A DNA stretch of 64,000 nt, taken from contig NZ_QXDF01000001.1 of NCBI RefSeq assembly GCF_003550175.1, positions 892,501 to 956,500 on the forward strand, given 5' to 3'. The DNA is from Dichotomicrobium thermohalophilum. GTDB lineage: Bacteria; Pseudomonadota; Alphaproteobacteria; Rhizobiales; Rhodomicrobiaceae. A model generated the notes under the pieces. It was not told the origin of the DNA. It was given only the letters and a program-made list of their open reading frames with translations, and ran no database searches. Shown piece after piece: positions 1-64,000 of the stretch (the stretch's first letter is position 1; each line of letters opens with the position of its first letter). The translations under genes and the position numbers were made by a program.

Positions 1-990
1 CCGGCCCGTGGCGACAACAACGGCCTTGCCCGTGCCGGAAGCGATGAACGCGCCCTGATAGATCATGTTCACACGGTTGCTGAGCGGCGTACGGGCAGGG
101 CACTTTGTGTCCGCCTCCTTCTGGACCGGCTCACTCTCGCCGGTGAGGAGCGACTCGTTAACCATGAGCGACTGCGCTTCGATGAGGCGCGCATCGGCAG
201 CGATGATCGTGTCCGGCTTCAGCACGAGGATGTCGCCTGGTACCACCTGCGCGCTGTCGACCTCGATCTCGTGCCCGCCTCGCAGAACCGGTACGGTATA
301 GCGCCGCCTCTGTGTCATGCGCCGGATCGTTCGCTCCGAGCCGCTTTCCGTGACGTATCCAATTCCTGCGTTGGCCGACACTACCGCAATGGTCACCACC
401 GCATCGAGCAGTCCGCCCGTTACGATGGAGGCGGCGGAAGCGCCGAGCAGCATCCAGACGGGAAGGCTGTTGAATTGGCGGATGATTAGCGTCAGGGAGC
501 TGTTGGGCGGCGCTTCGGGGATGATGTTGCGGCCATGCTGGCGGATGCCCGCGGCGGCTTCCTCGGCGTCCAGTCCGGTGTCGGCCCTGGTCCCCAGCTC
601 GTCGAGGATGTCGGCGGCAGCGCGCGTGTGCCAGTCGCTGGTCCGGCAGCCGCCAATCTCGCTGGAAGCAGCGGCTGGCGCTGCCGAGAGGGGTTTGGCT
701 GTCGCTCCGGGGTTGGCGTCAAGCGCGTCTGCTGCGCGCTTCATCATCACCTGATGCGGAATCGACGGATCGAAACACAGCAGGACGTTGCCGGTGCGGC
801 TATTGGCGCGCACCATCCGCATATCGGGCAGGCCCGCCAGGACCGCCTCGACCCGCTCTGCCGCAGACGGTGCGCGCTTGGTTCCGGCCACGTTCAGCCG
901 CAGCCGGCCGGCCGCGCCCGCATTCACGACCCGCAGCCGCGGCACACCGCCTGGCGGATCATCGGGAAGCTCGGATGGATCGCTTAGCAT
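1..990 (-). CDS. P-type cation-transporting ATPase, N-terminal part (runs off left edge)
   Basis: Reading the minus strand from the ATG at 990 gives an open frame of 330 codons to the window edge with no stop. Residues about 18-95 resemble an HMA-type ferredoxin-like fold (RLRVVNAG...TGNVLLCFDPS) but lack the metal-binding CxxC. Next come a cation-ATPase N-terminal segment, a first membrane pair (LPVWMLLGASAASIV) and the actuator domain with VPGDILVLKPD and the dephosphorylation motif LLTGES. The phosphorylation (DKTGT) and nucleotide-binding domains must lie outside the window. The family moves cations across the cytoplasmic membrane using ATP; the ion cannot be told from this part. No good ribosome binding site is visible before the ATG. 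A second, complete P-type ATPase lies at 13151-15952. Confidence 0.85.
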   Translation of the reverse strand, partial: MLSDPSELPDDPPGGVPRLRVVNAGAAGRLRLNVAGTKRAPSAAERVEAVLAGLPDMRMVRANSRTGNVLLCFDPSIPHQVMMKRAADALDANPGATAKPLSAAPAAASSEIGGCRTSDWHTRAAADILDELGTRADTGLDAEEAAAGIRQHGRNIIPEAPPNSSLTLIIRQFNSLPVWMLLGASAASIVTGGLLDAVVTIAVVSANAGIGYVTESGSERTIRRMTQRRRYTVPVLRGGHEIEVDSAQVVPGDILVLKPDTIIAADARLIEAQSLMVNESLLTGESEPVQKEADTKCPARTPLSNRVNMIYQGAFIASGTGKAVVVATGR

Positions 991-1264
991 GAGGGGCCGG
1001 GGACGCAAACCCGCATGATATTGGACATCGGAAAGCGTGGCATAACAGAATGCACCTGACGATGACCGTTTTTAACGCGCCCATACGACGCGCTTATGAA
1101 CCTTGCGCCTTCACGGAATGTTATGCGCCTGCGAGACGAACGTGAAAAACGCTGGCGGCGGTCTCTGATAGCGTGGAGACTGTACTGGCGCGCATGGCGG
1201 AACCGCTAACCCGTGCCCAAGGGGGCCGGCAAAGCGTTGAAGAAGCGAAAAGTGGTGCGGAGAC

Positions 1265-2707
1265 ATGATGACGAGACATGTCGACATTGCGATCATCGGC
1301 GCCGGGACGGCCGGCATGGGGGCCTATCGCACGGCGACGAAACACACCGACAATGTCGTGCTGATCGAGGGCGAGCAATACGGCACCACCTGTGCGCGGG
1401 TGGGCTGCATGCCATCCAAGCTGCTGATCGCCGCCGCAGACGCCGCGCACGAGATCGACAAGGCGCCCGGCTTCGGCGTGCATATCGACGGCAATGTGCG
1501 CATCGACGGCCGCGAGGTGATGGACCGTGTGCGCCGCGAGCGCGACCGCTTCGTCAGCTTCGTCATCGAGGCGGTGGAGAACTGGCCCGAAGACAATCGC
1601 ATCATGGGCAAGGCGAAGTTCCTCGATGACCACACACTGGAGCTGGACAACGGTGACCGGGTGATCGCCGAGCGCGTCGTCATCGCCACCGGCTCGCGCC
1701 CCGTCTATCCCAAGCAGTTCGAGGCGGCCGGGGACCGGCTGGTTATCAACGATGATGTCTTCGACTGGCAGGAGCTTCCCGGCGCGGTCGCCGTCTTCGG
1801 CGGCGGGATCATCGGGCTTGAGTTGGGCCAGGCACTTCACCGGCTGGGCGTGCGGATGCGTCTGTTCGGGAAGTTCGGCGATGTCGGCCCGCTGTCCGAT
1901 CCAGAGGTCAAACAGTCGGCGCTTGAGGCTTTTCAGGCGGAGTTTCCCTTCGATCCCGATGCGAACGTGACCTCGATTGAGCGCGTCGACGATGGCGTCT
2001 CGATCACCTTCACTGACGCCGAGGGCCGCGAGACCAACGAGCATTTCGACTATCTCCTCGCCGCGACGGGCCGGCGAGCGAATGTCGACAGCCTCGCGCT
2101 GGAGAACACCTCGCTGGAGCTGGACGAGAAGGGCATCCCGCTGTTCGACCGATACACGATGCAGGCGGGCGACAGCCACATCTTCATCGCCGGCGACGTG
2201 ACGGGCGACGTGCCGCTGCTGCACGAGGCTGCCGACGGGGGGCGTATCGCCGGCGACAACGCGGGGCGCTTTCCCGATATCCGGACCGGCCTGCGCCGCG
2301 CCCCACTCAGCATCATGTTCACCGATCCGAACATCGCCACCGTCGGCCACTCCTACCGAGAACTCGACAACCTGCAATGCGACTACGCCATCGGCCAGGT
2401 GGATTTTGGCGGACAGGGCCGCAGCCGCGTCATGCTCAAGAACCAAGGCCTGCTGCGCGTCTACGGCGAATACGGCACCGGTCTGTTCCTCGGCGCGGAG
2501 ATGGTCGGCCCGCGGATGGAGCACATCGCGCATCTGCTTGCCTGGGCGTATCAGCAGCGCATGACGATCTCCCAGATACTGGATATGCCCTTCTATCACC
2601 CGGTCGTGGAGGAGGGCCTGCGCAGCGCACTGCGTGACGTCAATGCCAAGCTGCACATTGGGCCTGAGAGCCCGCGCCGTTGTCTGGACTGCGGCCCAGG
2701 CGGGTGA
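1265..2707 (+). CDS. Dihydrolipoyl dehydrogenase-like FAD/NAD(P) disulfide oxidoreductase
   Basis: This 480-residue cytoplasmic flavoprotein belongs to the class I pyridine nucleotide-disulfide oxidoreductases. Visible are the FAD-binding GAGTAGM near residue 12, the redox pair CX4C in TTCARVGCMPSK (about residues 42-47), the second FAD motif with ATGSRP, the NAD(P) Rossmann segment VAVFGGGIIGLELGQ, IAGDVTG, and the C-terminal HP..E catalytic dyad in FYHPVVEEG. Family members reoxidise dihydrolipoamide or a related dithiol. No pyruvate or 2-oxoacid dehydrogenase subunits are adjacent, so it is probably not the complex-bound E3. It could be an E3 paralogue or a mercuric-reductase-like enzyme, though the C-terminal vicinal Cys pair typical of MerA is absent (it ends CLDCGPGG). 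A double ATG starts the gene, with CGGAG just upstream. Confidence 0.85.
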   Translation: MMTRHVDIAIIGAGTAGMGAYRTATKHTDNVVLIEGEQYGTTCARVGCMPSKLLIAAADAAHEIDKAPGFGVHIDGNVRIDGREVMDRVRRERDRFVSFVIEAVENWPEDNRIMGKAKFLDDHTLELDNGDRVIAERVVIATGSRPVYPKQFEAAGDRLVINDDVFDWQELPGAVAVFGGGIIGLELGQALHRLGVRMRLFGKFGDVGPLSDPEVKQSALEAFQAEFPFDPDANVTSIERVDDGVSITFTDAEGRETNEHFDYLLAATGRRANVDSLALENTSLELDEKGIPLFDRYTMQAGDSHIFIAGDVTGDVPLLHEAADGGRIAGDNAGRFPDIRTGLRRAPLSIMFTDPNIATVGHSYRELDNLQCDYAIGQVDFGGQGRSRVMLKNQGLLRVYGEYGTGLFLGAEMVGPRMEHIAHLLAWAYQQRMTISQILDMPFYHPVVEEGLRSALRDVNAKLHIGPESPRRCLDCGPGG

Positions 2708-4441
2708 TCGGGACCGGTGAAGTCCGCCTGCCCCCAACCCTCAGTCGCTTGACACGTCTTCGTCCTCGCGGCCAAAAGCCTGCGTCATTGGCGGCGCGGC
2801 CTCCGCCGTCGCGGGACAGGAGGGGGGAAAATGAAAGTCTGGCTGGCTCTTCCGGCCCCGTGACGGCGCGCGCGGGCCGGCCTGGCTGCTACGTGACACC
2901 GGCGGTGAGGTTTTGCCGACTGACGCGGAGACGGCCTGGGTGTGGTCGATCTTTTTCGTCGTCGCAGAAGTGGACTGACGCTGCCTCGGGGCGCTGCGCT
3001 GAGGCGATAGCCCGGCCTGTGGATGAACGCGCGCTCCCTGGCGGGCCAAGCCGCGCAATTGTGGCCTCAAAACTACAACACGCCGCAATCCAGAGTAGTT
3101 TTTCCCAGATTCTGCACGCGTCTCACCTGTCTGTGCGATGCGCGCGATCCCGTTCAGACTCTACCACTGGTTGCGACCCGGAGGCCGACGCTTCGGGCTC
3201 GCGGGGCGGCCCAAGCCGGGGCCGTCGGCGAGGTTTCATGCGGGTGTCCCGACTACGCGACGGCGCGAACGGGATTGGCGGTTCGTTCGGACGCTCGGGG
3301 AAGGACGAGAAGAGATGATAGCAGAACGGTACATGTCGGATAGAGCGCGGGAGCGTATTCCCGTGTGGCGCTATCCGCCAGCCGTGGATGCGCACAACGC
3401 ATCACGGCATCATTCATTCGACGGCTGCGGCGCAACGGGGGTATTGGCCGTCGCGGCTTTGCTTGATCCGGTCGTTTTGGGCACACAGACATTCAAGGAT
3501 GCAAGGCGCAGTCGCCGCTTTGGCGCTGTAGATTGTGCGGGAGGCAGGCGTTCACGCGCTGTACCGCTCTCCTTGCACTGAAAACACTTGGTCGCTGAAG
3601 CGACCGTTTCAGAATTGCCCTTGACCGCATCAAGGACTGCGCCGGCTGGGAGTAGCCGGTGCAGTCACTTTCTGGCTCCGGTGAGCCGGACCCCCTATCC
3701 TGCCAGAGATGATGCCGGCGGCCTTTCGGCTTCGCCCTCCCGCTCTGCAGACGCCACGCAGCCTGTAGAGCTTTTGACTATCTGTTCGGGCTGTTTTCGC
3801 GGAAGTCTGCCGCCTTCCCTGCAAGGCGGGAAACGATTTGTTCGCCGCGGCCTTGCGCCCCGATCTCAACGCGCCCCCGGACACAACGGTACGCCAAGGA
3901 TACACGCCGTTAGCGCATGTCCGCCCGCGCCTCATTGCAGAGTCGACCACGCCACGTCCGGAACAAAAAGATCTCTGCTACACCTGCTGCGCCGTGACTG
4001 TTGCATTTATGCACCCTGGAAAGTCAATTGCTACAATTTAGTGCAAATGCGTCATGCGGTCTTATCCGGCGCTTGTGATTATCCCCGCAACGGTGATGGA
4101 GCGCAACTGACGGTGGTGTCAGCGGCTGCCCATCACGCGAGACGGGCCGGTGGGAAAAGTTTGGCGGACGCTCGGGCACGCGTGACCGCCAATTAGGTTG
4201 ACATCCAACGACAAGCCGGCCCGCTCAGGCGAGATGGGGGATCTGACAATGTCGGAACCGTCCGAGCCAGGCGGATTGACGCGAAAAGGCTCTCCGCGGA
4301 TTGCCGCGCGCCGAATTTGCATCGTGGTGCCGGGAATTAACGTCTTGAATCCATCGACGCCGAGACGTCAGGAAAACGTCGTGTTGCGCGATGACCCGCG
4401 CAGCAAGCAACAATGCGTCGTCGATAGCGAATTCATGAACA
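2708..4441. other. Long region without a convincing gene
   Basis: About 1.7 kb between the flavoprotein gene and the secretion locus. Open frames exist on both strands, as expected at this GC content, but none gives a recognisable protein or has a convincing ribosome binding site plus a protein-like composition. At 2831 a strong purine-rich site precedes an ATG, but that frame stops after about ten codons. The only clear structure is the stem-loop cluster described separately at 3590-3829. The stretch could be decayed coding sequence, a non-coding RNA locus, or both. Confidence 0.5.
3590..3829. other. Cluster of stem-loops, possible structured RNA
   Basis: Consecutive short-loop inverted repeats: GGTCGC/GCGACC (3590-3605, TGAA loop); CCTTGA/TCAAGG (3619-3635, 5-nt loop); a 12-bp stem ACTGCGCCGGCT/AGCCGGTGCAGT with one G-T wobble and a 6-nt loop (3636-3665); GGCTC/GAGCC (3674-3687, CGGT loop); and, further on, CCGCCTT/AAGGCGG (3810-3829). 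The first four are packed into about 100 nt. None is followed by a T-run typical of intrinsic terminators. I do not recognise it as 6S, tmRNA, RNase P or SRP RNA. The transcribed strand is unknown. Confidence 0.4.
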
Positions 4442-4481
4442 ATTCGCCAATTATGGGCGAATCAGTCATCAATGGTGACTG
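4442..4481 (+). promoter_or_regulatory. Two adjacent inverted repeats upstream of the secretion locus
   Basis: Two perfect dyads lie side by side 30-70 nt before the start codon at 4511. The first is ATTCGCC-7 nt-GGCGAAT (4442-4462). The second is CAGTCA-7 nt-TGACTG (4463-4481). Both have 7-nt spacers, so both centres have a spacing suited to dimeric regulators, and they sit where an operator or promoter for the 4511-7223 gene set would be. The regulator and the promoter elements are not identifiable from the sequence. Confidence 0.45.
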
Positions 4482-4510
4482 GGCATTTTGGGACAGAGAG
4501 GAGAAGGGAC

Positions 4511-4903
4511 ATGAAAAAACTGATTGCGGGTCTCGCAGTCACGTTCACTGGACTGGGCACACCCGCGATGGCGGGCGACAGCTATAGCGCCGGCTCCATG
4601 TGGGGCACGGACGGCTCCGGCGTGGCGGTCAGCGGTGCCGCGGCATCTTCGGCGGCGCACGTCCAGAACGGCACCGTCGCGGGGCAGGTCAACGCCGCCG
4701 AAGAAGGCCTGCTTCTGGCGACCGGTTCCGAGGGATCGATCACCATCCAGTCGATCGGGAGCCAGACCGTCGTGAGCAGCACCATCTCCGGAAACGACAA
4801 CAGCATCCACACGCACGCCGATCAGGACAGCACGAACAGCGGCGACGTGACAAACGACGGCCAGGTGAACACCGGGGACAACGCGACGAACAACAACTAC
4901 TGA
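4511..4903 (+). CDS. Small exported Asn/Gly/Ser-rich protein, possible curlin/HfaA-like fibre subunit
   Basis: A 130-residue product with a clear signal peptide (MKKLIAGLAVTFTG...) and predicted cleavage after AMA. The mature part has no Cys and is low in charged and aromatic residues. It is rich in Ser, Gly, Asn, Thr and Val, with alternating polar/small segments such as SITIQSIGSQTVVSSTISG and an Asn/Asp-rich tail ending GDNATNNNY. That tail recalls the end of E. coli CsgA (NNATAHQY). The start is fixed by GAGGAGAAGGG just upstream. It precedes a CsgG-like lipoprotein gene by 36 nt, so I infer that it is a secreted fibre or anchor subunit exported through that pore. The sequence has no canonical curlin repeats, so the assignment rests on context and composition. 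Confidence 0.6.
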   Translation: MKKLIAGLAVTFTGLGTPAMAGDSYSAGSMWGTDGSGVAVSGAAASSAAHVQNGTVAGQVNAAEEGLLLATGSEGSITIQSIGSQTVVSSTISGNDNSIHTHADQDSTNSGDVTNDGQVNTGDNATNNNY

Positions 4904-4939
4904 CCTGCGCGGGTGCGCTGGAGATGGGGGATTCTGGTA

Positions 4940-5731
4940 ATGCCGGGCACTGTGAGTTCACTGAAGGGGATCACCACCGCTAGCCTCGCGGCTTTGACGC
5001 TGGCGGGTTGCGCTGCGACGCCAAAAATCGACGAGTCGGCGCCGCAGCCACAAGTAAACGTTTCTCAGGCGGCGCTGCCGACAGCCGTCCAGCCCTATCC
5101 GCGGATCGAGCGCGTGTTGCAGTGTGTCCGCGATACCGGCGTGCTGCACGGCAAGACCTTCGTTGTCGGCAGCTTCGCGGACAGCACGGGCAAGATCAAC
5201 GCCGTCGCTCAGGGCGCGACCGGCAACTTCGTCCCGCAGGGGGGCAGTTCCTCCTACATCACGGACGCCATCAGCAAGATGGGCGGCAGCGCGATCTCGA
5301 CCTATTTCGGCAAGCCGGCCAAGGCGGTCCGCGCGGACTACGCGATCAACGGCATCTTCAACAGCCTCGACTTCGGCCAGCCGGCGGAAGCCGATGTGCG
5401 CGTTGGCGGCTGGGGGCCGACGCTGGGCAAGGGCTTCGCCCAGCTCACCCTGTCGATCCAGCTTGACCAGGCGGCGACGCGCGTGAACCGGCAGATGAGC
5501 ATGATCCAGCGGCCCGTGCGCTATCAGCAGGTCGGCGCGGGCGTTGGCGACGTGCTCGGTGACACGCTCGTGACCGGCAACGTCGTGTTCAGCAACCAGG
5601 AGCGCCTGCAGTTCGAGGCGCTGAACGGGCCGATCGCGCTGGGCGTGGCCGATGTCGTGATGAAGGAATTCCCCCATGCAGCGGACCAGTGCCGGGGGAT
5701 GGTGGCAGACCTGCTCAACACCGTTTCGTAG
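4940..5731 (+). CDS. CsgG/HfaB-family outer-membrane lipoprotein
   Basis: 263 residues from the ATG at 4940 (preceded by TGGGGGA; an in-frame GTG at 4913 is a weaker alternative). The signal peptide ends in the lipobox LTLAGC, with Cys at about residue 23. The fold outline matches the CsgG/HfaB family: VGSFADSTGKIN (compare the AdyTGk segment), VPQGGSSSYITDAISKMG, a strand pair with YAINGIFNSLDF and GGWGPTLGKGFAQLTLSIQL, then the GVGDVLGDTLVTGNVVFSNQE segment. In the known family the protein forms a nonameric outer-membrane pore that exports curli or holdfast-anchor subunits. Flanked by two exported low-complexity proteins, it is the likely secretion channel for both. No CsgE or CsgF homologue is visible. 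Confidence 0.75.
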   Translation: MPGTVSSLKGITTASLAALTLAGCAATPKIDESAPQPQVNVSQAALPTAVQPYPRIERVLQCVRDTGVLHGKTFVVGSFADSTGKINAVAQGATGNFVPQGGSSSYITDAISKMGGSAISTYFGKPAKAVRADYAINGIFNSLDFGQPAEADVRVGGWGPTLGKGFAQLTLSIQLDQAATRVNRQMSMIQRPVRYQQVGAGVGDVLGDTLVTGNVVFSNQERLQFEALNGPIALGVADVVMKEFPHAADQCRGMVADLLNTVS

Positions 5732-5831
5732 AGCGGGGGGCAACTGCCGACAGGTTGGAAGTCTCTGAAGCCCTGGAGGCTTTCGGTTAGTGACTTTTTG
5801 GGCTGTGAACTGAGCAAACAGGAGAGCAAAG

Positions 5832-7223
5832 ATGAGAAATGCAAAACTGATGACGGGCGTCGCGTTGGCGGCGCTGATTGTGGGAGCGCCGGCGGCGTTC
5901 GCGCAGGACAACGTGACGGTTGGCGAAATCAACCAGAACGTCTCGAACGACCAGTTCGTCTCGCAACCAAGCGAAGGCGAAGTCGACGTCAACAACCTTA
6001 ACGGCACTTCTACGTCCGCGAGTTCATCCGTGACCGGCGCTTCGGCCGCAGTTGCAGGGTCGTTCGTCAACAATGTCACGAACTTGACTTTCGACGGGGA
6101 CATCACTCAGAGATCTTCCAACACGCGCGTCGACCCGGACAACTTCGGCGAGGGCAAGGTTGGGTCCGAGCCTGCAAACGGCGTCGTCTTAAACGAGGCT
6201 GACGCGAGTGTCGGGAACCTCAATGGTACAGCCTCGTCGGCATCTGTCTCGGCGACCTCTTCGATCAACGCCGTGTCGGTCAGCTTCGTGAACGGTGGCG
6301 GCAGCGTGGCGGGGGACGCGGACATCACGCAAAGAGCGTCCGCTGACTCCTTCAACGCTTCGGGGACCAAAAACAACGCAAGCATCAACGGTGCTGATAT
6401 TGATATAACCGGGGTTGCCGCGTCCGTTTCCGACTCGGCCCTCGGTGCCGGGTCCGTTGTCACCGTCACCGGCATTGGCAAGAACACCAGTACATCCTTA
6501 GGTAACGTGGTTTTCGGCGATATCGATCAGAGGTCAACCGTCGACAATCAAAGAGTCACAAACAAATCCAACAGCATGGACCTCGGCACGGTGTCAGGCA
6601 CGGCCGCTTCGGCGTCAGTGTCGTCGACCGGCGCTCAAAATGCCATCTCCGTGACGCGGATCGGTGGTACGAAAAATACCTCGACGGTGACCGATATCGA
6701 TAACGTGAAGCAGGTCGCCAGCCAGGAAGGCCGGGACACGAAGGTACAGATTGGCACTATCACTGGCGACAACGTCAGTGGTACTGGCGCATCGGTTTCG
6801 GCCAGCGCCACCGGCGCGATCAACGTCTTGAGTGTCACCGGCGTCAATGCAGGCAACGACACGACGATCAGCCTTGCTACTGATGGCGACGATTCGATCA
6901 CGCAGAATGCCTCTAATGGCGTGAACCGGAACACCCCAACCGAGACGTTCAATGAGACCAGTATCAATGTTGGGAATGTTTCGGGTAAAGGGGCCTCTGC
7001 GTCGACGAGTGCGACGGGCGCTGCGTCGGTTGTTTCCGTGTCGAAAATCAATGGCGGCGCGACGACCGCGACCACTGGCAACATCTCGCAAACGGCTTCA
7101 AGCAGTGGCGTAGTCACGAATACTAGCAGCGTTACCGCCGGCAACCTGACTGCAACCGGCACCAGCGCGTCGATCTCTGCCACAGGCGCTTCCGCTGCTG
7201 TGTCTGTATCGACGATCCAGTAA
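5832..7223 (+). CDS. Exported modular Ser/Ala/Thr/Gly-rich protein, probable surface adhesin or fibre
   Basis: 463 residues with a signal peptide (VALAALIVGAPAAFAQ, cleavage after AQ or AFA) and start set by AGGAGAG. The mature protein is seven successive modules beginning near residues 55, 129, 191, 253, 314, 382 and 438. The core pattern is NVSGxGASxSxSATGAxxxVSVxxI followed by a variable loop and GDIxQxAS. The modules are 56-74 residues apart and the last ends within its core at VSVSTIQ. No Cys, Trp or Tyr is seen. Such regular beta-prone modules suggest a beta-solenoid or amyloid-like fibre. Position after a CsgG/HfaB-like pore parallels the Caulobacter hfaA-hfaB-hfaD order, where HfaD is the large anchor protein. 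Function is inference; sequence identity to HfaD was not tested. Confidence 0.65.
   Translation: MRNAKLMTGVALAALIVGAPAAFAQDNVTVGEINQNVSNDQFVSQPSEGEVDVNNLNGTSTSASSSVTGASAAVAGSFVNNVTNLTFDGDITQRSSNTRVDPDNFGEGKVGSEPANGVVLNEADASVGNLNGTASSASVSATSSINAVSVSFVNGGGSVAGDADITQRASADSFNASGTKNNASINGADIDITGVAASVSDSALGAGSVVTVTGIGKNTSTSLGNVVFGDIDQRSTVDNQRVTNKSNSMDLGTVSGTAASASVSSTGAQNAISVTRIGGTKNTSTVTDIDNVKQVASQEGRDTKVQIGTITGDNVSGTGASVSASATGAINVLSVTGVNAGNDTTISLATDGDDSITQNASNGVNRNTPTETFNETSINVGNVSGKGASASTSATGAASVVSVSKINGGATTATTGNISQTASSSGVVTNTSSVTAGNLTATGTSASISATGASAAVSVSTIQ
5994..7220 (+). repeat. Seven degenerate protein-level modules of the adhesin-like gene
   Basis: The modules start at about nucleotides 5994, 6216, 6402, 6588, 6771, 6975 and 7143. 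They are conserved as protein (GxxASxSxSATGA, VSVxxI, GDIxQ) but divergent as DNA. They are therefore old duplications kept by selection rather than recent tandem copies. Confidence 0.7.
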
Positions 7224-7243
7224 GCACTGGACTCGAGAACTAT

Positions 7244-7269
7244 GGAGCCGGGCCTTCGGGCCTGGCTCC
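7244..7269 (+). terminator. Stem-loop terminator with TTCG tetraloop
   Basis: An 11-bp stem GGAGCCGGGCC / GGCCTGGCTCC (with one G-T pair) closed by TTCG, followed by the pyrimidine stretch TTCCTTCC. It lies 21 nt after the adhesin stop codon and 33 nt before the next start. It probably ends the 4511-7223 transcript, though the T-run is weak. Confidence 0.7.
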
Positions 7270-7301
7270 TTCCTTCCGATGCTCGCGCTATGGGTCTTCC
7301 G

Positions 7302-7787
7302 ATGAAACATGCTTTGATGATTTTAGGCCTCGCCCTGGTTTGGACCTTTTCCGGCGCGCACAGCGCAGCCGCGCAGGACGACAACTGGCAGACCGCCTGC
7401 GACGATACCCGTTGCCAGCTCTTCAGCGAGATCAGGAACGAGGAGGGCACGACCCTCGCGCGGCTCTACATGCAAAACCTCGCGCAGGACGGGCAGGATG
7501 CGAATGTCGTCGCGCTCGTGAACTTGCCGCTCGGCGTTTACATCCCCTCCGGCGTCGCGGTCGATGTCGATGACGATTACGTTTTCCGCGCCCAGCTTCT
7601 CGAATGCCGCGAGGATGAAGGCTGCCGCGCCGCGTTCGACCTCACCCCCGAAATCCTCGAAGAAATGAAGATGGGCGGCGAGATGTCGGTCGCGATCGTC
7701 GACGGGCGCAGCCGCCGGGCGATCTCCTTTAACTTTTCGCTCATGGGTTTCACAAAGGCTTACGAAGAATTCTCGGCGAAGATGTAA
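7302..7787 (+). CDS. IalB-like (invasion-associated locus B family) periplasmic protein
   Basis: 161 residues with a signal peptide ending HSAAAQ. The mature part shows the IalB family pattern: an initial W..AC...RC with two Cys (NWQTACDDTRCQ), a central NLPLGVYIPSGVAVDVDD segment, LLECREDEGCRAAF with the second Cys pair, and a C-terminal FNFSLMGFTKAY. Four cysteines could form two disulfides in the periplasm. The family was named from Bartonella invasion, but most alphaproteobacterial members have no known role. It follows the terminator at 7244-7269, so it may have its own promoter. The start was chosen at the ATG at 7302, which gives a normal signal peptide. Confidence 0.75.
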   Translation: MKHALMILGLALVWTFSGAHSAAAQDDNWQTACDDTRCQLFSEIRNEEGTTLARLYMQNLAQDGQDANVVALVNLPLGVYIPSGVAVDVDDDYVFRAQLLECREDEGCRAAFDLTPEILEEMKMGGEMSVAIVDGRSRRAISFNFSLMGFTKAYEEFSAKM

Positions 7788-7838
7788 TCCTGGTCATCGC
7801 CGCAGCTGGGTCGGTGTCAGAGGAGGAAAGCGCGGATC

Positions 7839-8963
7839 ATGCCTTTGTCGAAGCGCCTGACTTTCGGGTGCGCAGGAACCGTCTGCGCACTAGCCCTGGC
7901 CGTGGCCAGCGAGCCTTCCACCGCACAGAGCCGGTTCGACGGGCAGAATGACGTGCCGGGCGCGGTGCTGGTCGACCCGGACGAACAGAAGATCAATCCG
8001 GACACCATCCCCGAGTTCCCGTCCACCGGCGATACGAGCATCCGCCCGCGCTTCTACATGAGCCCCGGCAGCCGCTGCACGAAGCTGGAGGATCCGCTGC
8101 CCGGCGGGTGCGAGGCTAACACCTTGCAGAAGGACAGCCGGGTGCTACCGCCAGTCGAGGGTCGCATTCTTCCCTTCCCGCTTACGCTGCCGCCGCTGCC
8201 GCCCGTTGCGCTGGGACCCATTTCGGCCCTGGATTTCGAACCTGATTTGGCGTTCTTCTACCGGGAACGGATGTTGCCTGAGTTGATGGCATCGCCGCCG
8301 ATCGTGCTGACCTCGCCGTCCGTGCCGGGTGCGCATCTGGTTTACCTGCCCGACCTGGCGAGCGCTTCGGCGAGGCCGTTTCTGAGTCCCCGTCTGCCGC
8401 GCCCAGGAGGGCCCCCCGCAAGGCCAAAGCCCCACCTGCTGATGCTGGCGGGGCTGTCGTTCATTCTCGATTCGCCCGTGCGTGCCATGCCTGCCGGCGT
8501 GCCGGACGTCCTGCCGTCGTCCCGAATCCGCACGGAGCCGCTGATCGCGAACCATGCTCGGCTGTGGACTCTGCGTTTTCTCGCGCGGGGCAAGCCTGTC
8601 AGTCATCAGCCGGACAACGCCCCGCCGCGGTCGGCGCTGCCGCAATTCCAGGGTGAGCGGGTCGGCAGATACGTTATCGCGCAGCCGGTCGGTCTGCCGA
8701 CCGTGTTCGATCGGTTCGAAGACCGCAACGCAGACCGACTCGGCGCACGGCCCTCCTACAAAGCCCTGATGCCCGGCGGAACTGGCAAAGCGGGCTATGG
8801 GTCAAACGGCCATGGCGCCAGCGCGCGAGTTCAAGTGGTCCGTCCGCAATCGGTCGTAACATCGCTTGAACGGAATGCGTCCGTGATGACAGGCAGCGCG
8901 CTGACCGCGCAGCCCCGCGCTGTCATCGGCAATTTCACGTCGTTCGTCCGCGGTAGCAATTAG
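7839..8963 (+). CDS. Unknown exported Pro-rich protein
   Basis: 374 residues with a strong ribosome binding site (AGGAGGAAAG) and a signal peptide ending about PSTAQ (residues 1-30). I do not recognise a domain. The mature part is rich in Pro (for example LPFPLTLPPLPPVALGP). It carries two Cys near residues 80 and 91 that could form a disulfide, and a Ser/Gly/Ala-rich C-terminus. Overall it looks extended rather than globular. It lies 51 nt after the IalB-like gene on the same strand and is probably co-transcribed. By position it may belong to the envelope or fibre locus as an assembly or surface component; that is inference from location only. Confidence 0.55.
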   Translation: MPLSKRLTFGCAGTVCALALAVASEPSTAQSRFDGQNDVPGAVLVDPDEQKINPDTIPEFPSTGDTSIRPRFYMSPGSRCTKLEDPLPGGCEANTLQKDSRVLPPVEGRILPFPLTLPPLPPVALGPISALDFEPDLAFFYRERMLPELMASPPIVLTSPSVPGAHLVYLPDLASASARPFLSPRLPRPGGPPARPKPHLLMLAGLSFILDSPVRAMPAGVPDVLPSSRIRTEPLIANHARLWTLRFLARGKPVSHQPDNAPPRSALPQFQGERVGRYVIAQPVGLPTVFDRFEDRNADRLGARPSYKALMPGGTGKAGYGSNGHGASARVQVVRPQSVVTSLERNASVMTGSALTAQPRAVIGNFTSFVRGSN

Positions 8964-9025
8964 GCGACCTTGGCGCCAATAAGAGGGCATTCGGACTCAT
9001 GGTGCATGCCGGCGCGACCGCGATC

Positions 9026-9433
9026 CTACCGGGCGACCGTTACGCGGCCCTCATCAGGTTCCACGATCAGGTAGTCGCCATTCTGGATCAGCTGCGTAAT
9101 GTCGCCGTCCTCGAAGCGGTCGCACATGGTCAGGCCGGCGAGCGCCGCGCCCTGGGCGAGAATGGTGTTGGCCCGGTTGAACAGAATTGCCGCGGGCGCC
9201 ATGCCCCGCGCCTTCATCTCGTGCAGCATCCAGGCGGAGGCCACGCCGCCCTTGGCCGTGTTCATCACCAGAATGCGTCCGACGTAACTTTCCCCGGCCA
9301 GCCTGTGCTCGGGCCGGGAGAAAACGCCCTGCTGGCGGTCCAGGTCGTAGCGAGCCGAGAAATTGTCGCTTGAAACGAGCGCATAGCCTTCGATGCGGCT
9401 GCCGATGCCCGGGTGGCATTTCAGAACGGTCAT
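9026..9433 (-). CDS. Aconitase X small (swivel) subunit
   Basis: 135 residues matching the AcnX swivel domain (formerly DUF126): CHPGIGSRIEGYALVSSDNFSARYD, then GRILVMNTAKGGVASAWMLHEM with the conserved GG..S, FNRANTILAQGAALAG and a final DYLIVEPDEGRV. The ATG overlaps the TGA of the large-subunit gene by one base (TGATG), a sign of translational coupling. Two-gene AcnX enzymes of bacteria (type IIa) are known as cis-3-hydroxy-L-proline dehydratases. Substrate here is inferred from the family and not proven, since no proline racemase, imine reductase or proline transporter gene is adjacent. Confidence 0.85.
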   Translation of the reverse strand: MTVLKCHPGIGSRIEGYALVSSDNFSARYDLDRQQGVFSRPEHRLAGESYVGRILVMNTAKGGVASAWMLHEMKARGMAPAAILFNRANTILAQGAALAGLTMCDRFEDGDITQLIQNGDYLIVEPDEGRVTVAR

Positions 9434-10665
9434 CAGACGATCTCCCCTGCACAGGCGGACTCGACGCACTCTTCCATGCTGGCCAGCGCCGGTGCGTAGC
9501 CATAGCCGCCAAGGATGTTGACGATTTTCGCGGAGTTGCTCAGCAGGCGGCGCCAGCCATTGGCCTCGCCGATCTCTCGGGCGTACTGGTTGTAAAAGCA
9601 GGTCCCCTGAAGGACTTTCGCCCCGGACGCCTCGATCGTCTCGACATAGCCGAGGCGCAGCGCGTCCGCGTAGACCGAAGGCGAGGTGCACACGATGACG
9701 GCCGTGCCGGGATGGCGCCTGCGGCCCTCAAGCAGACCCGCCAGTGTCTGCATCTCGACCAGCGAGAGCTGCGGCGCCGCGAAGACCACAACATCCACCT
9801 TGTCGCCGCGCCCGCCAAAGTTCGATTTCAGCGCGCGCAGATCATCCGCTGTGATCTCCTCGCGTGGCAAGTTGGCCCCGCCCGCTGCTTCCAGCGTCGG
9901 CGCCTCCGGCGTAATGCCGACGATATGGAAGAGTGGCGAGGAGCCATAGCTCGCCATCGCCGCACCGAAGTGCTTGATTTCGTCTGAGGTCGGGATGACG
10001 TCGATCCCCTCGATCACCGGCACCTCCCAGTATGAGCCCGATGCCCGCCCGATCACCGCGCCCAGAACGCCCCAGCCGGTCAGCCCTTGCGGCTGCTCAT
10101 GCACGCGGAAGCGGCGTGTCGCCCGGCGCTTCTCGGGCAGGTGCAGACCATAGCGTGGAGTGCGTCCGGTTAGCGCTGCAGCCAGAGCCGAAGGCCCGCC
10201 CTCGAAATTCGACCGCGCGCCCAGCACGCTGTTGCAGTAGATCACGACGCCGGTATCACCAAAGGCGACATGGTCGCCCTGCACCGGTGGCATGATGGTC
10301 TGATAGTTGATGCAGGTGTTCGTCATGGCGATGCCCATGGCCGCGCACGCGGCGATGGTGCGGCGCTCCAGGTCGGCCATCTCCTCGGTCTGGCCGAGGG
10401 GGCGGTAATAGTCGAGATCGACGCCGCGCGGGTCGGTGATCATCGGCACGACCACCTTGGCATCGCCCGCCGCCAGACCTTCGAGGAAAGCGACGCCCGC
10501 CTCGCCCAGCGATTCCGGATCGGCCATCATGTGGGCCTGGCTGATCTCGACGAGATCGGGTGCGTCGAACATCGCGCCCACTTTCATCATGTGATCAATC
10601 GCCCACTGGCGCGGCGCGCCCATCTCGCCGGCCAGCATGGCCTGTTCTTCTTCCGTGAGCTTCAA
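9433..10665 (-). CDS. Aconitase X large (catalytic) subunit, probable cis-3-hydroxy-L-proline dehydratase
   Basis: 410 residues. The start is taken as TTG at 10665 because AAGGAG lies 6 nt upstream and the product then begins (M)KLTEEEQAMLAG, as in AcnX proteins. A far-upstream in-frame start would add an unlikely 67 residues. Family features are ISQAHMMADP, TNTCINYQ and IYCNSVLGARSNFEGGPSALAAALTGRTPRYGLH, with cysteines in positions suited to the [2Fe-2S] or mononuclear metal site, and a C-terminal TCFYNQYAREIG. It dehydrates a hydroxy acid or hydroxyproline in the cytoplasm together with the swivel subunit. It is transcribed divergently from the DUF3604 gene, with 145 nt between starts that must hold both promoters. 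Confidence 0.85.
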   Translation of the reverse strand: MKLTEEEQAMLAGEMGAPRQWAIDHMMKVGAMFDAPDLVEISQAHMMADPESLGEAGVAFLEGLAAGDAKVVVPMITDPRGVDLDYYRPLGQTEEMADLERRTIAACAAMGIAMTNTCINYQTIMPPVQGDHVAFGDTGVVIYCNSVLGARSNFEGGPSALAAALTGRTPRYGLHLPEKRRATRRFRVHEQPQGLTGWGVLGAVIGRASGSYWEVPVIEGIDVIPTSDEIKHFGAAMASYGSSPLFHIVGITPEAPTLEAAGGANLPREEITADDLRALKSNFGGRGDKVDVVVFAAPQLSLVEMQTLAGLLEGRRRHPGTAVIVCTSPSVYADALRLGYVETIEASGAKVLQGTCFYNQYAREIGEANGWRRLLSNSAKIVNILGGYGYAPALASMEECVESACAGEIV

Positions 10666-10810
10666 ACGACACTCCTTCTTGACGTTGACCGCAGGCCGGC
10701 AGGGCAGAGCCCGGCGCCTTGCCTCGGCTTGGCCCCCGAGGGCACTTTCGCTTGATTTTGGGTTCTTGTGACGTAAGGTCCGGTGAAAACGATAAACAAA
10801 GGGGGTGCCG

Positions 10811-13120
10811 ATGACCACCGTAAACATCCCGAACAGTGATGGTACTGGGTGCGTGGTGATCGGCACGCCGATACCACCCGAGGACCTCGGGACCGCCGTC
10901 CTTACGCCTGACGGTGCCTTCGAAGCGGGCTCCTATCAGTCTTTTACCCTGGTCTATACCGCCGGCAAGTTCGGCATCGACGATTCCGGCGCGCTGCGCA
11001 TTTCGTTTCGCTTCGCCGCCGACCAGACGCCGCCGCAGTTCGACGACCCCGCGGCGCCGGGCTACACGACCGTCGAAGCCTCCAACAACGCGGTGCTTGA
11101 GTACCGCTTCAGCCCGAAGGGCAACACGCGACCGTGGGACAAGACGCTGGAGATCAAGGTCGTCAACGGCTACCTGACCGAGGGCGACACGATCACCGTG
11201 CGCTTCGGCGTTACCGATGGCGGCTCGCCGGGCATGCGTTTGCAGACCTTTTGTGAGGACAGCTTCGAGTTCAAGGTCCTGGTCGACCCGATCGCCACCT
11301 ACACCTTCCAGCCGCTGCCCGTTCAGCCGGCGATCAAGCTGGTGCCCGGCGTACCGGAGCGTTATGTCGCCACGCTGCCGACGCTGCGCCGCGCCGGCCA
11401 GCCCTTCGCGCTCAAGATCAAGGGCGAGGACAAGTGGGGCAACCCCTCGGACCGCTGCGATGCGCGCTTCACCTTGCGGCCCTCCATGCCGGTCGAAGGG
11501 CTGACCGAACAGGTGGTGCTCGCACCCGGCGCTTTCGCTGCCGTTCTCGAGGATTTGCAGGTCTTTGCGACGGGCGAACTGACCATCGACCTGGTCGCTC
11601 CCGACGGCAGCGTGGCCGCGACCTCCAACCCGCTGCGTATCGTCGAAGACGCGCCGCTGCTGCACTTGTGGGGCGATCTGCACGGCCAGAGCGAGGAGAC
11701 GATCGGCACGGGCAGCGCGCGGGCATATTTCGCGTTTGCGCGCGACCGCGCTTTCGTCGATGTCGCCGCGCATCAGGGCAACGATTTCCAAATCACGAAC
11801 GCCTTCTATGCCGAACTCGACCGCCTCTGCGCCGCGTTCAACGAGGACGGAAAGTTCGTGGCGATCCCCGGCTACGAATGGTCTGGCAACACCAGCATGG
11901 GCGGCGATCGTAACGTCTACTTCCCGAACGAGGGCCGCCAAATCCGCCGCTCGTCCCATGCGCTAATCCCGGACGAGAGCGATGTTGAGACAGACGTTAA
12001 CACGACGGCGGAACTGTTCGACGCGCTGGCGAAGGCGGGCGAGTGGGACGTGGTCATGTACGCCCATTGCGGCGGGCGCTACGCCGATATCAAGCTGGCG
12101 CATGACGGCCGCTTCGAGAAGTCGGTGGAGGTGCACTCCTCTTGGGGCACCTTCGAATGGATCCTGCATGATGCCATCGAGATGGGCTACCGGGTCGGGG
12201 TGGTCTGCAATTCGGACGGGCACAAGGGCCGCCCCGGCGCGAGCTACCCCGGCTCGTCCATGTTCGGCGCGATCGGCGGGCTAACCTGTTTCCTGGCGGA
12301 GGAGCTGACCCGCGAAGGCATCCTCGACGCCATCCGCAAGCGCCACCATTACGGCACGACCGGCGGTCCCGGTGGGCGCATGGTGATTGATGTATCGGCT
12401 GACTTCGACGCCGAAGGCACGCTCTATCACGATGATCCCGCGCTCGGCCCGGTGGAAGGCCGCCCCGCGCGCTCGGCGATCATGGGCGATATCGTGCACC
12501 TGCCGCAGGGCGGCATGACCCTCAATGTCGACATTCACGCTGCCGCGCCCATCGAGCGGCTCGACATCTTCAATGGCAAGGAGTTGATCGAGACGATCCG
12601 CCCCTATGCGCCGGAGGAACTCGGGAACCGTATCCGCGTGATCTGGCAGGGCGCGGAATATCGCGGACGCTTCCGGCAAGTGATCTGGGACGGTACTGCA
12701 AGGCTCTCCGGCAACAGCATCGCGGCAACGCGGCCCATCAATTTCTTCAACCGCGACAAGACGCTGGAGCAGCGCGGCGACAGCGAACTGGCCTGGAAGG
12801 CGCTGACGACCGGCAATCTCGGCGGCTTCGACATGTGGGTTACGGATCCGCAGGGCGGGCGCCTCGCTATCGAGACGCCGTTGGTCTCTTGCGATGTGCC
12901 GCTGAGCGAGATCGGTTACGACGACACGGTGTTCGATCGAAGCGCGGCGCTGGAGCGCAAGCTCCGTGTCTTCCGGCTGCCGGCGGACAATCCGCACCGT
13001 AGCCTCACCCTCTCGCGGCACATCCCGCTCAAGGACCAAGGCGACAACATCATCTATATCCGCCTGACCCAGGAAGACGGCACGTTGGCCTGGACCAGCC
13101 CGATCTACGTGTATCGCTAG
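10811..13120 (+). CDS. DUF3604 (PHP-superfamily) protein
   Basis: 769 residues starting at the ATG at 10811, with AAGGGGG upstream. The first 270 residues look like beta-rich modules. The catalytic-like domain then begins LWGDLHGQSEETIGTG and contains the metal-ligand-like sets AAHQGND, IPGYEWSGNTSMGGDRNVYF, YAHCGGRYAD and CNSDGHKGRPGASYPG, which is the DUF3604 layout within the PHP metal-dependent phosphoesterase/hydrolase superfamily. No signal peptide is seen, so it is probably cytoplasmic. The reaction is unknown. Divergence from the AcnX pair may mean a shared catabolic pathway, which is inference. Confidence 0.8.
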   Translation: MTTVNIPNSDGTGCVVIGTPIPPEDLGTAVLTPDGAFEAGSYQSFTLVYTAGKFGIDDSGALRISFRFAADQTPPQFDDPAAPGYTTVEASNNAVLEYRFSPKGNTRPWDKTLEIKVVNGYLTEGDTITVRFGVTDGGSPGMRLQTFCEDSFEFKVLVDPIATYTFQPLPVQPAIKLVPGVPERYVATLPTLRRAGQPFALKIKGEDKWGNPSDRCDARFTLRPSMPVEGLTEQVVLAPGAFAAVLEDLQVFATGELTIDLVAPDGSVAATSNPLRIVEDAPLLHLWGDLHGQSEETIGTGSARAYFAFARDRAFVDVAAHQGNDFQITNAFYAELDRLCAAFNEDGKFVAIPGYEWSGNTSMGGDRNVYFPNEGRQIRRSSHALIPDESDVETDVNTTAELFDALAKAGEWDVVMYAHCGGRYADIKLAHDGRFEKSVEVHSSWGTFEWILHDAIEMGYRVGVVCNSDGHKGRPGASYPGSSMFGAIGGLTCFLAEELTREGILDAIRKRHHYGTTGGPGGRMVIDVSADFDAEGTLYHDDPALGPVEGRPARSAIMGDIVHLPQGGMTLNVDIHAAAPIERLDIFNGKELIETIRPYAPEELGNRIRVIWQGAEYRGRFRQVIWDGTARLSGNSIAATRPINFFNRDKTLEQRGDSELAWKALTTGNLGGFDMWVTDPQGGRLAIETPLVSCDVPLSEIGYDDTVFDRSAALERKLRVFRLPADNPHRSLTLSRHIPLKDQGDNIIYIRLTQEDGTLAWTSPIYVYR

Positions 13121-13150
13121 GCGCGGGCAGTTGCCGACGGTATGACCCAA

Positions 13151-15952
13151 TCAACCATGCTGCAACTCGGCCGGGCGCCGAAAGGCGAGCCGCATCTGCT
13201 TTTCCGTCTCGATCAGCGCGAAGAAGACGGCGCCGATCGCCACGATCAGCACGCCATCGAGGAACGGCACGTCCTGCGTCCCGAAGACCGCCTGCATGAG
13301 CGGCAGGTAGGTGATGGCGAACTGCGCGGCGATCACCGTCAGCACAGAGGCCCAGACGACCCGCGTTGCCTTGACGGCATTCCAGTTCAGCGAGGTGCTG
13401 TAGATGTTGCGAATGAAGAACAGGTGGAAAATCTCCAGCACCACCAGCATGTTCATCGCCATCGTCTGGGCCAGCACCTGCGAATAGCCCTTGTCGATCG
13501 CATAGGCGTAGACGCCGAACACGGCGAGGAGGAATAACGTCGAGACGAGCACGATGTGCCAGACCAGTTCGCCGGTCAGCAACGGCTCCTCGCGCGGCCG
13601 CGGTGGACGGCGCATGGTGCCGGGCTCCGACGGCTCGAAGGCAAGCGAGAGGCCAAGCGTGACAGCCGTGATCAGGTTGATCCAGAGGATCTGGATAGCG
13701 GTGATCGGCAGCGCCATTCCGGCGAACAGCGCGACGATGATGGTCATGGCTTCGCCCGCGTTGGTGGGCAGCGTCCAGCTAATGACCTTCTTGATGTTGT
13801 CGTAGACGGTCCGCCCCTCGCGCACAGCCGCTGCGATAGAGGCGAAGTTGTCGTCGGCGAGTACGAACTCGGCGGCTTCCTTGGCGGCCTCGCTGCCCTT
13901 CTGGCCCATGGCGATGCCGGCATCGGCGCGCTTCAATGCGGGGGCGTCGTTCACGCCGTCTCCGGTCATGGCCACCGTCAGCCCGCGCGACTGCAGCGCC
14001 GTCACCAGCCGCAGCTTGTGGGCGGGCGAGGTCCGCGCGAAAATGTCGGTTGTTACCGCCGCATCGGCGAGGGCGGCATCGTCCATCCCCTCGATGTCGG
14101 CACCCGTCAGCACGCGCTCGGCGTTTTTCAGGCCAATCTGCGCAGCGATCGCGCGCGCCGTGACGGCATGATCCCCGGTGATCATCTTCACGCGGATGCC
14201 TGCTGCATGGCACTCGGCGACCGCCTCGACGGCTTCCGCGCGCGGCGGGTCGATCAGCCCGATCAGCCCGATCAGCGTCAGCTTTCCTTGAAGATCCTCC
14301 GTGTTGAGGATTGTGTGGTCTTGGGCCACCGGACGCGCGGCAACGGCGATCACGCGCTGGCCCTCGGCTGCCAGGCAGTCGATCATCTCGTGCCAGTAAT
14401 CGCGGTCGAGCGGCGCAGTCCCGCCCTGCGGCGTGCGCTGGTTGGCGCACATGCCGAGCACCACCTCCGGTGCGCCTTTCACATGGATGCAGGCGTGTCC
14501 TTCGTGGTCGTGATGAACGACCGCCATGTAGCGATGCGCCGCGTCAAAGGGGATGACGTCGGTGCGGCTCCAGTTCGGGAATGGCTCCGGGCCATTTCTG
14601 GAAATTTTGCCGGCCAGGGCCAGCAACGCGCCTTCCATCGGGTCACCGTCGACGCGCCAGCCGTCCTCGAAGCCGTGGAGAACCGCGTCATTGCAAAGAC
14701 CTGCGGCGCGGGCGAATTCCATCAGGATTGCGTGCTCGGACGGGTGGGCATCGGCCTCGCGCCAGCGAACGGCGCCCTCCGGCGAATAACCCTTGCCCTC
14801 GACAGAATACAGGTGGTCTCCAGCCGCCGCGAGCGTCACCGCCATCATCTCGTTGCGGGTGAGCGTGCCTGTCTTGTCAGAGCAGATCACCGAGACCGAG
14901 CCGAGTGTCTCGATCGCGGGCAGACGGCGGACGATTGCATTGCGCCGGGCCATCGCCTGAACCCCGACGGCGAGCGTGATCGTCAGCACGGCGGGCAGAC
15001 CTTCGGGAATCGCGGCGACCGAAAGGCCGACTACGGCCATGAACAACTCTGCGAACGGCATGTGGCCGACGAAATAGCCGTAGACGAGAATGCCCGCGGC
15101 AACGAGAAGGATGAAAACCGTAAGCCAGCGGGCGAATATGTCCATCTGCCGGACGAGCGGGGTGGTCAGCATTTCCACGCGCGACAGCATCCCGCTTATC
15201 CGGCCGATCTGGGTGGATGGGCCGGTCGCCACCACGACGCCGCGGCCAGCACCGGCGGCGACGAGCGTTCCGCTGAAGAGCATGGAGGTACGGTCGCCAA
15301 GCGCCGCCTCCTCCGCCACGGGCCTGGTGTCCTTGTCCACCGGCACGGATTCGCCGGTCAGGATGGCTTCTTCGGCCTTGAGACCGCGCGCCTCGATCAG
15401 GCGCAGATCGGCGGGCACGCGGTCGCCAGCCTCCAGCAGCACGATATCGCCGTGCACGAGATCAGCCGCGTCGACGCGCTGGCGCTGGCCGTTGCGCAGA
15501 ACAGCCGAGCGCGGCGCCAGCATCCCGCGGATCGCTTCCATCGCCCGCTCGGCGCGGCCCTCCTGAACGAAGCCGATGATCGCGTTGACAAGGACGACGG
15601 CAAGGATCACGCCCGTGTCCACCCAGTGCTGGAGGATCGCCGTGACGGCTGCAGAGGCGATCAGCACGTAAATCAGCACATTGTGGAAGTGGCTGAGAAA
15701 GCGTAACAGCGGGGTGCGTTTGGGCGGCTCGGGCAGCCGGTTCTGTCCGTAGTTCGCCAGCCGGCGCGCAGCCTCCTCGGATGTCAGGCCCCCGGCCGTG
15801 GCGCCGACGGCGTGGAGTGCGTCCGTGCTTGAAAGCGCGTGGACGGCGCCCGGCTGCTGATCCCCGGTCTGTTGAACTTGCTGGGCGGGCGCCCCGCGCT
15901 GGCCTCTCATGATTGGCGTATCGCAGTTATGACATCGCAGATTGCCGGACAC
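13151..15952 (-). CDS. Type II cation-transporting P-type ATPase, complete
   Basis: Up to 933 residues from GTG at 15952. The ATG at 15910 would give 919 residues; neither has a clear ribosome binding site. Visible are the N-terminal cation-ATPase segment (GLTSEEAARRLANYGQNRLPE), the actuator with ILTGESVPVDKDT, membrane helix 4 with AAIPEGLPAVLTITLAVGV, the phosphorylation site CSDKTGTLTRNEM, the nucleotide domain with HVKGAPEVVL, the hinge MTGDGVNDAPALKRADAGIAMG and six C-terminal helices. The PEGLP motif is that of Ca2+/Na+-type (SERCA-like) pumps, so it probably exports Ca2+, Na+ or Mg2+/Mn2+; the ion is not determined. The GTG version carries a CHNC near its N-terminus. It converges on the DUF3604 gene. 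Confidence 0.9.
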   Translation of the reverse strand: MSGNLRCHNCDTPIMRGQRGAPAQQVQQTGDQQPGAVHALSSTDALHAVGATAGGLTSEEAARRLANYGQNRLPEPPKRTPLLRFLSHFHNVLIYVLIASAAVTAILQHWVDTGVILAVVLVNAIIGFVQEGRAERAMEAIRGMLAPRSAVLRNGQRQRVDAADLVHGDIVLLEAGDRVPADLRLIEARGLKAEEAILTGESVPVDKDTRPVAEEAALGDRTSMLFSGTLVAAGAGRGVVVATGPSTQIGRISGMLSRVEMLTTPLVRQMDIFARWLTVFILLVAAGILVYGYFVGHMPFAELFMAVVGLSVAAIPEGLPAVLTITLAVGVQAMARRNAIVRRLPAIETLGSVSVICSDKTGTLTRNEMMAVTLAAAGDHLYSVEGKGYSPEGAVRWREADAHPSEHAILMEFARAAGLCNDAVLHGFEDGWRVDGDPMEGALLALAGKISRNGPEPFPNWSRTDVIPFDAAHRYMAVVHHDHEGHACIHVKGAPEVVLGMCANQRTPQGGTAPLDRDYWHEMIDCLAAEGQRVIAVAARPVAQDHTILNTEDLQGKLTLIGLIGLIDPPRAEAVEAVAECHAAGIRVKMITGDHAVTARAIAAQIGLKNAERVLTGADIEGMDDAALADAAVTTDIFARTSPAHKLRLVTALQSRGLTVAMTGDGVNDAPALKRADAGIAMGQKGSEAAKEAAEFVLADDNFASIAAAVREGRTVYDNIKKVISWTLPTNAGEAMTIIVALFAGMALPITAIQILWINLITAVTLGLSLAFEPSEPGTMRRPPRPREEPLLTGELVWHIVLVSTLFLLAVFGVYAYAIDKGYSQVLAQTMAMNMLVVLEIFHLFFIRNIYSTSLNWNAVKATRVVWASVLTVIAAQFAITYLPLMQAVFGTQDVPFLDGVLIVAIGAVFFALIETEKQMRLAFRRPAELQHG

Positions 15953-16053
15953 ATATGCGCGGACGTCGTGCGCAAGCGTTAGTTAGGCATGGGCGATGCC
16001 TCTGGCAATCCATTTTCGGGACGGCAGTGGCGGGGAAGTGCTGCCCCGGCTGG

Positions 16054-16821
16054 CTAATCGAAATGTGGTTGTCCGTTCGAGGCGCTCAGGCCGCCATCTA
16101 CCGGCAGGACGACGCCGTTCACAAAGCGCGCGTCGTGACTGGTCAAAAACGCGATCACGTCGGCGATCTCTTCGGGTTTGGCAGCGCGCGCCATGGGGAT
16201 GCGCTGGCGGAACATCGCCATGGTGTGCTCGTCGTCCAGAACGTCATCGGTCATTTCAGTCTCGGTCAGGCTCGGCGCGACGGCGTTCACGCGAATGCCT
16301 CGCGCTGCGAGGTCGAGAGCGAGCGCGCGGGTGAAATTGCTTACCGCGCCTTTTGACGCATTGTAGGGGCTCATTCCCCAGTCGCCGCCGAGCCCCGAGA
16401 CCGAAGACACGTTCACAATGCAGCCGCCCGTCTTCTCCAGCAGCGGGACCGCCCGCGAGATCGTGTGGAAATGCGCGTCGACGTTGACCGACATCACCTT
16501 GCGCCATTCGCTGAAGTCAAGCTCGTCGATCGGCCCGCCGGCGTAGACGCCTGCGTTGTTCACCAGCGCATCAAGCCGGCCGAACGTTTCCATATGCGCT
16601 TTGAACATGGCATCCACGTCGTCGGGGTCGCTGACATCACCCCTGGCGATCAGCGTGCGCTCCGGCGCAGCGATTTCGCTGGCGGTCTGTTCCAGCTTCT
16701 CGGGTCGCAAGCCGTTGAGCGTCACCGCCCAGCCGTCGCGCGCAAGGCGCTTGGCCGTCGCCTTGCCGATGCCCGATCCGGCACCCGTCACGATCGCGGC
16801 CTTCTTGGTTGCGTCGGCCAT
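16054..16821 (-). CDS. Short-chain dehydrogenase/reductase (SDR)
   Basis: 255 residues, a classical SDR. The NAD(P) motif is TGAGSGIG (residues 12-19), followed by NNAG (about 90), the catalytic Ser in NVSSVSG, YNASKGA for the Tyr-x-x-x-Lys pair, and a C-terminal FVNGVVLPVDGGLSA. An Asn-Gly-Leu-Arg after the second strand (TLNGLRPEK) leans toward NADP(H), but this is weak. Such enzymes reduce or oxidise carbonyl/hydroxyl groups; the substrate cannot be predicted. It is transcribed away from the RND pair. Confidence 0.9.
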   Translation of the reverse strand: MADATKKAAIVTGAGSGIGKATAKRLARDGWAVTLNGLRPEKLEQTASEIAAPERTLIARGDVSDPDDVDAMFKAHMETFGRLDALVNNAGVYAGGPIDELDFSEWRKVMSVNVDAHFHTISRAVPLLEKTGGCIVNVSSVSGLGGDWGMSPYNASKGAVSNFTRALALDLAARGIRVNAVAPSLTETEMTDDVLDDEHTMAMFRQRIPMARAAKPEEIADVIAFLTSHDARFVNGVVLPVDGGLSASNGQPHFD

Positions 16822-17123
16822 GTCGCTTTATCCCCTGGCTAAGAGCCGCGTTGGCGTCAACGAATCCACCTATCGCAGGTCATAGCCCGTTCAGGTCACA
16901 GGAAGATATAACATCAATTAACTGTGCGGTTGCCCTCTTTGGACGCGATTTTCTGCAACGTATTTTGAATATGATATGGACCTTTGATGAACGTATTCAG
17001 AGATCAATTTATCCTTTACGAAACATTAATCTTGCCTCTGCTGGGTTTAAAATCGAATGTGTGTTACGGAATCCTCGGTCGAGCATCGCGTGACGCGACG
17101 CTTTCATTTGACCCGAGGTCTTG
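16822..17123. promoter_or_regulatory. AT-rich intergenic region between divergent SDR and RND genes
   Basis: About 300 nt of markedly lower GC than its surroundings between two divergent starts. It should contain both promoters and any regulator site for the efflux operon. No clear operator palindrome or local regulator gene was recognised. Confidence 0.4.
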
Positions 17124-18380
17124 ATGACGCACTTTTTCGGACGCGCTCTCGCGGGACTGGTCGCCATTGTCATCCTTGCAGGCGGCATTCTGGCACTTTC
17201 GCTCTATCTGTCGGGCCAGCCGCTCTTCGGTATGCTCGCCGGGACTGGGTTGCCGGACCAGGTCCGCCAGCTTTTTCGCTCGAAAGAATCGGCCAACCAG
17301 CAGCCGGCTCAGGCGGAGCGCCAGGCGGTCCCCGTGCGAATCGCGCACATCCGACGTGAGGCGGTCCCGGTCGCGCTCTCGTTCAGCGGGCGGCTTCTCG
17401 CGCGGCGCGAGGTCGAGGTGCGCGCCCGGGTCACGGGCTATGTGTCCGAGGTCACCTTCAAGGAAGGCGAGATTGTCGAGAAGGGCGAAGTTCTCTACCG
17501 CATCGACCCCCGCACGTTCGAGGCGCGCTTGAAGGAGCTGCAAGGGGCATTGCAGGGCGCGAAAGCGAACCTGGCCTTTCTTCAACGCGAGACGGAACGC
17601 ATAGCCAATCTCGAGGAAAAGGAGTACGCGGAAACCAGCCGGCTGGACGAGCTGAGAAGCCAGCGCGATCAGGCTGCCGCCCGGATCGAGGAACTGCAAG
17701 GGCGGCTCCGTCAGGCGCAGCTCGACCTTGAATTCGCCAGTGTCGAAGCGCCGTTCGCCGGGAAGATCGGCTTTTCCGACGTCGACGAGGGCGATCTGGT
17801 CGTTCAAGGTCAGACCACCCTGACCACACTGGTGGACTTTCATCCCATCGAGATCGAGTTCCGCCCGAACGCGGACCAACTCGCGCGAATGAAGGATGCC
17901 CGCGCCCGATTGGGTCATCCGCTGCGCCTGACGGTCTCGCCAGACGGTCGTGATACCACGGTTTCAGGGGAGGTCACCGCACTCGGGCCGGCGGTGCAGA
18001 ACGCGACCAACACGGTCCGCGTCCGCGGCGAGGTGCCTAACCCTGACCAGACGCTGGTGCCCGGTCAATTCGCCCGCGTGCGAGTGCAGCTTGGCACGCA
18101 GCCAAGCCTGATGGCACCGACCGCGGCGCTCATTACCCAGCAGAACAAGCGCGCCCTCTACGTCATCAGCGCGGACAATACCGTGGAGATCGTTCCGGTC
18201 GAAATCGGCCAGACCGTTGGCAAGCGGGTGGTTGTTCAGGGCGATCTTGCCGAGGGCGATCGGGTCGTTGCCGGGAATCTGCAGTCCGTGCGGTCCGGCA
18301 GGCCCGTCCGGGTCATCGCGGAACAGGGCGAGGAAAACGGCGATCGCCGACGCGGCGGGGCGAAAGGACGCATGAATTGA
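17124..18380 (+). CDS. RND efflux periplasmic adaptor (membrane fusion protein)
   Basis: 418 residues from the ATG at 17124 (GAGG upstream). An N-terminal membrane anchor (LVAIVILAGGILALSLYL) is followed by the lipoyl domain half (ALSFSGRLLARREVEVRARVTGYV), an alpha-helical hairpin of coiled-coil character (residues about 140-195, rich in Glu, Arg and Gln), the second lipoyl half (VEAPFAGKIGFSDVDEGDLV) and beta-barrel and membrane-proximal domains. The adaptor links the inner-membrane RND pump to an outer-membrane channel. Its stop overlaps the start of the pump gene by 4 nt, so the two are one operon. No outer-membrane factor gene is nearby. Confidence 0.9.
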   Translation: MTHFFGRALAGLVAIVILAGGILALSLYLSGQPLFGMLAGTGLPDQVRQLFRSKESANQQPAQAERQAVPVRIAHIRREAVPVALSFSGRLLARREVEVRARVTGYVSEVTFKEGEIVEKGEVLYRIDPRTFEARLKELQGALQGAKANLAFLQRETERIANLEEKEYAETSRLDELRSQRDQAAARIEELQGRLRQAQLDLEFASVEAPFAGKIGFSDVDEGDLVVQGQTTLTTLVDFHPIEIEFRPNADQLARMKDARARLGHPLRLTVSPDGRDTTVSGEVTALGPAVQNATNTVRVRGEVPNPDQTLVPGQFARVRVQLGTQPSLMAPTAALITQQNKRALYVISADNTVEIVPVEIGQTVGKRVVVQGDLAEGDRVVAGNLQSVRSGRPVRVIAEQGEENGDRRRGGAKGRMN

Positions 18381-21300
18381 TCCATTTCTTCATCAGTCGG
18401 CCGATCTTCGCGTCCGTTATTGCGCTGATCCTGGTGATCTTCGGCGGCGTTGCGCTGCTGGTTCTGCCCGTCTCGCGCTATCCCAACGTGATCCCGCCGC
18501 AGGTGCGCACCACGGCCACCTTCACCGGAGGCGATGCTGCCACGGTGGCCGATACGGTCGCCACGCCGCTGGAACAGGCGATCAACGGCGTCGACAACCT
18601 GATCTATATCCAGTCCACCAGCAGCAACGATGGCGTCGCCACGGTATCGGCCACCTTCGCCGTCGGGACCGACCCGGACATCGCCTCCGTCGACGTGCTG
18701 ACAGAGGTGAACGAGGCGCGCCCGCAGCTTCCGCCAGCAGCGCGCGATCGCGGCATCACGATCGAGACGGCCTCGCCGCAAATCACGGCCGTGATTAGTC
18801 TTGTCGGGCAAACGGAGCGCTTCGACGAGCTGTTCCTCTCGAACTACGCGACCATCAACATCGTCGATCGAATCCGCCGGCTGGAGGGCGTGGGCCGGGT
18901 GGTGAATTTCACGCGCCGCGATTATGCCATGCGCATCTGGCTGGACCCGGCCAAGCTCGACTATTTCAAGCTCGACCCCGTCGATGTCATCACTGCCATC
19001 CGCGAGCAGAACGCACCTTTCGCCGGCGGCGCGATCGGCGCGGAGCCCGCGCCGGAGGGGCAGGATTTCTCCTACACCGTCAGCACGAAGGGCCGGCTGG
19101 AAACGGCGGAGCAGTTCAAGGAGATCGTGCTGAGGGCGCGACCGGACGGAACGGTCGTGACCGTTGGCGATGTCGCCCGCGTGGAACTCGGCGCCGAGAG
19201 CTATGGCAGCGCGGCGCATTACTCGGGCAACACGGCGGCCCAGATCGGCATCTTCCAGGCCCCGGACGCCAACGCGCTGGAACTGCTGAGCGCGATCAAC
19301 GCGGAAATGGAGGAGATTTCCCAGCGGTTCCCTGACGGCATCCGCTACGAGATCGGCTTCGATACCTCACGCTTCGTGACTGCTGCGGTGCAGGAGGTCG
19401 TGAAGACGCTCGGCTTCGCCATCCTGCTTGTTGTGCTCGTCGTGTTCGTCTTCCTGCAGAAGTGGCGGGCGACGATGATCCCCTCGCTCGTCATCCCCAT
19501 CGCGCTGATGGGCAGCTTCGGGTTGATGTATCTCCTCGGCTTTTCGGTGAACCAGCTTACGCTGCTCGGGCTGATCCTGGCGGTTGGACTGGTGGTCGAC
19601 GACGCGATCGTGGTGGTCGAAAACGTCAATCGCCACCTCTCAGAAGGCGAGGCGCGCGAGACGGCGACGCGATCGGCCATGTCGGAGGTGATCGGACCGA
19701 TCATCGCGACCACCGCCGTGCTGTTCGCGCTGTTCGTGCCGGTGGCGTTCATTCCGGGGATCAGTGGGCTGCTCTACAACCAGTTTTCGCTGACCGTGGC
19801 GATTGCCGTGGGGCTGTCCACCCTGATGTCGCTCACGCTCACGCCTGCGCTTTCGCGCGTTATCCTCAAGCCCGCCACCGAAGAGCCGGCGTTGCCGTTC
19901 CGCTGGTTCAACCGCGGCTTCGACGCCATCCGGACGGGCTATGTCTGGCTGTTGCGGTGGCTCCTGCGGCTCAGTTGGCTGGTGTTCGCGGCGTTCATTG
20001 CCATCGTCGCCGTGACGGTCGTGCTGTTCGTCAACCGGCCCACCGGCTTCGTGCCCTCGGAGGACCAAGGCTATTTCATCGTCAACGTTCAGTTGCCCGA
20101 GGCAGCCTCGTTCCAGCGCACGCGCGACGTCGTCTTTGACATCGAGGATACGATTCAGGGGGTCACGGGCGTGCGCGATGTGGTGGCGATCGCCGGGAGC
20201 AGTTTCGTCGGCAATGTTAACGCTCCGAATTTCGGCTTCCTTATCCCGATCCTGGAAAGCTGGACCGACCGTCCGCCAGACCAGAACGTCAATGCGATTA
20301 TCGCCGATCTTCGCAAGCAATTCGCGGGCTATCAGGACGCGCAGGTGCAGATTTTCAACGCGCCGCCGATCCCCGGCGTCGGCTCCACCGGCGGTGTCCG
20401 GCTACAGTTGCAGGGGCTGGAGTATCAGGATCCGAAAGTCATGGCCGCGCAGGCTCAGAGCTTCATCGACGCGCTCAACGAGCGTCCCGAGGTCGGCCGC
20501 GCCTTCACGACGTTTAGCGCCGGGGTTCCGCAGATCGACTTTACCGTGAACCGCGAACGCGCGGAGCAGGCGGGTGTGCCCATCGGCCGGCTGTTCAACA
20601 CTTCGCAGGCTTTCCTCGGCTCGACCTTCGTGAACGAGTTTAACAAGTTTGGCCAGACCTACCGCGTCTTCGTGCAGGCCGATACGGAAGCACGCGATTC
20701 GCTCGCCGACATCGCTATGCTGAAGGTGCGGAATGCCAGCAACGACATGGTCCCGCTGGAAACGCTCATTGACGCGGAATACACCACCGGTCCGCAGGCC
20801 GTGTCGCGCTATAACCTTTATCCGGCTGTGGAAATTCAGGCGCAGCCCGCGCCCGGCATCAGCTCCGGCGAGTTGGTGGCGGGCGTGGAAGAAACCGCGG
20901 CCGAGAACCTGCCCGGCGCTTTCGGTTATGAGTGGACCGGCGCGGTGTTCCAGCAGAAGCAGGCCGCCGGCTGGTCGCCTATCATCTTCACACTGGCGGT
21001 GCTGCTGGTGTTCCTCGTGCTCGGCGCGCAGTTCGAGAGCCTGTCTTTGCCCTTCGTGGTCGTGCTGGCTGTGCCCTTCGCGGCGTTCGGCGCCATTTCC
21101 GGGCTGGCGATCGCCGGACTGGACCTCGACATCTTTGGGCAGATCGGCCTGCTGATGCTTGTGGGCCTGAGCGCCAAGAACGCCATTCTGATCGTGCAGT
21201 TCGCACGCGCCCAAAAAGGTGAAGCCATGGGCTCGGTCGATGCGGTCATCGAGGCGGCCCGCCTGCGCCTGCGGCCGATCCTGATGACGGCGCTGTCGTT

Positions 21301-21499
21301 CATCCTCGGGGTGATGCCGCTGATTATCTCCACTGGCGCCGGGGCCAATGCGCGCATCTCGCTGGGCGTCACCGTGGTCAGTGGGATGCTGGCGGCAACC
21401 ATCCTGTCGCTCTTGATGGTCCCCGTGATCTACGTGCTGATCGAGCGGCTGCGCGCCTCTTTTGCTCGCCGCAAAGGCGAGGCCGCAGCGCAGGCTTGA
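18377..21499 (+). CDS. RND family efflux pump, HAE1 type (AcrB-like)
   Basis: 1040 residues starting at TTG 18377 within the overlap TTGA. The N-terminus MIHFFISRPIFASVIALILVI is the usual RND helix 1. Twelve membrane helices in two halves surround two large periplasmic loops. Helix 4 has GLVVDDAIVVVENV with the proton-relay Asp pair. Helix 10 keeps the Lys in GLSAKNAILIV, also part of the relay, and RPILMTALSFILGVMPL follows. With the adaptor upstream it exports hydrophobic compounds by proton antiport. The Asp-Asp/Lys set points to the HAE1 (drug) branch and not to metal-specific HME pumps. Confidence 0.95.
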   Translation: MIHFFISRPIFASVIALILVIFGGVALLVLPVSRYPNVIPPQVRTTATFTGGDAATVADTVATPLEQAINGVDNLIYIQSTSSNDGVATVSATFAVGTDPDIASVDVLTEVNEARPQLPPAARDRGITIETASPQITAVISLVGQTERFDELFLSNYATINIVDRIRRLEGVGRVVNFTRRDYAMRIWLDPAKLDYFKLDPVDVITAIREQNAPFAGGAIGAEPAPEGQDFSYTVSTKGRLETAEQFKEIVLRARPDGTVVTVGDVARVELGAESYGSAAHYSGNTAAQIGIFQAPDANALELLSAINAEMEEISQRFPDGIRYEIGFDTSRFVTAAVQEVVKTLGFAILLVVLVVFVFLQKWRATMIPSLVIPIALMGSFGLMYLLGFSVNQLTLLGLILAVGLVVDDAIVVVENVNRHLSEGEARETATRSAMSEVIGPIIATTAVLFALFVPVAFIPGISGLLYNQFSLTVAIAVGLSTLMSLTLTPALSRVILKPATEEPALPFRWFNRGFDAIRTGYVWLLRWLLRLSWLVFAAFIAIVAVTVVLFVNRPTGFVPSEDQGYFIVNVQLPEAASFQRTRDVVFDIEDTIQGVTGVRDVVAIAGSSFVGNVNAPNFGFLIPILESWTDRPPDQNVNAIIADLRKQFAGYQDAQVQIFNAPPIPGVGSTGGVRLQLQGLEYQDPKVMAAQAQSFIDALNERPEVGRAFTTFSAGVPQIDFTVNRERAEQAGVPIGRLFNTSQAFLGSTFVNEFNKFGQTYRVFVQADTEARDSLADIAMLKVRNASNDMVPLETLIDAEYTTGPQAVSRYNLYPAVEIQAQPAPGISSGELVAGVEETAAENLPGAFGYEWTGAVFQQKQAAGWSPIIFTLAVLLVFLVLGAQFESLSLPFVVVLAVPFAAFGAISGLAIAGLDLDIFGQIGLLMLVGLSAKNAILIVQFARAQKGEAMGSVDAVIEAARLRLRPILMTALSFILGVMPLIISTGAGANARISLGVTVVSGMLAATILSLLMVPVIYVLIERLRASFARRKGEAAAQA

Positions 21500-21512
21500 T
21501 CGGTGGGCGTGG

Positions 21513-22615
21513 TCAGCGGATCCAAGGGCCCGGCGTCGACACCGCGCAGATATCCACCCGCGTCTCATTAATCGTCGGCGCCTGTCCGATCTCCGCAGGA
21601 CGATGACGCACCAGACTGTTGACCGTCGCTCCACCCACGTGCTTGCGCCAGAAGCCGCGGGTTATGACGAGCACGCCTGCGAGCGTGTCATCCGTGATGA
21701 ACGCCTTGGCCTCGACCGCGCCCTGATCATTGAATACGCACACGGGGTCGCCGTCCGAAATGCCTTTTCGCTGAGCATCCTCCGGGTGAACCCACACGCG
21801 CTGTTCCGCGAAGCCTTCAGGCTTCGTTGTCATGTTGGCGTACCCGGAATTGAGGAAGTGATGCGTTTTCGGTGAGACCAGCACGAACGGTTCCTTTTCG
21901 GCCTGCGCCTCCGGCCGATAGCCCGGCAGCGGATCGACTGCGCCGCCGGTGTCACTGCCGGAATAACCCTGCCGATATACCTCCAGCAAGCGCCCGCCCT
22001 CATGCGCAACGGCGCTGGCCAGTTCGCATTTGCCCGAGGGCGTGGGGAAGTTGCCTTCGGCATGCGGGCGACGCTCATTGGGCGCACCAACGTTCAGCCG
22101 CGCATAGCCGTCCCGTTCGAGCCGATCCAGGTCGATGCCAGCGACATTCTCCGCTTCCCAGTCGACGGCTTCGCGGGTGAGCGTTTCGTCGCTGCGCTGC
22201 AGGGCGGGGTCATCAAGGCCCATGCGCCGCGCGAGCCGGCGGAACAGTTCGGTGTTGGAAACTGCCTCGCCGCGCGGCGGGATCGCCGGGTTGTTGATCT
22301 GCATGTTGAAGTGGCCCCAGCTATACATGAGGTCGAGCTGTTCGAGCTGGCTGGTGGCCGGGAGAATGATGTCCGCGTAGTCTGTGGTGTCGGTCGGGAA
22401 GATCTCGCTGACGATCGTGAAAAGGTCCTCGCGCTTCAGGCCGCGGACGAGCCCTTCCTGATCGGCGGAGGCCGTAACGGGGTTGCAATTGTAGACGAAC
22501 AGCGCCTTGATCGGCGGCGACAGGTCGGGTTTGAGCGCCTCGGCAAGCCCGAAGAGGTTGCGGACTTCGTCGTCGCCGAGATGGAACGACAGGGATTTCA
22601 CGGTCCCAATGCCGC
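21513..22615 (-). pseudogene. Molybdopterin oxidoreductase, 3' remnant (5' half lost)
   Basis: About 367 codons encode the C-terminal half of a DMSO-reductase-family molybdopterin oxidoreductase: IKALFVYNCNPV, DLFTIVSEIFPTDTTDYADI with LPATSQLE, NTELFRRLARRMG, then the dinucleotide-binding domain (VLVSPKTHHFLNSGYANM, VWVHPEDAQRKGISDGD). Family members are normally about 700 residues, with an N-terminal Fe-S or Mo-binding part that is absent. Upstream of about 22615 the frame stays open but is only the antisense of the ROK gene. The remnant starts exactly where the ROK remnant begins on the other strand, so a deletion, inversion or assembly join removed both 5' ends. Confidence 0.8.
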
Positions 22616-23429
22616 CAAGCGGCTTAGTGGCGTGTCGATTTCCGTCGCCGGTGCGGTCGACAGCCGTAACCGGGCCATTCTCTCCGCGCCACTTATCCGC
22701 TGGGATCGCGATGCTTTCGGTGGACGCATCGAGCAGGCGCTCAGTTGCCCTGTCGTCCTTGATAATGTCGCCAATGTCCTGCACCTCGCTGAACTGCGTT
22801 ACGGCGAACGCGGGCCAGCTCGCAACAGCCTTCTCATTCACGGCGCTAGCGGCTTGGGTGCGAGTCTCCTGGTCAACGGTGCCCTGTCGCGCGGATCGGG
22901 CAACGAAGGCGCGATCAACCAGATGCTGGTGGACACGCCGGAAGGGGACCAGCAGGACTACGTGAGGCTGAGCGACCGCGTCAGCGGCGAGCACATCCTG
23001 CAACGGATCGAGCGCCTCGCGCCCGATAAAGCATCCGACTGGCCTGAAGGTTCTTTCCGTGCACGTCTGCTGCAGGCCGTCAAGGAAGCCAACGCAGGCA
23101 ACACAGGGATTGCGGAGGTCTTCCACGACAGCGGCCGCCAGCTCGGCGTTGCGGTCGGCGCTATCGCCGCTGTGGTTCAGCCTGAGCGCCTGATCCTGGC
23201 CGGACCACTGTCGAAAGCCGGCGCATTCGCGCGAGGCGCAGAAGAAACCTTCCGCATGTCATTCTGCAACCTGTTTGGCGCAGGACCCGTGACCCATATC
23301 GCCGAGATCAGCTACCACCGCGCGACCGAACTGGTGGGGCTGGAAGCATTTCTCCTGGGTTCGGCGCGCGACGGTGTCGAGGGACTGACCCAGATCGCCC
23401 CGACCAATGTGTCATCGGCCGACTCTTGA
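22616..23429 (+). pseudogene. ROK-family protein, 3' remnant (5' part lost)
   Basis: About 270 codons of a ROK (repressor/ORF/kinase) protein. Visible are RLSGVSISVAGAVDSRNRAI (sugar-kinase-like strand), PVVLDNVANVLHLAELRYG, LLIHGASGLGASLLVNGAL and a C-terminal GVAVGAIAAVVQPERLILAGPL. Complete ROK proteins are about 300-400 residues; the N-terminal helix-turn-helix or first ATP-binding strand is missing. The metal-binding Cys cluster of ROK proteins is not seen. The frame remains open to the left, but that sequence is antisense to the molybdopterin gene remnant. No start codon with a ribosome binding site is seen at the join, so it is probably not expressed. Confidence 0.75.
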
Positions 23430-23587
23430 AGATAGTCCGCGTGGACAAGGCCGAGCCGGACACCGGATGGTGCCTTCGGAAAACGAACAGCGCCATTTTG
23501 CGTTTGCCGCATTGATCCTCTATGCAGGAGCCTTGCGCTGGCCACACACGGCGGCGCACCGGATTGACGCACAAAGGTGAGACATTC

Positions 23588-25405
23588 ATGCCGCGCTTGC
23601 TGGGCAAGGAATGGTGGGCGGCCCGGATCGCCAACTGGCTTGAGCAGATACGCCAGGGCGACGTGGAGCTGTTTCTCCAGATCTTCCGGGAGTATTTTCA
23701 CCGCTTCTGGCGGCGCTACATCGTCATCTTCATCCTGATCGGCATCGCCTCGGGCGCCACGGCCGTCACGGCCTGGCTGGTCAAGGACATCGTCAACAGC
23801 GTGTTCGTCGACCGCAACGCCGACCTGCTGATCCCGCTGGTGGTGATGGTGCTAGCGATCTTCCTGGCGAAGGGCCTCAGCACTTATTTCCAGACGGTTC
23901 TCTCCCAGCGCATTTCCAACGCGATGGTGGCCGACATTCAGAAGCGGCTGATGAACCACGTGCTCACGCAGCGGCTCGACTTCTTCAGCCAGAACGGCTC
24001 TGACGAACTGTTGATGCGCTTCAACCAGGGGGCACAGGCCTTCAACCAGATCCTGAACCTGGTGCTCGTCAACGGATTGCGGGACGTGATGACGCTCGCC
24101 GCTCTTGTTGCGGTGATGGTGATACAGGACCCCGTTCTCACACTTGTGAGTTTCACGGTGGCGCCCGTCGTGTTCTACGGCGTTTCGGTCCTCGTGAAGA
24201 AACTGAAAGACCTCTCTCGGGAAGAACTTGCGGGCTTTTCCGATCTGAATCGGCTGGTGCGCGAGACGGTCCAGGGCATACCGGTTATCAAAGCGTACAA
24301 TCTGGAACGGGCACAGCGCGACGATTCCCAAGAGGTCATCGAGCGCATTCAGGACCGCCGCGACCGCATGGCGGCATTGCAGGCCGCGCCGATCCCGCTG
24401 CTCGACACCGTCGGCGGCATCGCGGTGTCCCTGGCCATCCTCTATGCCGGGTTTCGGATGATCTCGGGCGCGTATGACGCCGGCACATTCATGTCGTTTC
24501 TGACGGCCCTGCTGCTGGCGGCCGATCCCGCGCGCCGGCTCAGCCAGATGCGGGTCAAGCTCCGCCGGTCGTTCATGGGCGTGCAGATGGTCTTCGACCT
24601 GCTCAACAACGATGACAGCGAGCCGAGCGGCACGCGGGAGCTTCCCGGCCCGGTCATGGGCGAGGGGCAAGCTACGGCGCCGGCGATCGCCTTCCGCGGC
24701 ATCGAATTCTCCTACGACAAGGAAAAGCCGATCCTGACAGGCCTCGATCTGGAGATCGCGCCGGGCGAGATGGTCGCGCTCGTCGGGCCGTCAGGCGCGG
24801 GCAAATCGACGCTGTTCAAGCTGCTGCTCAAGTTCCATGCGCCAGATGCCGGGCGGGTCGAGCTGTTCGGCAATGACGTTGCCGAACTGGACAACGCCGC
24901 GCTGCGCGGCGCCATCTCCTTTGTCGGCCAGTCGAACTTCATATTTGCCGGCTCGATCCGCGACAATCTGAGCTTGCGCAACGCGACGGTCAGCCAGGAC
25001 CAGATCGAGGCCGCCTGCCGCGCGGTAGGCCTGCATGACGATATCGCCGCGCTGCCGAAGGGCTATGACACCGACGTCGGCGAACTGGGTACGATGATCT
25101 CGGGCGGGCAAGCCCAGCGGCTGAACATGGCGCGGGCGATCATCAAGGACGCGCCGATTCTGCTGCTCGACGAGGTAACCTCGGCGCTCGATGCGGAAAA
25201 CGAGCAGCTCATCAAGGACTACATCCGCGCGCAGGCACAGCACAAGACCGTGCTGGTGATCGCGCATCGCCTGTCGACGGTGAAGGAGGCGGACCGCATT
25301 GCGCTGGTTCAGGACGGCCGGATCGCTGCCCAGGGCCGCCACGACGAGCTTGCCGCGACCAATTCCTACTACGAGAAGATCGTCGCGCTGCAGTTCGCGG
25401 CCTAG
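23588..25405 (+). CDS. ABC transporter, fused permease and ATPase (MsbA-like exporter)
   Basis: 605 residues from the ATG at 23588 (AAAGGTGAG upstream). Residues about 35-330 form a six-helix exporter domain. The ATPase domain has Walker A LVGPSGAGKST, Q-loop FVGQSNFIF, signature MISGGQAQR (Ile for the usual Leu), Walker B ILLLDEVTSALD and the H-loop VIAHRLSTV. Half-transporters of this layout work as homodimers and flip lipids, lipid-linked glycans or peptides across the inner membrane. The gene stands alone, and the broken ROK and DUF1989 genes beside it give no clue to the substrate. An MsbA-like lipid flippase is the best general guess. Confidence 0.9.
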   Translation: MPRLLGKEWWAARIANWLEQIRQGDVELFLQIFREYFHRFWRRYIVIFILIGIASGATAVTAWLVKDIVNSVFVDRNADLLIPLVVMVLAIFLAKGLSTYFQTVLSQRISNAMVADIQKRLMNHVLTQRLDFFSQNGSDELLMRFNQGAQAFNQILNLVLVNGLRDVMTLAALVAVMVIQDPVLTLVSFTVAPVVFYGVSVLVKKLKDLSREELAGFSDLNRLVRETVQGIPVIKAYNLERAQRDDSQEVIERIQDRRDRMAALQAAPIPLLDTVGGIAVSLAILYAGFRMISGAYDAGTFMSFLTALLLAADPARRLSQMRVKLRRSFMGVQMVFDLLNNDDSEPSGTRELPGPVMGEGQATAPAIAFRGIEFSYDKEKPILTGLDLEIAPGEMVALVGPSGAGKSTLFKLLLKFHAPDAGRVELFGNDVAELDNAALRGAISFVGQSNFIFAGSIRDNLSLRNATVSQDQIEAACRAVGLHDDIAALPKGYDTDVGELGTMISGGQAQRLNMARAIIKDAPILLLDEVTSALDAENEQLIKDYIRAQAQHKTVLVIAHRLSTVKEADRIALVQDGRIAAQGRHDELAATNSYYEKIVALQFAA

Positions 25406-25718
25406 GCTCGCCGCTCTCGCCGGTTCGCCCGCCTCTCGCCGGCGCTAACTGCTTTTTGAGGCGAAATCAGCAAGAAATGATGCTGCGCGGGTGGAGATTC
25501 CATTTGCCAAGCAGCCGTTCTGGTAGAAAGCCCGCGCCGGACTGGCGCGTCTCCTGCTCGGCACTGACGGAGCGGGTGCCCGTTGATGGAGGGATAGGCG
25601 TTGGGATAATGACCAGCACGGGCTCCGCTCCGCCTGAATTGGCGCACCGCGAGCATTCCCGCCCCCTGCGCAATGCATAGGGATATCTCAACGTACAACG
25701 TGGCAGTGAGGATTCCTC
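25406..25718. other. Intergenic region, nothing recognised
   Basis: About 310 nt between two convergent genes. The open frames here have no ribosome binding site or recognisable product, and no strong terminator was found. Confidence 0.4.
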
Positions 25719-26396
25719 TCAGGCCGGCGGATAAACCAGCAGGCGGATCGCAGTCGGCTTGAAGGCGTTGCACGGGTTGTTGACCTGAGGACAATTGGAG
25801 ATCACCGCGAGCACGTCGCGCTCGGCGCGCAAATCAATGTAATCGCCGGGCTGCGAGCGGCCATAAGCGACGCCGCATTCGGCATCCTGCGAGACCGGCA
25901 CCTCCATGAAGAAGTTGACGTTCGGAACGATGTCCCGCCGGCCCATGCCGTATGCCGCCAGCGCTGCCAGGAAATTCTCGCGGCAGCCCGGTGCATTGTC
26001 GACACCGTACAGCATCTTGTTGCTCGGCGCGCTGCAGCACCCGCCAATCGTATCGTGGCCAACAAAGCTGTCCTCGATGATCGTGAACAGGGGACGGCCG
26101 AGGTCTGAGAACAGGCTGTGGCCTGTTGTCAGCTTGATCGTCCCGGCAGCCTTGAGCGTGTTGGGCGCGTGGTATCGCTCCTCGCGGTCGGCGTCGGCGT
26201 AGCAGAGGAAATCGACCGCCTGGCTGCCTTCAAGATCGACAATCCGCAAGACGTGGTCGCGCGGCATCACGCTTGACCATGGCCGGCCCGGAGCGATGAC
26301 TTCGTCGGATAGAGGCGTGCCGCGATCAGAAGGCTTAGGGGCCACAGATGATGCCTTTGTAATTAGAGTGGTCCGTGCAGCGCGACAATAACGCAT
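25719..26396 (-). CDS. DUF1989 / urea carboxylase-associated family protein
   Basis: About 225 residues from an ATG at 26396. The start is uncertain; the conserved part begins near VIAPGRPWSSVM. Family motifs are HVLRIVDLEGSQAVDFLCYADAD, TIKLTTGHSLFSDLGRPLFTI, GHDTIGGCCS, NFLAALAAYGMGRRDIVPNVNFFMEVPV and a closing CNAFKPTAIRLLVY. These proteins often lie beside urea carboxylase/allophanate hydrolase or amino-acid catabolism genes; guanidine-related roles have been discussed for the operon. Here no such genes are near and the flanks contain broken genes, so it may be a leftover of a lost operon. Confidence 0.75.
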   Translation of the reverse strand: MRYCRAARTTLITKASSVAPKPSDRGTPLSDEVIAPGRPWSSVMPRDHVLRIVDLEGSQAVDFLCYADADREERYHAPNTLKAAGTIKLTTGHSLFSDLGRPLFTIIEDSFVGHDTIGGCCSAPSNKMLYGVDNAPGCRENFLAALAAYGMGRRDIVPNVNFFMEVPVSQDAECGVAYGRSQPGDYIDLRAERDVLAVISNCPQVNNPCNAFKPTAIRLLVYPPA

Positions 26397-27228
26397 CCAA
26401 AAGATAACACCACCAAAAGAGTCTATCAGCCGGAGTGGCCGACGTGTCATGCCAGCGCCAGCGGGTGCATCAAATCGCGCCTCGCACCAGCGTTCAATCC
26501 ACTGGGACCACAAGGCAGCCGGCCAAGCCGGGCGTGCGCGTCATTGCGTCTCGCCAGCCAGAGCCACGCCTTTGGCCCATGACCCAACCTTGATCCATGC
26601 CGGGCGGCGAGGGACCATGCGCAACTTAAGCCGGTAACGCGTGAGCCGATTTTGGCGAGATCGGCAGTGACATCGGCTGCTCACCCACAAGCTGCTGTAT
26701 CTGGAGAACCGACTTCGGAAATCAGCCATCTCAAAACGGTTCAGTCTCTGGCGGCCCGCACTGAAGTAATTATGCCGCCGCGACAGGACGTCAGGGCCAA
26801 GGGTGGACGTCTTAGGCCACCAAAGCGACGTCGTGAAGCCTTTCAGGCGTGCAACCGCGTCGTCCGGGCTCACCAACCAGCGGACAGGTCTGGCGCGGTT
26901 TCCCCAGGCCCGGTTCGGCACCCGAGCGAAAGCTCAGCGCAGCGGGACGCTCGCAAGGTGTCCTGCCTGGGCAGGAAGCTCTCCGTTTCCAGCAAGGCGC
27001 AGCATGTGCCACGCCAGTACTTGATTGCTGGCCAGGACCGGCTTTCCGGCGCAAGCGTGGATGGGTCATGCACCGGCGTCGGCGCGCAGTTGGGCCATGG
27101 GGTGTTTTCCGCCATGACGCTGGAACGACCCTCGTCCCGGCCAGGTTGCCAGGCCCCGCCAGGGTGTGGCAGGTCCGGACAGCAGTTGATAGGGGGCGTG
27201 GGGATGTGCATCGCGTGGGTCCAAGCTC
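26397..27228. other. Gene-poor stretch beside gene remnants
   Basis: About 830 nt with overlapping open frames on both strands but none recognisable and none with a good ribosome binding site. It separates DUF1989 from the truncated M20 gene and probably holds decayed sequence. Confidence 0.4.
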
Positions 27229-27705
27229 TCATGCGGAGAGGTAACTCTGGTCGAGCGCCGTCCAAAAGGCCACCCCCACGGACAGTATCTCGTCATTGAA
27301 GTCGTAATCAGGGCTATGAAGGCTCTGTCCAGACGGGCCGTCGGTGCCGTTGCCGATAAGGACGTAAGCGCCGGGCCTGTGATGCAGCACGAAGCCGAAG
27401 TCTTCCGAGGCCATCAGCGGCGCAGCCTCGGGCACGAGCTGATCGGCGCCGAAGCTCCGCTCGATAACGCGCGCGGCCAGGTCAGCTTCGTCTGGCGTGT
27501 TGACCGTGGCGGCGAATTCCCTGTTGTACGCGACCGTCCCGTTGGCGCCACCCGCAGCGCAAATAGCGTCCACCAGCCGCCGCATGGTGCTTTCGATACG
27601 ATCCTGCAGTTTGGGCTGGAATGCCCGGCAATCACCCCGCAGCGTGACACGCCCGGGCAGCACGTTGCGTGTCGCCGCAACATCGAAGTCGGTGATCAAG
27701 ACCAC
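27229..27705 (-). pseudogene. M20 family amidohydrolase, 3' remnant
   Basis: The 158 residues match only the end of M20D (hippurate hydrolase/IAA-amino-acid hydrolase-like) enzymes: ATRNVLPGRVTLRGDCRAF, the dimerisation-domain end; AAPLMASEDFGFVLHHRPGAYVLIGNG, with the metal-binding SEDF; and HSPDYDFNDEILSVGVAF. Complete members are about 390 residues, so the N-terminal catalytic part with the HxD metal site is missing. In-frame stops lie just upstream near 27735. The remnant cannot be a working peptidase. Confidence 0.8.
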
Positions 27706-27920
27706 CTTTTTCGCGCCGCCGGGATCTAAGTCTTATAGCACTATCCGCAATCGAACCCGAAATCCGCCAAGGTTGTCGGCTCGGTAGGCAAAGCAGACTG
27801 CGGACGCCGCACTTCGGGGAAAACGCGAGGTGCTCACTCCAGCATCCAACAAGGGCAAGCCCATTGCCCATATCGACGCCGAAAGCCACTATGATCGGGC
27901 ATTGAACACATTTAAGTGTC

Positions 27921-28046
27921 TTACAGCTTTTCAGGTGGGGCCGGAGCCCGCTTTGGCAAATCGCGCCTAAGCAGCCAGATCATGGCACCGATGAACGTAA
28001 AAGTGGCCAGATTCAGGATCGTATCGAGCGGATCACCGGTGAGCAT
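27921..28046 (-). CDS. Small single-span membrane protein overlapping the BCCT gene
   Basis: A 41-codon frame beginning ATG at 28046, inside the last codons of the BCCT gene (14-nt overlap), with GCGAGG about 6 nt upstream of the start. The product has one hydrophobic segment (LNLATFTFIGAMIWLL) followed by a basic RRDLPKR and a Pro-rich tail. This matches an inner-membrane peptide with its positive side in the cytoplasm. Overlap with the carrier suggests translational coupling and a role as accessory subunit or regulator of the BCCT carrier, by analogy with small subunits of other sodium symporters. I know of no named family for it. Confidence 0.5.
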   Translation of the reverse strand: MLTGDPLDTILNLATFTFIGAMIWLLRRDLPKRAPAPPEKL

Positions 28047-29583
28047 TGACGGCCTCGCCAGGATTTTCCTCGCCGAGCGCCCGGATCAGGCAAACCAGCA
28101 GAAGGACAAGGATAAAGACAAACGGTAACGCGCCCAGCGCAATCAGCTGTCTCACCGCGTCAATCGACCCCGAGAGGATCATCGCCGCGCCCAGAACGCC
28201 CAGCAGACCACCCCAGATAAGCCGAATAAAGGGGCGCGGGTTCGGGTCGCCGCCGGTTGCGAACGTGCTGAGCACAAAGGCCGCGCTGACCACGCTGGTG
28301 ACGATGAACAAGAAGGCGGCAATAATTGTCGCGATGGTTGTCAGTGCGGCGAAGGGCAGACGATCGAGCAGGGCGAAGGTCACCCGCTCGACGCTCGTCT
28401 GCGTCATGCTGAGCAGTTCGCCCTGGCCGCGCAGCGCTTCGAACAGGCCGATCCCGCCGAACGCGCCGAACCAGATCACCGAAAACAGGGCCGGGCCAAC
28501 GAGGACGCCAAGCACGAACTCGCGGATGGTGCGGCCGCGTGAAATGCGCGCGATGAACACCCCGACGAATGGCCCCCATGCGATCCACCAGACCATGTAG
28601 GTGAGCGTCCATTCGTTGAACCAGCGCGCCACCGCATCGTCAAAGAAGGTAAAGGTCTCGAAACCGCGGGGAATGGCGCGTGTTACATAGTCGCCGAAGC
28701 CGTTGACGACGGAGTTGAGCAGGAACTGGGTGGGCCCGAAGACGACGGTGAAGACGACGAGGCCAATCGCGATCGACATGGCCAGGTTCGACAAGCGCGC
28801 CATCCCGCTGCCCAGATCAACCAGCAGGGGCGGGATATAGCTGGCGACCATGACGGCGAACACTGCAGCGATCAGCCAGTGCGGTGCGCCGGCACCACCG
28901 CCGATCATCACGTTGACGCCGTCCGCGACCTGAAAGACTCCCATTGCGATCGAGCCGCCCACGCCAATGGCGATCGCGACGATCGCCACGAAATCGGTGA
29001 GCCAGCCAACGAACTTTGCCCAGCTTTCCTGCGGAAAGAGATCAAGGATCGGCGCACTGACCAGCATCGGCGTTCCCCGCCGAAAACTGAAATAGGCGAT
29101 GGCCAGGGCTGTCGAACCGTAGATGGCCCAGGCGTGGATGCCCCAGTGGAAGTTGGTCGCCAGTAGCGCCTGTTCGGCAGCCAGCGGATCGGGGAGGGCA
29201 TCCTGCACAAAACGGAAATGGGTGAGCGGCTCGGCCACCGCCCAGAAAAGCAGCCCCACGCCCATCCCCGCCGCGAACATCATGGCGATCCAGGACGGCG
29301 CGGAGAACTCGGGCCGCTCATCGTCGGCGCCCAGCCGGATGCGCCCGTAAGGGGACGCGGCAAGCGCGATGCAGAGGATCAGCATCCCCGAGACGGACAG
29401 CATCACGAACCAGCCACGGCTGCGGAAGTACGTGTTCACGACACGGTCGGCAACAGCGACGATCCCCTCGGGATCTACGACACCCCAAAGCCCGACGCCG
29501 GCAATAACGATCAGGGAGGCCGCGAGTAGCGCCTTTGCCCCTTTCATCGGTTTGACCCTCGCTGCGTTGTTTCGGGGCGACAT
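28033..29583 (-). CDS. BCCT family transporter (betaine/carnitine/choline type)
   Basis: 516 residues with about twelve membrane helices. Family signatures: APSWIAMMFAAGMGVGLLFWAVAEP in helix 3 with the Gly-rich unwinding motif, HWGIHAWAIYG, and TYMVWWIAWGPFVGVFIARISRGRTIREF with the Trp-rich substrate segment. These carriers take up glycine betaine, ectoine, choline or similar zwitterions by Na+ or H+ symport, usually for osmoprotection. The C-terminus after the last helix is short, unlike the long osmosensing tail of BetP, so activity control by such a tail is unlikely. A 41-codon gene overlaps its 3' end. Confidence 0.9.
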   Translation of the reverse strand: MSPRNNAARVKPMKGAKALLAASLIVIAGVGLWGVVDPEGIVAVADRVVNTYFRSRGWFVMLSVSGMLILCIALAASPYGRIRLGADDERPEFSAPSWIAMMFAAGMGVGLLFWAVAEPLTHFRFVQDALPDPLAAEQALLATNFHWGIHAWAIYGSTALAIAYFSFRRGTPMLVSAPILDLFPQESWAKFVGWLTDFVAIVAIAIGVGGSIAMGVFQVADGVNVMIGGGAGAPHWLIAAVFAVMVASYIPPLLVDLGSGMARLSNLAMSIAIGLVVFTVVFGPTQFLLNSVVNGFGDYVTRAIPRGFETFTFFDDAVARWFNEWTLTYMVWWIAWGPFVGVFIARISRGRTIREFVLGVLVGPALFSVIWFGAFGGIGLFEALRGQGELLSMTQTSVERVTFALLDRLPFAALTTIATIIAAFLFIVTSVVSAAFVLSTFATGGDPNPRPFIRLIWGGLLGVLGAAMILSGSIDAVRQLIALGALPFVFILVLLLVCLIRALGEENPGEAVNAHR

Positions 29584-30232
29584 CTCGCCTTGGGCGTGCC
29601 AGAAGGCGAGCGGCTATCCATCCATGCGCCGATGCACGGGAGAAGCCGCTTCGAGGCGGTTTGGGCCACGTCGGACAGCGACGCGCGCAAGCCCCAGTTT
29701 GAGTTGTGCGTGGGTCCCGCCTTGTCCCGCCGCCTGATGGGGAAAAGTCTAATGCGGCAAGCTTTCCCGTAGCTTAAATGGGCCCGCTGCTCGGCGGTAT
29801 TCGGTTACACGATGGATTCTGCGCGTTCTGCGAGGCCGGAACAGCGTGGCAGGACCTGGCGTGGGAACTGGAATGGCCTGCGTCATGCGAGGGTATCAGG
29901 TCGATCAACGGAACCCGGCGATGTCCGACCTGTTTGAGAGGGGAGAAATGCTGGGGAAGGTCTGGCAGAGGCCGGGCAATCAGGGGCGCATCCGCTTGGA
30001 GGCGCCAGACCATGCCGTGTTTATACGGTTCAAGGTAGCGTGCGGCGAAGTCAACAACGAAGCTGAAGGGACGCTTTCCGCCGCTCCGCTGCGACTAATC
30101 GAGAACGGACAAGGTCCGTAGTCTCTAGCGGGGTGGGGGTGGCACCTCGTTACGCTTGCGCGTCGTTCTTGGTTAAGCAATGGTTGCGTCGCTGCCCTCT
30201 CGGTCGACAAAACTGGATCCAGGAAGCGTCAA
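29584..30232. other. Intergenic region between BCCT and proX-like genes
   Basis: About 650 nt between two divergent starts, no credible gene. It should contain the promoters for both osmolyte transport genes. No clear operator was identified. Confidence 0.45.
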
Positions 30233-31252
30233 ATGGGTGTCTTTGCATTTCTCACGCGGTTTGTTCTTTGCATGGTGGTCGGACTCGCGCTCGCCGTGGG
30301 GGGCGTTGCCGGGGCCGTGAGTGCCCAGGAGCCGGGGAACGGCAAGAAGATCAATATGGCGCGCCCCACCTGGAACACCGGCTGGTTTCAGGCCGAGATC
30401 TATAAACAGATGCTCGAAAAGCTCGGCTATGACGTCGGGGAGTTGGAGACACTCGATAACCCGGTTTTCTACCGCGCTGTCGGGCTGGGCGATGTGGATC
30501 TCTGGGTCAACGCCTGGTTTCCTTTCGCGAATGTCTACGAGGACGCCTTCAAGGACGGTGCCAGGAAAATCGGCTATGTCGCCAAGGGCGGCGCCATGCA
30601 GGGCTACCTTGTCGACAAGGCATCAGCGGAAAGGTTCGGCATTACCAGCATCGACGATTTCAGGAAGCCGGAGATCAGGCAAGCCTTTGATTCCAATGGC
30701 GACGGGAAAGCGGATCTTGTCGCGTGCCCGCCCGGCTGGAGTTGTGAACTGAGGATCGCCGAGCATTTGGATGCGCTTGATCTGCGCGATCATATCAACC
30801 CGATCAAGGCCGGCTATAGCTCCGCGATGGCCGACGCGCTGGGCCGCTACAAGGCCGGTGAGCCGATCCTGTTCTATACCTGGACGCCGAACTGGACGGT
30901 CGGTGTCTTGAAGCCTGGCAGGGATGTTGTGTGGATCGAAATGCCGAACGCCACCGAGGAAACGACCCATGCCAATATTCAAGGGTGCGTGAACGATCCC
31001 TGTGCCCTGGGCTGGGAAGCTAATGACATTCGCCCGCTGGCGAACAACAACTTTCTGGCCAACAATCCGGCGGTTGAGACGTTGCTGAAAGAGGCGCGTA
31101 TTCCCATTGCAGACATCTTTGAGCAGAACGCCAGGATGCATGCTGGCGAGGACGATCCGGCAAACATCGTCCGCCACGCAAGCGAATGGATCGAGGCCAA
31201 CGCCGATCTCGTCAACGGGTGGCTTGATACGGCCCGTGCCGCTGCACAGTGA
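30233..31252 (+). CDS. proX: ProX-like glycine betaine/proline betaine binding protein
   Basis: 339 residues with a signal peptide (ALAVGGVAGAVSAQ). The mature part matches OpuAC/ProX: INMARPTWNTGWFQAEIYKQML, VDLWVNAWFPFAN, GAMQGYLVDKASAERFGI, ACPPGWSCELRI, ILFYTWTPNWTVGVLKPGRDVVWIEMP. The Trp-rich stretches correspond to the aromatic cage that binds the quaternary ammonium group. ProX-type proteins deliver betaine to a ProV/ProW ABC importer. No ATPase or permease gene is next to it, so it either serves a distant importer or belongs to a dispersed operon. It is followed by unlinked tRNA and NYN genes. Confidence 0.88.
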   Translation: MGVFAFLTRFVLCMVVGLALAVGGVAGAVSAQEPGNGKKINMARPTWNTGWFQAEIYKQMLEKLGYDVGELETLDNPVFYRAVGLGDVDLWVNAWFPFANVYEDAFKDGARKIGYVAKGGAMQGYLVDKASAERFGITSIDDFRKPEIRQAFDSNGDGKADLVACPPGWSCELRIAEHLDALDLRDHINPIKAGYSSAMADALGRYKAGEPILFYTWTPNWTVGVLKPGRDVVWIEMPNATEETTHANIQGCVNDPCALGWEANDIRPLANNNFLANNPAVETLLKEARIPIADIFEQNARMHAGEDDPANIVRHASEWIEANADLVNGWLDTARAAAQ

Positions 31253-31521
31253 CCGTCGAGGCCGTTCGCGTATCTGGGAGCGGCAATCTCGCTGTCTGGC
31301 GGCCTTCAATCTTTCATTACAATGAGCGATTGGGTCAGGTTCATCCTCCAGCACTGGCGAGATACCCCGCCTGACCCGGCTGAGGGCTCCGCCTCGACCA
31401 CGTCCCCCGCGCATATGGACGCACGGACGCCACCCAAATCCGGACAGAGCGCGGAGGTGAGACAAGCGCCTCAGGACCGCTTCTCCGGAGGCGTCTCCAC
31501 ATCGTTGGTTTTTTGAGGTTT

Positions 31522-31597
31522 TGGTGAGCCCAGGAGGATTCGAACCTCCGACCTACTGATTAAAAGTCAGTTGCTCTACCAGCTGAGCTATGGGCCC
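31522..31597 (-). tRNA. tRNA-Lys (anticodon UUU)
   Basis: 76 nt with CCA encoded. The acceptor stem GGGCCCA pairs with TGGGCTC (one G-T). The anticodon arm CTGAC-TTTTAAT-CAG carries TTT and the T arm has GGTTCGAAT. Confidence 0.97.
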
Positions 31598-31706
31598 ATG
31601 CGCGCTTTACGCCACGCTTTTGGCACGCTTTCCGAGGCCTGTCAAACCGCCCTCTGACGCCGGACGCCGCGTGTGCATCCGATCACGCCAACCGTCGGAT
31701 CTGGTC

Positions 31707-33374
31707 TCAACCGTGCCGCTTGAGACTGCGATTGTAGCCGCCCAGCTCGCGCCCCGGCGCCCCGCCTTGAGCCTCGTCGAAATCCGGCGGCAGCGGGATG
31801 TCCGGCCGGCTGCTGGCCGACCGCGATGGGCGACCAGGTGACTCCGTTGACTGGCTGGCCGCGCCACCCCATTGCGCTGCGCCGAACCAGACCTGAATGA
31901 GTTGATGCTCGTCATCGCTCAGCTCAAGCCCCGCTTTCTGACAGCGCGAGAGGATCACGTCCCGGTAGGCCCGCGCAATCGCCGCCGGCGTACGCGAATG
32001 CTCCAGCCAGGGATCCATGTCGTCAACCGCGCCCACCACGAAGGCGACATCCTGCTGTGCGAAGCGCACGCCATTCTCCTCCGCCCGCGCCAGCACGGCA
32101 TCGACAGTGCGCCCTGGCTGAAAGCCGCGCTCGCTGACCTCCGCCGCGATGAGATTGAACAGCAGCTGGTATTCGCTCGGCGGCAACGGGGGTGCCTTGG
32201 AGGCTTCATAGATGCGCGTGATCGAGTTCTGCAAATCGGAGAGCCGGTTGCTGCTGCCGTTCTGTTGCGCCGGGGCCGAGGTCCGCTGGAGGCCGCTCTG
32301 GCGCTGCTCGTCTTCCGCGGCAGCACCTTCGACCTGATGCCGGGCCGGATCATAGACCGAGTGTGGTGGCGCTTCGGTCAAGCGGAGATGATCGGGCAGG
32401 TTGCGCGACAGAAAGTTCAGGAAGCCGCCGCAACCAGCCCAGTTCGTGCCGACCGTCTTGGCGTGGCCCAGTTCCTTCATCGCACGGTTGGCGAGATAGG
32501 CAATCGGCACCGGCTTCTCTGCCTCGCGCACGGCTTGCACGACGAGGTCGAGGATCTCCGCCCCGATCTCGCGGAAATCGTCCATCAGCGCGCGGATGGT
32601 CGGCTCCTCGGCCTGCCCGGACGCCGCACGTGCCGGCTGCACCTCACCACGCTCGCTCATCGCAGGTATGCGCCCCGACGGGTCATGGCCGAGCGCCTGA
32701 TGCACCGCCTGCCCGACGGCGCGCGCCGCCTCGGCATGCCGATCGTCGCCGCCCAGCTTGCCCCGATCCTGCCACTCGGGTTCCGGGAGGGCATCGGACA
32801 GCAGGAACTCGACGAAGTCTTTTTCCTCGATGCGCCCGTCGCAGAGCGCCGTATAGGGCTGGGCGGTGTGGTCGTTGGAATAGATCACGACCTGGCGATC
32901 ATATTCGCGCAGGCGGTGCAGCACAGGTGTGAAGTCGGCGTCGCCCGAGAGCAAGATGAACTCGTCGAAGCGCGTCCGGTGTTCGATCATGTCCCGCACG
33001 TCGATGGCCATGCGGATGTCGGAGCCGTTCTTGAGCTGCGCGGTCAGCGGCGGGCAGTCGATCACCTCGAAGCCTGCGCGGATGAAGTGATGACGCACGA
33101 AGATGAAGGAGTTGGGGTCATTCGGCCCGTCCCGGCCGGAGCGCCGCGGCACCGGGTTACCGTAGACGCGGTTGACGACCAGCCGGCGGCGCAGGCCATG
33201 CGCTTCGGTGTTGCGGCGCACGAGACGGTCGGAGACCAGCGCCTGCAGCCAGTTTGCCGGAGCCTGCGCAAAGCGCGCCGCCGCCTCTTCGCTGCGTCGT
33301 TTCAGCGAAAGGTAGACGTTGTCGTAGTCGACAAATAACGCGGAGAGGAAAGATCCCCTTTGCTCCGCTTGCAT
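31707..33374 (-). CDS. NYN-domain (PIN-like) putative RNase
   Basis: 555 residues. The N-terminal NYN domain (about 1-200) shows ALFVDYDNVYLSL, a central LKNGSDIRMAIDVRDM and FILLSGDADFTPVLHRLREYDRQVVIYS, giving the four-Asp acidic site of the PIN-like nucleases. The rest has low-complexity linkers rich in Gln, Ala and Glu. One part (ILDLVVQAVREAEKPVPIAYLANRAMKELG ... FLNFLSRNLPDHL) looks like an OST-HTH/LOTUS-type nucleic-acid-binding region, which often accompanies NYN. The likely role is RNA cleavage or binding in the cytoplasm; the target is unknown. It follows the tRNA-Lys gene on the same strand. Confidence 0.82.
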   Translation of the reverse strand: MQAEQRGSFLSALFVDYDNVYLSLKRRSEEAAARFAQAPANWLQALVSDRLVRRNTEAHGLRRRLVVNRVYGNPVPRRSGRDGPNDPNSFIFVRHHFIRAGFEVIDCPPLTAQLKNGSDIRMAIDVRDMIEHRTRFDEFILLSGDADFTPVLHRLREYDRQVVIYSNDHTAQPYTALCDGRIEEKDFVEFLLSDALPEPEWQDRGKLGGDDRHAEAARAVGQAVHQALGHDPSGRIPAMSERGEVQPARAASGQAEEPTIRALMDDFREIGAEILDLVVQAVREAEKPVPIAYLANRAMKELGHAKTVGTNWAGCGGFLNFLSRNLPDHLRLTEAPPHSVYDPARHQVEGAAAEDEQRQSGLQRTSAPAQQNGSSNRLSDLQNSITRIYEASKAPPLPPSEYQLLFNLIAAEVSERGFQPGRTVDAVLARAEENGVRFAQQDVAFVVGAVDDMDPWLEHSRTPAAIARAYRDVILSRCQKAGLELSDDEHQLIQVWFGAAQWGGAASQSTESPGRPSRSASSRPDIPLPPDFDEAQGGAPGRELGGYNRSLKRHG

Positions 33375-33701
33375 CAGCTTACCCCACTGTTGCGCCAGCC
33401 CGTCACAGGCGCGCCGCGTCCCTCATTTGTCCCGGAGTCGCCAATGGCCGCGAGCAGCTTGCGCCGCTCGATCATCCGCCCTCTTGGCCCCTTCGGACGG
33501 CTCCGGTGTCAACGAACGTTCTGGGGGCTTCAATCCTGATCGCGAAAAGTGTGCCGCATCTTTCGCTATCGACGGATAAGAAAACCGCGCCCCTCGGGAC
33601 TAGCTCCCGCGTATTTTATTAAAGGCCAATCGCTTCAACGGAGCAAGCACTCACCGGCCTGACCGGGCTGTGTCCGGGCTTCATCCACATGATGCCCGCA
33701 G
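33375..33701. other. Intergenic region, nothing recognised
   Basis: About 330 nt between the NYN gene and gloB, both on the minus strand. It should carry the NYN promoter. No RNA gene or clear terminator is evident. Confidence 0.4.
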
Positions 33702-34460
33702 TCAGTGTCGGTCCTTGCGCCGACGCAGTTCGGCCCAGACGACCTCGTTCGAGGCGTCTTCCATCCCCAAGGTTTGGCGGATTTCGGACGAATCCGGGCG
33801 CAGAAACGGGTTGGTGTCGAGCTCTCGACCCAAAGTTGTGGGTAAAGTGGGCTTGCCATCGTTGCGGAGGCGGCGCACCTCGGCCGCGCGGTCCTGAAGC
33901 GCGTCATTGCCTGATTCGACGGTCAAGGCAAATTCGGCATTGCTGAGCGTGTATTCGTGGCCGCAATAGACTTCCGTGTCGCGGGGCAGGTGCATGAGCT
34001 TTTGCAGCGAGTGCCACATCTGCGCCGGCGTGCCCTCGAACACGCGGCCGCAACCCAGGGAGAACAGTGTATCGCCTGCGAACAGCAGGCCTGGCTCCGG
34101 GAAGAAATAGACGATGTGATCGAGCGTGTGGCCCGGTGTTTCCAGCACCTTCGCCTCGTAGCGGCCGAACGCGTAGGTCTCTTCCTCGCTCAGCCCGACA
34201 TCCACGCCGCTGATCCGCCCCTTCGCCGGGCCGGTCACCGTGCAGCCTGTTTCGCTCTTGAGCGGGGCTACGCCCGCGACATGGTCCGGGTGATGATGTG
34301 TCACCAGAATATGCGTCAGCGTCCAGCCCTTCGCGGCGAGCGCCTCGCGTACGGCATCGGTCTCCGGCGCGTCGATGGAAGCGGTCAGCCCGGACTCAGG
34401 ATCGTGGATCAGGACGCCGAAATTGTCCGAACGGCACATGAACTGGTAAACTTCGAGCAT
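33702..34460 (-). CDS. gloB: Hydroxyacylglutathione hydrolase (glyoxalase II)
   Basis: 252 residues of the metallo-beta-lactamase fold. Metal site: THHHPDH (residues about 54-60), TPGHTLDH, and FAGDTLFSLGCGRVFEG with the bridging Asp; the third His set is in VYCGHEYTLSNAEFAL. The C-terminal helical glutathione-binding region ends NPFLRP. It hydrolyses S-lactoylglutathione to lactate and glutathione in methylglyoxal detoxification. It diverges from a methyltransferase gene in the arrangement common in alphaproteobacteria. Confidence 0.94.
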   Translation of the reverse strand: MLEVYQFMCRSDNFGVLIHDPESGLTASIDAPETDAVREALAAKGWTLTHILVTHHHPDHVAGVAPLKSETGCTVTGPAKGRISGVDVGLSEEETYAFGRYEAKVLETPGHTLDHIVYFFPEPGLLFAGDTLFSLGCGRVFEGTPAQMWHSLQKLMHLPRDTEVYCGHEYTLSNAEFALTVESGNDALQDRAAEVRRLRNDGKPTLPTTLGRELDTNPFLRPDSSEIRQTLGMEDASNEVVWAELRRRKDRH

Positions 34461-34595
34461 TGCGGTGGGTCCTCTTGCGACGAACTGGTTGGGCGAAACC
34501 TAACATCTGCCATATCGCGCGCAATGGGCAGAAGCCGTGTCGCGCCGGCCAGACAAGTCGTGCGCGGCGTTCGCCATGCGGGTGGGGAAGCTGTC

Positions 34596-35336
34596 ATGCG
34601 TCCGGCTCTGCAAGATCTGGTCGATTTCTACGCCAGCCCCCTGGGGCACGTGGCACGGCACCTGGTCGCGCTGCGTATCCGCTCCCGGTGGCGCAATGTG
34701 CGCGGCCTGTGCGTTTGCGGGGTGGGGTATGCCACGCCCTATTTGCGCGCGCTCAGGACCGAAGCCGAACGGGTCATTGCGCTGATGCCGCGGCCCCAGG
34801 GTGTTGCCTACTGGCCCGAGGAAGCGGGGAACGTCGCCGCGATGTTCGAGGAGCCGGACCTGCCGCTGCCGGACAATTCGATGGACTGCCTGCTGGCCAT
34901 ACATAGCCTGGAATTCAGCGACGACAGCGACATGCTGCTGCGCGAGTTCTGGCGGGTTCTCCGCCCTGAAGGCCGGCTCATATTGGTTTTGCCGAACCGA
35001 ACGGGTCTGTGGGCGCGCGCCGACCACACGCCGCTCGGCGCGGGGCATCCCTACAGCGAACGACAAATCATGCGCAAGCTGGAGGCCGCATTGTTTTCGC
35101 CGCAGGCAAGTCTTCCTTCGTTGTTCGTGCCGCCGGTGAGCTGGCGCATCATGCTGCATTCCGCCCCGGCCTGGGAGCGGGTCGGGCGACGCGTCTGGCC
35201 TGCACTGTCGGGCGTCCTGGTGATTGAGGCCCGCAAGGAACTGCACGGGGTCATCGGACCGGCGGAAGTGCGGCTGCGCCCGGCGATGGCACGGCCTGCC
35301 GTGGCGCGGCCGGCGATGGCCCGGCTGGCAGCTTAG
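34596..35336 (+). CDS. SAM-dependent methyltransferase next to gloB
   Basis: 246 residues from ATG 34596 (MRPALQDLVDFYASPLG), the usual N-terminus of this alphaproteobacterial family; an in-frame ATG at 34524 is possible. Methyltransferase fold marks are CVCGVGYATPYL (a changed glycine motif), LPLPDNSMDCLLAIHSLEF and LREFWRVLRPEGRLILVLPNR. The C-terminus has a short repeat (RPAMARPAVARPAMARLAA) from a tandem GC-rich DNA repeat. The substrate is unknown. It converges on metW. Confidence 0.85.
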   Translation: MRPALQDLVDFYASPLGHVARHLVALRIRSRWRNVRGLCVCGVGYATPYLRALRTEAERVIALMPRPQGVAYWPEEAGNVAAMFEEPDLPLPDNSMDCLLAIHSLEFSDDSDMLLREFWRVLRPEGRLILVLPNRTGLWARADHTPLGAGHPYSERQIMRKLEAALFSPQASLPSLFVPPVSWRIMLHSAPAWERVGRRVWPALSGVLVIEARKELHGVIGPAEVRLRPAMARPAVARPAMARLAA

Positions 35337-35345
35337 CCGCGGGAA

Positions 35346-35972
35346 TTACTTGCGCGTCAGGAGAAAGACCGCCTGCTCGCCGAACAGATTCTGCCAGCTC
35401 AGCGGCAGACCGATGCGTAGCGGCTTGCCGTAGGAGTTGAGCGCCACCGGCTTGACGATCTTGGCGTCCACCTCCTCGCACAGGCTGATGAAATCCTTGA
35501 TCGTGCAGAAGTGAATGTTGGGCGTGTCGTACCAGTCTTCCGGCAGGTTTTCGGTCTTCGGCATGCGCCCGTTGAACAGCAGTTTGAAGCGTATGCGCCA
35601 GTGCCCGAAATTCGGGAACGATACGATGGCATAGCGACCTATGCGCAGAAGCTGCTCCAGTACGTATTTCGGCCGGCGGGTTGCCTGCAGGGTCTGGCTC
35701 AGCAAAGCGTAATCGAACGCCTGATCCGGATAGTTCTCCAGATCCCGATCGGCGTCGCCCTGCACCACGGACAGGCCCTTGGCCACGCAGAAGTTCACAC
35801 CCGACTGGCTGATCTCCACGCCGCGCCCATCCACGTCGCGGACATTTTCCAGCAACTTCAGCAGGTCGCCGGTATCACATCCGATGTCGAGCACGCGCGC
35901 GCCCGGCTCCACCATGTCCGCAATGAGCAGGTGGTCGACGCGGCTGCCTGTCCCGGGTGTGCGTGCGTCCAT
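35346..35972 (-). CDS. metW: MetW, methionine biosynthesis partner of MetX
   Basis: 208 residues, methyltransferase-like: VLDIGCDTGDLLKLL, GRGVEISQSGVNFCVAKGLSV, DYALLSQTLQATRRPKYVLEQLLRIG and SFPNFGHWRIRFKLLFNGRMP, all typical of MetW. It lies 11 nt after metX in one operon. In related bacteria MetW is needed together with MetX for homoserine acylation. It is likely under the same SAM-II riboswitch. Confidence 0.95.
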   Translation of the reverse strand: MDARTPGTGSRVDHLLIADMVEPGARVLDIGCDTGDLLKLLENVRDVDGRGVEISQSGVNFCVAKGLSVVQGDADRDLENYPDQAFDYALLSQTLQATRRPKYVLEQLLRIGRYAIVSFPNFGHWRIRFKLLFNGRMPKTENLPEDWYDTPNIHFCTIKDFISLCEEVDAKIVKPVALNSYGKPLRIGLPLSWQNLFGEQAVFLLTRK

Positions 35973-35983
35973 GCGGCTACTCC

Positions 35984-37141
35984 CTACAGTCCGCGGCGTT
36001 CGGCGGCGGCGCTCAGGAATCCCGATACCGCGTCGAACAGCTCCGGCTCGTGGAGCAGGAAGGCGTCGTGCCCCTTGTCCGACTCGATCTCGACGAAGCT
36101 CACATTCGCCGCCACGGCGTTCAGCGCCTGCACGATCTCGCGGCTTTCGCGCGTGGGATAGAGCCAGTCGCTAGTGAACGATACCACACAGAACCGGCTA
36201 CGCGCTTTCCGGAACGCCTGCGCGAGCCCGCCGTGATCCTGCGCCAGGTCGAAATAGTCCATCGCACGTGTGATGTAGAGATAGCTGTTGGCGTCAAAGC
36301 GGTCCACAAAGCTCATCCCCTGATGGCGCAGATAGCTCTCCACCTGGAAGTCCGCGTCGAAGCCGAAAGTGACGCAGTCACGGTCCTGCAGGTTGCGGCC
36401 AAACTTCCGGTGAAGCGCCTCGTCCGACAGATAGGTGATGTGCGCGGCCATGCGCGCGACCGCCAGGCCCTTGCGCGGGCGCACGCCAGCTTCCAGATAG
36501 CGGCCGCCGCGCCAGTCCGGATCGGCCATCACAGCCTGCCGCCCTACCTCGTGGAAGGCAATGTTCTGTGAGGAATGCCGAGCCGCCGTGGCGATCGGGA
36601 TCGCGGAGAACACCTTTTCCGGATAGCTCGCCGCCCATTCGAGCACCTGCATTCCACCCATCGACCCGCCGACGACCGCGAAGAGCGACGGGATGCCGAG
36701 CCGCTCGATAAGCCGCTCCTGCGCGCGCACCATGTCGGCGATGGTGATGACCGGGAAGTCGAGGCCATAGGGACGCCCCGTCTCCGGATTGAGTGAGGCC
36801 GGGCCGGTCGAACCCATGCAGCCGCCCAGGACGTTGGTGCAGATAACGAAGTAATGATCGGTGTCGATCGGCTTTCCCGGTCCGATCATGCGCGACCACC
36901 AGCCCGGCTTGCCGGTCAGCGGGTGGGTGTCGGCGGCATACTGATCGCCGGTCAGCGCATGGCAAATGAGCACGGCATTCGTGCGCGCTTCGTTCAGCTT
37001 TCCGTAGGTCTGATAGGCGATCGAAAAGGGCGCAAGGTCATGCCCGCAGTCGAGCTGGATCGGCTCGTTTTCGCCGAACTCCTCGATCGCGCTGACCGGA
37101 ATGAGTGCGTGGTCTTTCGGGTGTGTCAGGTCGGTTTGCAA
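35984..37141 (-). CDS. metX: Homoserine O-acyltransferase (MetX)
   Basis: 385 residues of the alpha/beta-hydrolase homoserine acyltransferase family. Motifs: [41 protein letters not shown], the nucleophile elbow VGGSMGGMQ with catalytic Ser, [17 protein letters not shown], and the Asp and His of the triad in [11 protein letters not shown] and DKGHDAFLL. It transfers an acetyl (or succinyl) group to L-homoserine in methionine synthesis. The first codon appears to be TTG at 37141, with GGAG somewhat far upstream. A SAM-II riboswitch lies about 100 nt before it. Confidence 0.93.
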
Positions 37142-37237
37142 TTCAGGTTATCGCTCCGCTTCCCAGTTTCGGCTCGCCAGGGCCGCGCGACCGGCTGCGC
37201 TCGTCTCGCAGGGGCCGGATCGCAGGAAGCGGCGGCC

Positions 37238-37290
37238 TTTTAGCGAGTTGTTTAACGTGGCTGCAAGCCGGCCGGCCAAATCACCACGAT
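37238..37290 (-). promoter_or_regulatory. SAM-II riboswitch upstream of metX
   Basis: The minus strand reads TCGTGGTGATTTG, then CCGGCCGGCTTGCAGCC, ACGTTAAACAA and CTCGCTAAA. This matches the conserved SAM-II (metA element) pseudoknot aptamer nearly base for base, including CGTGG/CCACG pairing, GCUUGCAGC and the final GCUAAA. The class binds S-adenosylmethionine and turns off translation of methionine genes in alphaproteobacteria. Here it would control metX and metW. Confidence 0.95.
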
Positions 37291-37419
37291 CCATAAAATA
37301 GGCTGGTAGCGTAATTTTTTCAATTCGCGCGCCTGCCGGGCAGGGCAGACCACCGCGCAATGCAAGGAATGGACGGCTCTGCCATTGTCTTATGGCCCCG
37401 ATACGCCTATCACAGGCCC

Positions 37420-38541
37420 ATGAGCACGGATCTGAAAGAAAAAGCGAAGCCGCAGGCGCCGCAGCCGCGCCCGGGCCTGATGGACGTGCCGCCCTACGTG
37501 CCGGGCAAGAGCAAGCTGGCGGATGGCGGACCGGTCATCAAGCTGTCGTCCAATGAGACGCCGCTGGGGGCGAGCCCCCGCGCTGTGGAGGCGCACCGTG
37601 CGGCCGCGGAGAAGATGGAGCGCTACCCGGACGGTGGCGCGACTGACCTGCGCGAAACGCTGGCGGCGCATCACGGGCTGGATGCCGCGCGGATCGTCTG
37701 TGGCGCCGGCTCCGATGAGTTGTTTCACCTGCTGGCCCAGGCGTATCTCGGGCCGAGCGACGAGGCCATCTACACCGAGCACGGCTTTCTGGTCTACCGG
37801 ATCGTCATCATGGCGAGCGGGGCGACGCCCGTGGTCGCGCCGGAGCGTGAGTTCCGCGCCGATGTCGATGCGATTCTGGCCGCGGTGACGCCGCGCACAA
37901 AGGCGGTGTTCCTCGCCAACCCGAACAACCCGACCGGCACCTACCTGACCTCAGCCGAGGTGCGCCGGCTGCGCGCGGACCTGCCCGGCCATGTGCTGCT
38001 GGTGCTGGACGGCGCGTACGCCGAATACGCCCCGGCCGCTGATTTCGACGACGGCGCGGCGCTGGCGGACGAAACCGCGAATACGGTGATGACGCGCACC
38101 TTCTCCAAGCTCCACGGGCTGGCGAGCGCGCGTGTCGGCTGGGCCTATTGCCCGGCAGATATCGCGGCGGTGCTGAACCGCATCCGCAGCCCGTTTAACG
38201 TCTCCGGGCCGGGCATGGCGGCGGCGGTGGCGTCCGTTCAGGATACAGCACACACGGACGCAGCGGTCGCCCATAACGCCAAATGGCGCGATTGGCTGAT
38301 CAAGGAACTGCGCGCGGCGGGTATCCCGGTGACGCCCAGCGCCGCAAACTTCATTCTCGCGCATTTCGATGCCACTGGCGCAAAGACCGCCGAAGCCGCC
38401 GACGCCTGGCTTCAGGAGCGCCGCATCATCGTGCGCAAGCTGGACGCTTACGGGCTGCCGCACGCGCTGCGCATCTCCATCGGCCGCGATGAGGACAACC
38501 GCGCCGTCGCCCGTGCGCTCAAGGACTTCATGGAAAGCTGA
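37420..38541 (+). CDS. hisC: Histidinol-phosphate/aromatic aminotransferase
   Basis: 373 residues of PLP fold type I: LSSNETPLGASPRAVEA, CGAGSDELFHLL, FLANPNNPTGTYL, DGAYAEYA, RTFSKLHGLASARVGWAY with the PLP Lys, and the C-terminal ALRISIGRDEDN with the carboxylate Arg. HisC-type enzymes act on histidinol phosphate and often on prephenate or phenylpyruvate. Its position 4 nt before the prephenate dehydrogenase gene suggests tyrosine/phenylalanine synthesis as well. The start was chosen at ATG 37420. Confidence 0.9.
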   Translation: MSTDLKEKAKPQAPQPRPGLMDVPPYVPGKSKLADGGPVIKLSSNETPLGASPRAVEAHRAAAEKMERYPDGGATDLRETLAAHHGLDAARIVCGAGSDELFHLLAQAYLGPSDEAIYTEHGFLVYRIVIMASGATPVVAPEREFRADVDAILAAVTPRTKAVFLANPNNPTGTYLTSAEVRRLRADLPGHVLLVLDGAYAEYAPAADFDDGAALADETANTVMTRTFSKLHGLASARVGWAYCPADIAAVLNRIRSPFNVSGPGMAAAVASVQDTAHTDAAVAHNAKWRDWLIKELRAAGIPVTPSAANFILAHFDATGAKTAEAADAWLQERRIIVRKLDAYGLPHALRISIGRDEDNRAVARALKDFMES

Positions 38542-38545
38542 CCTG

Positions 38546-39499
38546 ATGAAACCGCATTTCGATCATGTTGCGCTGATCGGCCTCGGGCTGATCGGCTCCT
38601 CGCTCGGCCACGTCATCAAGCAACACGGGCTGGCGCGCCGCGTTAGCGGCACGGCGCGCTCGGCGGCCACCCGCGAGACGGCGATGCGCATCGGCTTTGT
38701 CGATGACGTCCACGAAGACCCGGCCGACTGCGTGCGCGGGGCCGATCTGGTGATCCTGTGCACCCCGGTCGGCACCTTCGCCAAGCTGGCCGAGCAGATG
38801 GCGCCTGCACTCAAGCCCGGCGCGATCCTGACCGACGCCGGTTCCGTCAAATGCTCGGTGATCGAGGCCATCAAGCCGCACCTGCCGGAGGGCGTGCATT
38901 TCATTCCCGGCCACCCGATCGCTGGCACCGAATACTCGGGTCCTGAAGCCGGCTTTGCCGAGCTGTTCGAGGGGCGCTGGTGCATCCTCACGCCGCTGCC
39001 GGACACCGACGATGACGCGCTGGCCCGGCTCAAGGCGTTCTGGGAAGCCTGCGGCAGCGAAGTGGAGATCATGACCCCGGATCATCATGATCTCGTGCTC
39101 GCCATCACCAGCCATCTCCCGCACCTGATCGCCTACAATATCGTCGGCACGGCTTCGGACCTGGAGACGGTGACCGAGAAGGAGGTCATCAAGTTCTCGG
39201 CTTCGGGTTTTCGCGACTTTACGCGGATTGCCGCGTCGGACCCGGTGATGTGGCGCGATATCTTCATGAACAACCGCGAGGCGGTGCTGGAGATGCTTGG
39301 GCGCTTCACTGAAGACCTCGCCAGCTTGCAGCGCGCGATCCGTTGGGGCGATGGGCAGGCGCTGGAAGAGTTGTTCACGCGCACGCGGGCGGTCCGCCGC
39401 TCGATCATCGAGTCTGGCCAGGATACGCCGGCGCCCGACTTCGGCCGGCATGGCGTTCCCAGCCAGGAAACCGAGAAGCCGGCGAAAAAGACCGCCTGA
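38546..39499 (+). CDS. tyrC: Prephenate/arogenate dehydrogenase
   Basis: 317 residues. The N-terminal NAD(P) domain has ALIGLGLIGSSLGHVI and ADLVILCTPVGTFAKL; TDAGSVKCSVIEA, FIPGHPIAGTEYSGPEAGFAELFEGRWCILTP and MTPDHHDLVLAITSHLPHLIAY mark the active site. The C-terminal helical dimer domain has ASGFRDFTRIAASDP. There is no ACT domain, so feedback control must work another way. It makes 4-hydroxyphenylpyruvate or tyrosine. It lies between hisC and the cyclotransferase gene, with 4- and 3-nt spacings. Confidence 0.92.
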   Translation: MKPHFDHVALIGLGLIGSSLGHVIKQHGLARRVSGTARSAATRETAMRIGFVDDVHEDPADCVRGADLVILCTPVGTFAKLAEQMAPALKPGAILTDAGSVKCSVIEAIKPHLPEGVHFIPGHPIAGTEYSGPEAGFAELFEGRWCILTPLPDTDDDALARLKAFWEACGSEVEIMTPDHHDLVLAITSHLPHLIAYNIVGTASDLETVTEKEVIKFSASGFRDFTRIAASDPVMWRDIFMNNREAVLEMLGRFTEDLASLQRAIRWGDGQALEELFTRTRAVRRSIIESGQDTPAPDFGRHGVPSQETEKPAKKTA

Positions 39500-39502
39500 G
39501 CC

Positions 39503-40078
39503 ATGCGGGGGGAAGCGCCGCATTCGCCTTTGCGCGGCGAACTCTGGGTGTTCGGCTACGGCTCGCTGATGTGGCGGCCCGGCTTCGCTTATGAGGAGGC
39601 GGTCCCGGCAAGGATGATCGGCGGGCGGCGGCAGTTGTGCGTCTACTCGGTGGTGCATCGGGGAACGCGGCGGCGGCCGGGGCTGGTGCTCGGGCTGGAG
39701 CCGGGCGGGTCGTGCGACGGGATGGCCTTTCGCGTCGCGCCGGAGCGGGCGCGCGAGGTGCGGGCCTATCTGCGGGCGCGCGAGCAAGTGACGATGGTCT
39801 ACCGTGAGGCCGCCGGTATCCTTGAGCTTGACACTGAAGGCGCGCCGCGCGTGCGTGCGCTGTGCTACATGGTCGACACCGCTCATCCGCAGTATGCCGG
39901 CGATCTGCCGCTGGAGCGCCAGGTGCATCTGGTGCGCCGGAGCCACGGCCGCTCCGGGCCGAACATCGACTACGTCGCCAACACCGTACGGCACCTGCGC
40001 GAGGCGGGCATCCATGACGCGCCGCTGGAGCGTCTCGTCGCGCGGCTCGGCCTGCAGCGCCGGCTCGCGCAGAACTGA
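39503..40078 (+). CDS. ChaC-like gamma-glutamylcyclotransferase
   Basis: 191 residues. The substrate-binding VFGYGSLMWRPGF (residues about 15-27) and the later DGMAFRV and REQVTMVYREAAGILE fit ChaC/GCG, with the catalytic Glu in REAAG or LRAREQ. These cytoplasmic enzymes split glutathione to 5-oxoproline and Cys-Gly. The final 3-nt gap indicates co-transcription with tyrC, a pairing without obvious metabolic logic. Glutathione links it only loosely to gloB nearby. Confidence 0.88.
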   Translation: MRGEAPHSPLRGELWVFGYGSLMWRPGFAYEEAVPARMIGGRRQLCVYSVVHRGTRRRPGLVLGLEPGGSCDGMAFRVAPERAREVRAYLRAREQVTMVYREAAGILELDTEGAPRVRALCYMVDTAHPQYAGDLPLERQVHLVRRSHGRSGPNIDYVANTVRHLREAGIHDAPLERLVARLGLQRRLAQN

Positions 40079-40203
40079 TCCGCGGCGACACTGCGGCCGA
40101 ATCTCCATCGGACATTGAAACACCGTCGTGACGCGATATGCTGCGCGGCAATAGATGACATGTCGCCAAAGATTTGGCGCCGAATTTCTCAGGAGAACGC
40201 GCG

Positions 40204-40965
40204 ATGTTCGAAGACATGAGCAACCGCAGCAGGATCATCAAGGCGGCGCTGGCGCTCGCCGAAGAGCGCGGCTGGAACGCGATCGGGCTGCCGGATATCG
40301 CCGGGCGCGCCGGGCTGACGATGGCCGAGCTGCGCCGCGAGTTCGGTTCGAAGACAGCGATCCTCGATGGGTTCCGCCGCGACGTGGACTACAAGGTGCT
40401 GGAGAAGACCGCGACGACCACGATGGGCGAGGCGCCGCGCGACCGGCTGTTCGACGTGCTGATGACCCGGTTCGAGATGATCCAGCCCTGGCGCCCCGCG
40501 CTGCGCCGCATTGCGGAAGACCTGCGCGCGCGCCCCGCGGAGTTGGCATCCCTGGTCGGCCCGGCGCTCAACACCCAGTACTGGATGTTGCAGGCGGCGG
40601 GCATCGAGGCTGAAGGGCCGAGCGGCTTTGCGAGGGTCTCTGCCCTCATGTCAATTCACACGCAGGTCTTTCTGGTCTGGCTGGAGGATGACGACCCGGC
40701 GATGGCCAAGACGATGGCGGCGCTCGACCGCCGGCTGCGCCGCGCGGAGCAGCTTGCCGAGCGGGCCAATTCGCTTTGCGATACCGCGTCGCGCATCATG
40801 GGCGCGTTTTCGCCGGGCGGCCGGGGTGGCGCAGAACCGTCCCCGGGCGCTGGTCCGGGCGGAGAGCCACCGCAGCCGCCGCCCACGCCGCAGGCGCCGG
40901 AAGAGCCGCAGACGCCGCCGCGGGGTCCAGCGGGCGCGTCGCCGAACGGAGGAACGACAATTTAA
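40204..40965 (+). CDS. TetR-like regulator with Pro-rich tail
   Basis: 253 residues from ATG 40204 (AGGAGA upstream). The N-terminal 50 residues form the TetR helix-turn-helix: IIKAALALAEERGWNAIGLPDIAGRAGLTMAELRREFGSKTAILDGF. The helical ligand domain follows to about residue 200, then a Gly/Pro-rich, probably disordered tail. Targets are unknown; it lies 15 nt before the CsaA-like gene and may be co-transcribed with it. Confidence 0.85.
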   Translation: MFEDMSNRSRIIKAALALAEERGWNAIGLPDIAGRAGLTMAELRREFGSKTAILDGFRRDVDYKVLEKTATTTMGEAPRDRLFDVLMTRFEMIQPWRPALRRIAEDLRARPAELASLVGPALNTQYWMLQAAGIEAEGPSGFARVSALMSIHTQVFLVWLEDDDPAMAKTMAALDRRLRRAEQLAERANSLCDTASRIMGAFSPGGRGGAEPSPGAGPGGEPPQPPPTPQAPEEPQTPPRGPAGASPNGGTTI

Positions 40966-40980
40966 TAACAGGGCATACCG

Positions 40981-41337
40981 ATGGCCGAGACAAAAACAAG
41001 TCATACCATCAGCATTGAAGATTTTTTCGCGGTCGACATCCGCGTCGGCACCATCACTTCGGCGGAGCCTTTTCCCGAGGCCCGGAAGCCGGCTTATAAG
41101 CTGAAGATCGATTTCGGCCCGGAACTGGGCGAAAAGAAAAGTTCGGCTCAGATCACTGCGAACTACACGCCCGAAGACCTCGTCGGGCGGCAGGTGCTTG
41201 CTGTCGTCAATTTTCCGCCGCGCCAGATCGGACCTGTTAAATCGGAAGTGCTCACGCTCGGGCTGAGCGACGAGAATGGCGAGGTGGTCCTGATTGCGCC
41301 GGAGCGCCCGGTTCCCGATGGCGGTCGTCTCCACTAA
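40981..41337 (+). CDS. csaA: CsaA-like tRNA-binding OB-fold protein
   Basis: 118 residues: [73 protein letters not shown] and a closing [13 protein letters not shown], the CsaA/Trbp111 family pattern. Members are dimers with an OB fold related to the MetRS C-terminal domain; B. subtilis CsaA has chaperone-like, export-related activity, and binding to tRNA is known for the fold. Confidence 0.92.
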
Positions 41338-41422
41338 GCCGCCCAATGGCGTGGAGCAGGCGCGCGCGAGGTCTTGACCGCTACCGGCCAGACGCTTCAT
41401 ACACTATGTGAGAAGGCAGGTT

Positions 41423-41499
41423 CGGGGCATAGCGCAGTCTGGTAGCGCACCTGGTTTGGGACCAGGGGGTCGCAAGTTCGAATCTTGCTGCCCCGACCA
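41423..41499 (+). tRNA. tRNA-Pro (anticodon UGG)
   Basis: 77 nt with CCA encoded. The acceptor CGGGGCA pairs exactly with TGCCCCG. The anticodon arm CTGGT-TTGGG-ACCAG gives TGG and the T arm has AGTTCGAAT. Confidence 0.97.
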
Positions 41500-41528
41500 T
41501 TTTGGATGGGCGTCACGAGGAAAGCCGG

Positions 41529-41831
41529 ATGGTCGCGTGGATATACAAGCCTGCCAAGACCGCAATGCAGTCCGGTCACGCGCTGGACAAATGGGTGTTG
41601 AAGTTCGAGCGCGCAGAAAAGCGCCAGACTGACCCGCTCATGGGCTGGACGAGCAGCGGCGACACCCGCGCGCAGGTCAGGCTCTCCTTCGACACCAAGG
41701 ACGAGGCGATCGCCTACGCCAAGCGCCACGGCATTCCGTATCGCGTGCGCGAGAAACCACCGCGCAAGCGCGTCAAGAAGGCCTATGCGGATAACTTCCG
41801 TTACGGCCGCATCGGCACCTGGACGCATTGA
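41529..41831 (+). CDS. ETC complex I subunit (NDUFS4-like)
   Basis: 100 residues from ATG 41529, with an AGGA-rich upstream. VAWIYKPAKTAMQSG, KWVLKFE, DPLMGWTSSGDTRAQVRLSFDTKDEAIAYAKRHG and a basic tail with YADNFRYGR are the NDUFS4 (18/AQDQ-like) family marks. In alphaproteobacteria and mitochondria this is an accessory subunit on the peripheral arm of NADH:ubiquinone oxidoreductase. It lies between two tRNA genes, away from the nuo operon. Confidence 0.92.
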   Translation: MVAWIYKPAKTAMQSGHALDKWVLKFERAEKRQTDPLMGWTSSGDTRAQVRLSFDTKDEAIAYAKRHGIPYRVREKPPRKRVKKAYADNFRYGRIGTWTH

Positions 41832-41850
41832 CGGGCGCGTACCCGCCTGC

Positions 41851-41927
41851 GGCCCCGTAGCTCAGCTGGATAGAGCGAGTGACTTCTAATCACTAGGTCA
41901 GAGGTTCAAGTCCTCTCGGGGTCGCCA
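41851..41927 (+). tRNA. tRNA-Arg (anticodon UCU)
   Basis: 77 nt with CCA encoded. The acceptor GGCCCCG pairs with CGGGGTC (one G-T). The anticodon arm GTGA-CTTCTAA-TCAC gives TCT and the T arm has GGTTCAAGT. It lies 100 nt from the distal end of the CRISPR array. Confidence 0.96.
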
Positions 41928-42027
41928 ATAAACTCAAAGGGTTACATCTTTCCAGCGGTTCTATCTGCTCTACGTAGATACACCAGAGATACAGTTCGAT
42001 CGTCGAGATGTTTGGGTTGTTGTGCCC

Positions 42028-42056
42028 ACTGGATCCCTGGTCGCGCGGGGGAGCAC
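42028..42056 (-). repeat. Degenerate terminal CRISPR repeat
   Basis: The sequence ending TCGCGCGGGGGAGCAC keeps the hairpin end of the repeat, with one extra G, but its other half is changed (GGATCCCTGG). It lies exactly one 32-nt spacer before the first good repeat. Decayed repeats mark the leader-distal end, so the leader lies at the right. Confidence 0.8.
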
Positions 42057-42088
42057 GCCGGAGATGTTTCGCCCAGCTCCACAAAGGT

Positions 42089-44680
42089 CGGTTCATCCCC
42101 GCTCGCGCGGGGAGCACACCTGAACACCCGCCCGCCGGCCACCGAGCAACGGTTCATCCCCGCTCGCGCGGGGAGCACGGTGGCGGTGGCGGCGCGTATT
42201 CTCAAATTCTCGGTTCATCCCCGCTCGCGCGGGGAGCACTTGGGCAGTCGCTTCGGCGGCTGTCCTGATACCGGTTCATCCCCGCTCGCGCGGGGAGCAC
42301 TTCAAGCGGATCGCGGCGGTAACGTTCGCGATCGGTTCATCCCCGCTCGCGCGGGGAGCACAACCATAACCTTCTGCGTGCCAAGCCAAATATCGGTTCA
42401 TCCCCGCTCGCGCGGGGAGCACTATCCTGCAAACCGCTTGGGAGAGGGTGATTTCGGTTCATCCCCGCTCGCGCGGGGAGCACGTCCCCTCGGGCGCATT
42501 GATCAGCGAGCGCGGAGGTTCATCCCCGCTCGCGCGGGGAGCACTCTGGGATGGCGGTCTGCGTCACGGCGTAGGGCGGTTCATCCCCGCTCGCGCGGGG
42601 AGCACTACGGCCCGTGTCAACCCCCTCATCGCAAAAACGGTTCATCCCCGCTCGCGCGGGGAGCACGATCTCTCAGCGCTCCGAGTGTTGACCCGAGGCG
42701 GTTCATCCCCGCTCGCGCGGGGAGCACGTCGCCGCTCGCGCTGCAATCGTCGATGCACTCGGTTCATCCCCGCTCGCGCGGGGAGCACGTTTCCGGTTCC
42801 CATATTCCGCCGCGAGTCAACGGTTCATCCCCGCTCGCGCGGGGAGCACCGGGACGCCGTTGCGCTGGAGCCAGGTGCGGCCGGTTCATCCCCGCTCGCG
42901 CGGGGAGCACGATAAGCCCCAATTCTTTCGCCGCATTGTATTCGGTTCATCCCCGCTCGCGCGGGGAGCACTATGACGTGGGACAAAGTCGATGATTACG
43001 AGACGGTTCATCCCCGCTCGCGCGGGGAGCACCGGGATGATCTGCGCGCGCGGCCGGATGCGCGCGGTTCATCCCCGCTCGCGCGGGGAGCACGCGCTCC
43101 AACATGTCGCGCTGGCCGTATGGCGCGGTTCATCCCCGCTCGCGCGGGGAGCACATAGGAACGTCGCAATCGGTATGGCGGCGTTTCGGTTCATCCCCGC
43201 TCGCGCGGGGAGCACGACGCCTAAATAAATGCGCTGAATATGTACATCGGTTCATCCCCGCTCGCGCGGGGAGCACCGTCCAATGTGCGCCAAGGTGTTG
43301 GATTTGAGCGGTTCATCCCCGCTCGCGCGGGGAGCACGGATTATCTTCTTTGCCAGCGTGCTTTTCCCGCGGTTCATCCCCGCTCGCGCGGGGAGCACTG
43401 TGGCGTTCGGGGACGCGCGTCGCGCGTCCGCGGTTCATCCCCGCTCGCGCGGGGAGCACAGCCGGTTGATCTTTTCGATGGCGCGCTTGGTCGGTTCATC
43501 CCCGCTCGCGCGGGGAGCACAATTGCGTGACCACAACTGGCGGGAGTTTGGCCGGTTCATCCCCGCTCGCGCGGGGAGCACCCGCGACGCGACCACGCCA
43601 CGCGACCAATCACCGGTTCATCCCCGCTCGCGCGGGGAGCACGGCGCGTCCATACACGCGGGGAATGGCGGTACCGGTTCATCCCCGCTCGCGCGGGGAG
43701 CACCAGCACTTCCCGAAGCTGGTCCAGCATGTTTTCGGTTCATCCCCGCTCGCGCGGGGAGCACAATAGAACTAGCCACCAATCCAGACTATCCATCGGT
43801 TCATCCCCGCTCGCGCGGGGAGCACTCCTCGGCGGCGAGGACCAGCACCGCCGCCGCCGGTTCATCCCCGCTCGCGCGGGGAGCACGACGCGCTCGGCCA
43901 GATTCATCTCGCTGATCTTCGGTTCATCCCCGCTCGCGCGGGGAGCACACCTAGACGAAAAACTGGCGAAGCTGGAAGCACGGTTCATCCCCGCTCGCGC
44001 GGGGAGCACATGTCGGCCCAGAAGCCGCCCGCGATGCAGGCCGGTTCATCCCCGCTCGCGCGGGGAGCACGCCGCGGCGGCCTCGCGGGCCGCCTTCACG
44101 TCCGGTTCATCCCCGCTCGCGCGGGGAGCACGCGCACCTCGCGGATCGTCCGCCGCGTGTCGTCGGTTCATCCCCGCTCGCGCGGGGAGCACTAACGGCG
44201 GCGTTGTGCCGGACCGCACCGGAGCGGTTCATCCCCGCTCGCGCGGGGAGCACTCACTTTCCGGCTTGGCCGCTTCCGACTTTGACGGTTCATCCCCGCT
44301 CGCGCGGGGAGCACAGTATGTCTCCGAGGCGTTCCGGGGCGTCCAGCGGTTCATCCCCGCTCGCGCGGGGAGCACACCGCTGAAGGCACCAACACGAATG
44401 TTGGCGACGGTTCATCCCCGCTCGCGCGGGGAGCACGGGAGCGGTGACATTCAGATGAACCCGCTCATCGGTTCATCCCCGCTCGCGCGGGGAGCACAGG
44501 TCACGGATCAGCAGGCGCTCGGCTTCGTCCGGTTCATCCCCGCTCGCGCGGGGAGCACGTTATATCCCCCGTCCCCGTCGTGCTTGTGGTCGGTTCATCC
44601 CCGCTCGCGCGGGGAGCACTTGTTGATCTTGTCGCTGGCGTTTTGTTCATCCGGTTCATCCCCGCTCGCGCGGGGAGCAC
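42089..44680 (-). CRISPR. Type I-E CRISPR array, 43 repeats
   Basis: 43 repeats of 29 nt start at 42089 and recur every 61 nt to 44652. On the crRNA strand the repeat begins GTGCTCCCCGCGCGAGC and ends GGGGATGAACCG, the I-E consensus with a CCCCGC/GCGGGG hairpin. Spacers are 32 nt except one of 33 nt (43887-43919). 42 repeats are identical; the one at 42516 has A for C at its plus-strand first base. With the spacer to the degenerate repeat there are 43 spacers, and I saw no duplicates. Low repeat decay suggests an actively maintained array. Peptide repeats read across it (such as HPRSRGEH) are artefacts. Confidence 0.99.
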
Positions 44681-44738
44681 TCTTGCTGCAGAGCATTGAT
44701 GCCCAAGGATTTTTCACAAGTCAAAGAGCTTACCAGCT
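44681..44738 (-). promoter_or_regulatory. Very short CRISPR leader
   Basis: Only 58 nt separate the first (newest) repeat from the cas2 stop codon. The segment is AT-richer than its flanks (for example TTGTGAAAAATCC). Type I-E leaders usually need about 60 nt or more for integration and a promoter, so part of the leader function probably lies inside the 3' end of cas2, or the array is read through from the cas operon. No convincing IHF site was found (ATCAA followed by CTG and not TTR). Confidence 0.6.
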
Positions 44739-45961
<1,223 letters not shown>

Positions 45962-45964
45962 GTC

Positions 45965-46621
45965 TCACCCCCGCCGGATCAGCATCAGCCCGCAGCCGAA
46001 GGCCTTTGCCCGTCCAAACCCCTGCGCGACGCGGGACAGGAAGGCTTCAGGGTCGGTAATCTTGATGGCGCCTTGTAGATCGATAATGCCAAACCGCGGA
46101 CCGTTGCGGCGAGGCTCTGCGACGCGGTAGCTGCTTACTGTCGCTGCATCTACCTCAAAACCGGCGCGCGCGCCCTGGCCAGCGAGCCATTGCCTTCCGG
46201 CATCCTGCGCGACCTCCATGCGGACCGCAGCGCGTTGCCCCTTCGGCACTGGGTGGAGCGCCTCCATCACGACGTCGCGATGCCGCTTCCGGCCATCGGC
46301 ATCGGTCACGGTCCGCGTGGCGTTTGCCCTAAGAAGAATCTGGAGGCGGTCACCATATCGCAGGTCAGGCTCGAACGGCTTGGTGTCGATTTCCTCGAAC
46401 AGCGCGCTTTCTCTCGGCTCGCGCGGCGAAAGCACCAGGAACTGACCCCTTCCCATATCCCGCCACAGGAAGTCACGCCGTGCGTCATGGTTGCCCGCGA
46501 ACGCCGACCAGATAAGGCGGTGGTGAGCGTCCATGCGTCGTCCATCGTGCTCAGGCTCAAGCAGTTGCCCGAGCGCCGCAATGTCAGGCTTGCGCGAGAG
46601 CGTGAGACGGGAGAGATACAT
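45965..46621 (-). CDS. cas6e: Cas6e (CasE) crRNA endonuclease
   Basis: 218 residues from ATG 46621: MYLSRLTLSRKPD, DAHHRLIWSAFAGNHDARRDFLWR with the His likely used in cleavage, and a C-terminal GFGRAKAFGCGLMLIRR, the Gly-rich loop of RAMP proteins. It cuts the precursor at the repeat hairpin and stays bound to the crRNA. The ATG shares one base with the TGA of the DUF262 gene (TGATG), so the two are translationally coupled. Confidence 0.96.
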   Translation of the reverse strand: MYLSRLTLSRKPDIAALGQLLEPEHDGRRMDAHHRLIWSAFAGNHDARRDFLWRDMGRGQFLVLSPREPRESALFEEIDTKPFEPDLRYGDRLQILLRANATRTVTDADGRKRHRDVVMEALHPVPKGQRAAVRMEVAQDAGRQWLAGQGARAGFEVDAATVSSYRVAEPRRNGPRFGIIDLQGAIKITDPEAFLSRVAQGFGRAKAFGCGLMLIRRG

Positions 46622-48494
46622 CACTCGTCGTCCTGTGAGCCATTCTCCAGATCCTCATCGATTTCCCCTTCCGGCTCTTCGGGCTCGTCGGGGTGGACCA
46701 GCGGAAGGCCCATAGCGTTTGCCGCGAGAGTCGCAAGCTTCTGCTTGCGGTCAGCGATAAAGCCGTCGAAGTCATCGTTGCGCAGGAATGAAGGCTCAAT
46801 GAGATGACTGCGGAGAATCTCGTCCATCTGCGCGACGCTCAGGTCATACCTGTCCTCTATCCGAGCGAGATATTCTGAGGGTGCGCGCCCGCCGATCTCC
46901 CGATTTGAGGCAGCGGTGAGCGGAGTCTTATTCAGTATGGAATCATATTGGTTGGCCGATATGTTTCGGTCTCTGCACCACGCGCGTGGGAAGATGTGAT
47001 GGACATCCATCGGGTCGTTCCCGAACGCGTAGAGATCCGCTGGTTGCCCAGTTATGAAATCTTGGCACCCTTCGCGCAGTAGTAGCGCGGCGAAGGCTCG
47101 ATAGGCTGCGGAATTGCGCGTTGTCAGCGTATCCAACCGTTCCGGGTTAAAAGTGAGAAGCCTGAGCCGTGAAGGCTCTTCACCGCCCGCGATCCAGCGG
47201 GTGACTTCCTCCGCGTCCTTGGCAAGTTTCGATTCTGGAGAGGTGCCATAATCTTCGGCAAGCGCCGTGCGCCAGAACCATAGCTTCAACTTGTTGGTGA
47301 CCGGGGGCGGATATGGGCCACAGTCAGCAACGGCGAAGATCGCTGCCAGCGCCACCATCTGCGCTGGATAAGGCAGGTCTTTCGCCCAGAGAATCTTCTG
47401 CTCGTTTAGGAACCGACCCGCCGCGCGAAATCCCTCCTCCACGCGGTCAGCATGGGCGCGATAATCGGCCAGATCCAACTTGAGAAGCGCCTCGCGCTTA
47501 CACGAGATCTGGGGCGGTTCAGAGCCTCTCACCTGTAAGGCTTCGCGGCGCGCAGCATGGGTGACGGACAACGAGACCGCCTGGAGAAAGTCGAACCCGC
47601 GCAGATTGTGGAAGACGGGGTTGAACATGCCGCGTCCATCTCGCCCAGTACGGATGGCTTGAAGCCGGGCCTTCCAGTCGTCTCGCAGGTTCAGGGGGTC
47701 AGGTTGGCCCGCAAAGATCGCAGTGACCAGTTCGAAGGCATCGAGCTTCTTTCCACCAACATTGACCTTTTCGAAGACGAGGCAAACGGCCTCTCTGCTG
47801 GTGTCGCGCGCTAGGCTAATGACAGGCATCTGGTACGAACGGACCGCATCAAGGATCTCTTGGCGAAATTTCCGTCCAAGCTGTGCCATGTTGGGATCGC
47901 GATCTCTCCAATAGTCGCGGAATTCGTCGATCCAATCGAAAGCGGAATCGGCAAATGCGATGTTGAGAGGGAAACACGCTTCCCGGAACTCGTCCTCCCG
48001 ACTCGATAGGTCGATACCCAGCACCTCGTCACGCCGGACGCGGCTCTCGGGCAGGCCGAGGATGGCGTCTTCGATATCCTCACCTGGTTCGAGCGCTTTC
48101 TGAATGTCCAAGTAGTAAAAACGCTTGAGCGTCTTGCGCTCGCTTTTTGGCTTGCGAACGGTCATCGGAAGTGGGCTCATGAACGCGCCGTATAGCGAGG
48201 TGATACGCTGCTGGCCGTCAAGCAGAAGTTCCTCAGCCGCCGCAGCGGGCGGCTCGCCATCAGCCTGTCGCGCTGCGGCTACCCCTTCCAGAAGCCGCGG
48301 CCGAAAATTCACCTCTCCACCGGTGGTAAGCGTTAGAAGCGCACCGACCGGAAAGCCCTTGAGAATGGAGGCGAGAAGCATCCGGACATCGTCATCGGCC
48401 CAGACATAGGAGCGCTGGAAATCAGGCAGCTGAAGCTCTCCAGCGTGTCCCTTGGTTAGAAGTTCTCGCAGAAAACGCGGATTGGTTTCGAAGG

Positions 48495-48498
<4 letters not shown>
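46621..48498 (-). CDS. GmrSD-type DUF262-HNH nuclease embedded in the Cascade operon
   Basis: 625 residues from ATG 48498 with GGAAGGA upstream. The N-terminal DUF262 domain has LPDFQRSYVW (residues about 24-33), ASILKGFPVGALLTL, the hallmark LLDGQQRITSLYGAF (92-106) and VFEKVNVGGKKLDAFELVTAIF. The C-terminus has a DUF1524/HNH-like nuclease: DPMDVHHIFPRAWC (His-His at about 500), ILNKTPLTAASNREI and APSEYL, then an acidic tail. This is the single-chain architecture of GmrSD, a type IV enzyme that cuts glucosylated hydroxymethylcytosine DNA. It starts in a 4-nt overlap with cas5e and ends in a 1-nt overlap with cas6e, so it is co-translated with Cascade. It is not a standard type I-E component; its role there is unknown. 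Confidence 0.9.
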
Positions 48499-50791
<2,293 letters not shown>

Positions 50792-50795
<4 letters not shown>

Positions 50796-52276
50796 GCCGC
50801 TTTCCGTTTCTTCTGTTCAGGGACCGGGAGGCCTAGCGCTTTGAAAGCCTCGCGCCCTTCCTTCCCATACCCTTGGAAGGCCGCTGTTAAATTCCGCCTC
50901 GCCCGAACGATTTCGGCCTGTTCCTTGACGTCGCGCTCCGCCAGTCCCGGGAGCGCTTCCGCTTCGAAAAGCTCGAGCGCTGCTGCGCGCAAATCTGCTA
51001 GCCACTCGCGGGCCACCTCCTCCCAAGGGGACGACTTCAAACTCGTCAGTCGCGACTCAAACGGTGCTTGCGTCTGGATAAAGAATGCCTCGCGGAAGGC
51101 CTCTCGCGCCTCACCCTCGGCAAAAAGGGGCTGAATCGCGCCGCGCAGCGCCAGGGCAATACTCTCAGCCGCAACAACCATGGCCTCCATCCGTTCAACC
51201 AGCTCATCTGGCAGATTAATGAGCGGCGCGCGGGAGAAGGTAAAGTCGCGCGGCTTCATGTTATCCATGGCCCAGCCCGCCACAATCACTTCGGCGAAGG
51301 CTTGGGTTCGCTGTCCCCACAGATCAATCACCTTAGCCCGCCGCGCCGTATCATCGGTCGTCTTCTGACGTGCAGTCACACCAAGCCAGTTGCGATAACC
51401 AAAGGACCCTGGTCGGGGGTGACGCGGCAGCAGTTCAGACCCAGCCTTTACCCGGTAGTGTGGCGTGAGGGGATGTTCCCACCCGGCATAATTGGCGCCG
51501 AAAGGTTTCTGGGCGACACCGGTAATGCGACCATTCTCAGCAATCAGCCGGAGCCGCCGTGGTTGGCTGAAGAACGTTTCGGCGGGGTCTGCGTCGACTG
51601 GAAATACCTGCTCGCCATTGGTCGAAAGGCGCGTAGGGGACATCCAGGGAAGTGCTTCCGGACTGGCTGGCTTACCATCGGGAACATTCGCCCAGACGAG
51701 CTGCCAGAGCCCCACCCCCGGATCAACCAGCGTGACCATGGGCCCGCCGCCGCGCATTGAGGTGCGGTTGCCCCTCCCACCAGCCGGCGCATGAGCTTGA
51801 AGCGTATACAGCGCCATTGCAGCAATCGGCGGCTCCAGCCCCAGATAGCGACCACGACGGACCATGATGTCGGCATTATTGCGCAGTGTCTGGCCGCCCG
51901 CGCTGTCGATGAACAGCATGTCGGGTGTGCTGGGCTTAACCTCACACTCCATTGGTTCCAGATCCTGCATGAAGCGCGGGCCGTCGCCCATCAATTCGAA
52001 AGCGGGCGCAAAGGGCATCAGACGCTCACGCAAACGCTCGGGATCAGGTTGCTGGCGAGCGCGCCAGTCATCGCTATCGCGTGGCGGATCTGCCAGAAAC
52101 ACAAGCCCTGCCAGCAGCTCGAGACAGGCGATATTCAGGTCTGGTCGCGGCCAGTCGGGAAATGCAAGGCTATCATCCGCCACCTGCCAGGGCGCTATCA
52201 GCGCGCGAGAACCATCTTTGCGGCGAACCGGTATCCAAGCATCAGTGATGAGGTTCAGCGATAGAAAAGTACTCAT
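50792..52276 (-). CDS. cas8e: Cas8e (Cse1/CasA) large subunit
   Basis: 494 residues, close to the family norm of about 500: FLSLNLITDAWIPVRRKDGSRALIAPWQV, PRFMQDLEP, TPDMLFIDSAGGQTLRNNADI, AMALYTLQAHAPAGGRGNRTSMRGGGPMVTLV with the conserved loop that contacts DNA, LWQLVWANV, and a C-terminal four-helix part. It recognises the PAM and recruits Cas3. It is the first gene of the Cascade transcript. Confidence 0.96.
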
Positions 52277-52516
52277 CAGGACAAATTATCTGACACGATA
52301 ACTGAACAATATTTCATCTATAAACGATATTTATTTCCACTGCAGTACGTGCGAACCAAGTTTAATGTATCAAAATCTGTCGGCTTTACCTTGGGGACCT
52401 TATTCCTCCCTGCTAATCTTGAAAACTGAAGCAAATTTCTCTGTGCACTTCAAACACCGGAGTTCGGCCTTGTGGAAAAACAGAGATCGTTGCGACATGA
52501 GCGAACCATGGGAAGG
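52277..52516 (-). promoter_or_regulatory. AT-rich promoter region of the Cascade operon
   Basis: 240 nt between cas3 and cas8e with much lower GC than the surroundings, especially 52277-52340 (AATATTTCATCTATAAACG, TATTTATTTCC on the plus strand). It is the only sizeable gap in the cas locus, so it most likely carries the promoter for cas8e to cas2. Exact -35 and -10 boxes cannot be assigned with confidence. Confidence 0.55.
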
Positions 52517-55060
52517 TCATGCCTGATTGACAGAGGACGACAATATCAAACCCATCTCGGGATCGTAGCGCAAGCCAGGACAGATCTGGTGGTCAGGGGG
52601 TACTGTTACGAAGCACCGCGTTGCGGTCAGCCATCTCGGCAGATTGACAGGGGGCACCGCTTCGGGCAGCGCCAAACGATCCAGCCGTGCGGCGGATGCT
52701 GAGACCTCCGAAAGCTGCGCACTCTCGACGTTCCACCGGTCTCCAGACCAAGGCGCGTCTCCTCTCATCAAGACCATGGTCTTCTGCCTGGCACCCAGCC
52801 GTGTTGGATATTCCGCATCCTCGGCGCCACTGGCACCTGCACGATAACCGGCAAGCCAGTCAATCTGGTTTTGCCCGGCGTGCGTGGCCTGGGCCTTGTC
52901 CACGCCCTCGGCGCGGAACTCAGCGGATTGGAGCACCTCAGGAACGGTCAGCGATCGGCCATGCGCGGCTTCAACGAGATCGCGTAGCCCTTCTGGCACG
53001 CGTATTTCGCCCGCCTCAAACAGCACTTTCGCCGTGCGCCAGAGGAGGGGTAAGGCATAGACATAGGCTCCTTGGCCCAGAACGTGGCGGGCCCAGTTCT
53101 CGCCAGTCACCAGCCCTGGATCGGGCGACAGAACCTGCAGCGTTGGCCGGTCCACCGGGCGCAGCCCGGCCGGGCGCAGGTCCATGTGCCGCCAAAGCCG
53201 GCCAGCACGCTGAATGAGCGCTGCCATGGGCGCGAGATCAGACACCATCACATCGAAATCGAGGTCGAGCGAACTCTCAACGACCTGCGTCGCGATGAGC
53301 ACCTGCCCTGGGTGCGCCGAGCGATGCTTGCCGAAGGTTTCCAGTATCCTCGCCTCGTGTCGCTTCCGGTCGACGAGTGCAAAGCGCGCGTGCAAGAGTT
53401 CGGCGGGAACGCCCCTAGCGCGCAGGGTGTGAATCGCGGCGATGGCCTCGTCTACGGAGTTCCTGACCCAGACGCAGGCAGCTCCTTCCCCGGCAGTCTT
53501 GGTGAGCAGATCAAGCGCCTGATCGGCAGACTGGACACGTTCGACTGCGACCGGCCCGCGGTTCGTCTCCGAGCGGTTAGCTGAGACTGTAGGCGTGGAT
53601 ACACCGGGGACTGTGAGCGCTGGATAGGCTGAGTTCTCAATCGCGGGCGCTTCCCGCCCCGCGCCCGTCTCAAATGCCGCCACCAATCGAGAGCGGAGCT
53701 CCAGGGGGAGTGTCGCCGACATGAGAATCGCGGAGCCACCTTGTGCCGCGTGCAGATGCAAGAGCGCTGACAGCAGTTCGCCCATATAGGGGTCGCCCAT
53801 CTCATGCGCTTCATCGACCACCAAGATCTTCCGGGAAAGGCCGAACTGGCGTAGCGGCGCATACTTCGCCCGGACGACTGCGAGAAGCGCTTGATCGACG
53901 GTTCCCACCCCGACATCGGCGAGCAGCGCCTTGCGGCGACTATCGAGAAGCCACTCAGTTGGCCCTGGCTCGTCCGGGTTGCGGTCACGCGCCAGCGCAA
54001 GCTCTCGGAAGCCTTCATGAAGCCCCGACCGACCGTGCGCCAGCGATAGGCTGGGGGCCGTGTCGTAGAGACATTTCAGGACGTCGGCAACCCGGCCGAA
54101 CATGGCGTCAGCTGTCGCCATTGTCGGCAGCGCGAAGTAAAGGCCTTCCGCTTTTCCCTCAAGGAGCATGCGCTGCGCGAGGATGATGCCCGCTTCAGTT
54201 TTGCCGGATCCGGTCTCGTCCTCGATCAGTGCCAGCATCGGGCCTGAAGGCAATTCCACCTGCTCACAAGCGGTCTGCATTGAGCGCAAGGCAAAATTGA
54301 ATGGCCGCACGGATGCCGCAGGCGGCGCGACAATACCGGCCTTGCCGATCGCATCGGCGGCGCGCTCTCTGGTTTCGGCGAGATAGGCGGCAGGCAATGG
54401 GCCTGGTGCACTAGGAGGAAACCAAGCGGGGTTCGAGCCGATCCAGTCTGCTGTTGTAACGAGACCAGCAAGGCGCCAAGAAAGTCGACGCGCCTGTTCT
54501 GAGGTCATACTGCCAAGACATGCGTCCGGCCAAAGCTCAGTGAAAGCCCGGATGACCTCAGCCGCATCTGCAACAGCGGTCTCTCCCGCGGCATCGATCA
54601 TCGCCTTCCACTCGCCGCCGGGACCCGTATTCCGCCGGTTCAGGTGCAGATCTCGCGATGGCGGACGGCCGTGATGGCCAGCTGTGGCAGCATAGAGCTC
54701 GTAGCGGGCAAACTGGTCGCTGCCCAGCGTCGGTGCTAACAGATCGTCATGCAAGCGGAGGAAGGCTTCGGTGACTTCCCAGTGCCGTCCCGCAACTTGC
54801 GGCTGGGCGTGACGGAGCATGGCCCGAAAGGCAGCGCTGATTTTCCCCAGGTCATGAAGGGCAGCCAGCAAGATCAGTGCCTGCCGAACAGGTTCACGGA
54901 ATGACTCCGGAGCGATCAGGCGCTCGGCGACCGCCGCCACATCCAGCATATGGTACACAGCAGGCTGCGAAATGCCGCCATCTTCGTGAGCGCTTTTCCC
55001 CGGCCAGGCTTCGATTATTTGTGCTAAGCTCCCGCTCCTCATTTGCACGTCACAACGCAT
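52517..55060 (-). CDS. cas3: Cas3 helicase-nuclease (type I-E)
   Basis: 847 residues. The N-terminal HD nuclease has H37 (AVYHMLDV), LLAALHDLGK (HD at 69-70) and YAATAGHHGRPP. The SF2 helicase has DETGSGKTEAG (Walker A), VVDEAHEMGDPYMGEL, ILMSATLPLELR, IATQVVESSLDLDFD and LIQRAGRLWRH. All nuclease and ATPase residues seem present, so it should degrade target DNA. The first ATG (55060) is only 18 nt from the IS element; a second ATG at 55042 is possible. It is set apart from cas8e by 240 nt. Confidence 0.96.
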   Translation of the reverse strand: MRCDVQMRSGSLAQIIEAWPGKSAHEDGGISQPAVYHMLDVAAVAERLIAPESFREPVRQALILLAALHDLGKISAAFRAMLRHAQPQVAGRHWEVTEAFLRLHDDLLAPTLGSDQFARYELYAATAGHHGRPPSRDLHLNRRNTGPGGEWKAMIDAAGETAVADAAEVIRAFTELWPDACLGSMTSEQARRLSWRLAGLVTTADWIGSNPAWFPPSAPGPLPAAYLAETRERAADAIGKAGIVAPPAASVRPFNFALRSMQTACEQVELPSGPMLALIEDETGSGKTEAGIILAQRMLLEGKAEGLYFALPTMATADAMFGRVADVLKCLYDTAPSLSLAHGRSGLHEGFRELALARDRNPDEPGPTEWLLDSRRKALLADVGVGTVDQALLAVVRAKYAPLRQFGLSRKILVVDEAHEMGDPYMGELLSALLHLHAAQGGSAILMSATLPLELRSRLVAAFETGAGREAPAIENSAYPALTVPGVSTPTVSANRSETNRGPVAVERVQSADQALDLLTKTAGEGAACVWVRNSVDEAIAAIHTLRARGVPAELLHARFALVDRKRHEARILETFGKHRSAHPGQVLIATQVVESSLDLDFDVMVSDLAPMAALIQRAGRLWRHMDLRPAGLRPVDRPTLQVLSPDPGLVTGENWARHVLGQGAYVYALPLLWRTAKVLFEAGEIRVPEGLRDLVEAAHGRSLTVPEVLQSAEFRAEGVDKAQATHAGQNQIDWLAGYRAGASGAEDAEYPTRLGARQKTMVLMRGDAPWSGDRWNVESAQLSEVSASAARLDRLALPEAVPPVNLPRWLTATRCFVTVPPDHQICPGLRYDPEMGLILSSSVNQA

Positions 55061-55077
55061 AGGGTCTGAGCGCTCTG

Positions 55078-55921
55078 GGGTCTGTTGAGAATCACCGGCT
55101 ATTGATGATCGCTGCGCAGGCGCTAATCATCGCGGCGAAGCTGGTGTCGGTCTTGTCGCTGCGCATGGCGATACGTTTGAACTCCCTGAGTTTGCAGAAA
55201 AAATTCTCAATCAGGTGACGCCACGTATACATGTCGCCGTCGATCTCCAGCGGGGTCTTGCGCTGGGGGCGCTGGGAGATGCAAATCCCCGCGCCCCGCT
55301 CATTCATCTCATCGATGATCCAACTGCTATCGAACGCCTTGTCAGCGAGCAAGGCGTCGAAGCGAAGCCCCCGGATCAGCGGCGCGACGCCAACCGTGTC
55401 ATAGCGGTGGCCGGGCAGGAGAATGAACCGCACAAGGTTGCCAAGCGCGTCGGTCAGCGCGAGGATTTTCGTCGTCCATCCGCCTTTCGATTTGCCTATC
55501 GCCTGAGCTTGAGTCCCCCTTTTGAGCCTTGTCCGTGGCGGTGAACCTTAACGATCGTGCCATCGATCATCGCCACTTCCATATCGGGCTCATCGCTTAA
55601 AGCATTGAATATCATGTCGAACGCGCCCGCACGCGACCAGTCCCGAAAACGCCGGTAGATCGTGTTCCACTTGCCGAATTTCGGCGGGAGATCGCGCCAC
55701 TGCGCGCCGGTTCGCGCAATCCAGAACACGGCTTCGAGAAACAGCCGCGGATCGCTCCCCGTGCGCCCGGGATCCTGCTTGCGCCCCCGGCAATGCGGCT
55801 CGATCTTCTCCCACTGTGCGTCCGTGATGATAAATCTGCTCTGGTCCATTCATGCCTCCCGCGTTTTGGAAGCACGAATCACTGTTCGCGCGATTTGTGA
55901 ATCCTAAATCTCAAAAGACCC
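55078..55921 (-). mobile_element. IS5-family insertion sequence (IS427-like), about 844 bp
   Basis: The two-frame transposase is bounded by imperfect inverted repeats: GGGTCTGTTGAGAATCACC at 55078 and, on the other strand from 55921, GGGTCTTTTGAGATTTAGG (14 of 19 identical). If the ends are taken one base in, the flanks are CTGG and CTAG, close to a 4-bp target duplication. An alternative left end at 55062 (TA/GGGTCTGAG) would give flanking TA dinucleotides. It lies between the glycerophosphodiesterase gene, whose TAG stop touches the IS end, and cas3. Confidence 0.85.
55092..55849 (-). CDS. IS5-family transposase in two frames (programmed frameshift)
   Basis: The first frame (55849 to 55496, 117 residues) carries the IS5 N-terminal domain: MDQSRFIITDAQWEKIEPH, FWIARTGAQWRDLPPKFGKWNTIYRRF and AMIDGTIVKVHRHG with the first catalytic Asp. 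The second frame picks up near 55510 (AIGKSKGGWTTKILALTDALG) and continues through LPGHRYDTVGV, LLADKAFDSSWI and YTWRHLIENFFCKLREFKRIAMR with the catalytic Glu, to a stop at 55092. Two overlapping frames joined by a frameshift are normal for this group. The element therefore looks potentially active. Confidence 0.88.
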
Positions 55922-56826
55922 TAGTTGCCCAACCCGGCGACCATCGCGGCAGGGTAGTCGGTTATGATCCCGTCGACGCCCCAGCCGGCCAGGCGCCGGG
56001 CGGTGAAGATATCGTTGACCGTCCAGGCGAAGACGGCGAAGCCGTGCGCCCTTGCAGCGGCCACGCGCGACCGGGTCAGATCGCCCCAGAACGGCGCCCA
56101 GATCTCGCAGCCCAGCGCCGCCGCCCCGTCAAGCAGTTCGCCCTGCCCGCCCGCGGACCGCACCAGCCCTGCAAGCCATGGCGAGCCGCCGTAGACCGTG
56201 CGGGCCGCTTCGCGGCCAGGCGCCTCGGCGGTCAGCGCCGACAGGCGGGCGCCGGGCCGGACCGCACGGATTTCGCGCAGCACGCGCCAGTCGAATGACT
56301 GGTAGATCACGCCGGGCGCGTCGGGCTGCACGGCGACCTCGCCCAGCACGGCCGCGGCCAGGGCCGCGGGTGGCCCGCCGGGGGCGAGCCGCTCGGCGTC
56401 GCTCTTGATCTCGATGAGCAGGCCGGCATGACCATCCGCCATGTGCTCAAGCACCTCGGCCAACCGCGGCACCCGCGCGCCGGGGCACGGGGATTGGCTG
56501 AAAAAGGTACGCGCAATGGCTGAACCTGGCCGGGCGGTGCCGACATCAAACCGCGCAATCTCCGCCCATGTCAGATCGGCCACCCTGGGAGCGTTGTCGG
56601 CTACCCAGGCACCGCCGGGCGCGCGCGCCAAGTCGCTTGAGAGCACGGGGTCATGCACGACGACGGGGACGCCGTCGGCGGTCAACTGCACATCGATTTC
56701 CACCAAATCGGCGCCGGCGGTCAATGCGTCATCCACCGCCGCGAGCGTGTTCTCGGGCCGCGTGCCGCGCGATCCGCGGTGCCCGATGACCAGCGTGCGG
56801 CTGGGCGCGAGCGCACTGCCGCTCAT
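55921..56826 (-). CDS. ugpQ: Glycerophosphodiester phosphodiesterase
   Basis: 301 residues from ATG 56826. GDPD motifs are [19 protein letters not shown] (residues about 12-30), [32 protein letters not shown] and a closing [28 protein letters not shown]. It hydrolyses imported glycerophosphodiesters to glycerol-3-phosphate and an alcohol in the cytoplasm. It overlaps ugpC by 4 nt as the last gene of the operon. Its TAG stop lies at the IS boundary, so the last residues may have been altered by the insertion. Confidence 0.92.
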
Positions 56827-57860
56827 GTCAGGCGCTGGCCATCGGCGCGACTGAACAAATGCAGATGGGCAGGATCCACGCCGAGGTGCAGGGTGTCGCC
56901 CGGCCCTGGCAGCTCGTTGCCGGCGAGGCTGGCGATCACCTCGGTCTCGCCGTCGTCCAGCAAGCCGTGCACGTTGGCCGTCGCCCCGAGCCGTTCGACC
57001 ACGCGGACGGTCATCGTAAGCGGGCCGTCCGGCTCGGCGTACAATGCTTCGGGGCGCACGCCGACGAGGGCGCGTCCGGCCAAGCAATCTAGCCCGACGG
57101 CCTCGGCCAGGACGGCGCCGGCCCCGGGCGACAGTATGTTCATCGGCGGCGAGCCGATGAAACCCGCCACGAACAGCGAAGCGGGCTGCGAGTAGACCTC
57201 CATTGGCGGGCCGATCTGTTCGATCCGGCCCGCGTTCATCACCACCAGCCTGTCGGCCAGCGTCATTGCCTCTTGCTGGTCGTGGGTCACGTAAATAGAG
57301 GTCGTTCCCAACCGTTGCTGAAGGTCGCGGATCTCCACCCGCGTCTTGACGCGCAGCTTGGCGTCGAGGTTCGACAGCGGCTCGTCGAACAGGAAAGCCG
57401 CCGGGTCGCGCACGATCGCCCGGCCCATCGCCACACGCTGGCGCTGGCCGCCCGACAGCTGCCGCGGTTTGCGCGCGAGGTAGTCTGACAGCCCCAGCGT
57501 CTCCGCCGCCTCGTTCACGAGGCGACGGATTTCGGCCGGCGCCATGCCGCGGTTCTTCAGCCCGTAGGCCATGTTGTCGAAAACCGACATATGCGGATAC
57601 AGCGCGTAGTTCTGAAACACCATGGCGATGTCACGCTCCGCCGGCTCCAGCTCGTTGACGCGACGCCCGCCGATAGCAACCGTGCCCTCGGTGATGTGCT
57701 CCAGCCCTGCGATCATGCGCAATAGAGTGGACTTGCCGCAGCCTGAGGGTCCGACCAGAACGCAGAATTCGCCGTCCTCGATCCCGAGCGATACGCCGCG
57801 GATAGCGTCCACGCCGCCGGCATAAGTCTTCCGCACGTTCTCGATACGAATATCGGCCAT
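56823..57860 (-). CDS. ugpC: ABC importer ATPase (UgpC)
   Basis: 345 residues of the MalK/UgpC type: Walker [13 protein letters not shown]-loop [14 protein letters not shown], signature [14 protein letters not shown], Walker [18 protein letters not shown]-loop [15 protein letters not shown], and a C-terminal TOBE regulatory domain ([13 protein letters not shown] ... [13 protein letters not shown]). It powers the UgpAE permease. The start ATG at 57860 lies 7 nt after ugpE. Confidence 0.93.
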
Positions 57861-57867
57861 GGTGTTT

Positions 57868-58713
57868 TTATTTCTCCACTTCCACCAGACCGCGCACGAA
57901 CAGGCGCTGCATCCCAAGAATCACCACCACTGGCGGCAGCAGCGCCAGGATCGCCGTGGCCATTATGAGGTGCCATTGCGGCGTCTCCTCTCCGGCATTG
58001 GCCATGCGCTGGATGCCCATCACGATGGTGTAGTAACTTTCGTCGGTGGTCACGAGCAGCGGCCAGAGGTACTGGTTCCAACCATAGATAAACAAAATCA
58101 CGAACAGCGCGGCGATGTTGGTCCGCGACAGCGGCAAGAGGATATCGCGGAAGAATTTCATCGGGCCGGCGCCGTCGATACGGGCGGCCTCGGTCAGCTC
58201 GTCCGGCACGGTCATGAAGAACTGCCGGAAAAGGAAAGTCGCGGTGGCCGAGGCGATCAGCGGGATAGATAGGCCGGCATAGCTGTTGAGCATCCCCAGC
58301 TGCGCCACGACCTCGTACGTGGGCAGGATGCGCACCTCGACCGGCAGCATCAGCGTGATGAAGATCGTCCAGAACGCCAGCAAGCGGAAGGGAAAGCGGA
58401 AATAGACGATTGCGAAGGCCGACAATAGCGAGATGGCGATCTTGCCGATGGTGATCGACAGCGCCATCACGGTGGAGTTCATCAGCATCAGCCATAGCGG
58501 CGGTGCGCCGGCGGTGGATATCCCCTCGCCCAGAACCTGCGCGTAGTTGCTCAGCATCTCAGCCCCAGGCAGCAGCGGGATGCCGGAATTCACTTCCTGA
58601 GCGGTATGGGTAGAAGCCACAAAGGCCAGATAGATCGGGAAGACGAAGAGCGCCGCGCCCAAGATCAGCACGGCATGCTGCAGGACGTTCAGGAGCGGGC
58701 GGCGTTCAACCAT
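57868..58713 (-). CDS. ugpE: Glycerol-3-phosphate ABC importer permease (UgpE)
   Basis: 281 residues, six membrane helices, MalG-type. [33 protein letters not shown] and the coupling EAA loop [32 protein letters not shown] are clear. It ends in the usual [12 protein letters not shown]-like sequence (residues [13 protein letters not shown]). It pairs with UgpA; its ATG overlaps the ugpA stop by one base. Confidence 0.93.
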
Positions 58714-59597
58714 CAGTATTCCACCTTGCGCTCGATATAGCGGAACTGGATCGCCGTGAGCGCGATGACGATGCCCATCAGGATCACCGACTGTGCCGCC
58801 GACGAGCCGAGGTTGAGGCCCTCGAAGGCGTCCCGCCAGACCTTGTAGACGAGGATCACCGTGTCGTTGCCCGGGCCGCCCGAGGTGGTGGCATGCACGA
58901 TCCCGAAGGTTTCAAAGAAGGCGTAGACCACGTTGACGACTAACAGGAAGAAGGCGGTGGGCGACAGCAGCGGCAGCTGGATCGTCCAGAACCGCTTGAG
59001 CGGACCCGCGCCGTCAATCGCCGCCGCTTCGGTCAGCGAGCGGGGGATCGCCTGCAGTCCGGCAAGGAAGAACAGGAAGTTATAACTGACCTGACGCCAG
59101 GCCGCGGCAATCACGATCAGCATCATCGCGTCGCCGCCGTCCTGGTAATGGTTCCAGTCGTAGCCCATCGCGTCGAGCGCGTAGGCTGCGATGCCGACGG
59201 TGGGGTTGAACAGGAACCACCACAGCACGCCCGCCACCGCGGGCGCCACGGCGTAGGGCCAGATCAACAGCGTGCGATAGGTGGTCGCCTGCCGGACCAC
59301 GCGGTCGGCCATCACTGCCAGCACGAGGGCCACGCCCATCGATAACCCCGCGACCATCGCGCTGTAGGTGACGGTGGTGACGAAGCTTTCCAGGTAGAGC
59401 GGGTCGTTGAACAGCTTTGCGAAGTTTGCCAGGCCGACGAACTCGGTCTTCAACCCGAAGGCATCCTGCCGCAGCACCGACTGGTAAAGCGCCTGGCTGG
59501 CCGGCCAAATGAAAAAAACCAGAGTGATCGCAATCTGGGGGGCGACCAGCAGGTAGGGCAGCCAGCGGTGACGGAAGGTGACTTTTTTGATGCGCAA
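58713..59597 (-). CDS. ugpA: Glycerol-3-phosphate ABC importer permease (UgpA)
   Basis: 294 residues, MalF-type permease: [36 protein letters not shown] at the N-terminus, [23 protein letters not shown], the EAA loop [28 protein letters not shown] and [28 protein letters not shown], a segment typical of UgpA. It lies 63 nt after ugpB. Confidence 0.93.
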
Positions 59598-59660
59598 GGG
59601 CAGCCTCTGGGAGTCTTAGGGGCGGGCCGCGCCAGCCCGCCCCGTGACTGGCCTGTCGGC

Positions 59661-60971
59661 TCAGGAGTTGGCGTCCTCGAACTCGCGCAGCAGGTCGTTA
59701 CCGCGGTCGGCGGCGTTCTCCAGCGCCTCGGCAGCGCTCTGGTTGCCGGCCCACAGGTCTTCCAGCTCCTCGTTAATGATGTCGCGGATCTGGACGAAGT
59801 TGCCGAAGCGCAGTCCGCGCGAATTCGCGGTCGGCTCGTTCAACGACAGCTGCTTGATGGCGGTGTCGGTGCCAGGCTCTTCCTTGTAGAAGCCCTGTTC
59901 CTTGCTCAATTCGTAAGCGGCCGTTGTGATCGGCACATAGCCAGAAGACTGGTGCCAGTCAGCCTGCACCTCGGGCCGCGACATGTAGTCGAAGAACTCA
60001 GCCACGCCCTGGTACTCGCTGTCGTCGTGGCCTTCGAGCACCCATAGCGTCGCGCCGCCGATGATTGAGTTCTGCGGCTCTTCAGCGGCCTCGGTGTTTA
60101 GCGGCAGCATCGTCTGGCCGAACGCAAACTCCGCCTGGTCCTTGATCGAGGCGTAGTAGGCCGAGGAGTTCATCCACATCGCGCACTCACCACTGGTGAA
60201 CAGCGACAGCGAGTCGCCGCGGCGGCCGCCATATTCGAACGTGCCGTCCTCAGTGCTGTCGGCGATGCGCTGCAGCAGGTTCGTCAGGCTTTCCGACTCG
60301 TCGATGACCAACTCGGTGTCGAGCCCAGCAAAGCCGTTCTGCTTCGTGCCAATCGGCTCGTTGTGCCAAGCCAGATAGTTCTCGATCATCACCCACGACT
60401 GCCAGCCGAAGGAGAAAGCGCAGTCGTGGCCGATTTGCTGCAGGGCCTCGCCGGCGGCGAACATCTCGTCCCAGGTGCTCGGCACCTCTTCGATCCCGGC
60501 CTGTTCCAGCAGGTCGGCATTGTACCACAGCACCGGGGTGGAGCTGTTGAACGGCAGCGACAGCAGCTCTCCCTCAGGCGTGGAGTAGTAGGAGCGTACG
60601 GCAGGGAGATAGGCGTCGGCGTTCCAGTCGATGTCAGCGTCTTCCATGAGCGCGTGAACCGGCTTCACGGCGCCTTCGGCGGCCATCATGGTGGCGGTGC
60701 CCACCTCGAAGACCTGCACGATGTGGGGCTGTTCGCCAGCGCGGAAGGCGGCGATCGCAGCGGTCATGGTCTCGGTGTAATTACCCTTGTAGATCGGCAC
60801 CACCTTAAACTCATCCTGGGACTCGTTGAAGCCGGTGGCGATTTCCTCAACCTTCTCGCCGAGGGCACCGCCCATGGCGTGCCAGAACTGGATTTCGGTC
60901 TGCGCGGCGACGGGGCTGGCGCCCAGCGCCATCAGCGCGGCGATGGCCGTCGCGGAAAAGGTCTGTTTCAT
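59661..60971 (-). CDS. ugpB: Glycerol-3-phosphate binding protein (UgpB)
   Basis: 436 residues from ATG 60971, with signal peptide MKQTFSATAIAALMALGASPVAAQ. The mature part is a solute-binding protein family 1 member: TEIQFWHAMGGALGEKVEEIATGFNESQ, VVPIYKGNYTETMTAAIAAFRAGEQPHIVQVFEVGTATMMAA, LPFNSSTPVLWYNADLLEQAG and GGRRGDSLSLFTSGECAMW. The W-H-A-M-G-G and NSSTPV segments are typical of UgpB. It would deliver glycerol-3-phosphate or glycerophosphodiesters to UgpAE. A second in-frame start with its own ribosome binding site lies 42 nt upstream because of a tandem duplication. Confidence 0.93.
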   Translation of the reverse strand: MKQTFSATAIAALMALGASPVAAQTEIQFWHAMGGALGEKVEEIATGFNESQDEFKVVPIYKGNYTETMTAAIAAFRAGEQPHIVQVFEVGTATMMAAEGAVKPVHALMEDADIDWNADAYLPAVRSYYSTPEGELLSLPFNSSTPVLWYNADLLEQAGIEEVPSTWDEMFAAGEALQQIGHDCAFSFGWQSWVMIENYLAWHNEPIGTKQNGFAGLDTELVIDESESLTNLLQRIADSTEDGTFEYGGRRGDSLSLFTSGECAMWMNSSAYYASIKDQAEFAFGQTMLPLNTEAAEEPQNSIIGGATLWVLEGHDDSEYQGVAEFFDYMSRPEVQADWHQSSGYVPITTAAYELSKEQGFYKEEPGTDTAIKQLSLNEPTANSRGLRFGNFVQIRDIINEELEDLWAGNQSAAEALENAADRGNDLLREFEDANS

Positions 60972-61031
60972 GAATGGTCTCCTCCGGGTCGTCGCGGAAA
61001 AGGTCTGTTTCATGAATGGACTCCTCCGGGT
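60949..61031 (-). repeat. 42-bp tandem duplication of the ugpB translation start
   Basis: Two 41-nt copies at 60949-60989 and 60991-61031, offset by 42 nt, differ at one base. Each contains the Shine-Dalgarno GGAGGA, the ATG and the first codons (MKQTFSAT). Since 42 is a multiple of three, the upstream ATG reads into the downstream copy (MKQTFSATTRRRPFMKQTFSAT). Confidence 0.95.
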
Positions 61032-61155
61032 GGATCGGTATGAGGAGCCTAGGGAGTCGCGTGACTGAGTAGCGCCGCTCCAGCTATGTTTCAAATGAAG
61101 GTTTGATGACATAAACTATAACAAGATGTTATGCAGAAAGTGTTGGAGAGAAAGC

Positions 61156-62066
61156 ATGGACGACCGCGCCGACCTGGGCGCCGAGGTGCGCCTGCGCCAG
61201 CTTGAGGCGTTCCAGGCGGTGGCCCAGACCGGAAGCTACACGCGCGCTGCCGGGCTCCTGAGGATTTCGCAGCCTGCGGTGAGCCGACTTGTGAATTCGC
61301 TGGCATAGGCAACGGGGCTGAAGCTATTCAACCGCGCCGCCGGCGTGGCCGAGCCGACGCCCGAGGCACGGTTGCTTCTGACCGAGGCGGGCCGCGTCCT
61401 TGACACGGTGGCGAGGTTCGAGCAGCTCCACCGCGACATCCTCGAACAGCGCGCCGGGCAGTTGCGCATTGCCTGCCGGGGTTCGCGACGACGCATCTGC
61501 CCGGGGTATTGGCCAGTTTTTTCAAGTCGCAGCCGCAGGTGCAGGTCACGCTGGAACCCGACCGGCCCGAGCGTATCCTGGACTGGATTATCGCGGAGAA
61601 ATGCGACGTTGGCCTGACCGCGGACTTCCCCGGCCACCCTGCAGTGCATGCGCGGCGTATCCCGGTGCGCACGGTCTGCATCCTGCCGCCCGGCCACCCG
61701 CTGGCCGCGCAGGACGAGATCGTGCCTACCGACCTGCGCCATGAGCGCGTGATCCACACCAAGGCCGACGACCCCTTCTTCCAGTCGGTGCAGACCGCGT
61801 TCCAGCAATTTGGCGTGACACTCGCGACCGGGATGGAAACGCGCCAGTTCGGCGCCGCCTGCCGGCTGGTGGCCGAGGGGTTCGGCGTGTCCATCGTCAG
61901 CGTACTCGACGCGGACGAGTTCGGCCGCACCGGGATCGTGAGCCGGCCGTTCTTCCCGCGATTACATCACAACCTCGACTTCCTGCAGTCGCGCCTGTCG
62001 CGGTCCTCGATGATCGGGCTGGAGTTCATCGACGCCTTTGTGGCCAGTCTGTCGCACGCGCGCGCC
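61156..62066 (+). pseudogene. LysR-type regulator, broken by a stop and a frameshift
   Basis: The start ATG 61156 gives LRQLEAFQAVAQTGSYTRAAGLLRISQPAVSRLVNSLA, a normal LysR helix-turn-helix. A TAG at 61306 then interrupts it where Glu is expected before ATGLKLFNRAAG. The same frame resumes to about 61480 (GQLRIACRG), after which the sequence continues in another frame (GFATTHLPGVLASFFKSQPQVQV), so a base was lost or gained in the run near 61477-61482. The ligand-binding domain then runs to about 62066 (GLEFIDAFVASLSHARA). It is divergent from ugpB and may once have regulated that operon. Confidence 0.88.
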
Positions 62067-62996
62067 ACTTGGTCGCTCGAACTGTACGCGAAAACCGGTC
62101 AGGGGTCGCTACTGGACATCGCGCTCGACACTCTGTCGCAGGGCTGCGCCCATGCCGCGCTGGCGCGCGGGACGGGGGCTGACGCCGATGCGCACCGCGA
62201 CAAGGGCCGCGCCCGGCTCGACGCCGCGGTCGACGGCCTGCGCAACGCGGGGCTCGGAGAAAACATCGTGCGTGGGCTGCTCGCGCGCGCCGCCTTCCAC
62301 CGCCAGTCCGGCAACCCCGACGCTGCCCGCGCCGACCTGCGCGCCGTGCTCGACGCCGCCACCCGCAGCGAGATGCGCCTCTACCTCATCGACGCGCGCA
62401 TCGAAGAAGCGCTGCAATGGCTCACCCTGCCGCCCGACGGCCCCGATCAGCGGCCATCGCTTAACGCTCACTCCGCGCTTGAAGCGGCGGCCGCCCTCAT
62501 CAAGGCTACTGGCCTGAAGCGCCGCGAGGCCGATATCGCCCTTGTCAGCGCGCGCCTCGCCCTGGCCGAACGCGCGCCGGAGATCGCCCGCACAGCGCTG
62601 GCCGAGGCCATCCGCCTGATCGGCGAGAAAGGCTGGTGGGGTCTGCTGCCCGACCTTGCCGAGCTGATCGAGACGGGCGGCTTTGACGACCTGCGCCCCG
62701 ACCTCGACCGCCTGCAGGCCGCTGCTGCCTCCTACCACCGCAAGGCCGACGCCGCCTGGCGCGTCCACGACGCTTACGCCGCCGTCCTCCAGCAGCGCGA
62801 ACGGCAACGGCCTGCGCAGCCCGCCGGCCCGAGCGACGCGCAACTCGATCAGATGCTCGCCAACCCGCAGGTTCGCGCCAAGCTCGCCGAGATCCTCACG
62901 GCCAACGGCATCGACACGCCGCTGGACGACATGCCGCGCGAAGCCCAGCGCGACATCCTCCGCCAGGTCATCGCCGCGCAGAGCAAGGATCAGTGA
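62067..62996 (+). pseudogene. C-terminal fragment of a TPR protein fused to the LysR remnant
   Basis: Following the LysR end with no stop in between, about 300 codons encode helical repeats: LDIALDTLSQGCAHAALA, LGENIVRGLLARAAFHRQSGNPDAARADLRAVLDAA, MRLYLIDARIEEALQWL, and ADIALVSARLALAERAPEIARTALAEAIRLI. This resembles the C-terminal TPR array of STAND/NACHT-type or similar signalling proteins; the N-terminal part is absent. The product lacks its own start, so it looks like a truncated gene captured behind the LysR remnant. Confidence 0.65.
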
Positions 62997-63466
62997 TTGA
63001 TCGCGCCGCGCGAGCGCAGCACCTAGCCATCAACCGTGTCACCACGAACGCCCCGTCTATGCGCAACAGGCCCAGCCGGTTCAGATACGCGCCCACCCGG
63101 GCATTGCCAAAGCCACCCCGCCGGAGCGAATGCCATGCGCGGCGTGAATCCCGATTTTCGCCGAGGGTTCCATCAAGCGCGCCGATCACCCAGCCATCCC
63201 AGAGCGCAAGCCGGGGCCGAGCGGCTCTTGCTCCCTTGTCGGATTGCACGCCGCCAGGGAACGGAAGTGGTCACTCGACGCGCCCGCCTGCCAATCTTGG
63301 CAGACTTCGGAATAAAACGCCTTTCGTTGGTCTTCGAGCTGAAACCTCTGAAACAGATACTTTATCCGAAGATGAGGTTGATTTGAGGAGGAACGGCCGC
63401 CTTTAAAGGCTATGGCGGCTTTGCATCTCCACCGATATTTCATTCACATCGTGTGGGTATGAAAGG
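62997..63466. other. Intergenic region, nothing recognised
   Basis: About 470 nt between the TPR fragment and the recombinase gene. Open frames are present but none recognisable. No attachment-site repeat of a tRNA end was found. Confidence 0.4.
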
Positions 63467-64000
63467 TCACCCCTCCATCAGCATTTCCATCGCCTCAGCC
63501 GTGCGCTCGGCCACGTCCTTCGACTGGCCTTCCATCATCCAGGCGTAGCCCTGCGTGGTCTGCGTCGAGGTGTGGCCGAACAGCTTGCCGACTTGATCGA
63601 GCGTGACGCCATTGGACAGCGCCACGGACGCGAAGGACCGGCGCAGATCACGAAGCTGGAGGTCTCGCGCGTCGATGGCCGCGCGCAGCTTTTCCCACGC
63701 GGGCCGTAGGTCATAGCCGCCGAAGATGTACGGGCTGTCCGTGACGCGGTAACGCTGCATCAGCGCGCGGGCCTTTTTCGGGATCACCACCGGCTTGTCG
63801 CCTATGGTGCCAGCCGTTTTGTGATCGTCAAGCCAGATGCGATCGCCGTCTAGCTGCTCGTGGCGCGCCCGCACGATCTCGTTCACGCGCGCGCCAGTGA
63901 ACAGGATTGTCAAGATCGCGGCAACGCGCGCCGGATAGACTGCGGCCAGTTCGTCCACAGCCTCGCGGAAGCGCGGGAACTCGGCAGCGGTCAGGTGCCG
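63467..64000 (-). CDS. Tyrosine recombinase/phage integrase, C-terminal part (runs off right edge)
   Basis: The frame is open to the window edge (upstream residues read HLTAAEFPRFREAVDELAAVYPARV). The catalytic domain shows the first Arg in FTGARVNEIVRARHEQL, the second Arg in LQLRDLRRSFASVAL, and GKLFGHTSTQTTQGYAWM with the His and the nucleophilic Tyr. The usual His of the HxxR box reads Arg here (RDLRR for HDLRR), which might weaken activity. It is of the type found in prophages and genomic islands. Broken genes next to it fit an island edge. Confidence 0.88.
   Translation of the reverse strand, partial: RHLTAAEFPRFREAVDELAAVYPARVAAILTILFTGARVNEIVRARHEQLDGDRIWLDDHKTAGTIGDKPVVIPKKARALMQRYRVTDSPYIFGGYDLRPAWEKLRAAIDARDLQLRDLRRSFASVALSNGVTLDQVGKLFGHTSTQTTQGYAWMMEGQSKDVAERTAEAMEMLMEG

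What the first reader, a model, noticed from the sequence alone, without database searches (positions are those of the whole stretch)
46621..48498. GmrSD-type DUF262-HNH nuclease is a cistron inside the type I-E Cascade operon
The gene sits between cas5e and cas6e, genes that normally adjoin. It shares a 4-nt overlap with cas5e and a 1-nt overlap with cas6e, and has its own good ribosome binding site. It carries the DUF262 DGQQR motif and a C-terminal HHIFP HNH-like motif, the architecture of type IV enzymes that cut glucosylated hydroxymethylcytosine DNA. Phages use such modification to escape CRISPR and restriction, so a built-in partner that attacks modified DNA would close that gap. Alternatively it could be a Cascade-linked effector or an abortive module triggered when Cascade is inhibited. 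I know of no described type I-E variant with this gene.
Basis: partly seen in the sequence, partly recalled or inferred. Interest (0 to 1): 0.92.

Follow-up and report, generated by a model that had tools for sequence, protein, structure and literature searches.

The report
BrxU-like nuclease nested in CRISPR operon
In one bacterium, a gene for a DNA-cutting enzyme of a family known to attack chemically modified phage DNA has slipped neatly between two genes of a CRISPR operon; its relatives sit in many other defence operons in the same way, so this looks like a travelling defence gene in a new host operon rather than a new kind of CRISPR system.

Summary
Window 46621-48498 (-) encodes an intact 625-aa DUF262 (GmrSD_N) protein between cas5e (4-nt ATGA overlap) and cas6e (1-nt TGATG overlap), inside a complete type I-E operon (cas3-cas8e-cas11e-cas7e-cas5e-DUF262-cas6e-cas1e-cas2e) beside an array with 43 exact repeats. 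An AlphaFold model (pLDDT 89.5) significantly matches only one solved structure, the type IV restriction enzyme BrxU. The DGQQR and HNH residues are invariant among relatives.

About 1,650 genomes were searched, and all 45 other I-E loci I measured, three of them in the same family, have cas5e and cas6e adjacent. None of about 55 relatives whose flanks I inspected lies beside cas genes. Relatives are nested instead in other defence operons: between Res and Mod of type III restriction-modification in 11 loci (two with the same -4/-1 overlaps), behind hsdS, and in DISARM, Druantia and Zorya/type I loci. In the tree the window protein groups with two type-III-nested copies.

Best explanation: an autonomous BrxU/GmrSD-like, NTP-gated, modification-dependent nuclease that moved into the I-E operon and is co-expressed with Cascade as a second defence layer. 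Substrate and any Cascade coupling are untested.

The parts
46621..48498 (-). BrxU/GmrSD-like DUF262-HNH protein, 625 aa
   Evidence: PF03235 E=3e-27; fold match to BrxU 7p9k E=3e-14
48205..48219 (-). DGQQR motif (residues 94-98), putative NTP site
   Evidence: invariant in A1 (27 sequences) and A2 (29 sequences)
46987..47001 (-). HHIFP motif (residues 500-504), HNH-type nuclease site
   Evidence: H501 and P504 invariant in A1 and A2; H500 invariant except one gap in A1
46918..46932 (-). NKTPL (residues 523-527), second HNH element; N523 and N532 invariant
48505..48510 (-). Shine-Dalgarno-like GGAAGG in the 3' end of cas5e, upstream of the inserted gene's ATGA start
   Evidence: the same SD+ATGA layout precedes cas6e in many uninterrupted I-E loci
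48495..49199 (-). cas5e (casD), intact
   Evidence: TIGR01868 109 bits, cutoff 69
45965..46621 (-). cas6e (casE), intact
   Evidence: TIGR01907; HRLIW motif and glycine-rich loop present
49192..50280 (-). cas7e (casC)
   Evidence: TIGR01869
50277..50795 (-). cas11e (cse2/casB)
   Evidence: TIGR02548
50792..52276 (-). cas8e (cse1/casA)
   Evidence: TIGR02547
52517..55060 (-). cas3 with HD domain, GSGKT and DEAH intact
45038..45961 (-). cas1e
   Evidence: TIGR03638
44739..45041 (-). cas2e
   Evidence: TIGR01873
42089..44680 (.). CRISPR array, 43 exact repeats, 61-nt period

Best explanation
The gene encodes a self-sufficient BrxU/GmrSD-type restriction nuclease. An N-terminal DUF262 NTPase (DGQQR) gates a C-terminal HNH nuclease that most likely cuts phage DNA carrying base modifications. 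It belongs to a mobile family that repeatedly nests, as an overlapping cistron, inside operons of other multi-gene defence systems. Here one copy, whose closest relatives nest between Res and Mod of type III RM, entered exactly at the cas5e/cas6e start-stop overlap of a complete type I-E operon. There it is co-transcribed and translationally coupled with Cascade, as an independent second layer against DNA that Cascade cannot bind. Shown: gene, junctions, intact motifs, fold, nested relatives, absence from other sampled I-E loci. Inferred: co-transcription, modification-dependent cleavage, independence from Cascade.
For: BrxU (7p9k/7p9m) gives the only significant PDB fold matches (E=3e-14, prob 1.00), on a model of pLDDT 89.5. 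A profile search hits BrxU first (4e-15) and SspE further down. DGQQR and HH..P...N...N are invariant. PADLOC top hits are PDC-M55C and HEC-05; HECs are 'Hma-embedded candidates' and PDCs 'putative defence candidates' found by 'guilt-by-embedding' (PMC12988326). 11 relatives lie between type III Res and Mod; two of them (L052, L054) have the same -4/-1 overlaps. Others lie behind hsdS with a -4 overlap (L118), after drmC of DISARM (L016, L017), before a DruE homologue (L112), and between ZorD and hsdM (L116). In the tree, window + L110 + L119 (95/88) and + L052 (100/99) form clades; L110 and L052 are type-III-nested. All 45 measured other I-E loci lack the insert, including three of the same family. 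The host genome lacks that type III Res and Mod, so this copy works without its usual neighbouring methylase, as a modification-dependent enzyme would. Precedent: BrxU beside BREX acts independently and complements it.
Against: No substrate or activity is tested. TM-scores to BrxU are only about 0.4 at rmsd 16 A, so domain arrangement differs or is flexible. PF07510 does not match. SspE shows that this architecture can also be a nickase tied to a host modification. The window protein is the most diverged member at family-conserved positions (17 of 161; the next, L052, 15), so its specificity or partner may have changed.
Confidence: 0.7

Rival explanations
1. Guard or abortive module: the protein sits on or senses Cascade and is unleashed when a phage inhibitor disables it, as PrrC does for EcoprrI.
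For: Tight translational coupling inside the Cascade genes. PrrC is a nested-gene precedent (PMC12707154). The protein is the most diverged member at family-conserved positions.
Against: Close relatives sit in unrelated systems (type III RM, DISARM, Druantia, type I RM), so no shared partner exists to sense. There is one known I-E case only, and BrxU is reported to act independently of BREX.
Confidence: 0.1
2. Cascade-recruited effector: the HNH nuclease cuts at R-loops, like Cas5-HNH or Cas8-HNH in HNH-Cascade systems.
For: It lies directly after cas5e, and HNH domains have been added to Cascade on independent occasions (PMC10910872). Part of the C-terminal domain resembles Cas9 HNH (E=0.02; prob 0.96, E=0.4).
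Against: It is a separate protein, not fused. Cas3 is intact, whereas most HNH-Cascades lack cas3. The full GmrSD architecture is kept, and no recurrence was seen.
Confidence: 0.06
3. Neutral hitchhiker: the insertion has no current function and is on its way to decay.
For: Single occurrence, and the most diverged member at family-conserved positions.
Against: 625-aa open frame, every invariant catalytic residue kept, both junctions clean, SD retained, well-folded model.
Confidence: 0.1
4. Assembly chimera that joined unrelated DNA inside the operon.
For: The gene is slightly lower in GC (0.584 versus 0.61-0.65 for cas genes).
Against: Two exact start/stop overlaps with both flanking genes intact; 7-contig assembly with 99.8% completeness.
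Confidence: 0.01

Closest known systems
BrxU (E. fergusonii pEFER), GmrSD-family type IV restriction enzyme associated with a BREX operon (PMC8565348; PDB 7p9k, 7p9m)
   Same: DUF262 + HNH single chain, DGQQR motif, H-[I]-x-P HNH motif, whole-length fold match, gene within another defence system's locus
   Different: About 17% identity in the structural alignment; host operon is CRISPR-Cas I-E, not BREX; substrate not tested
PADLOC HEC-05 / PDC-M55C (defence candidates found by 'guilt-by-embedding'; Payne et al. 2024 preprint 10.1101/2024.01.29.577857, cited in PMC12255303)
   Same: Best PADLOC models for this protein (6e-29 and 1e-19) and for all 27 aligned relatives; the same habit of nesting in defence operons
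   Different: The preprint itself was not readable here, so whether it lists a CRISPR I-E host is unknown
DUF262 copies nested between Res and Mod of type III RM (L052, L110, L054, L113, L114, L115, L014, L165-L167, L171)
   Same: Closest relatives (40-50% identity); L052 and L054 have identical -4/-1 gene overlaps
   Different: Host system is type III RM with a methylase
SspE (DUF262-DUF1524 of the Ssp phosphorothioation system)
   Same: Same two-domain architecture, DGQQR motif, detectable profile similarity (4e-6)
   Different: SspE works with a host modification system; none of that kind adjoins this gene
Cas5-HNH type I-E variant (PMC10910872)
   Same: An HNH nuclease associated with cas5 of I-E
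   Different: There the HNH domain is fused to Cas5 and cas3 is mostly absent; here a separate GmrSD-family protein and an intact cas3

Membership tests
[quoted passage not shown]
   PF03235 E=3e-27; DGQQR 94-98 invariant in 27 relatives
[quoted passage not shown]
   HHIFP plus N523 and N532 conserved; BrxU fold match aligning 668 columns. PF07510 itself does not match
[quoted passage not shown]
   Needs biochemistry
Embedded defence gene (guilt-by-embedding, HEC/PDC type) | Gene lies between core genes of another defence operon, same strand, tight spacing | tested here: met
   -4 nt and -1 nt overlaps with cas5e and cas6e
Embedded defence gene (guilt-by-embedding, HEC/PDC type) | Family found nested in several unrelated defence systems | tested here: met
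   Type III RM, type I RM, DISARM, DruE homologue, Zorya/RM-I contexts
New type I-E CRISPR-Cas variant | Recurs at the cas5e-cas6e position in other I-E loci | tested here: not met
   0 of 45 measured I-E loci; none in 1,651 genomes or on plasmids
New type I-E CRISPR-Cas variant | Gene tree follows cas genes | tested here: not met
   Same-family genomes with I-E (L125-L127) lack it; nearest kin lie in type III RM
HNH-Cascade (Cas5-HNH) | HNH fused to a Cascade subunit, cas3 absent in most | tested here: not met
   Separate ORF; cas3 intact

The most novel reading that the evidence does not exclude
The inserted nuclease is functionally coupled to Cascade: activated when Cascade stalls on modified DNA or is blocked by an anti-CRISPR, making this operon an I-E system with a built-in fallback effector.
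Probability: 0.1. Interest if true: 0.85.

Novelty: new member of a known kind. Interest (0 to 1): 0.42.

Why it matters
It adds a CRISPR-Cas effector operon to the hosts in which a GmrSD-family gene can nest, which none of the papers I could read describes. It pairs adaptive immunity with a likely type IV enzyme that would catch phages whose DNA modification hides them from Cascade, the same logic shown for BREX and BrxU. It also suggests that start/stop overlaps inside defence operons are landing points where such genes can enter without breaking the host system. It is one case, not a new CRISPR type.

Tried and rejected
Recurrent I-E variant: rejected after searching 1,651 genomes with a cas7e-cas5e-DUF262-cas6e composite query and plasmids. 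Close relatives in 84,980 species genomes: only L003 found, and it is not beside cas genes; that scan needs an exact 8-residue match, so distant cases could be missed. Donor type III RM in the same genome: none found; the Res search had no positive control. Own promoter for the gene: no sigma-70-like site on either strand of the operon, which is uninformative for this organism. P0001-specific scan of viral contigs: none; the profile scan gave 80 loci. PF07510 as proof of the HNH domain: not met. Caveat: the BLAST query may have carried the 100-aa Cas2 sequence at its end through a file-reading slip (some alignments run past residue 625, e.g. q1-628); context calls are unaffected and the tree used the clean sequence. 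Literature: no paper held joins DUF262 with type I-E Cascade or with cas5e.

Full report
What is there. On the minus strand of the window lies a complete type I-E system: cas3 (52517-55060), cas8e, cas11e, cas7e, cas5e (48495-49199), the DUF262 gene (46621-48498), cas6e (45965-46621), cas1e and cas2e, followed by a CRISPR array with 43 exact repeats at 61-nt spacing. Every cas gene has a Pfam or NCBIfam match above its curated cut-off, and Cas3 keeps its HD, Walker A and DEAH motifs. The DUF262 gene overlaps cas5e by 4 nt (ATGA) and cas6e by 1 nt (TGATG).

What the protein is. P0001 (625 aa) matches Pfam GmrSD_N at 3e-27 and no C-terminal Pfam family. An alignment of 27 full-length relatives shows invariant D94-G-Q-Q-R98 and H501, P504, N523 and N532. 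AlphaFold2 on an alignment of 29 sequences gave pLDDT 89.5 and pTM 0.83. Foldseek against the PDB gave only BrxU chains as significant matches (E 3e-14 to 9e-12, prob 1.00, over the whole length), although with TM about 0.4, which suggests similar domains in a different relative placement. A profile search of PDB sequences gave BrxU at 4e-15, other DUF262 proteins, and SspE at 4e-6. In PADLOC the best models are PDC-M55C and HEC-05.

Is it a type I-E variant? I searched 1,651 genomes in all, nearly all with a composite of Cas7e, Cas5e, P0001 and Cas6e: an even sample of the class, the order, the phylum and another class of the phylum. Only the home genome has the insert. In the 45 I-E loci whose DNA I fetched with both cas5e and cas6e, the two genes adjoin (largest gap 184 nt, commonest value -4), including L125, L126 and L127 from the same family. 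The plasmid I-E loci listed likewise show short spans. The insertion therefore appears restricted to this lineage in everything searched. The genus has no other genome in the set, so its age is unknown.

Where do the relatives live? Full-length relatives at 37-51% identity were mapped. Eleven lie between a type III Res and Mod gene: L052, L110, L014, L054, L113, L114, L115 and the viral-classified contigs L165, L166, L167, L171. L052 and L054 have exactly the -4/-1 overlaps seen in the window. Others lie immediately after hsdS (L118, -4 overlap by the ORF call), after drmC in DISARM (L016, L017), before a DruE homologue (L112), or between ZorD and a type I methylase (L116). Several stand alone. 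None is next to cas genes. In the maximum-likelihood tree the window protein falls with L110 and L119 (95/88) and then L052 (100/99); L110 and L052 are type-III-nested. Nesting between Res and Mod is scattered over the tree (at least 5 forced changes), so the family hops between hosts.

The junction. In many uninterrupted I-E loci the 3' end of cas5e carries a Shine-Dalgarno-like GGAGG or GGAAGG followed by ATGA, where cas6e starts. In the window the same SD+ATGA layout now starts the DUF262 gene, and cas6e starts at the new stop codon with TGATG, a form also used by cas6e at uninterrupted junctions in L149 and L152. The insertion thus landed at the start/stop overlap and damaged neither gene.

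How it most likely works. By family, NTP binding at DGQQR gates an HNH nuclease on modified DNA; BrxU and Eco94GmrSD do this (PMC10952713, PMC8565348). The home genome lacks the type III methylase that accompanies the closest relatives, and the family occurs with and without a methylase, so self-protection cannot depend on one cognate methylase; a modification-dependent enzyme fits best. Glucosylated DNA impairs target binding by type I effectors (Vlot 2018, cited in PMC6538845), so co-expression with Cascade would give complementary cover, the 'belt and braces' shown for BREX and BrxU. These functional steps are inferences.

Verdict. The gene is a new instance of a known phenomenon, a nested BrxU-like defence gene, in a host operon (CRISPR I-E) not reported in the papers I could search. 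The stronger idea of a Cascade-coupled nuclease is not excluded but has no support beyond position.

Noticed in passing
G000:C1:2003863-2004537 (L001): The same genome carries a second, distinct PF03235 protein (568-aa frame, 112 bits).
   Followed up: no
window 55092-55849 (-): Two ORFs of about 115 aa just upstream of cas3 look like pieces of one IS5-type transposase.
   Followed up: no
L165, L166, L167, L171: Contigs classified as viral in IMG/VR carry Res-DUF262-Mod-UvrD-like type III RM operons, so these nested operons may travel on mobile elements.
   Followed up: partly
L052:12992-15537, also L054, L113, L114, L165-L167, L171: Type III RM operons with the nested gene also carry a downstream UvrD/GajB-like gene (PADLOC GajB model, 2e-18), suggesting a larger conserved defence operon.
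   Followed up: partly
L257 (G1257:C155): A relative split over two adjacent alignments with a stop between them, possibly a pseudogene.
   Followed up: no
L012 and L013: Sphingomonad plasmids pair a related DUF262 gene with a conserved 730-aa helix-turn-helix protein directly upstream, a possible two-gene system that PADLOC does not recognise.
   Followed up: no
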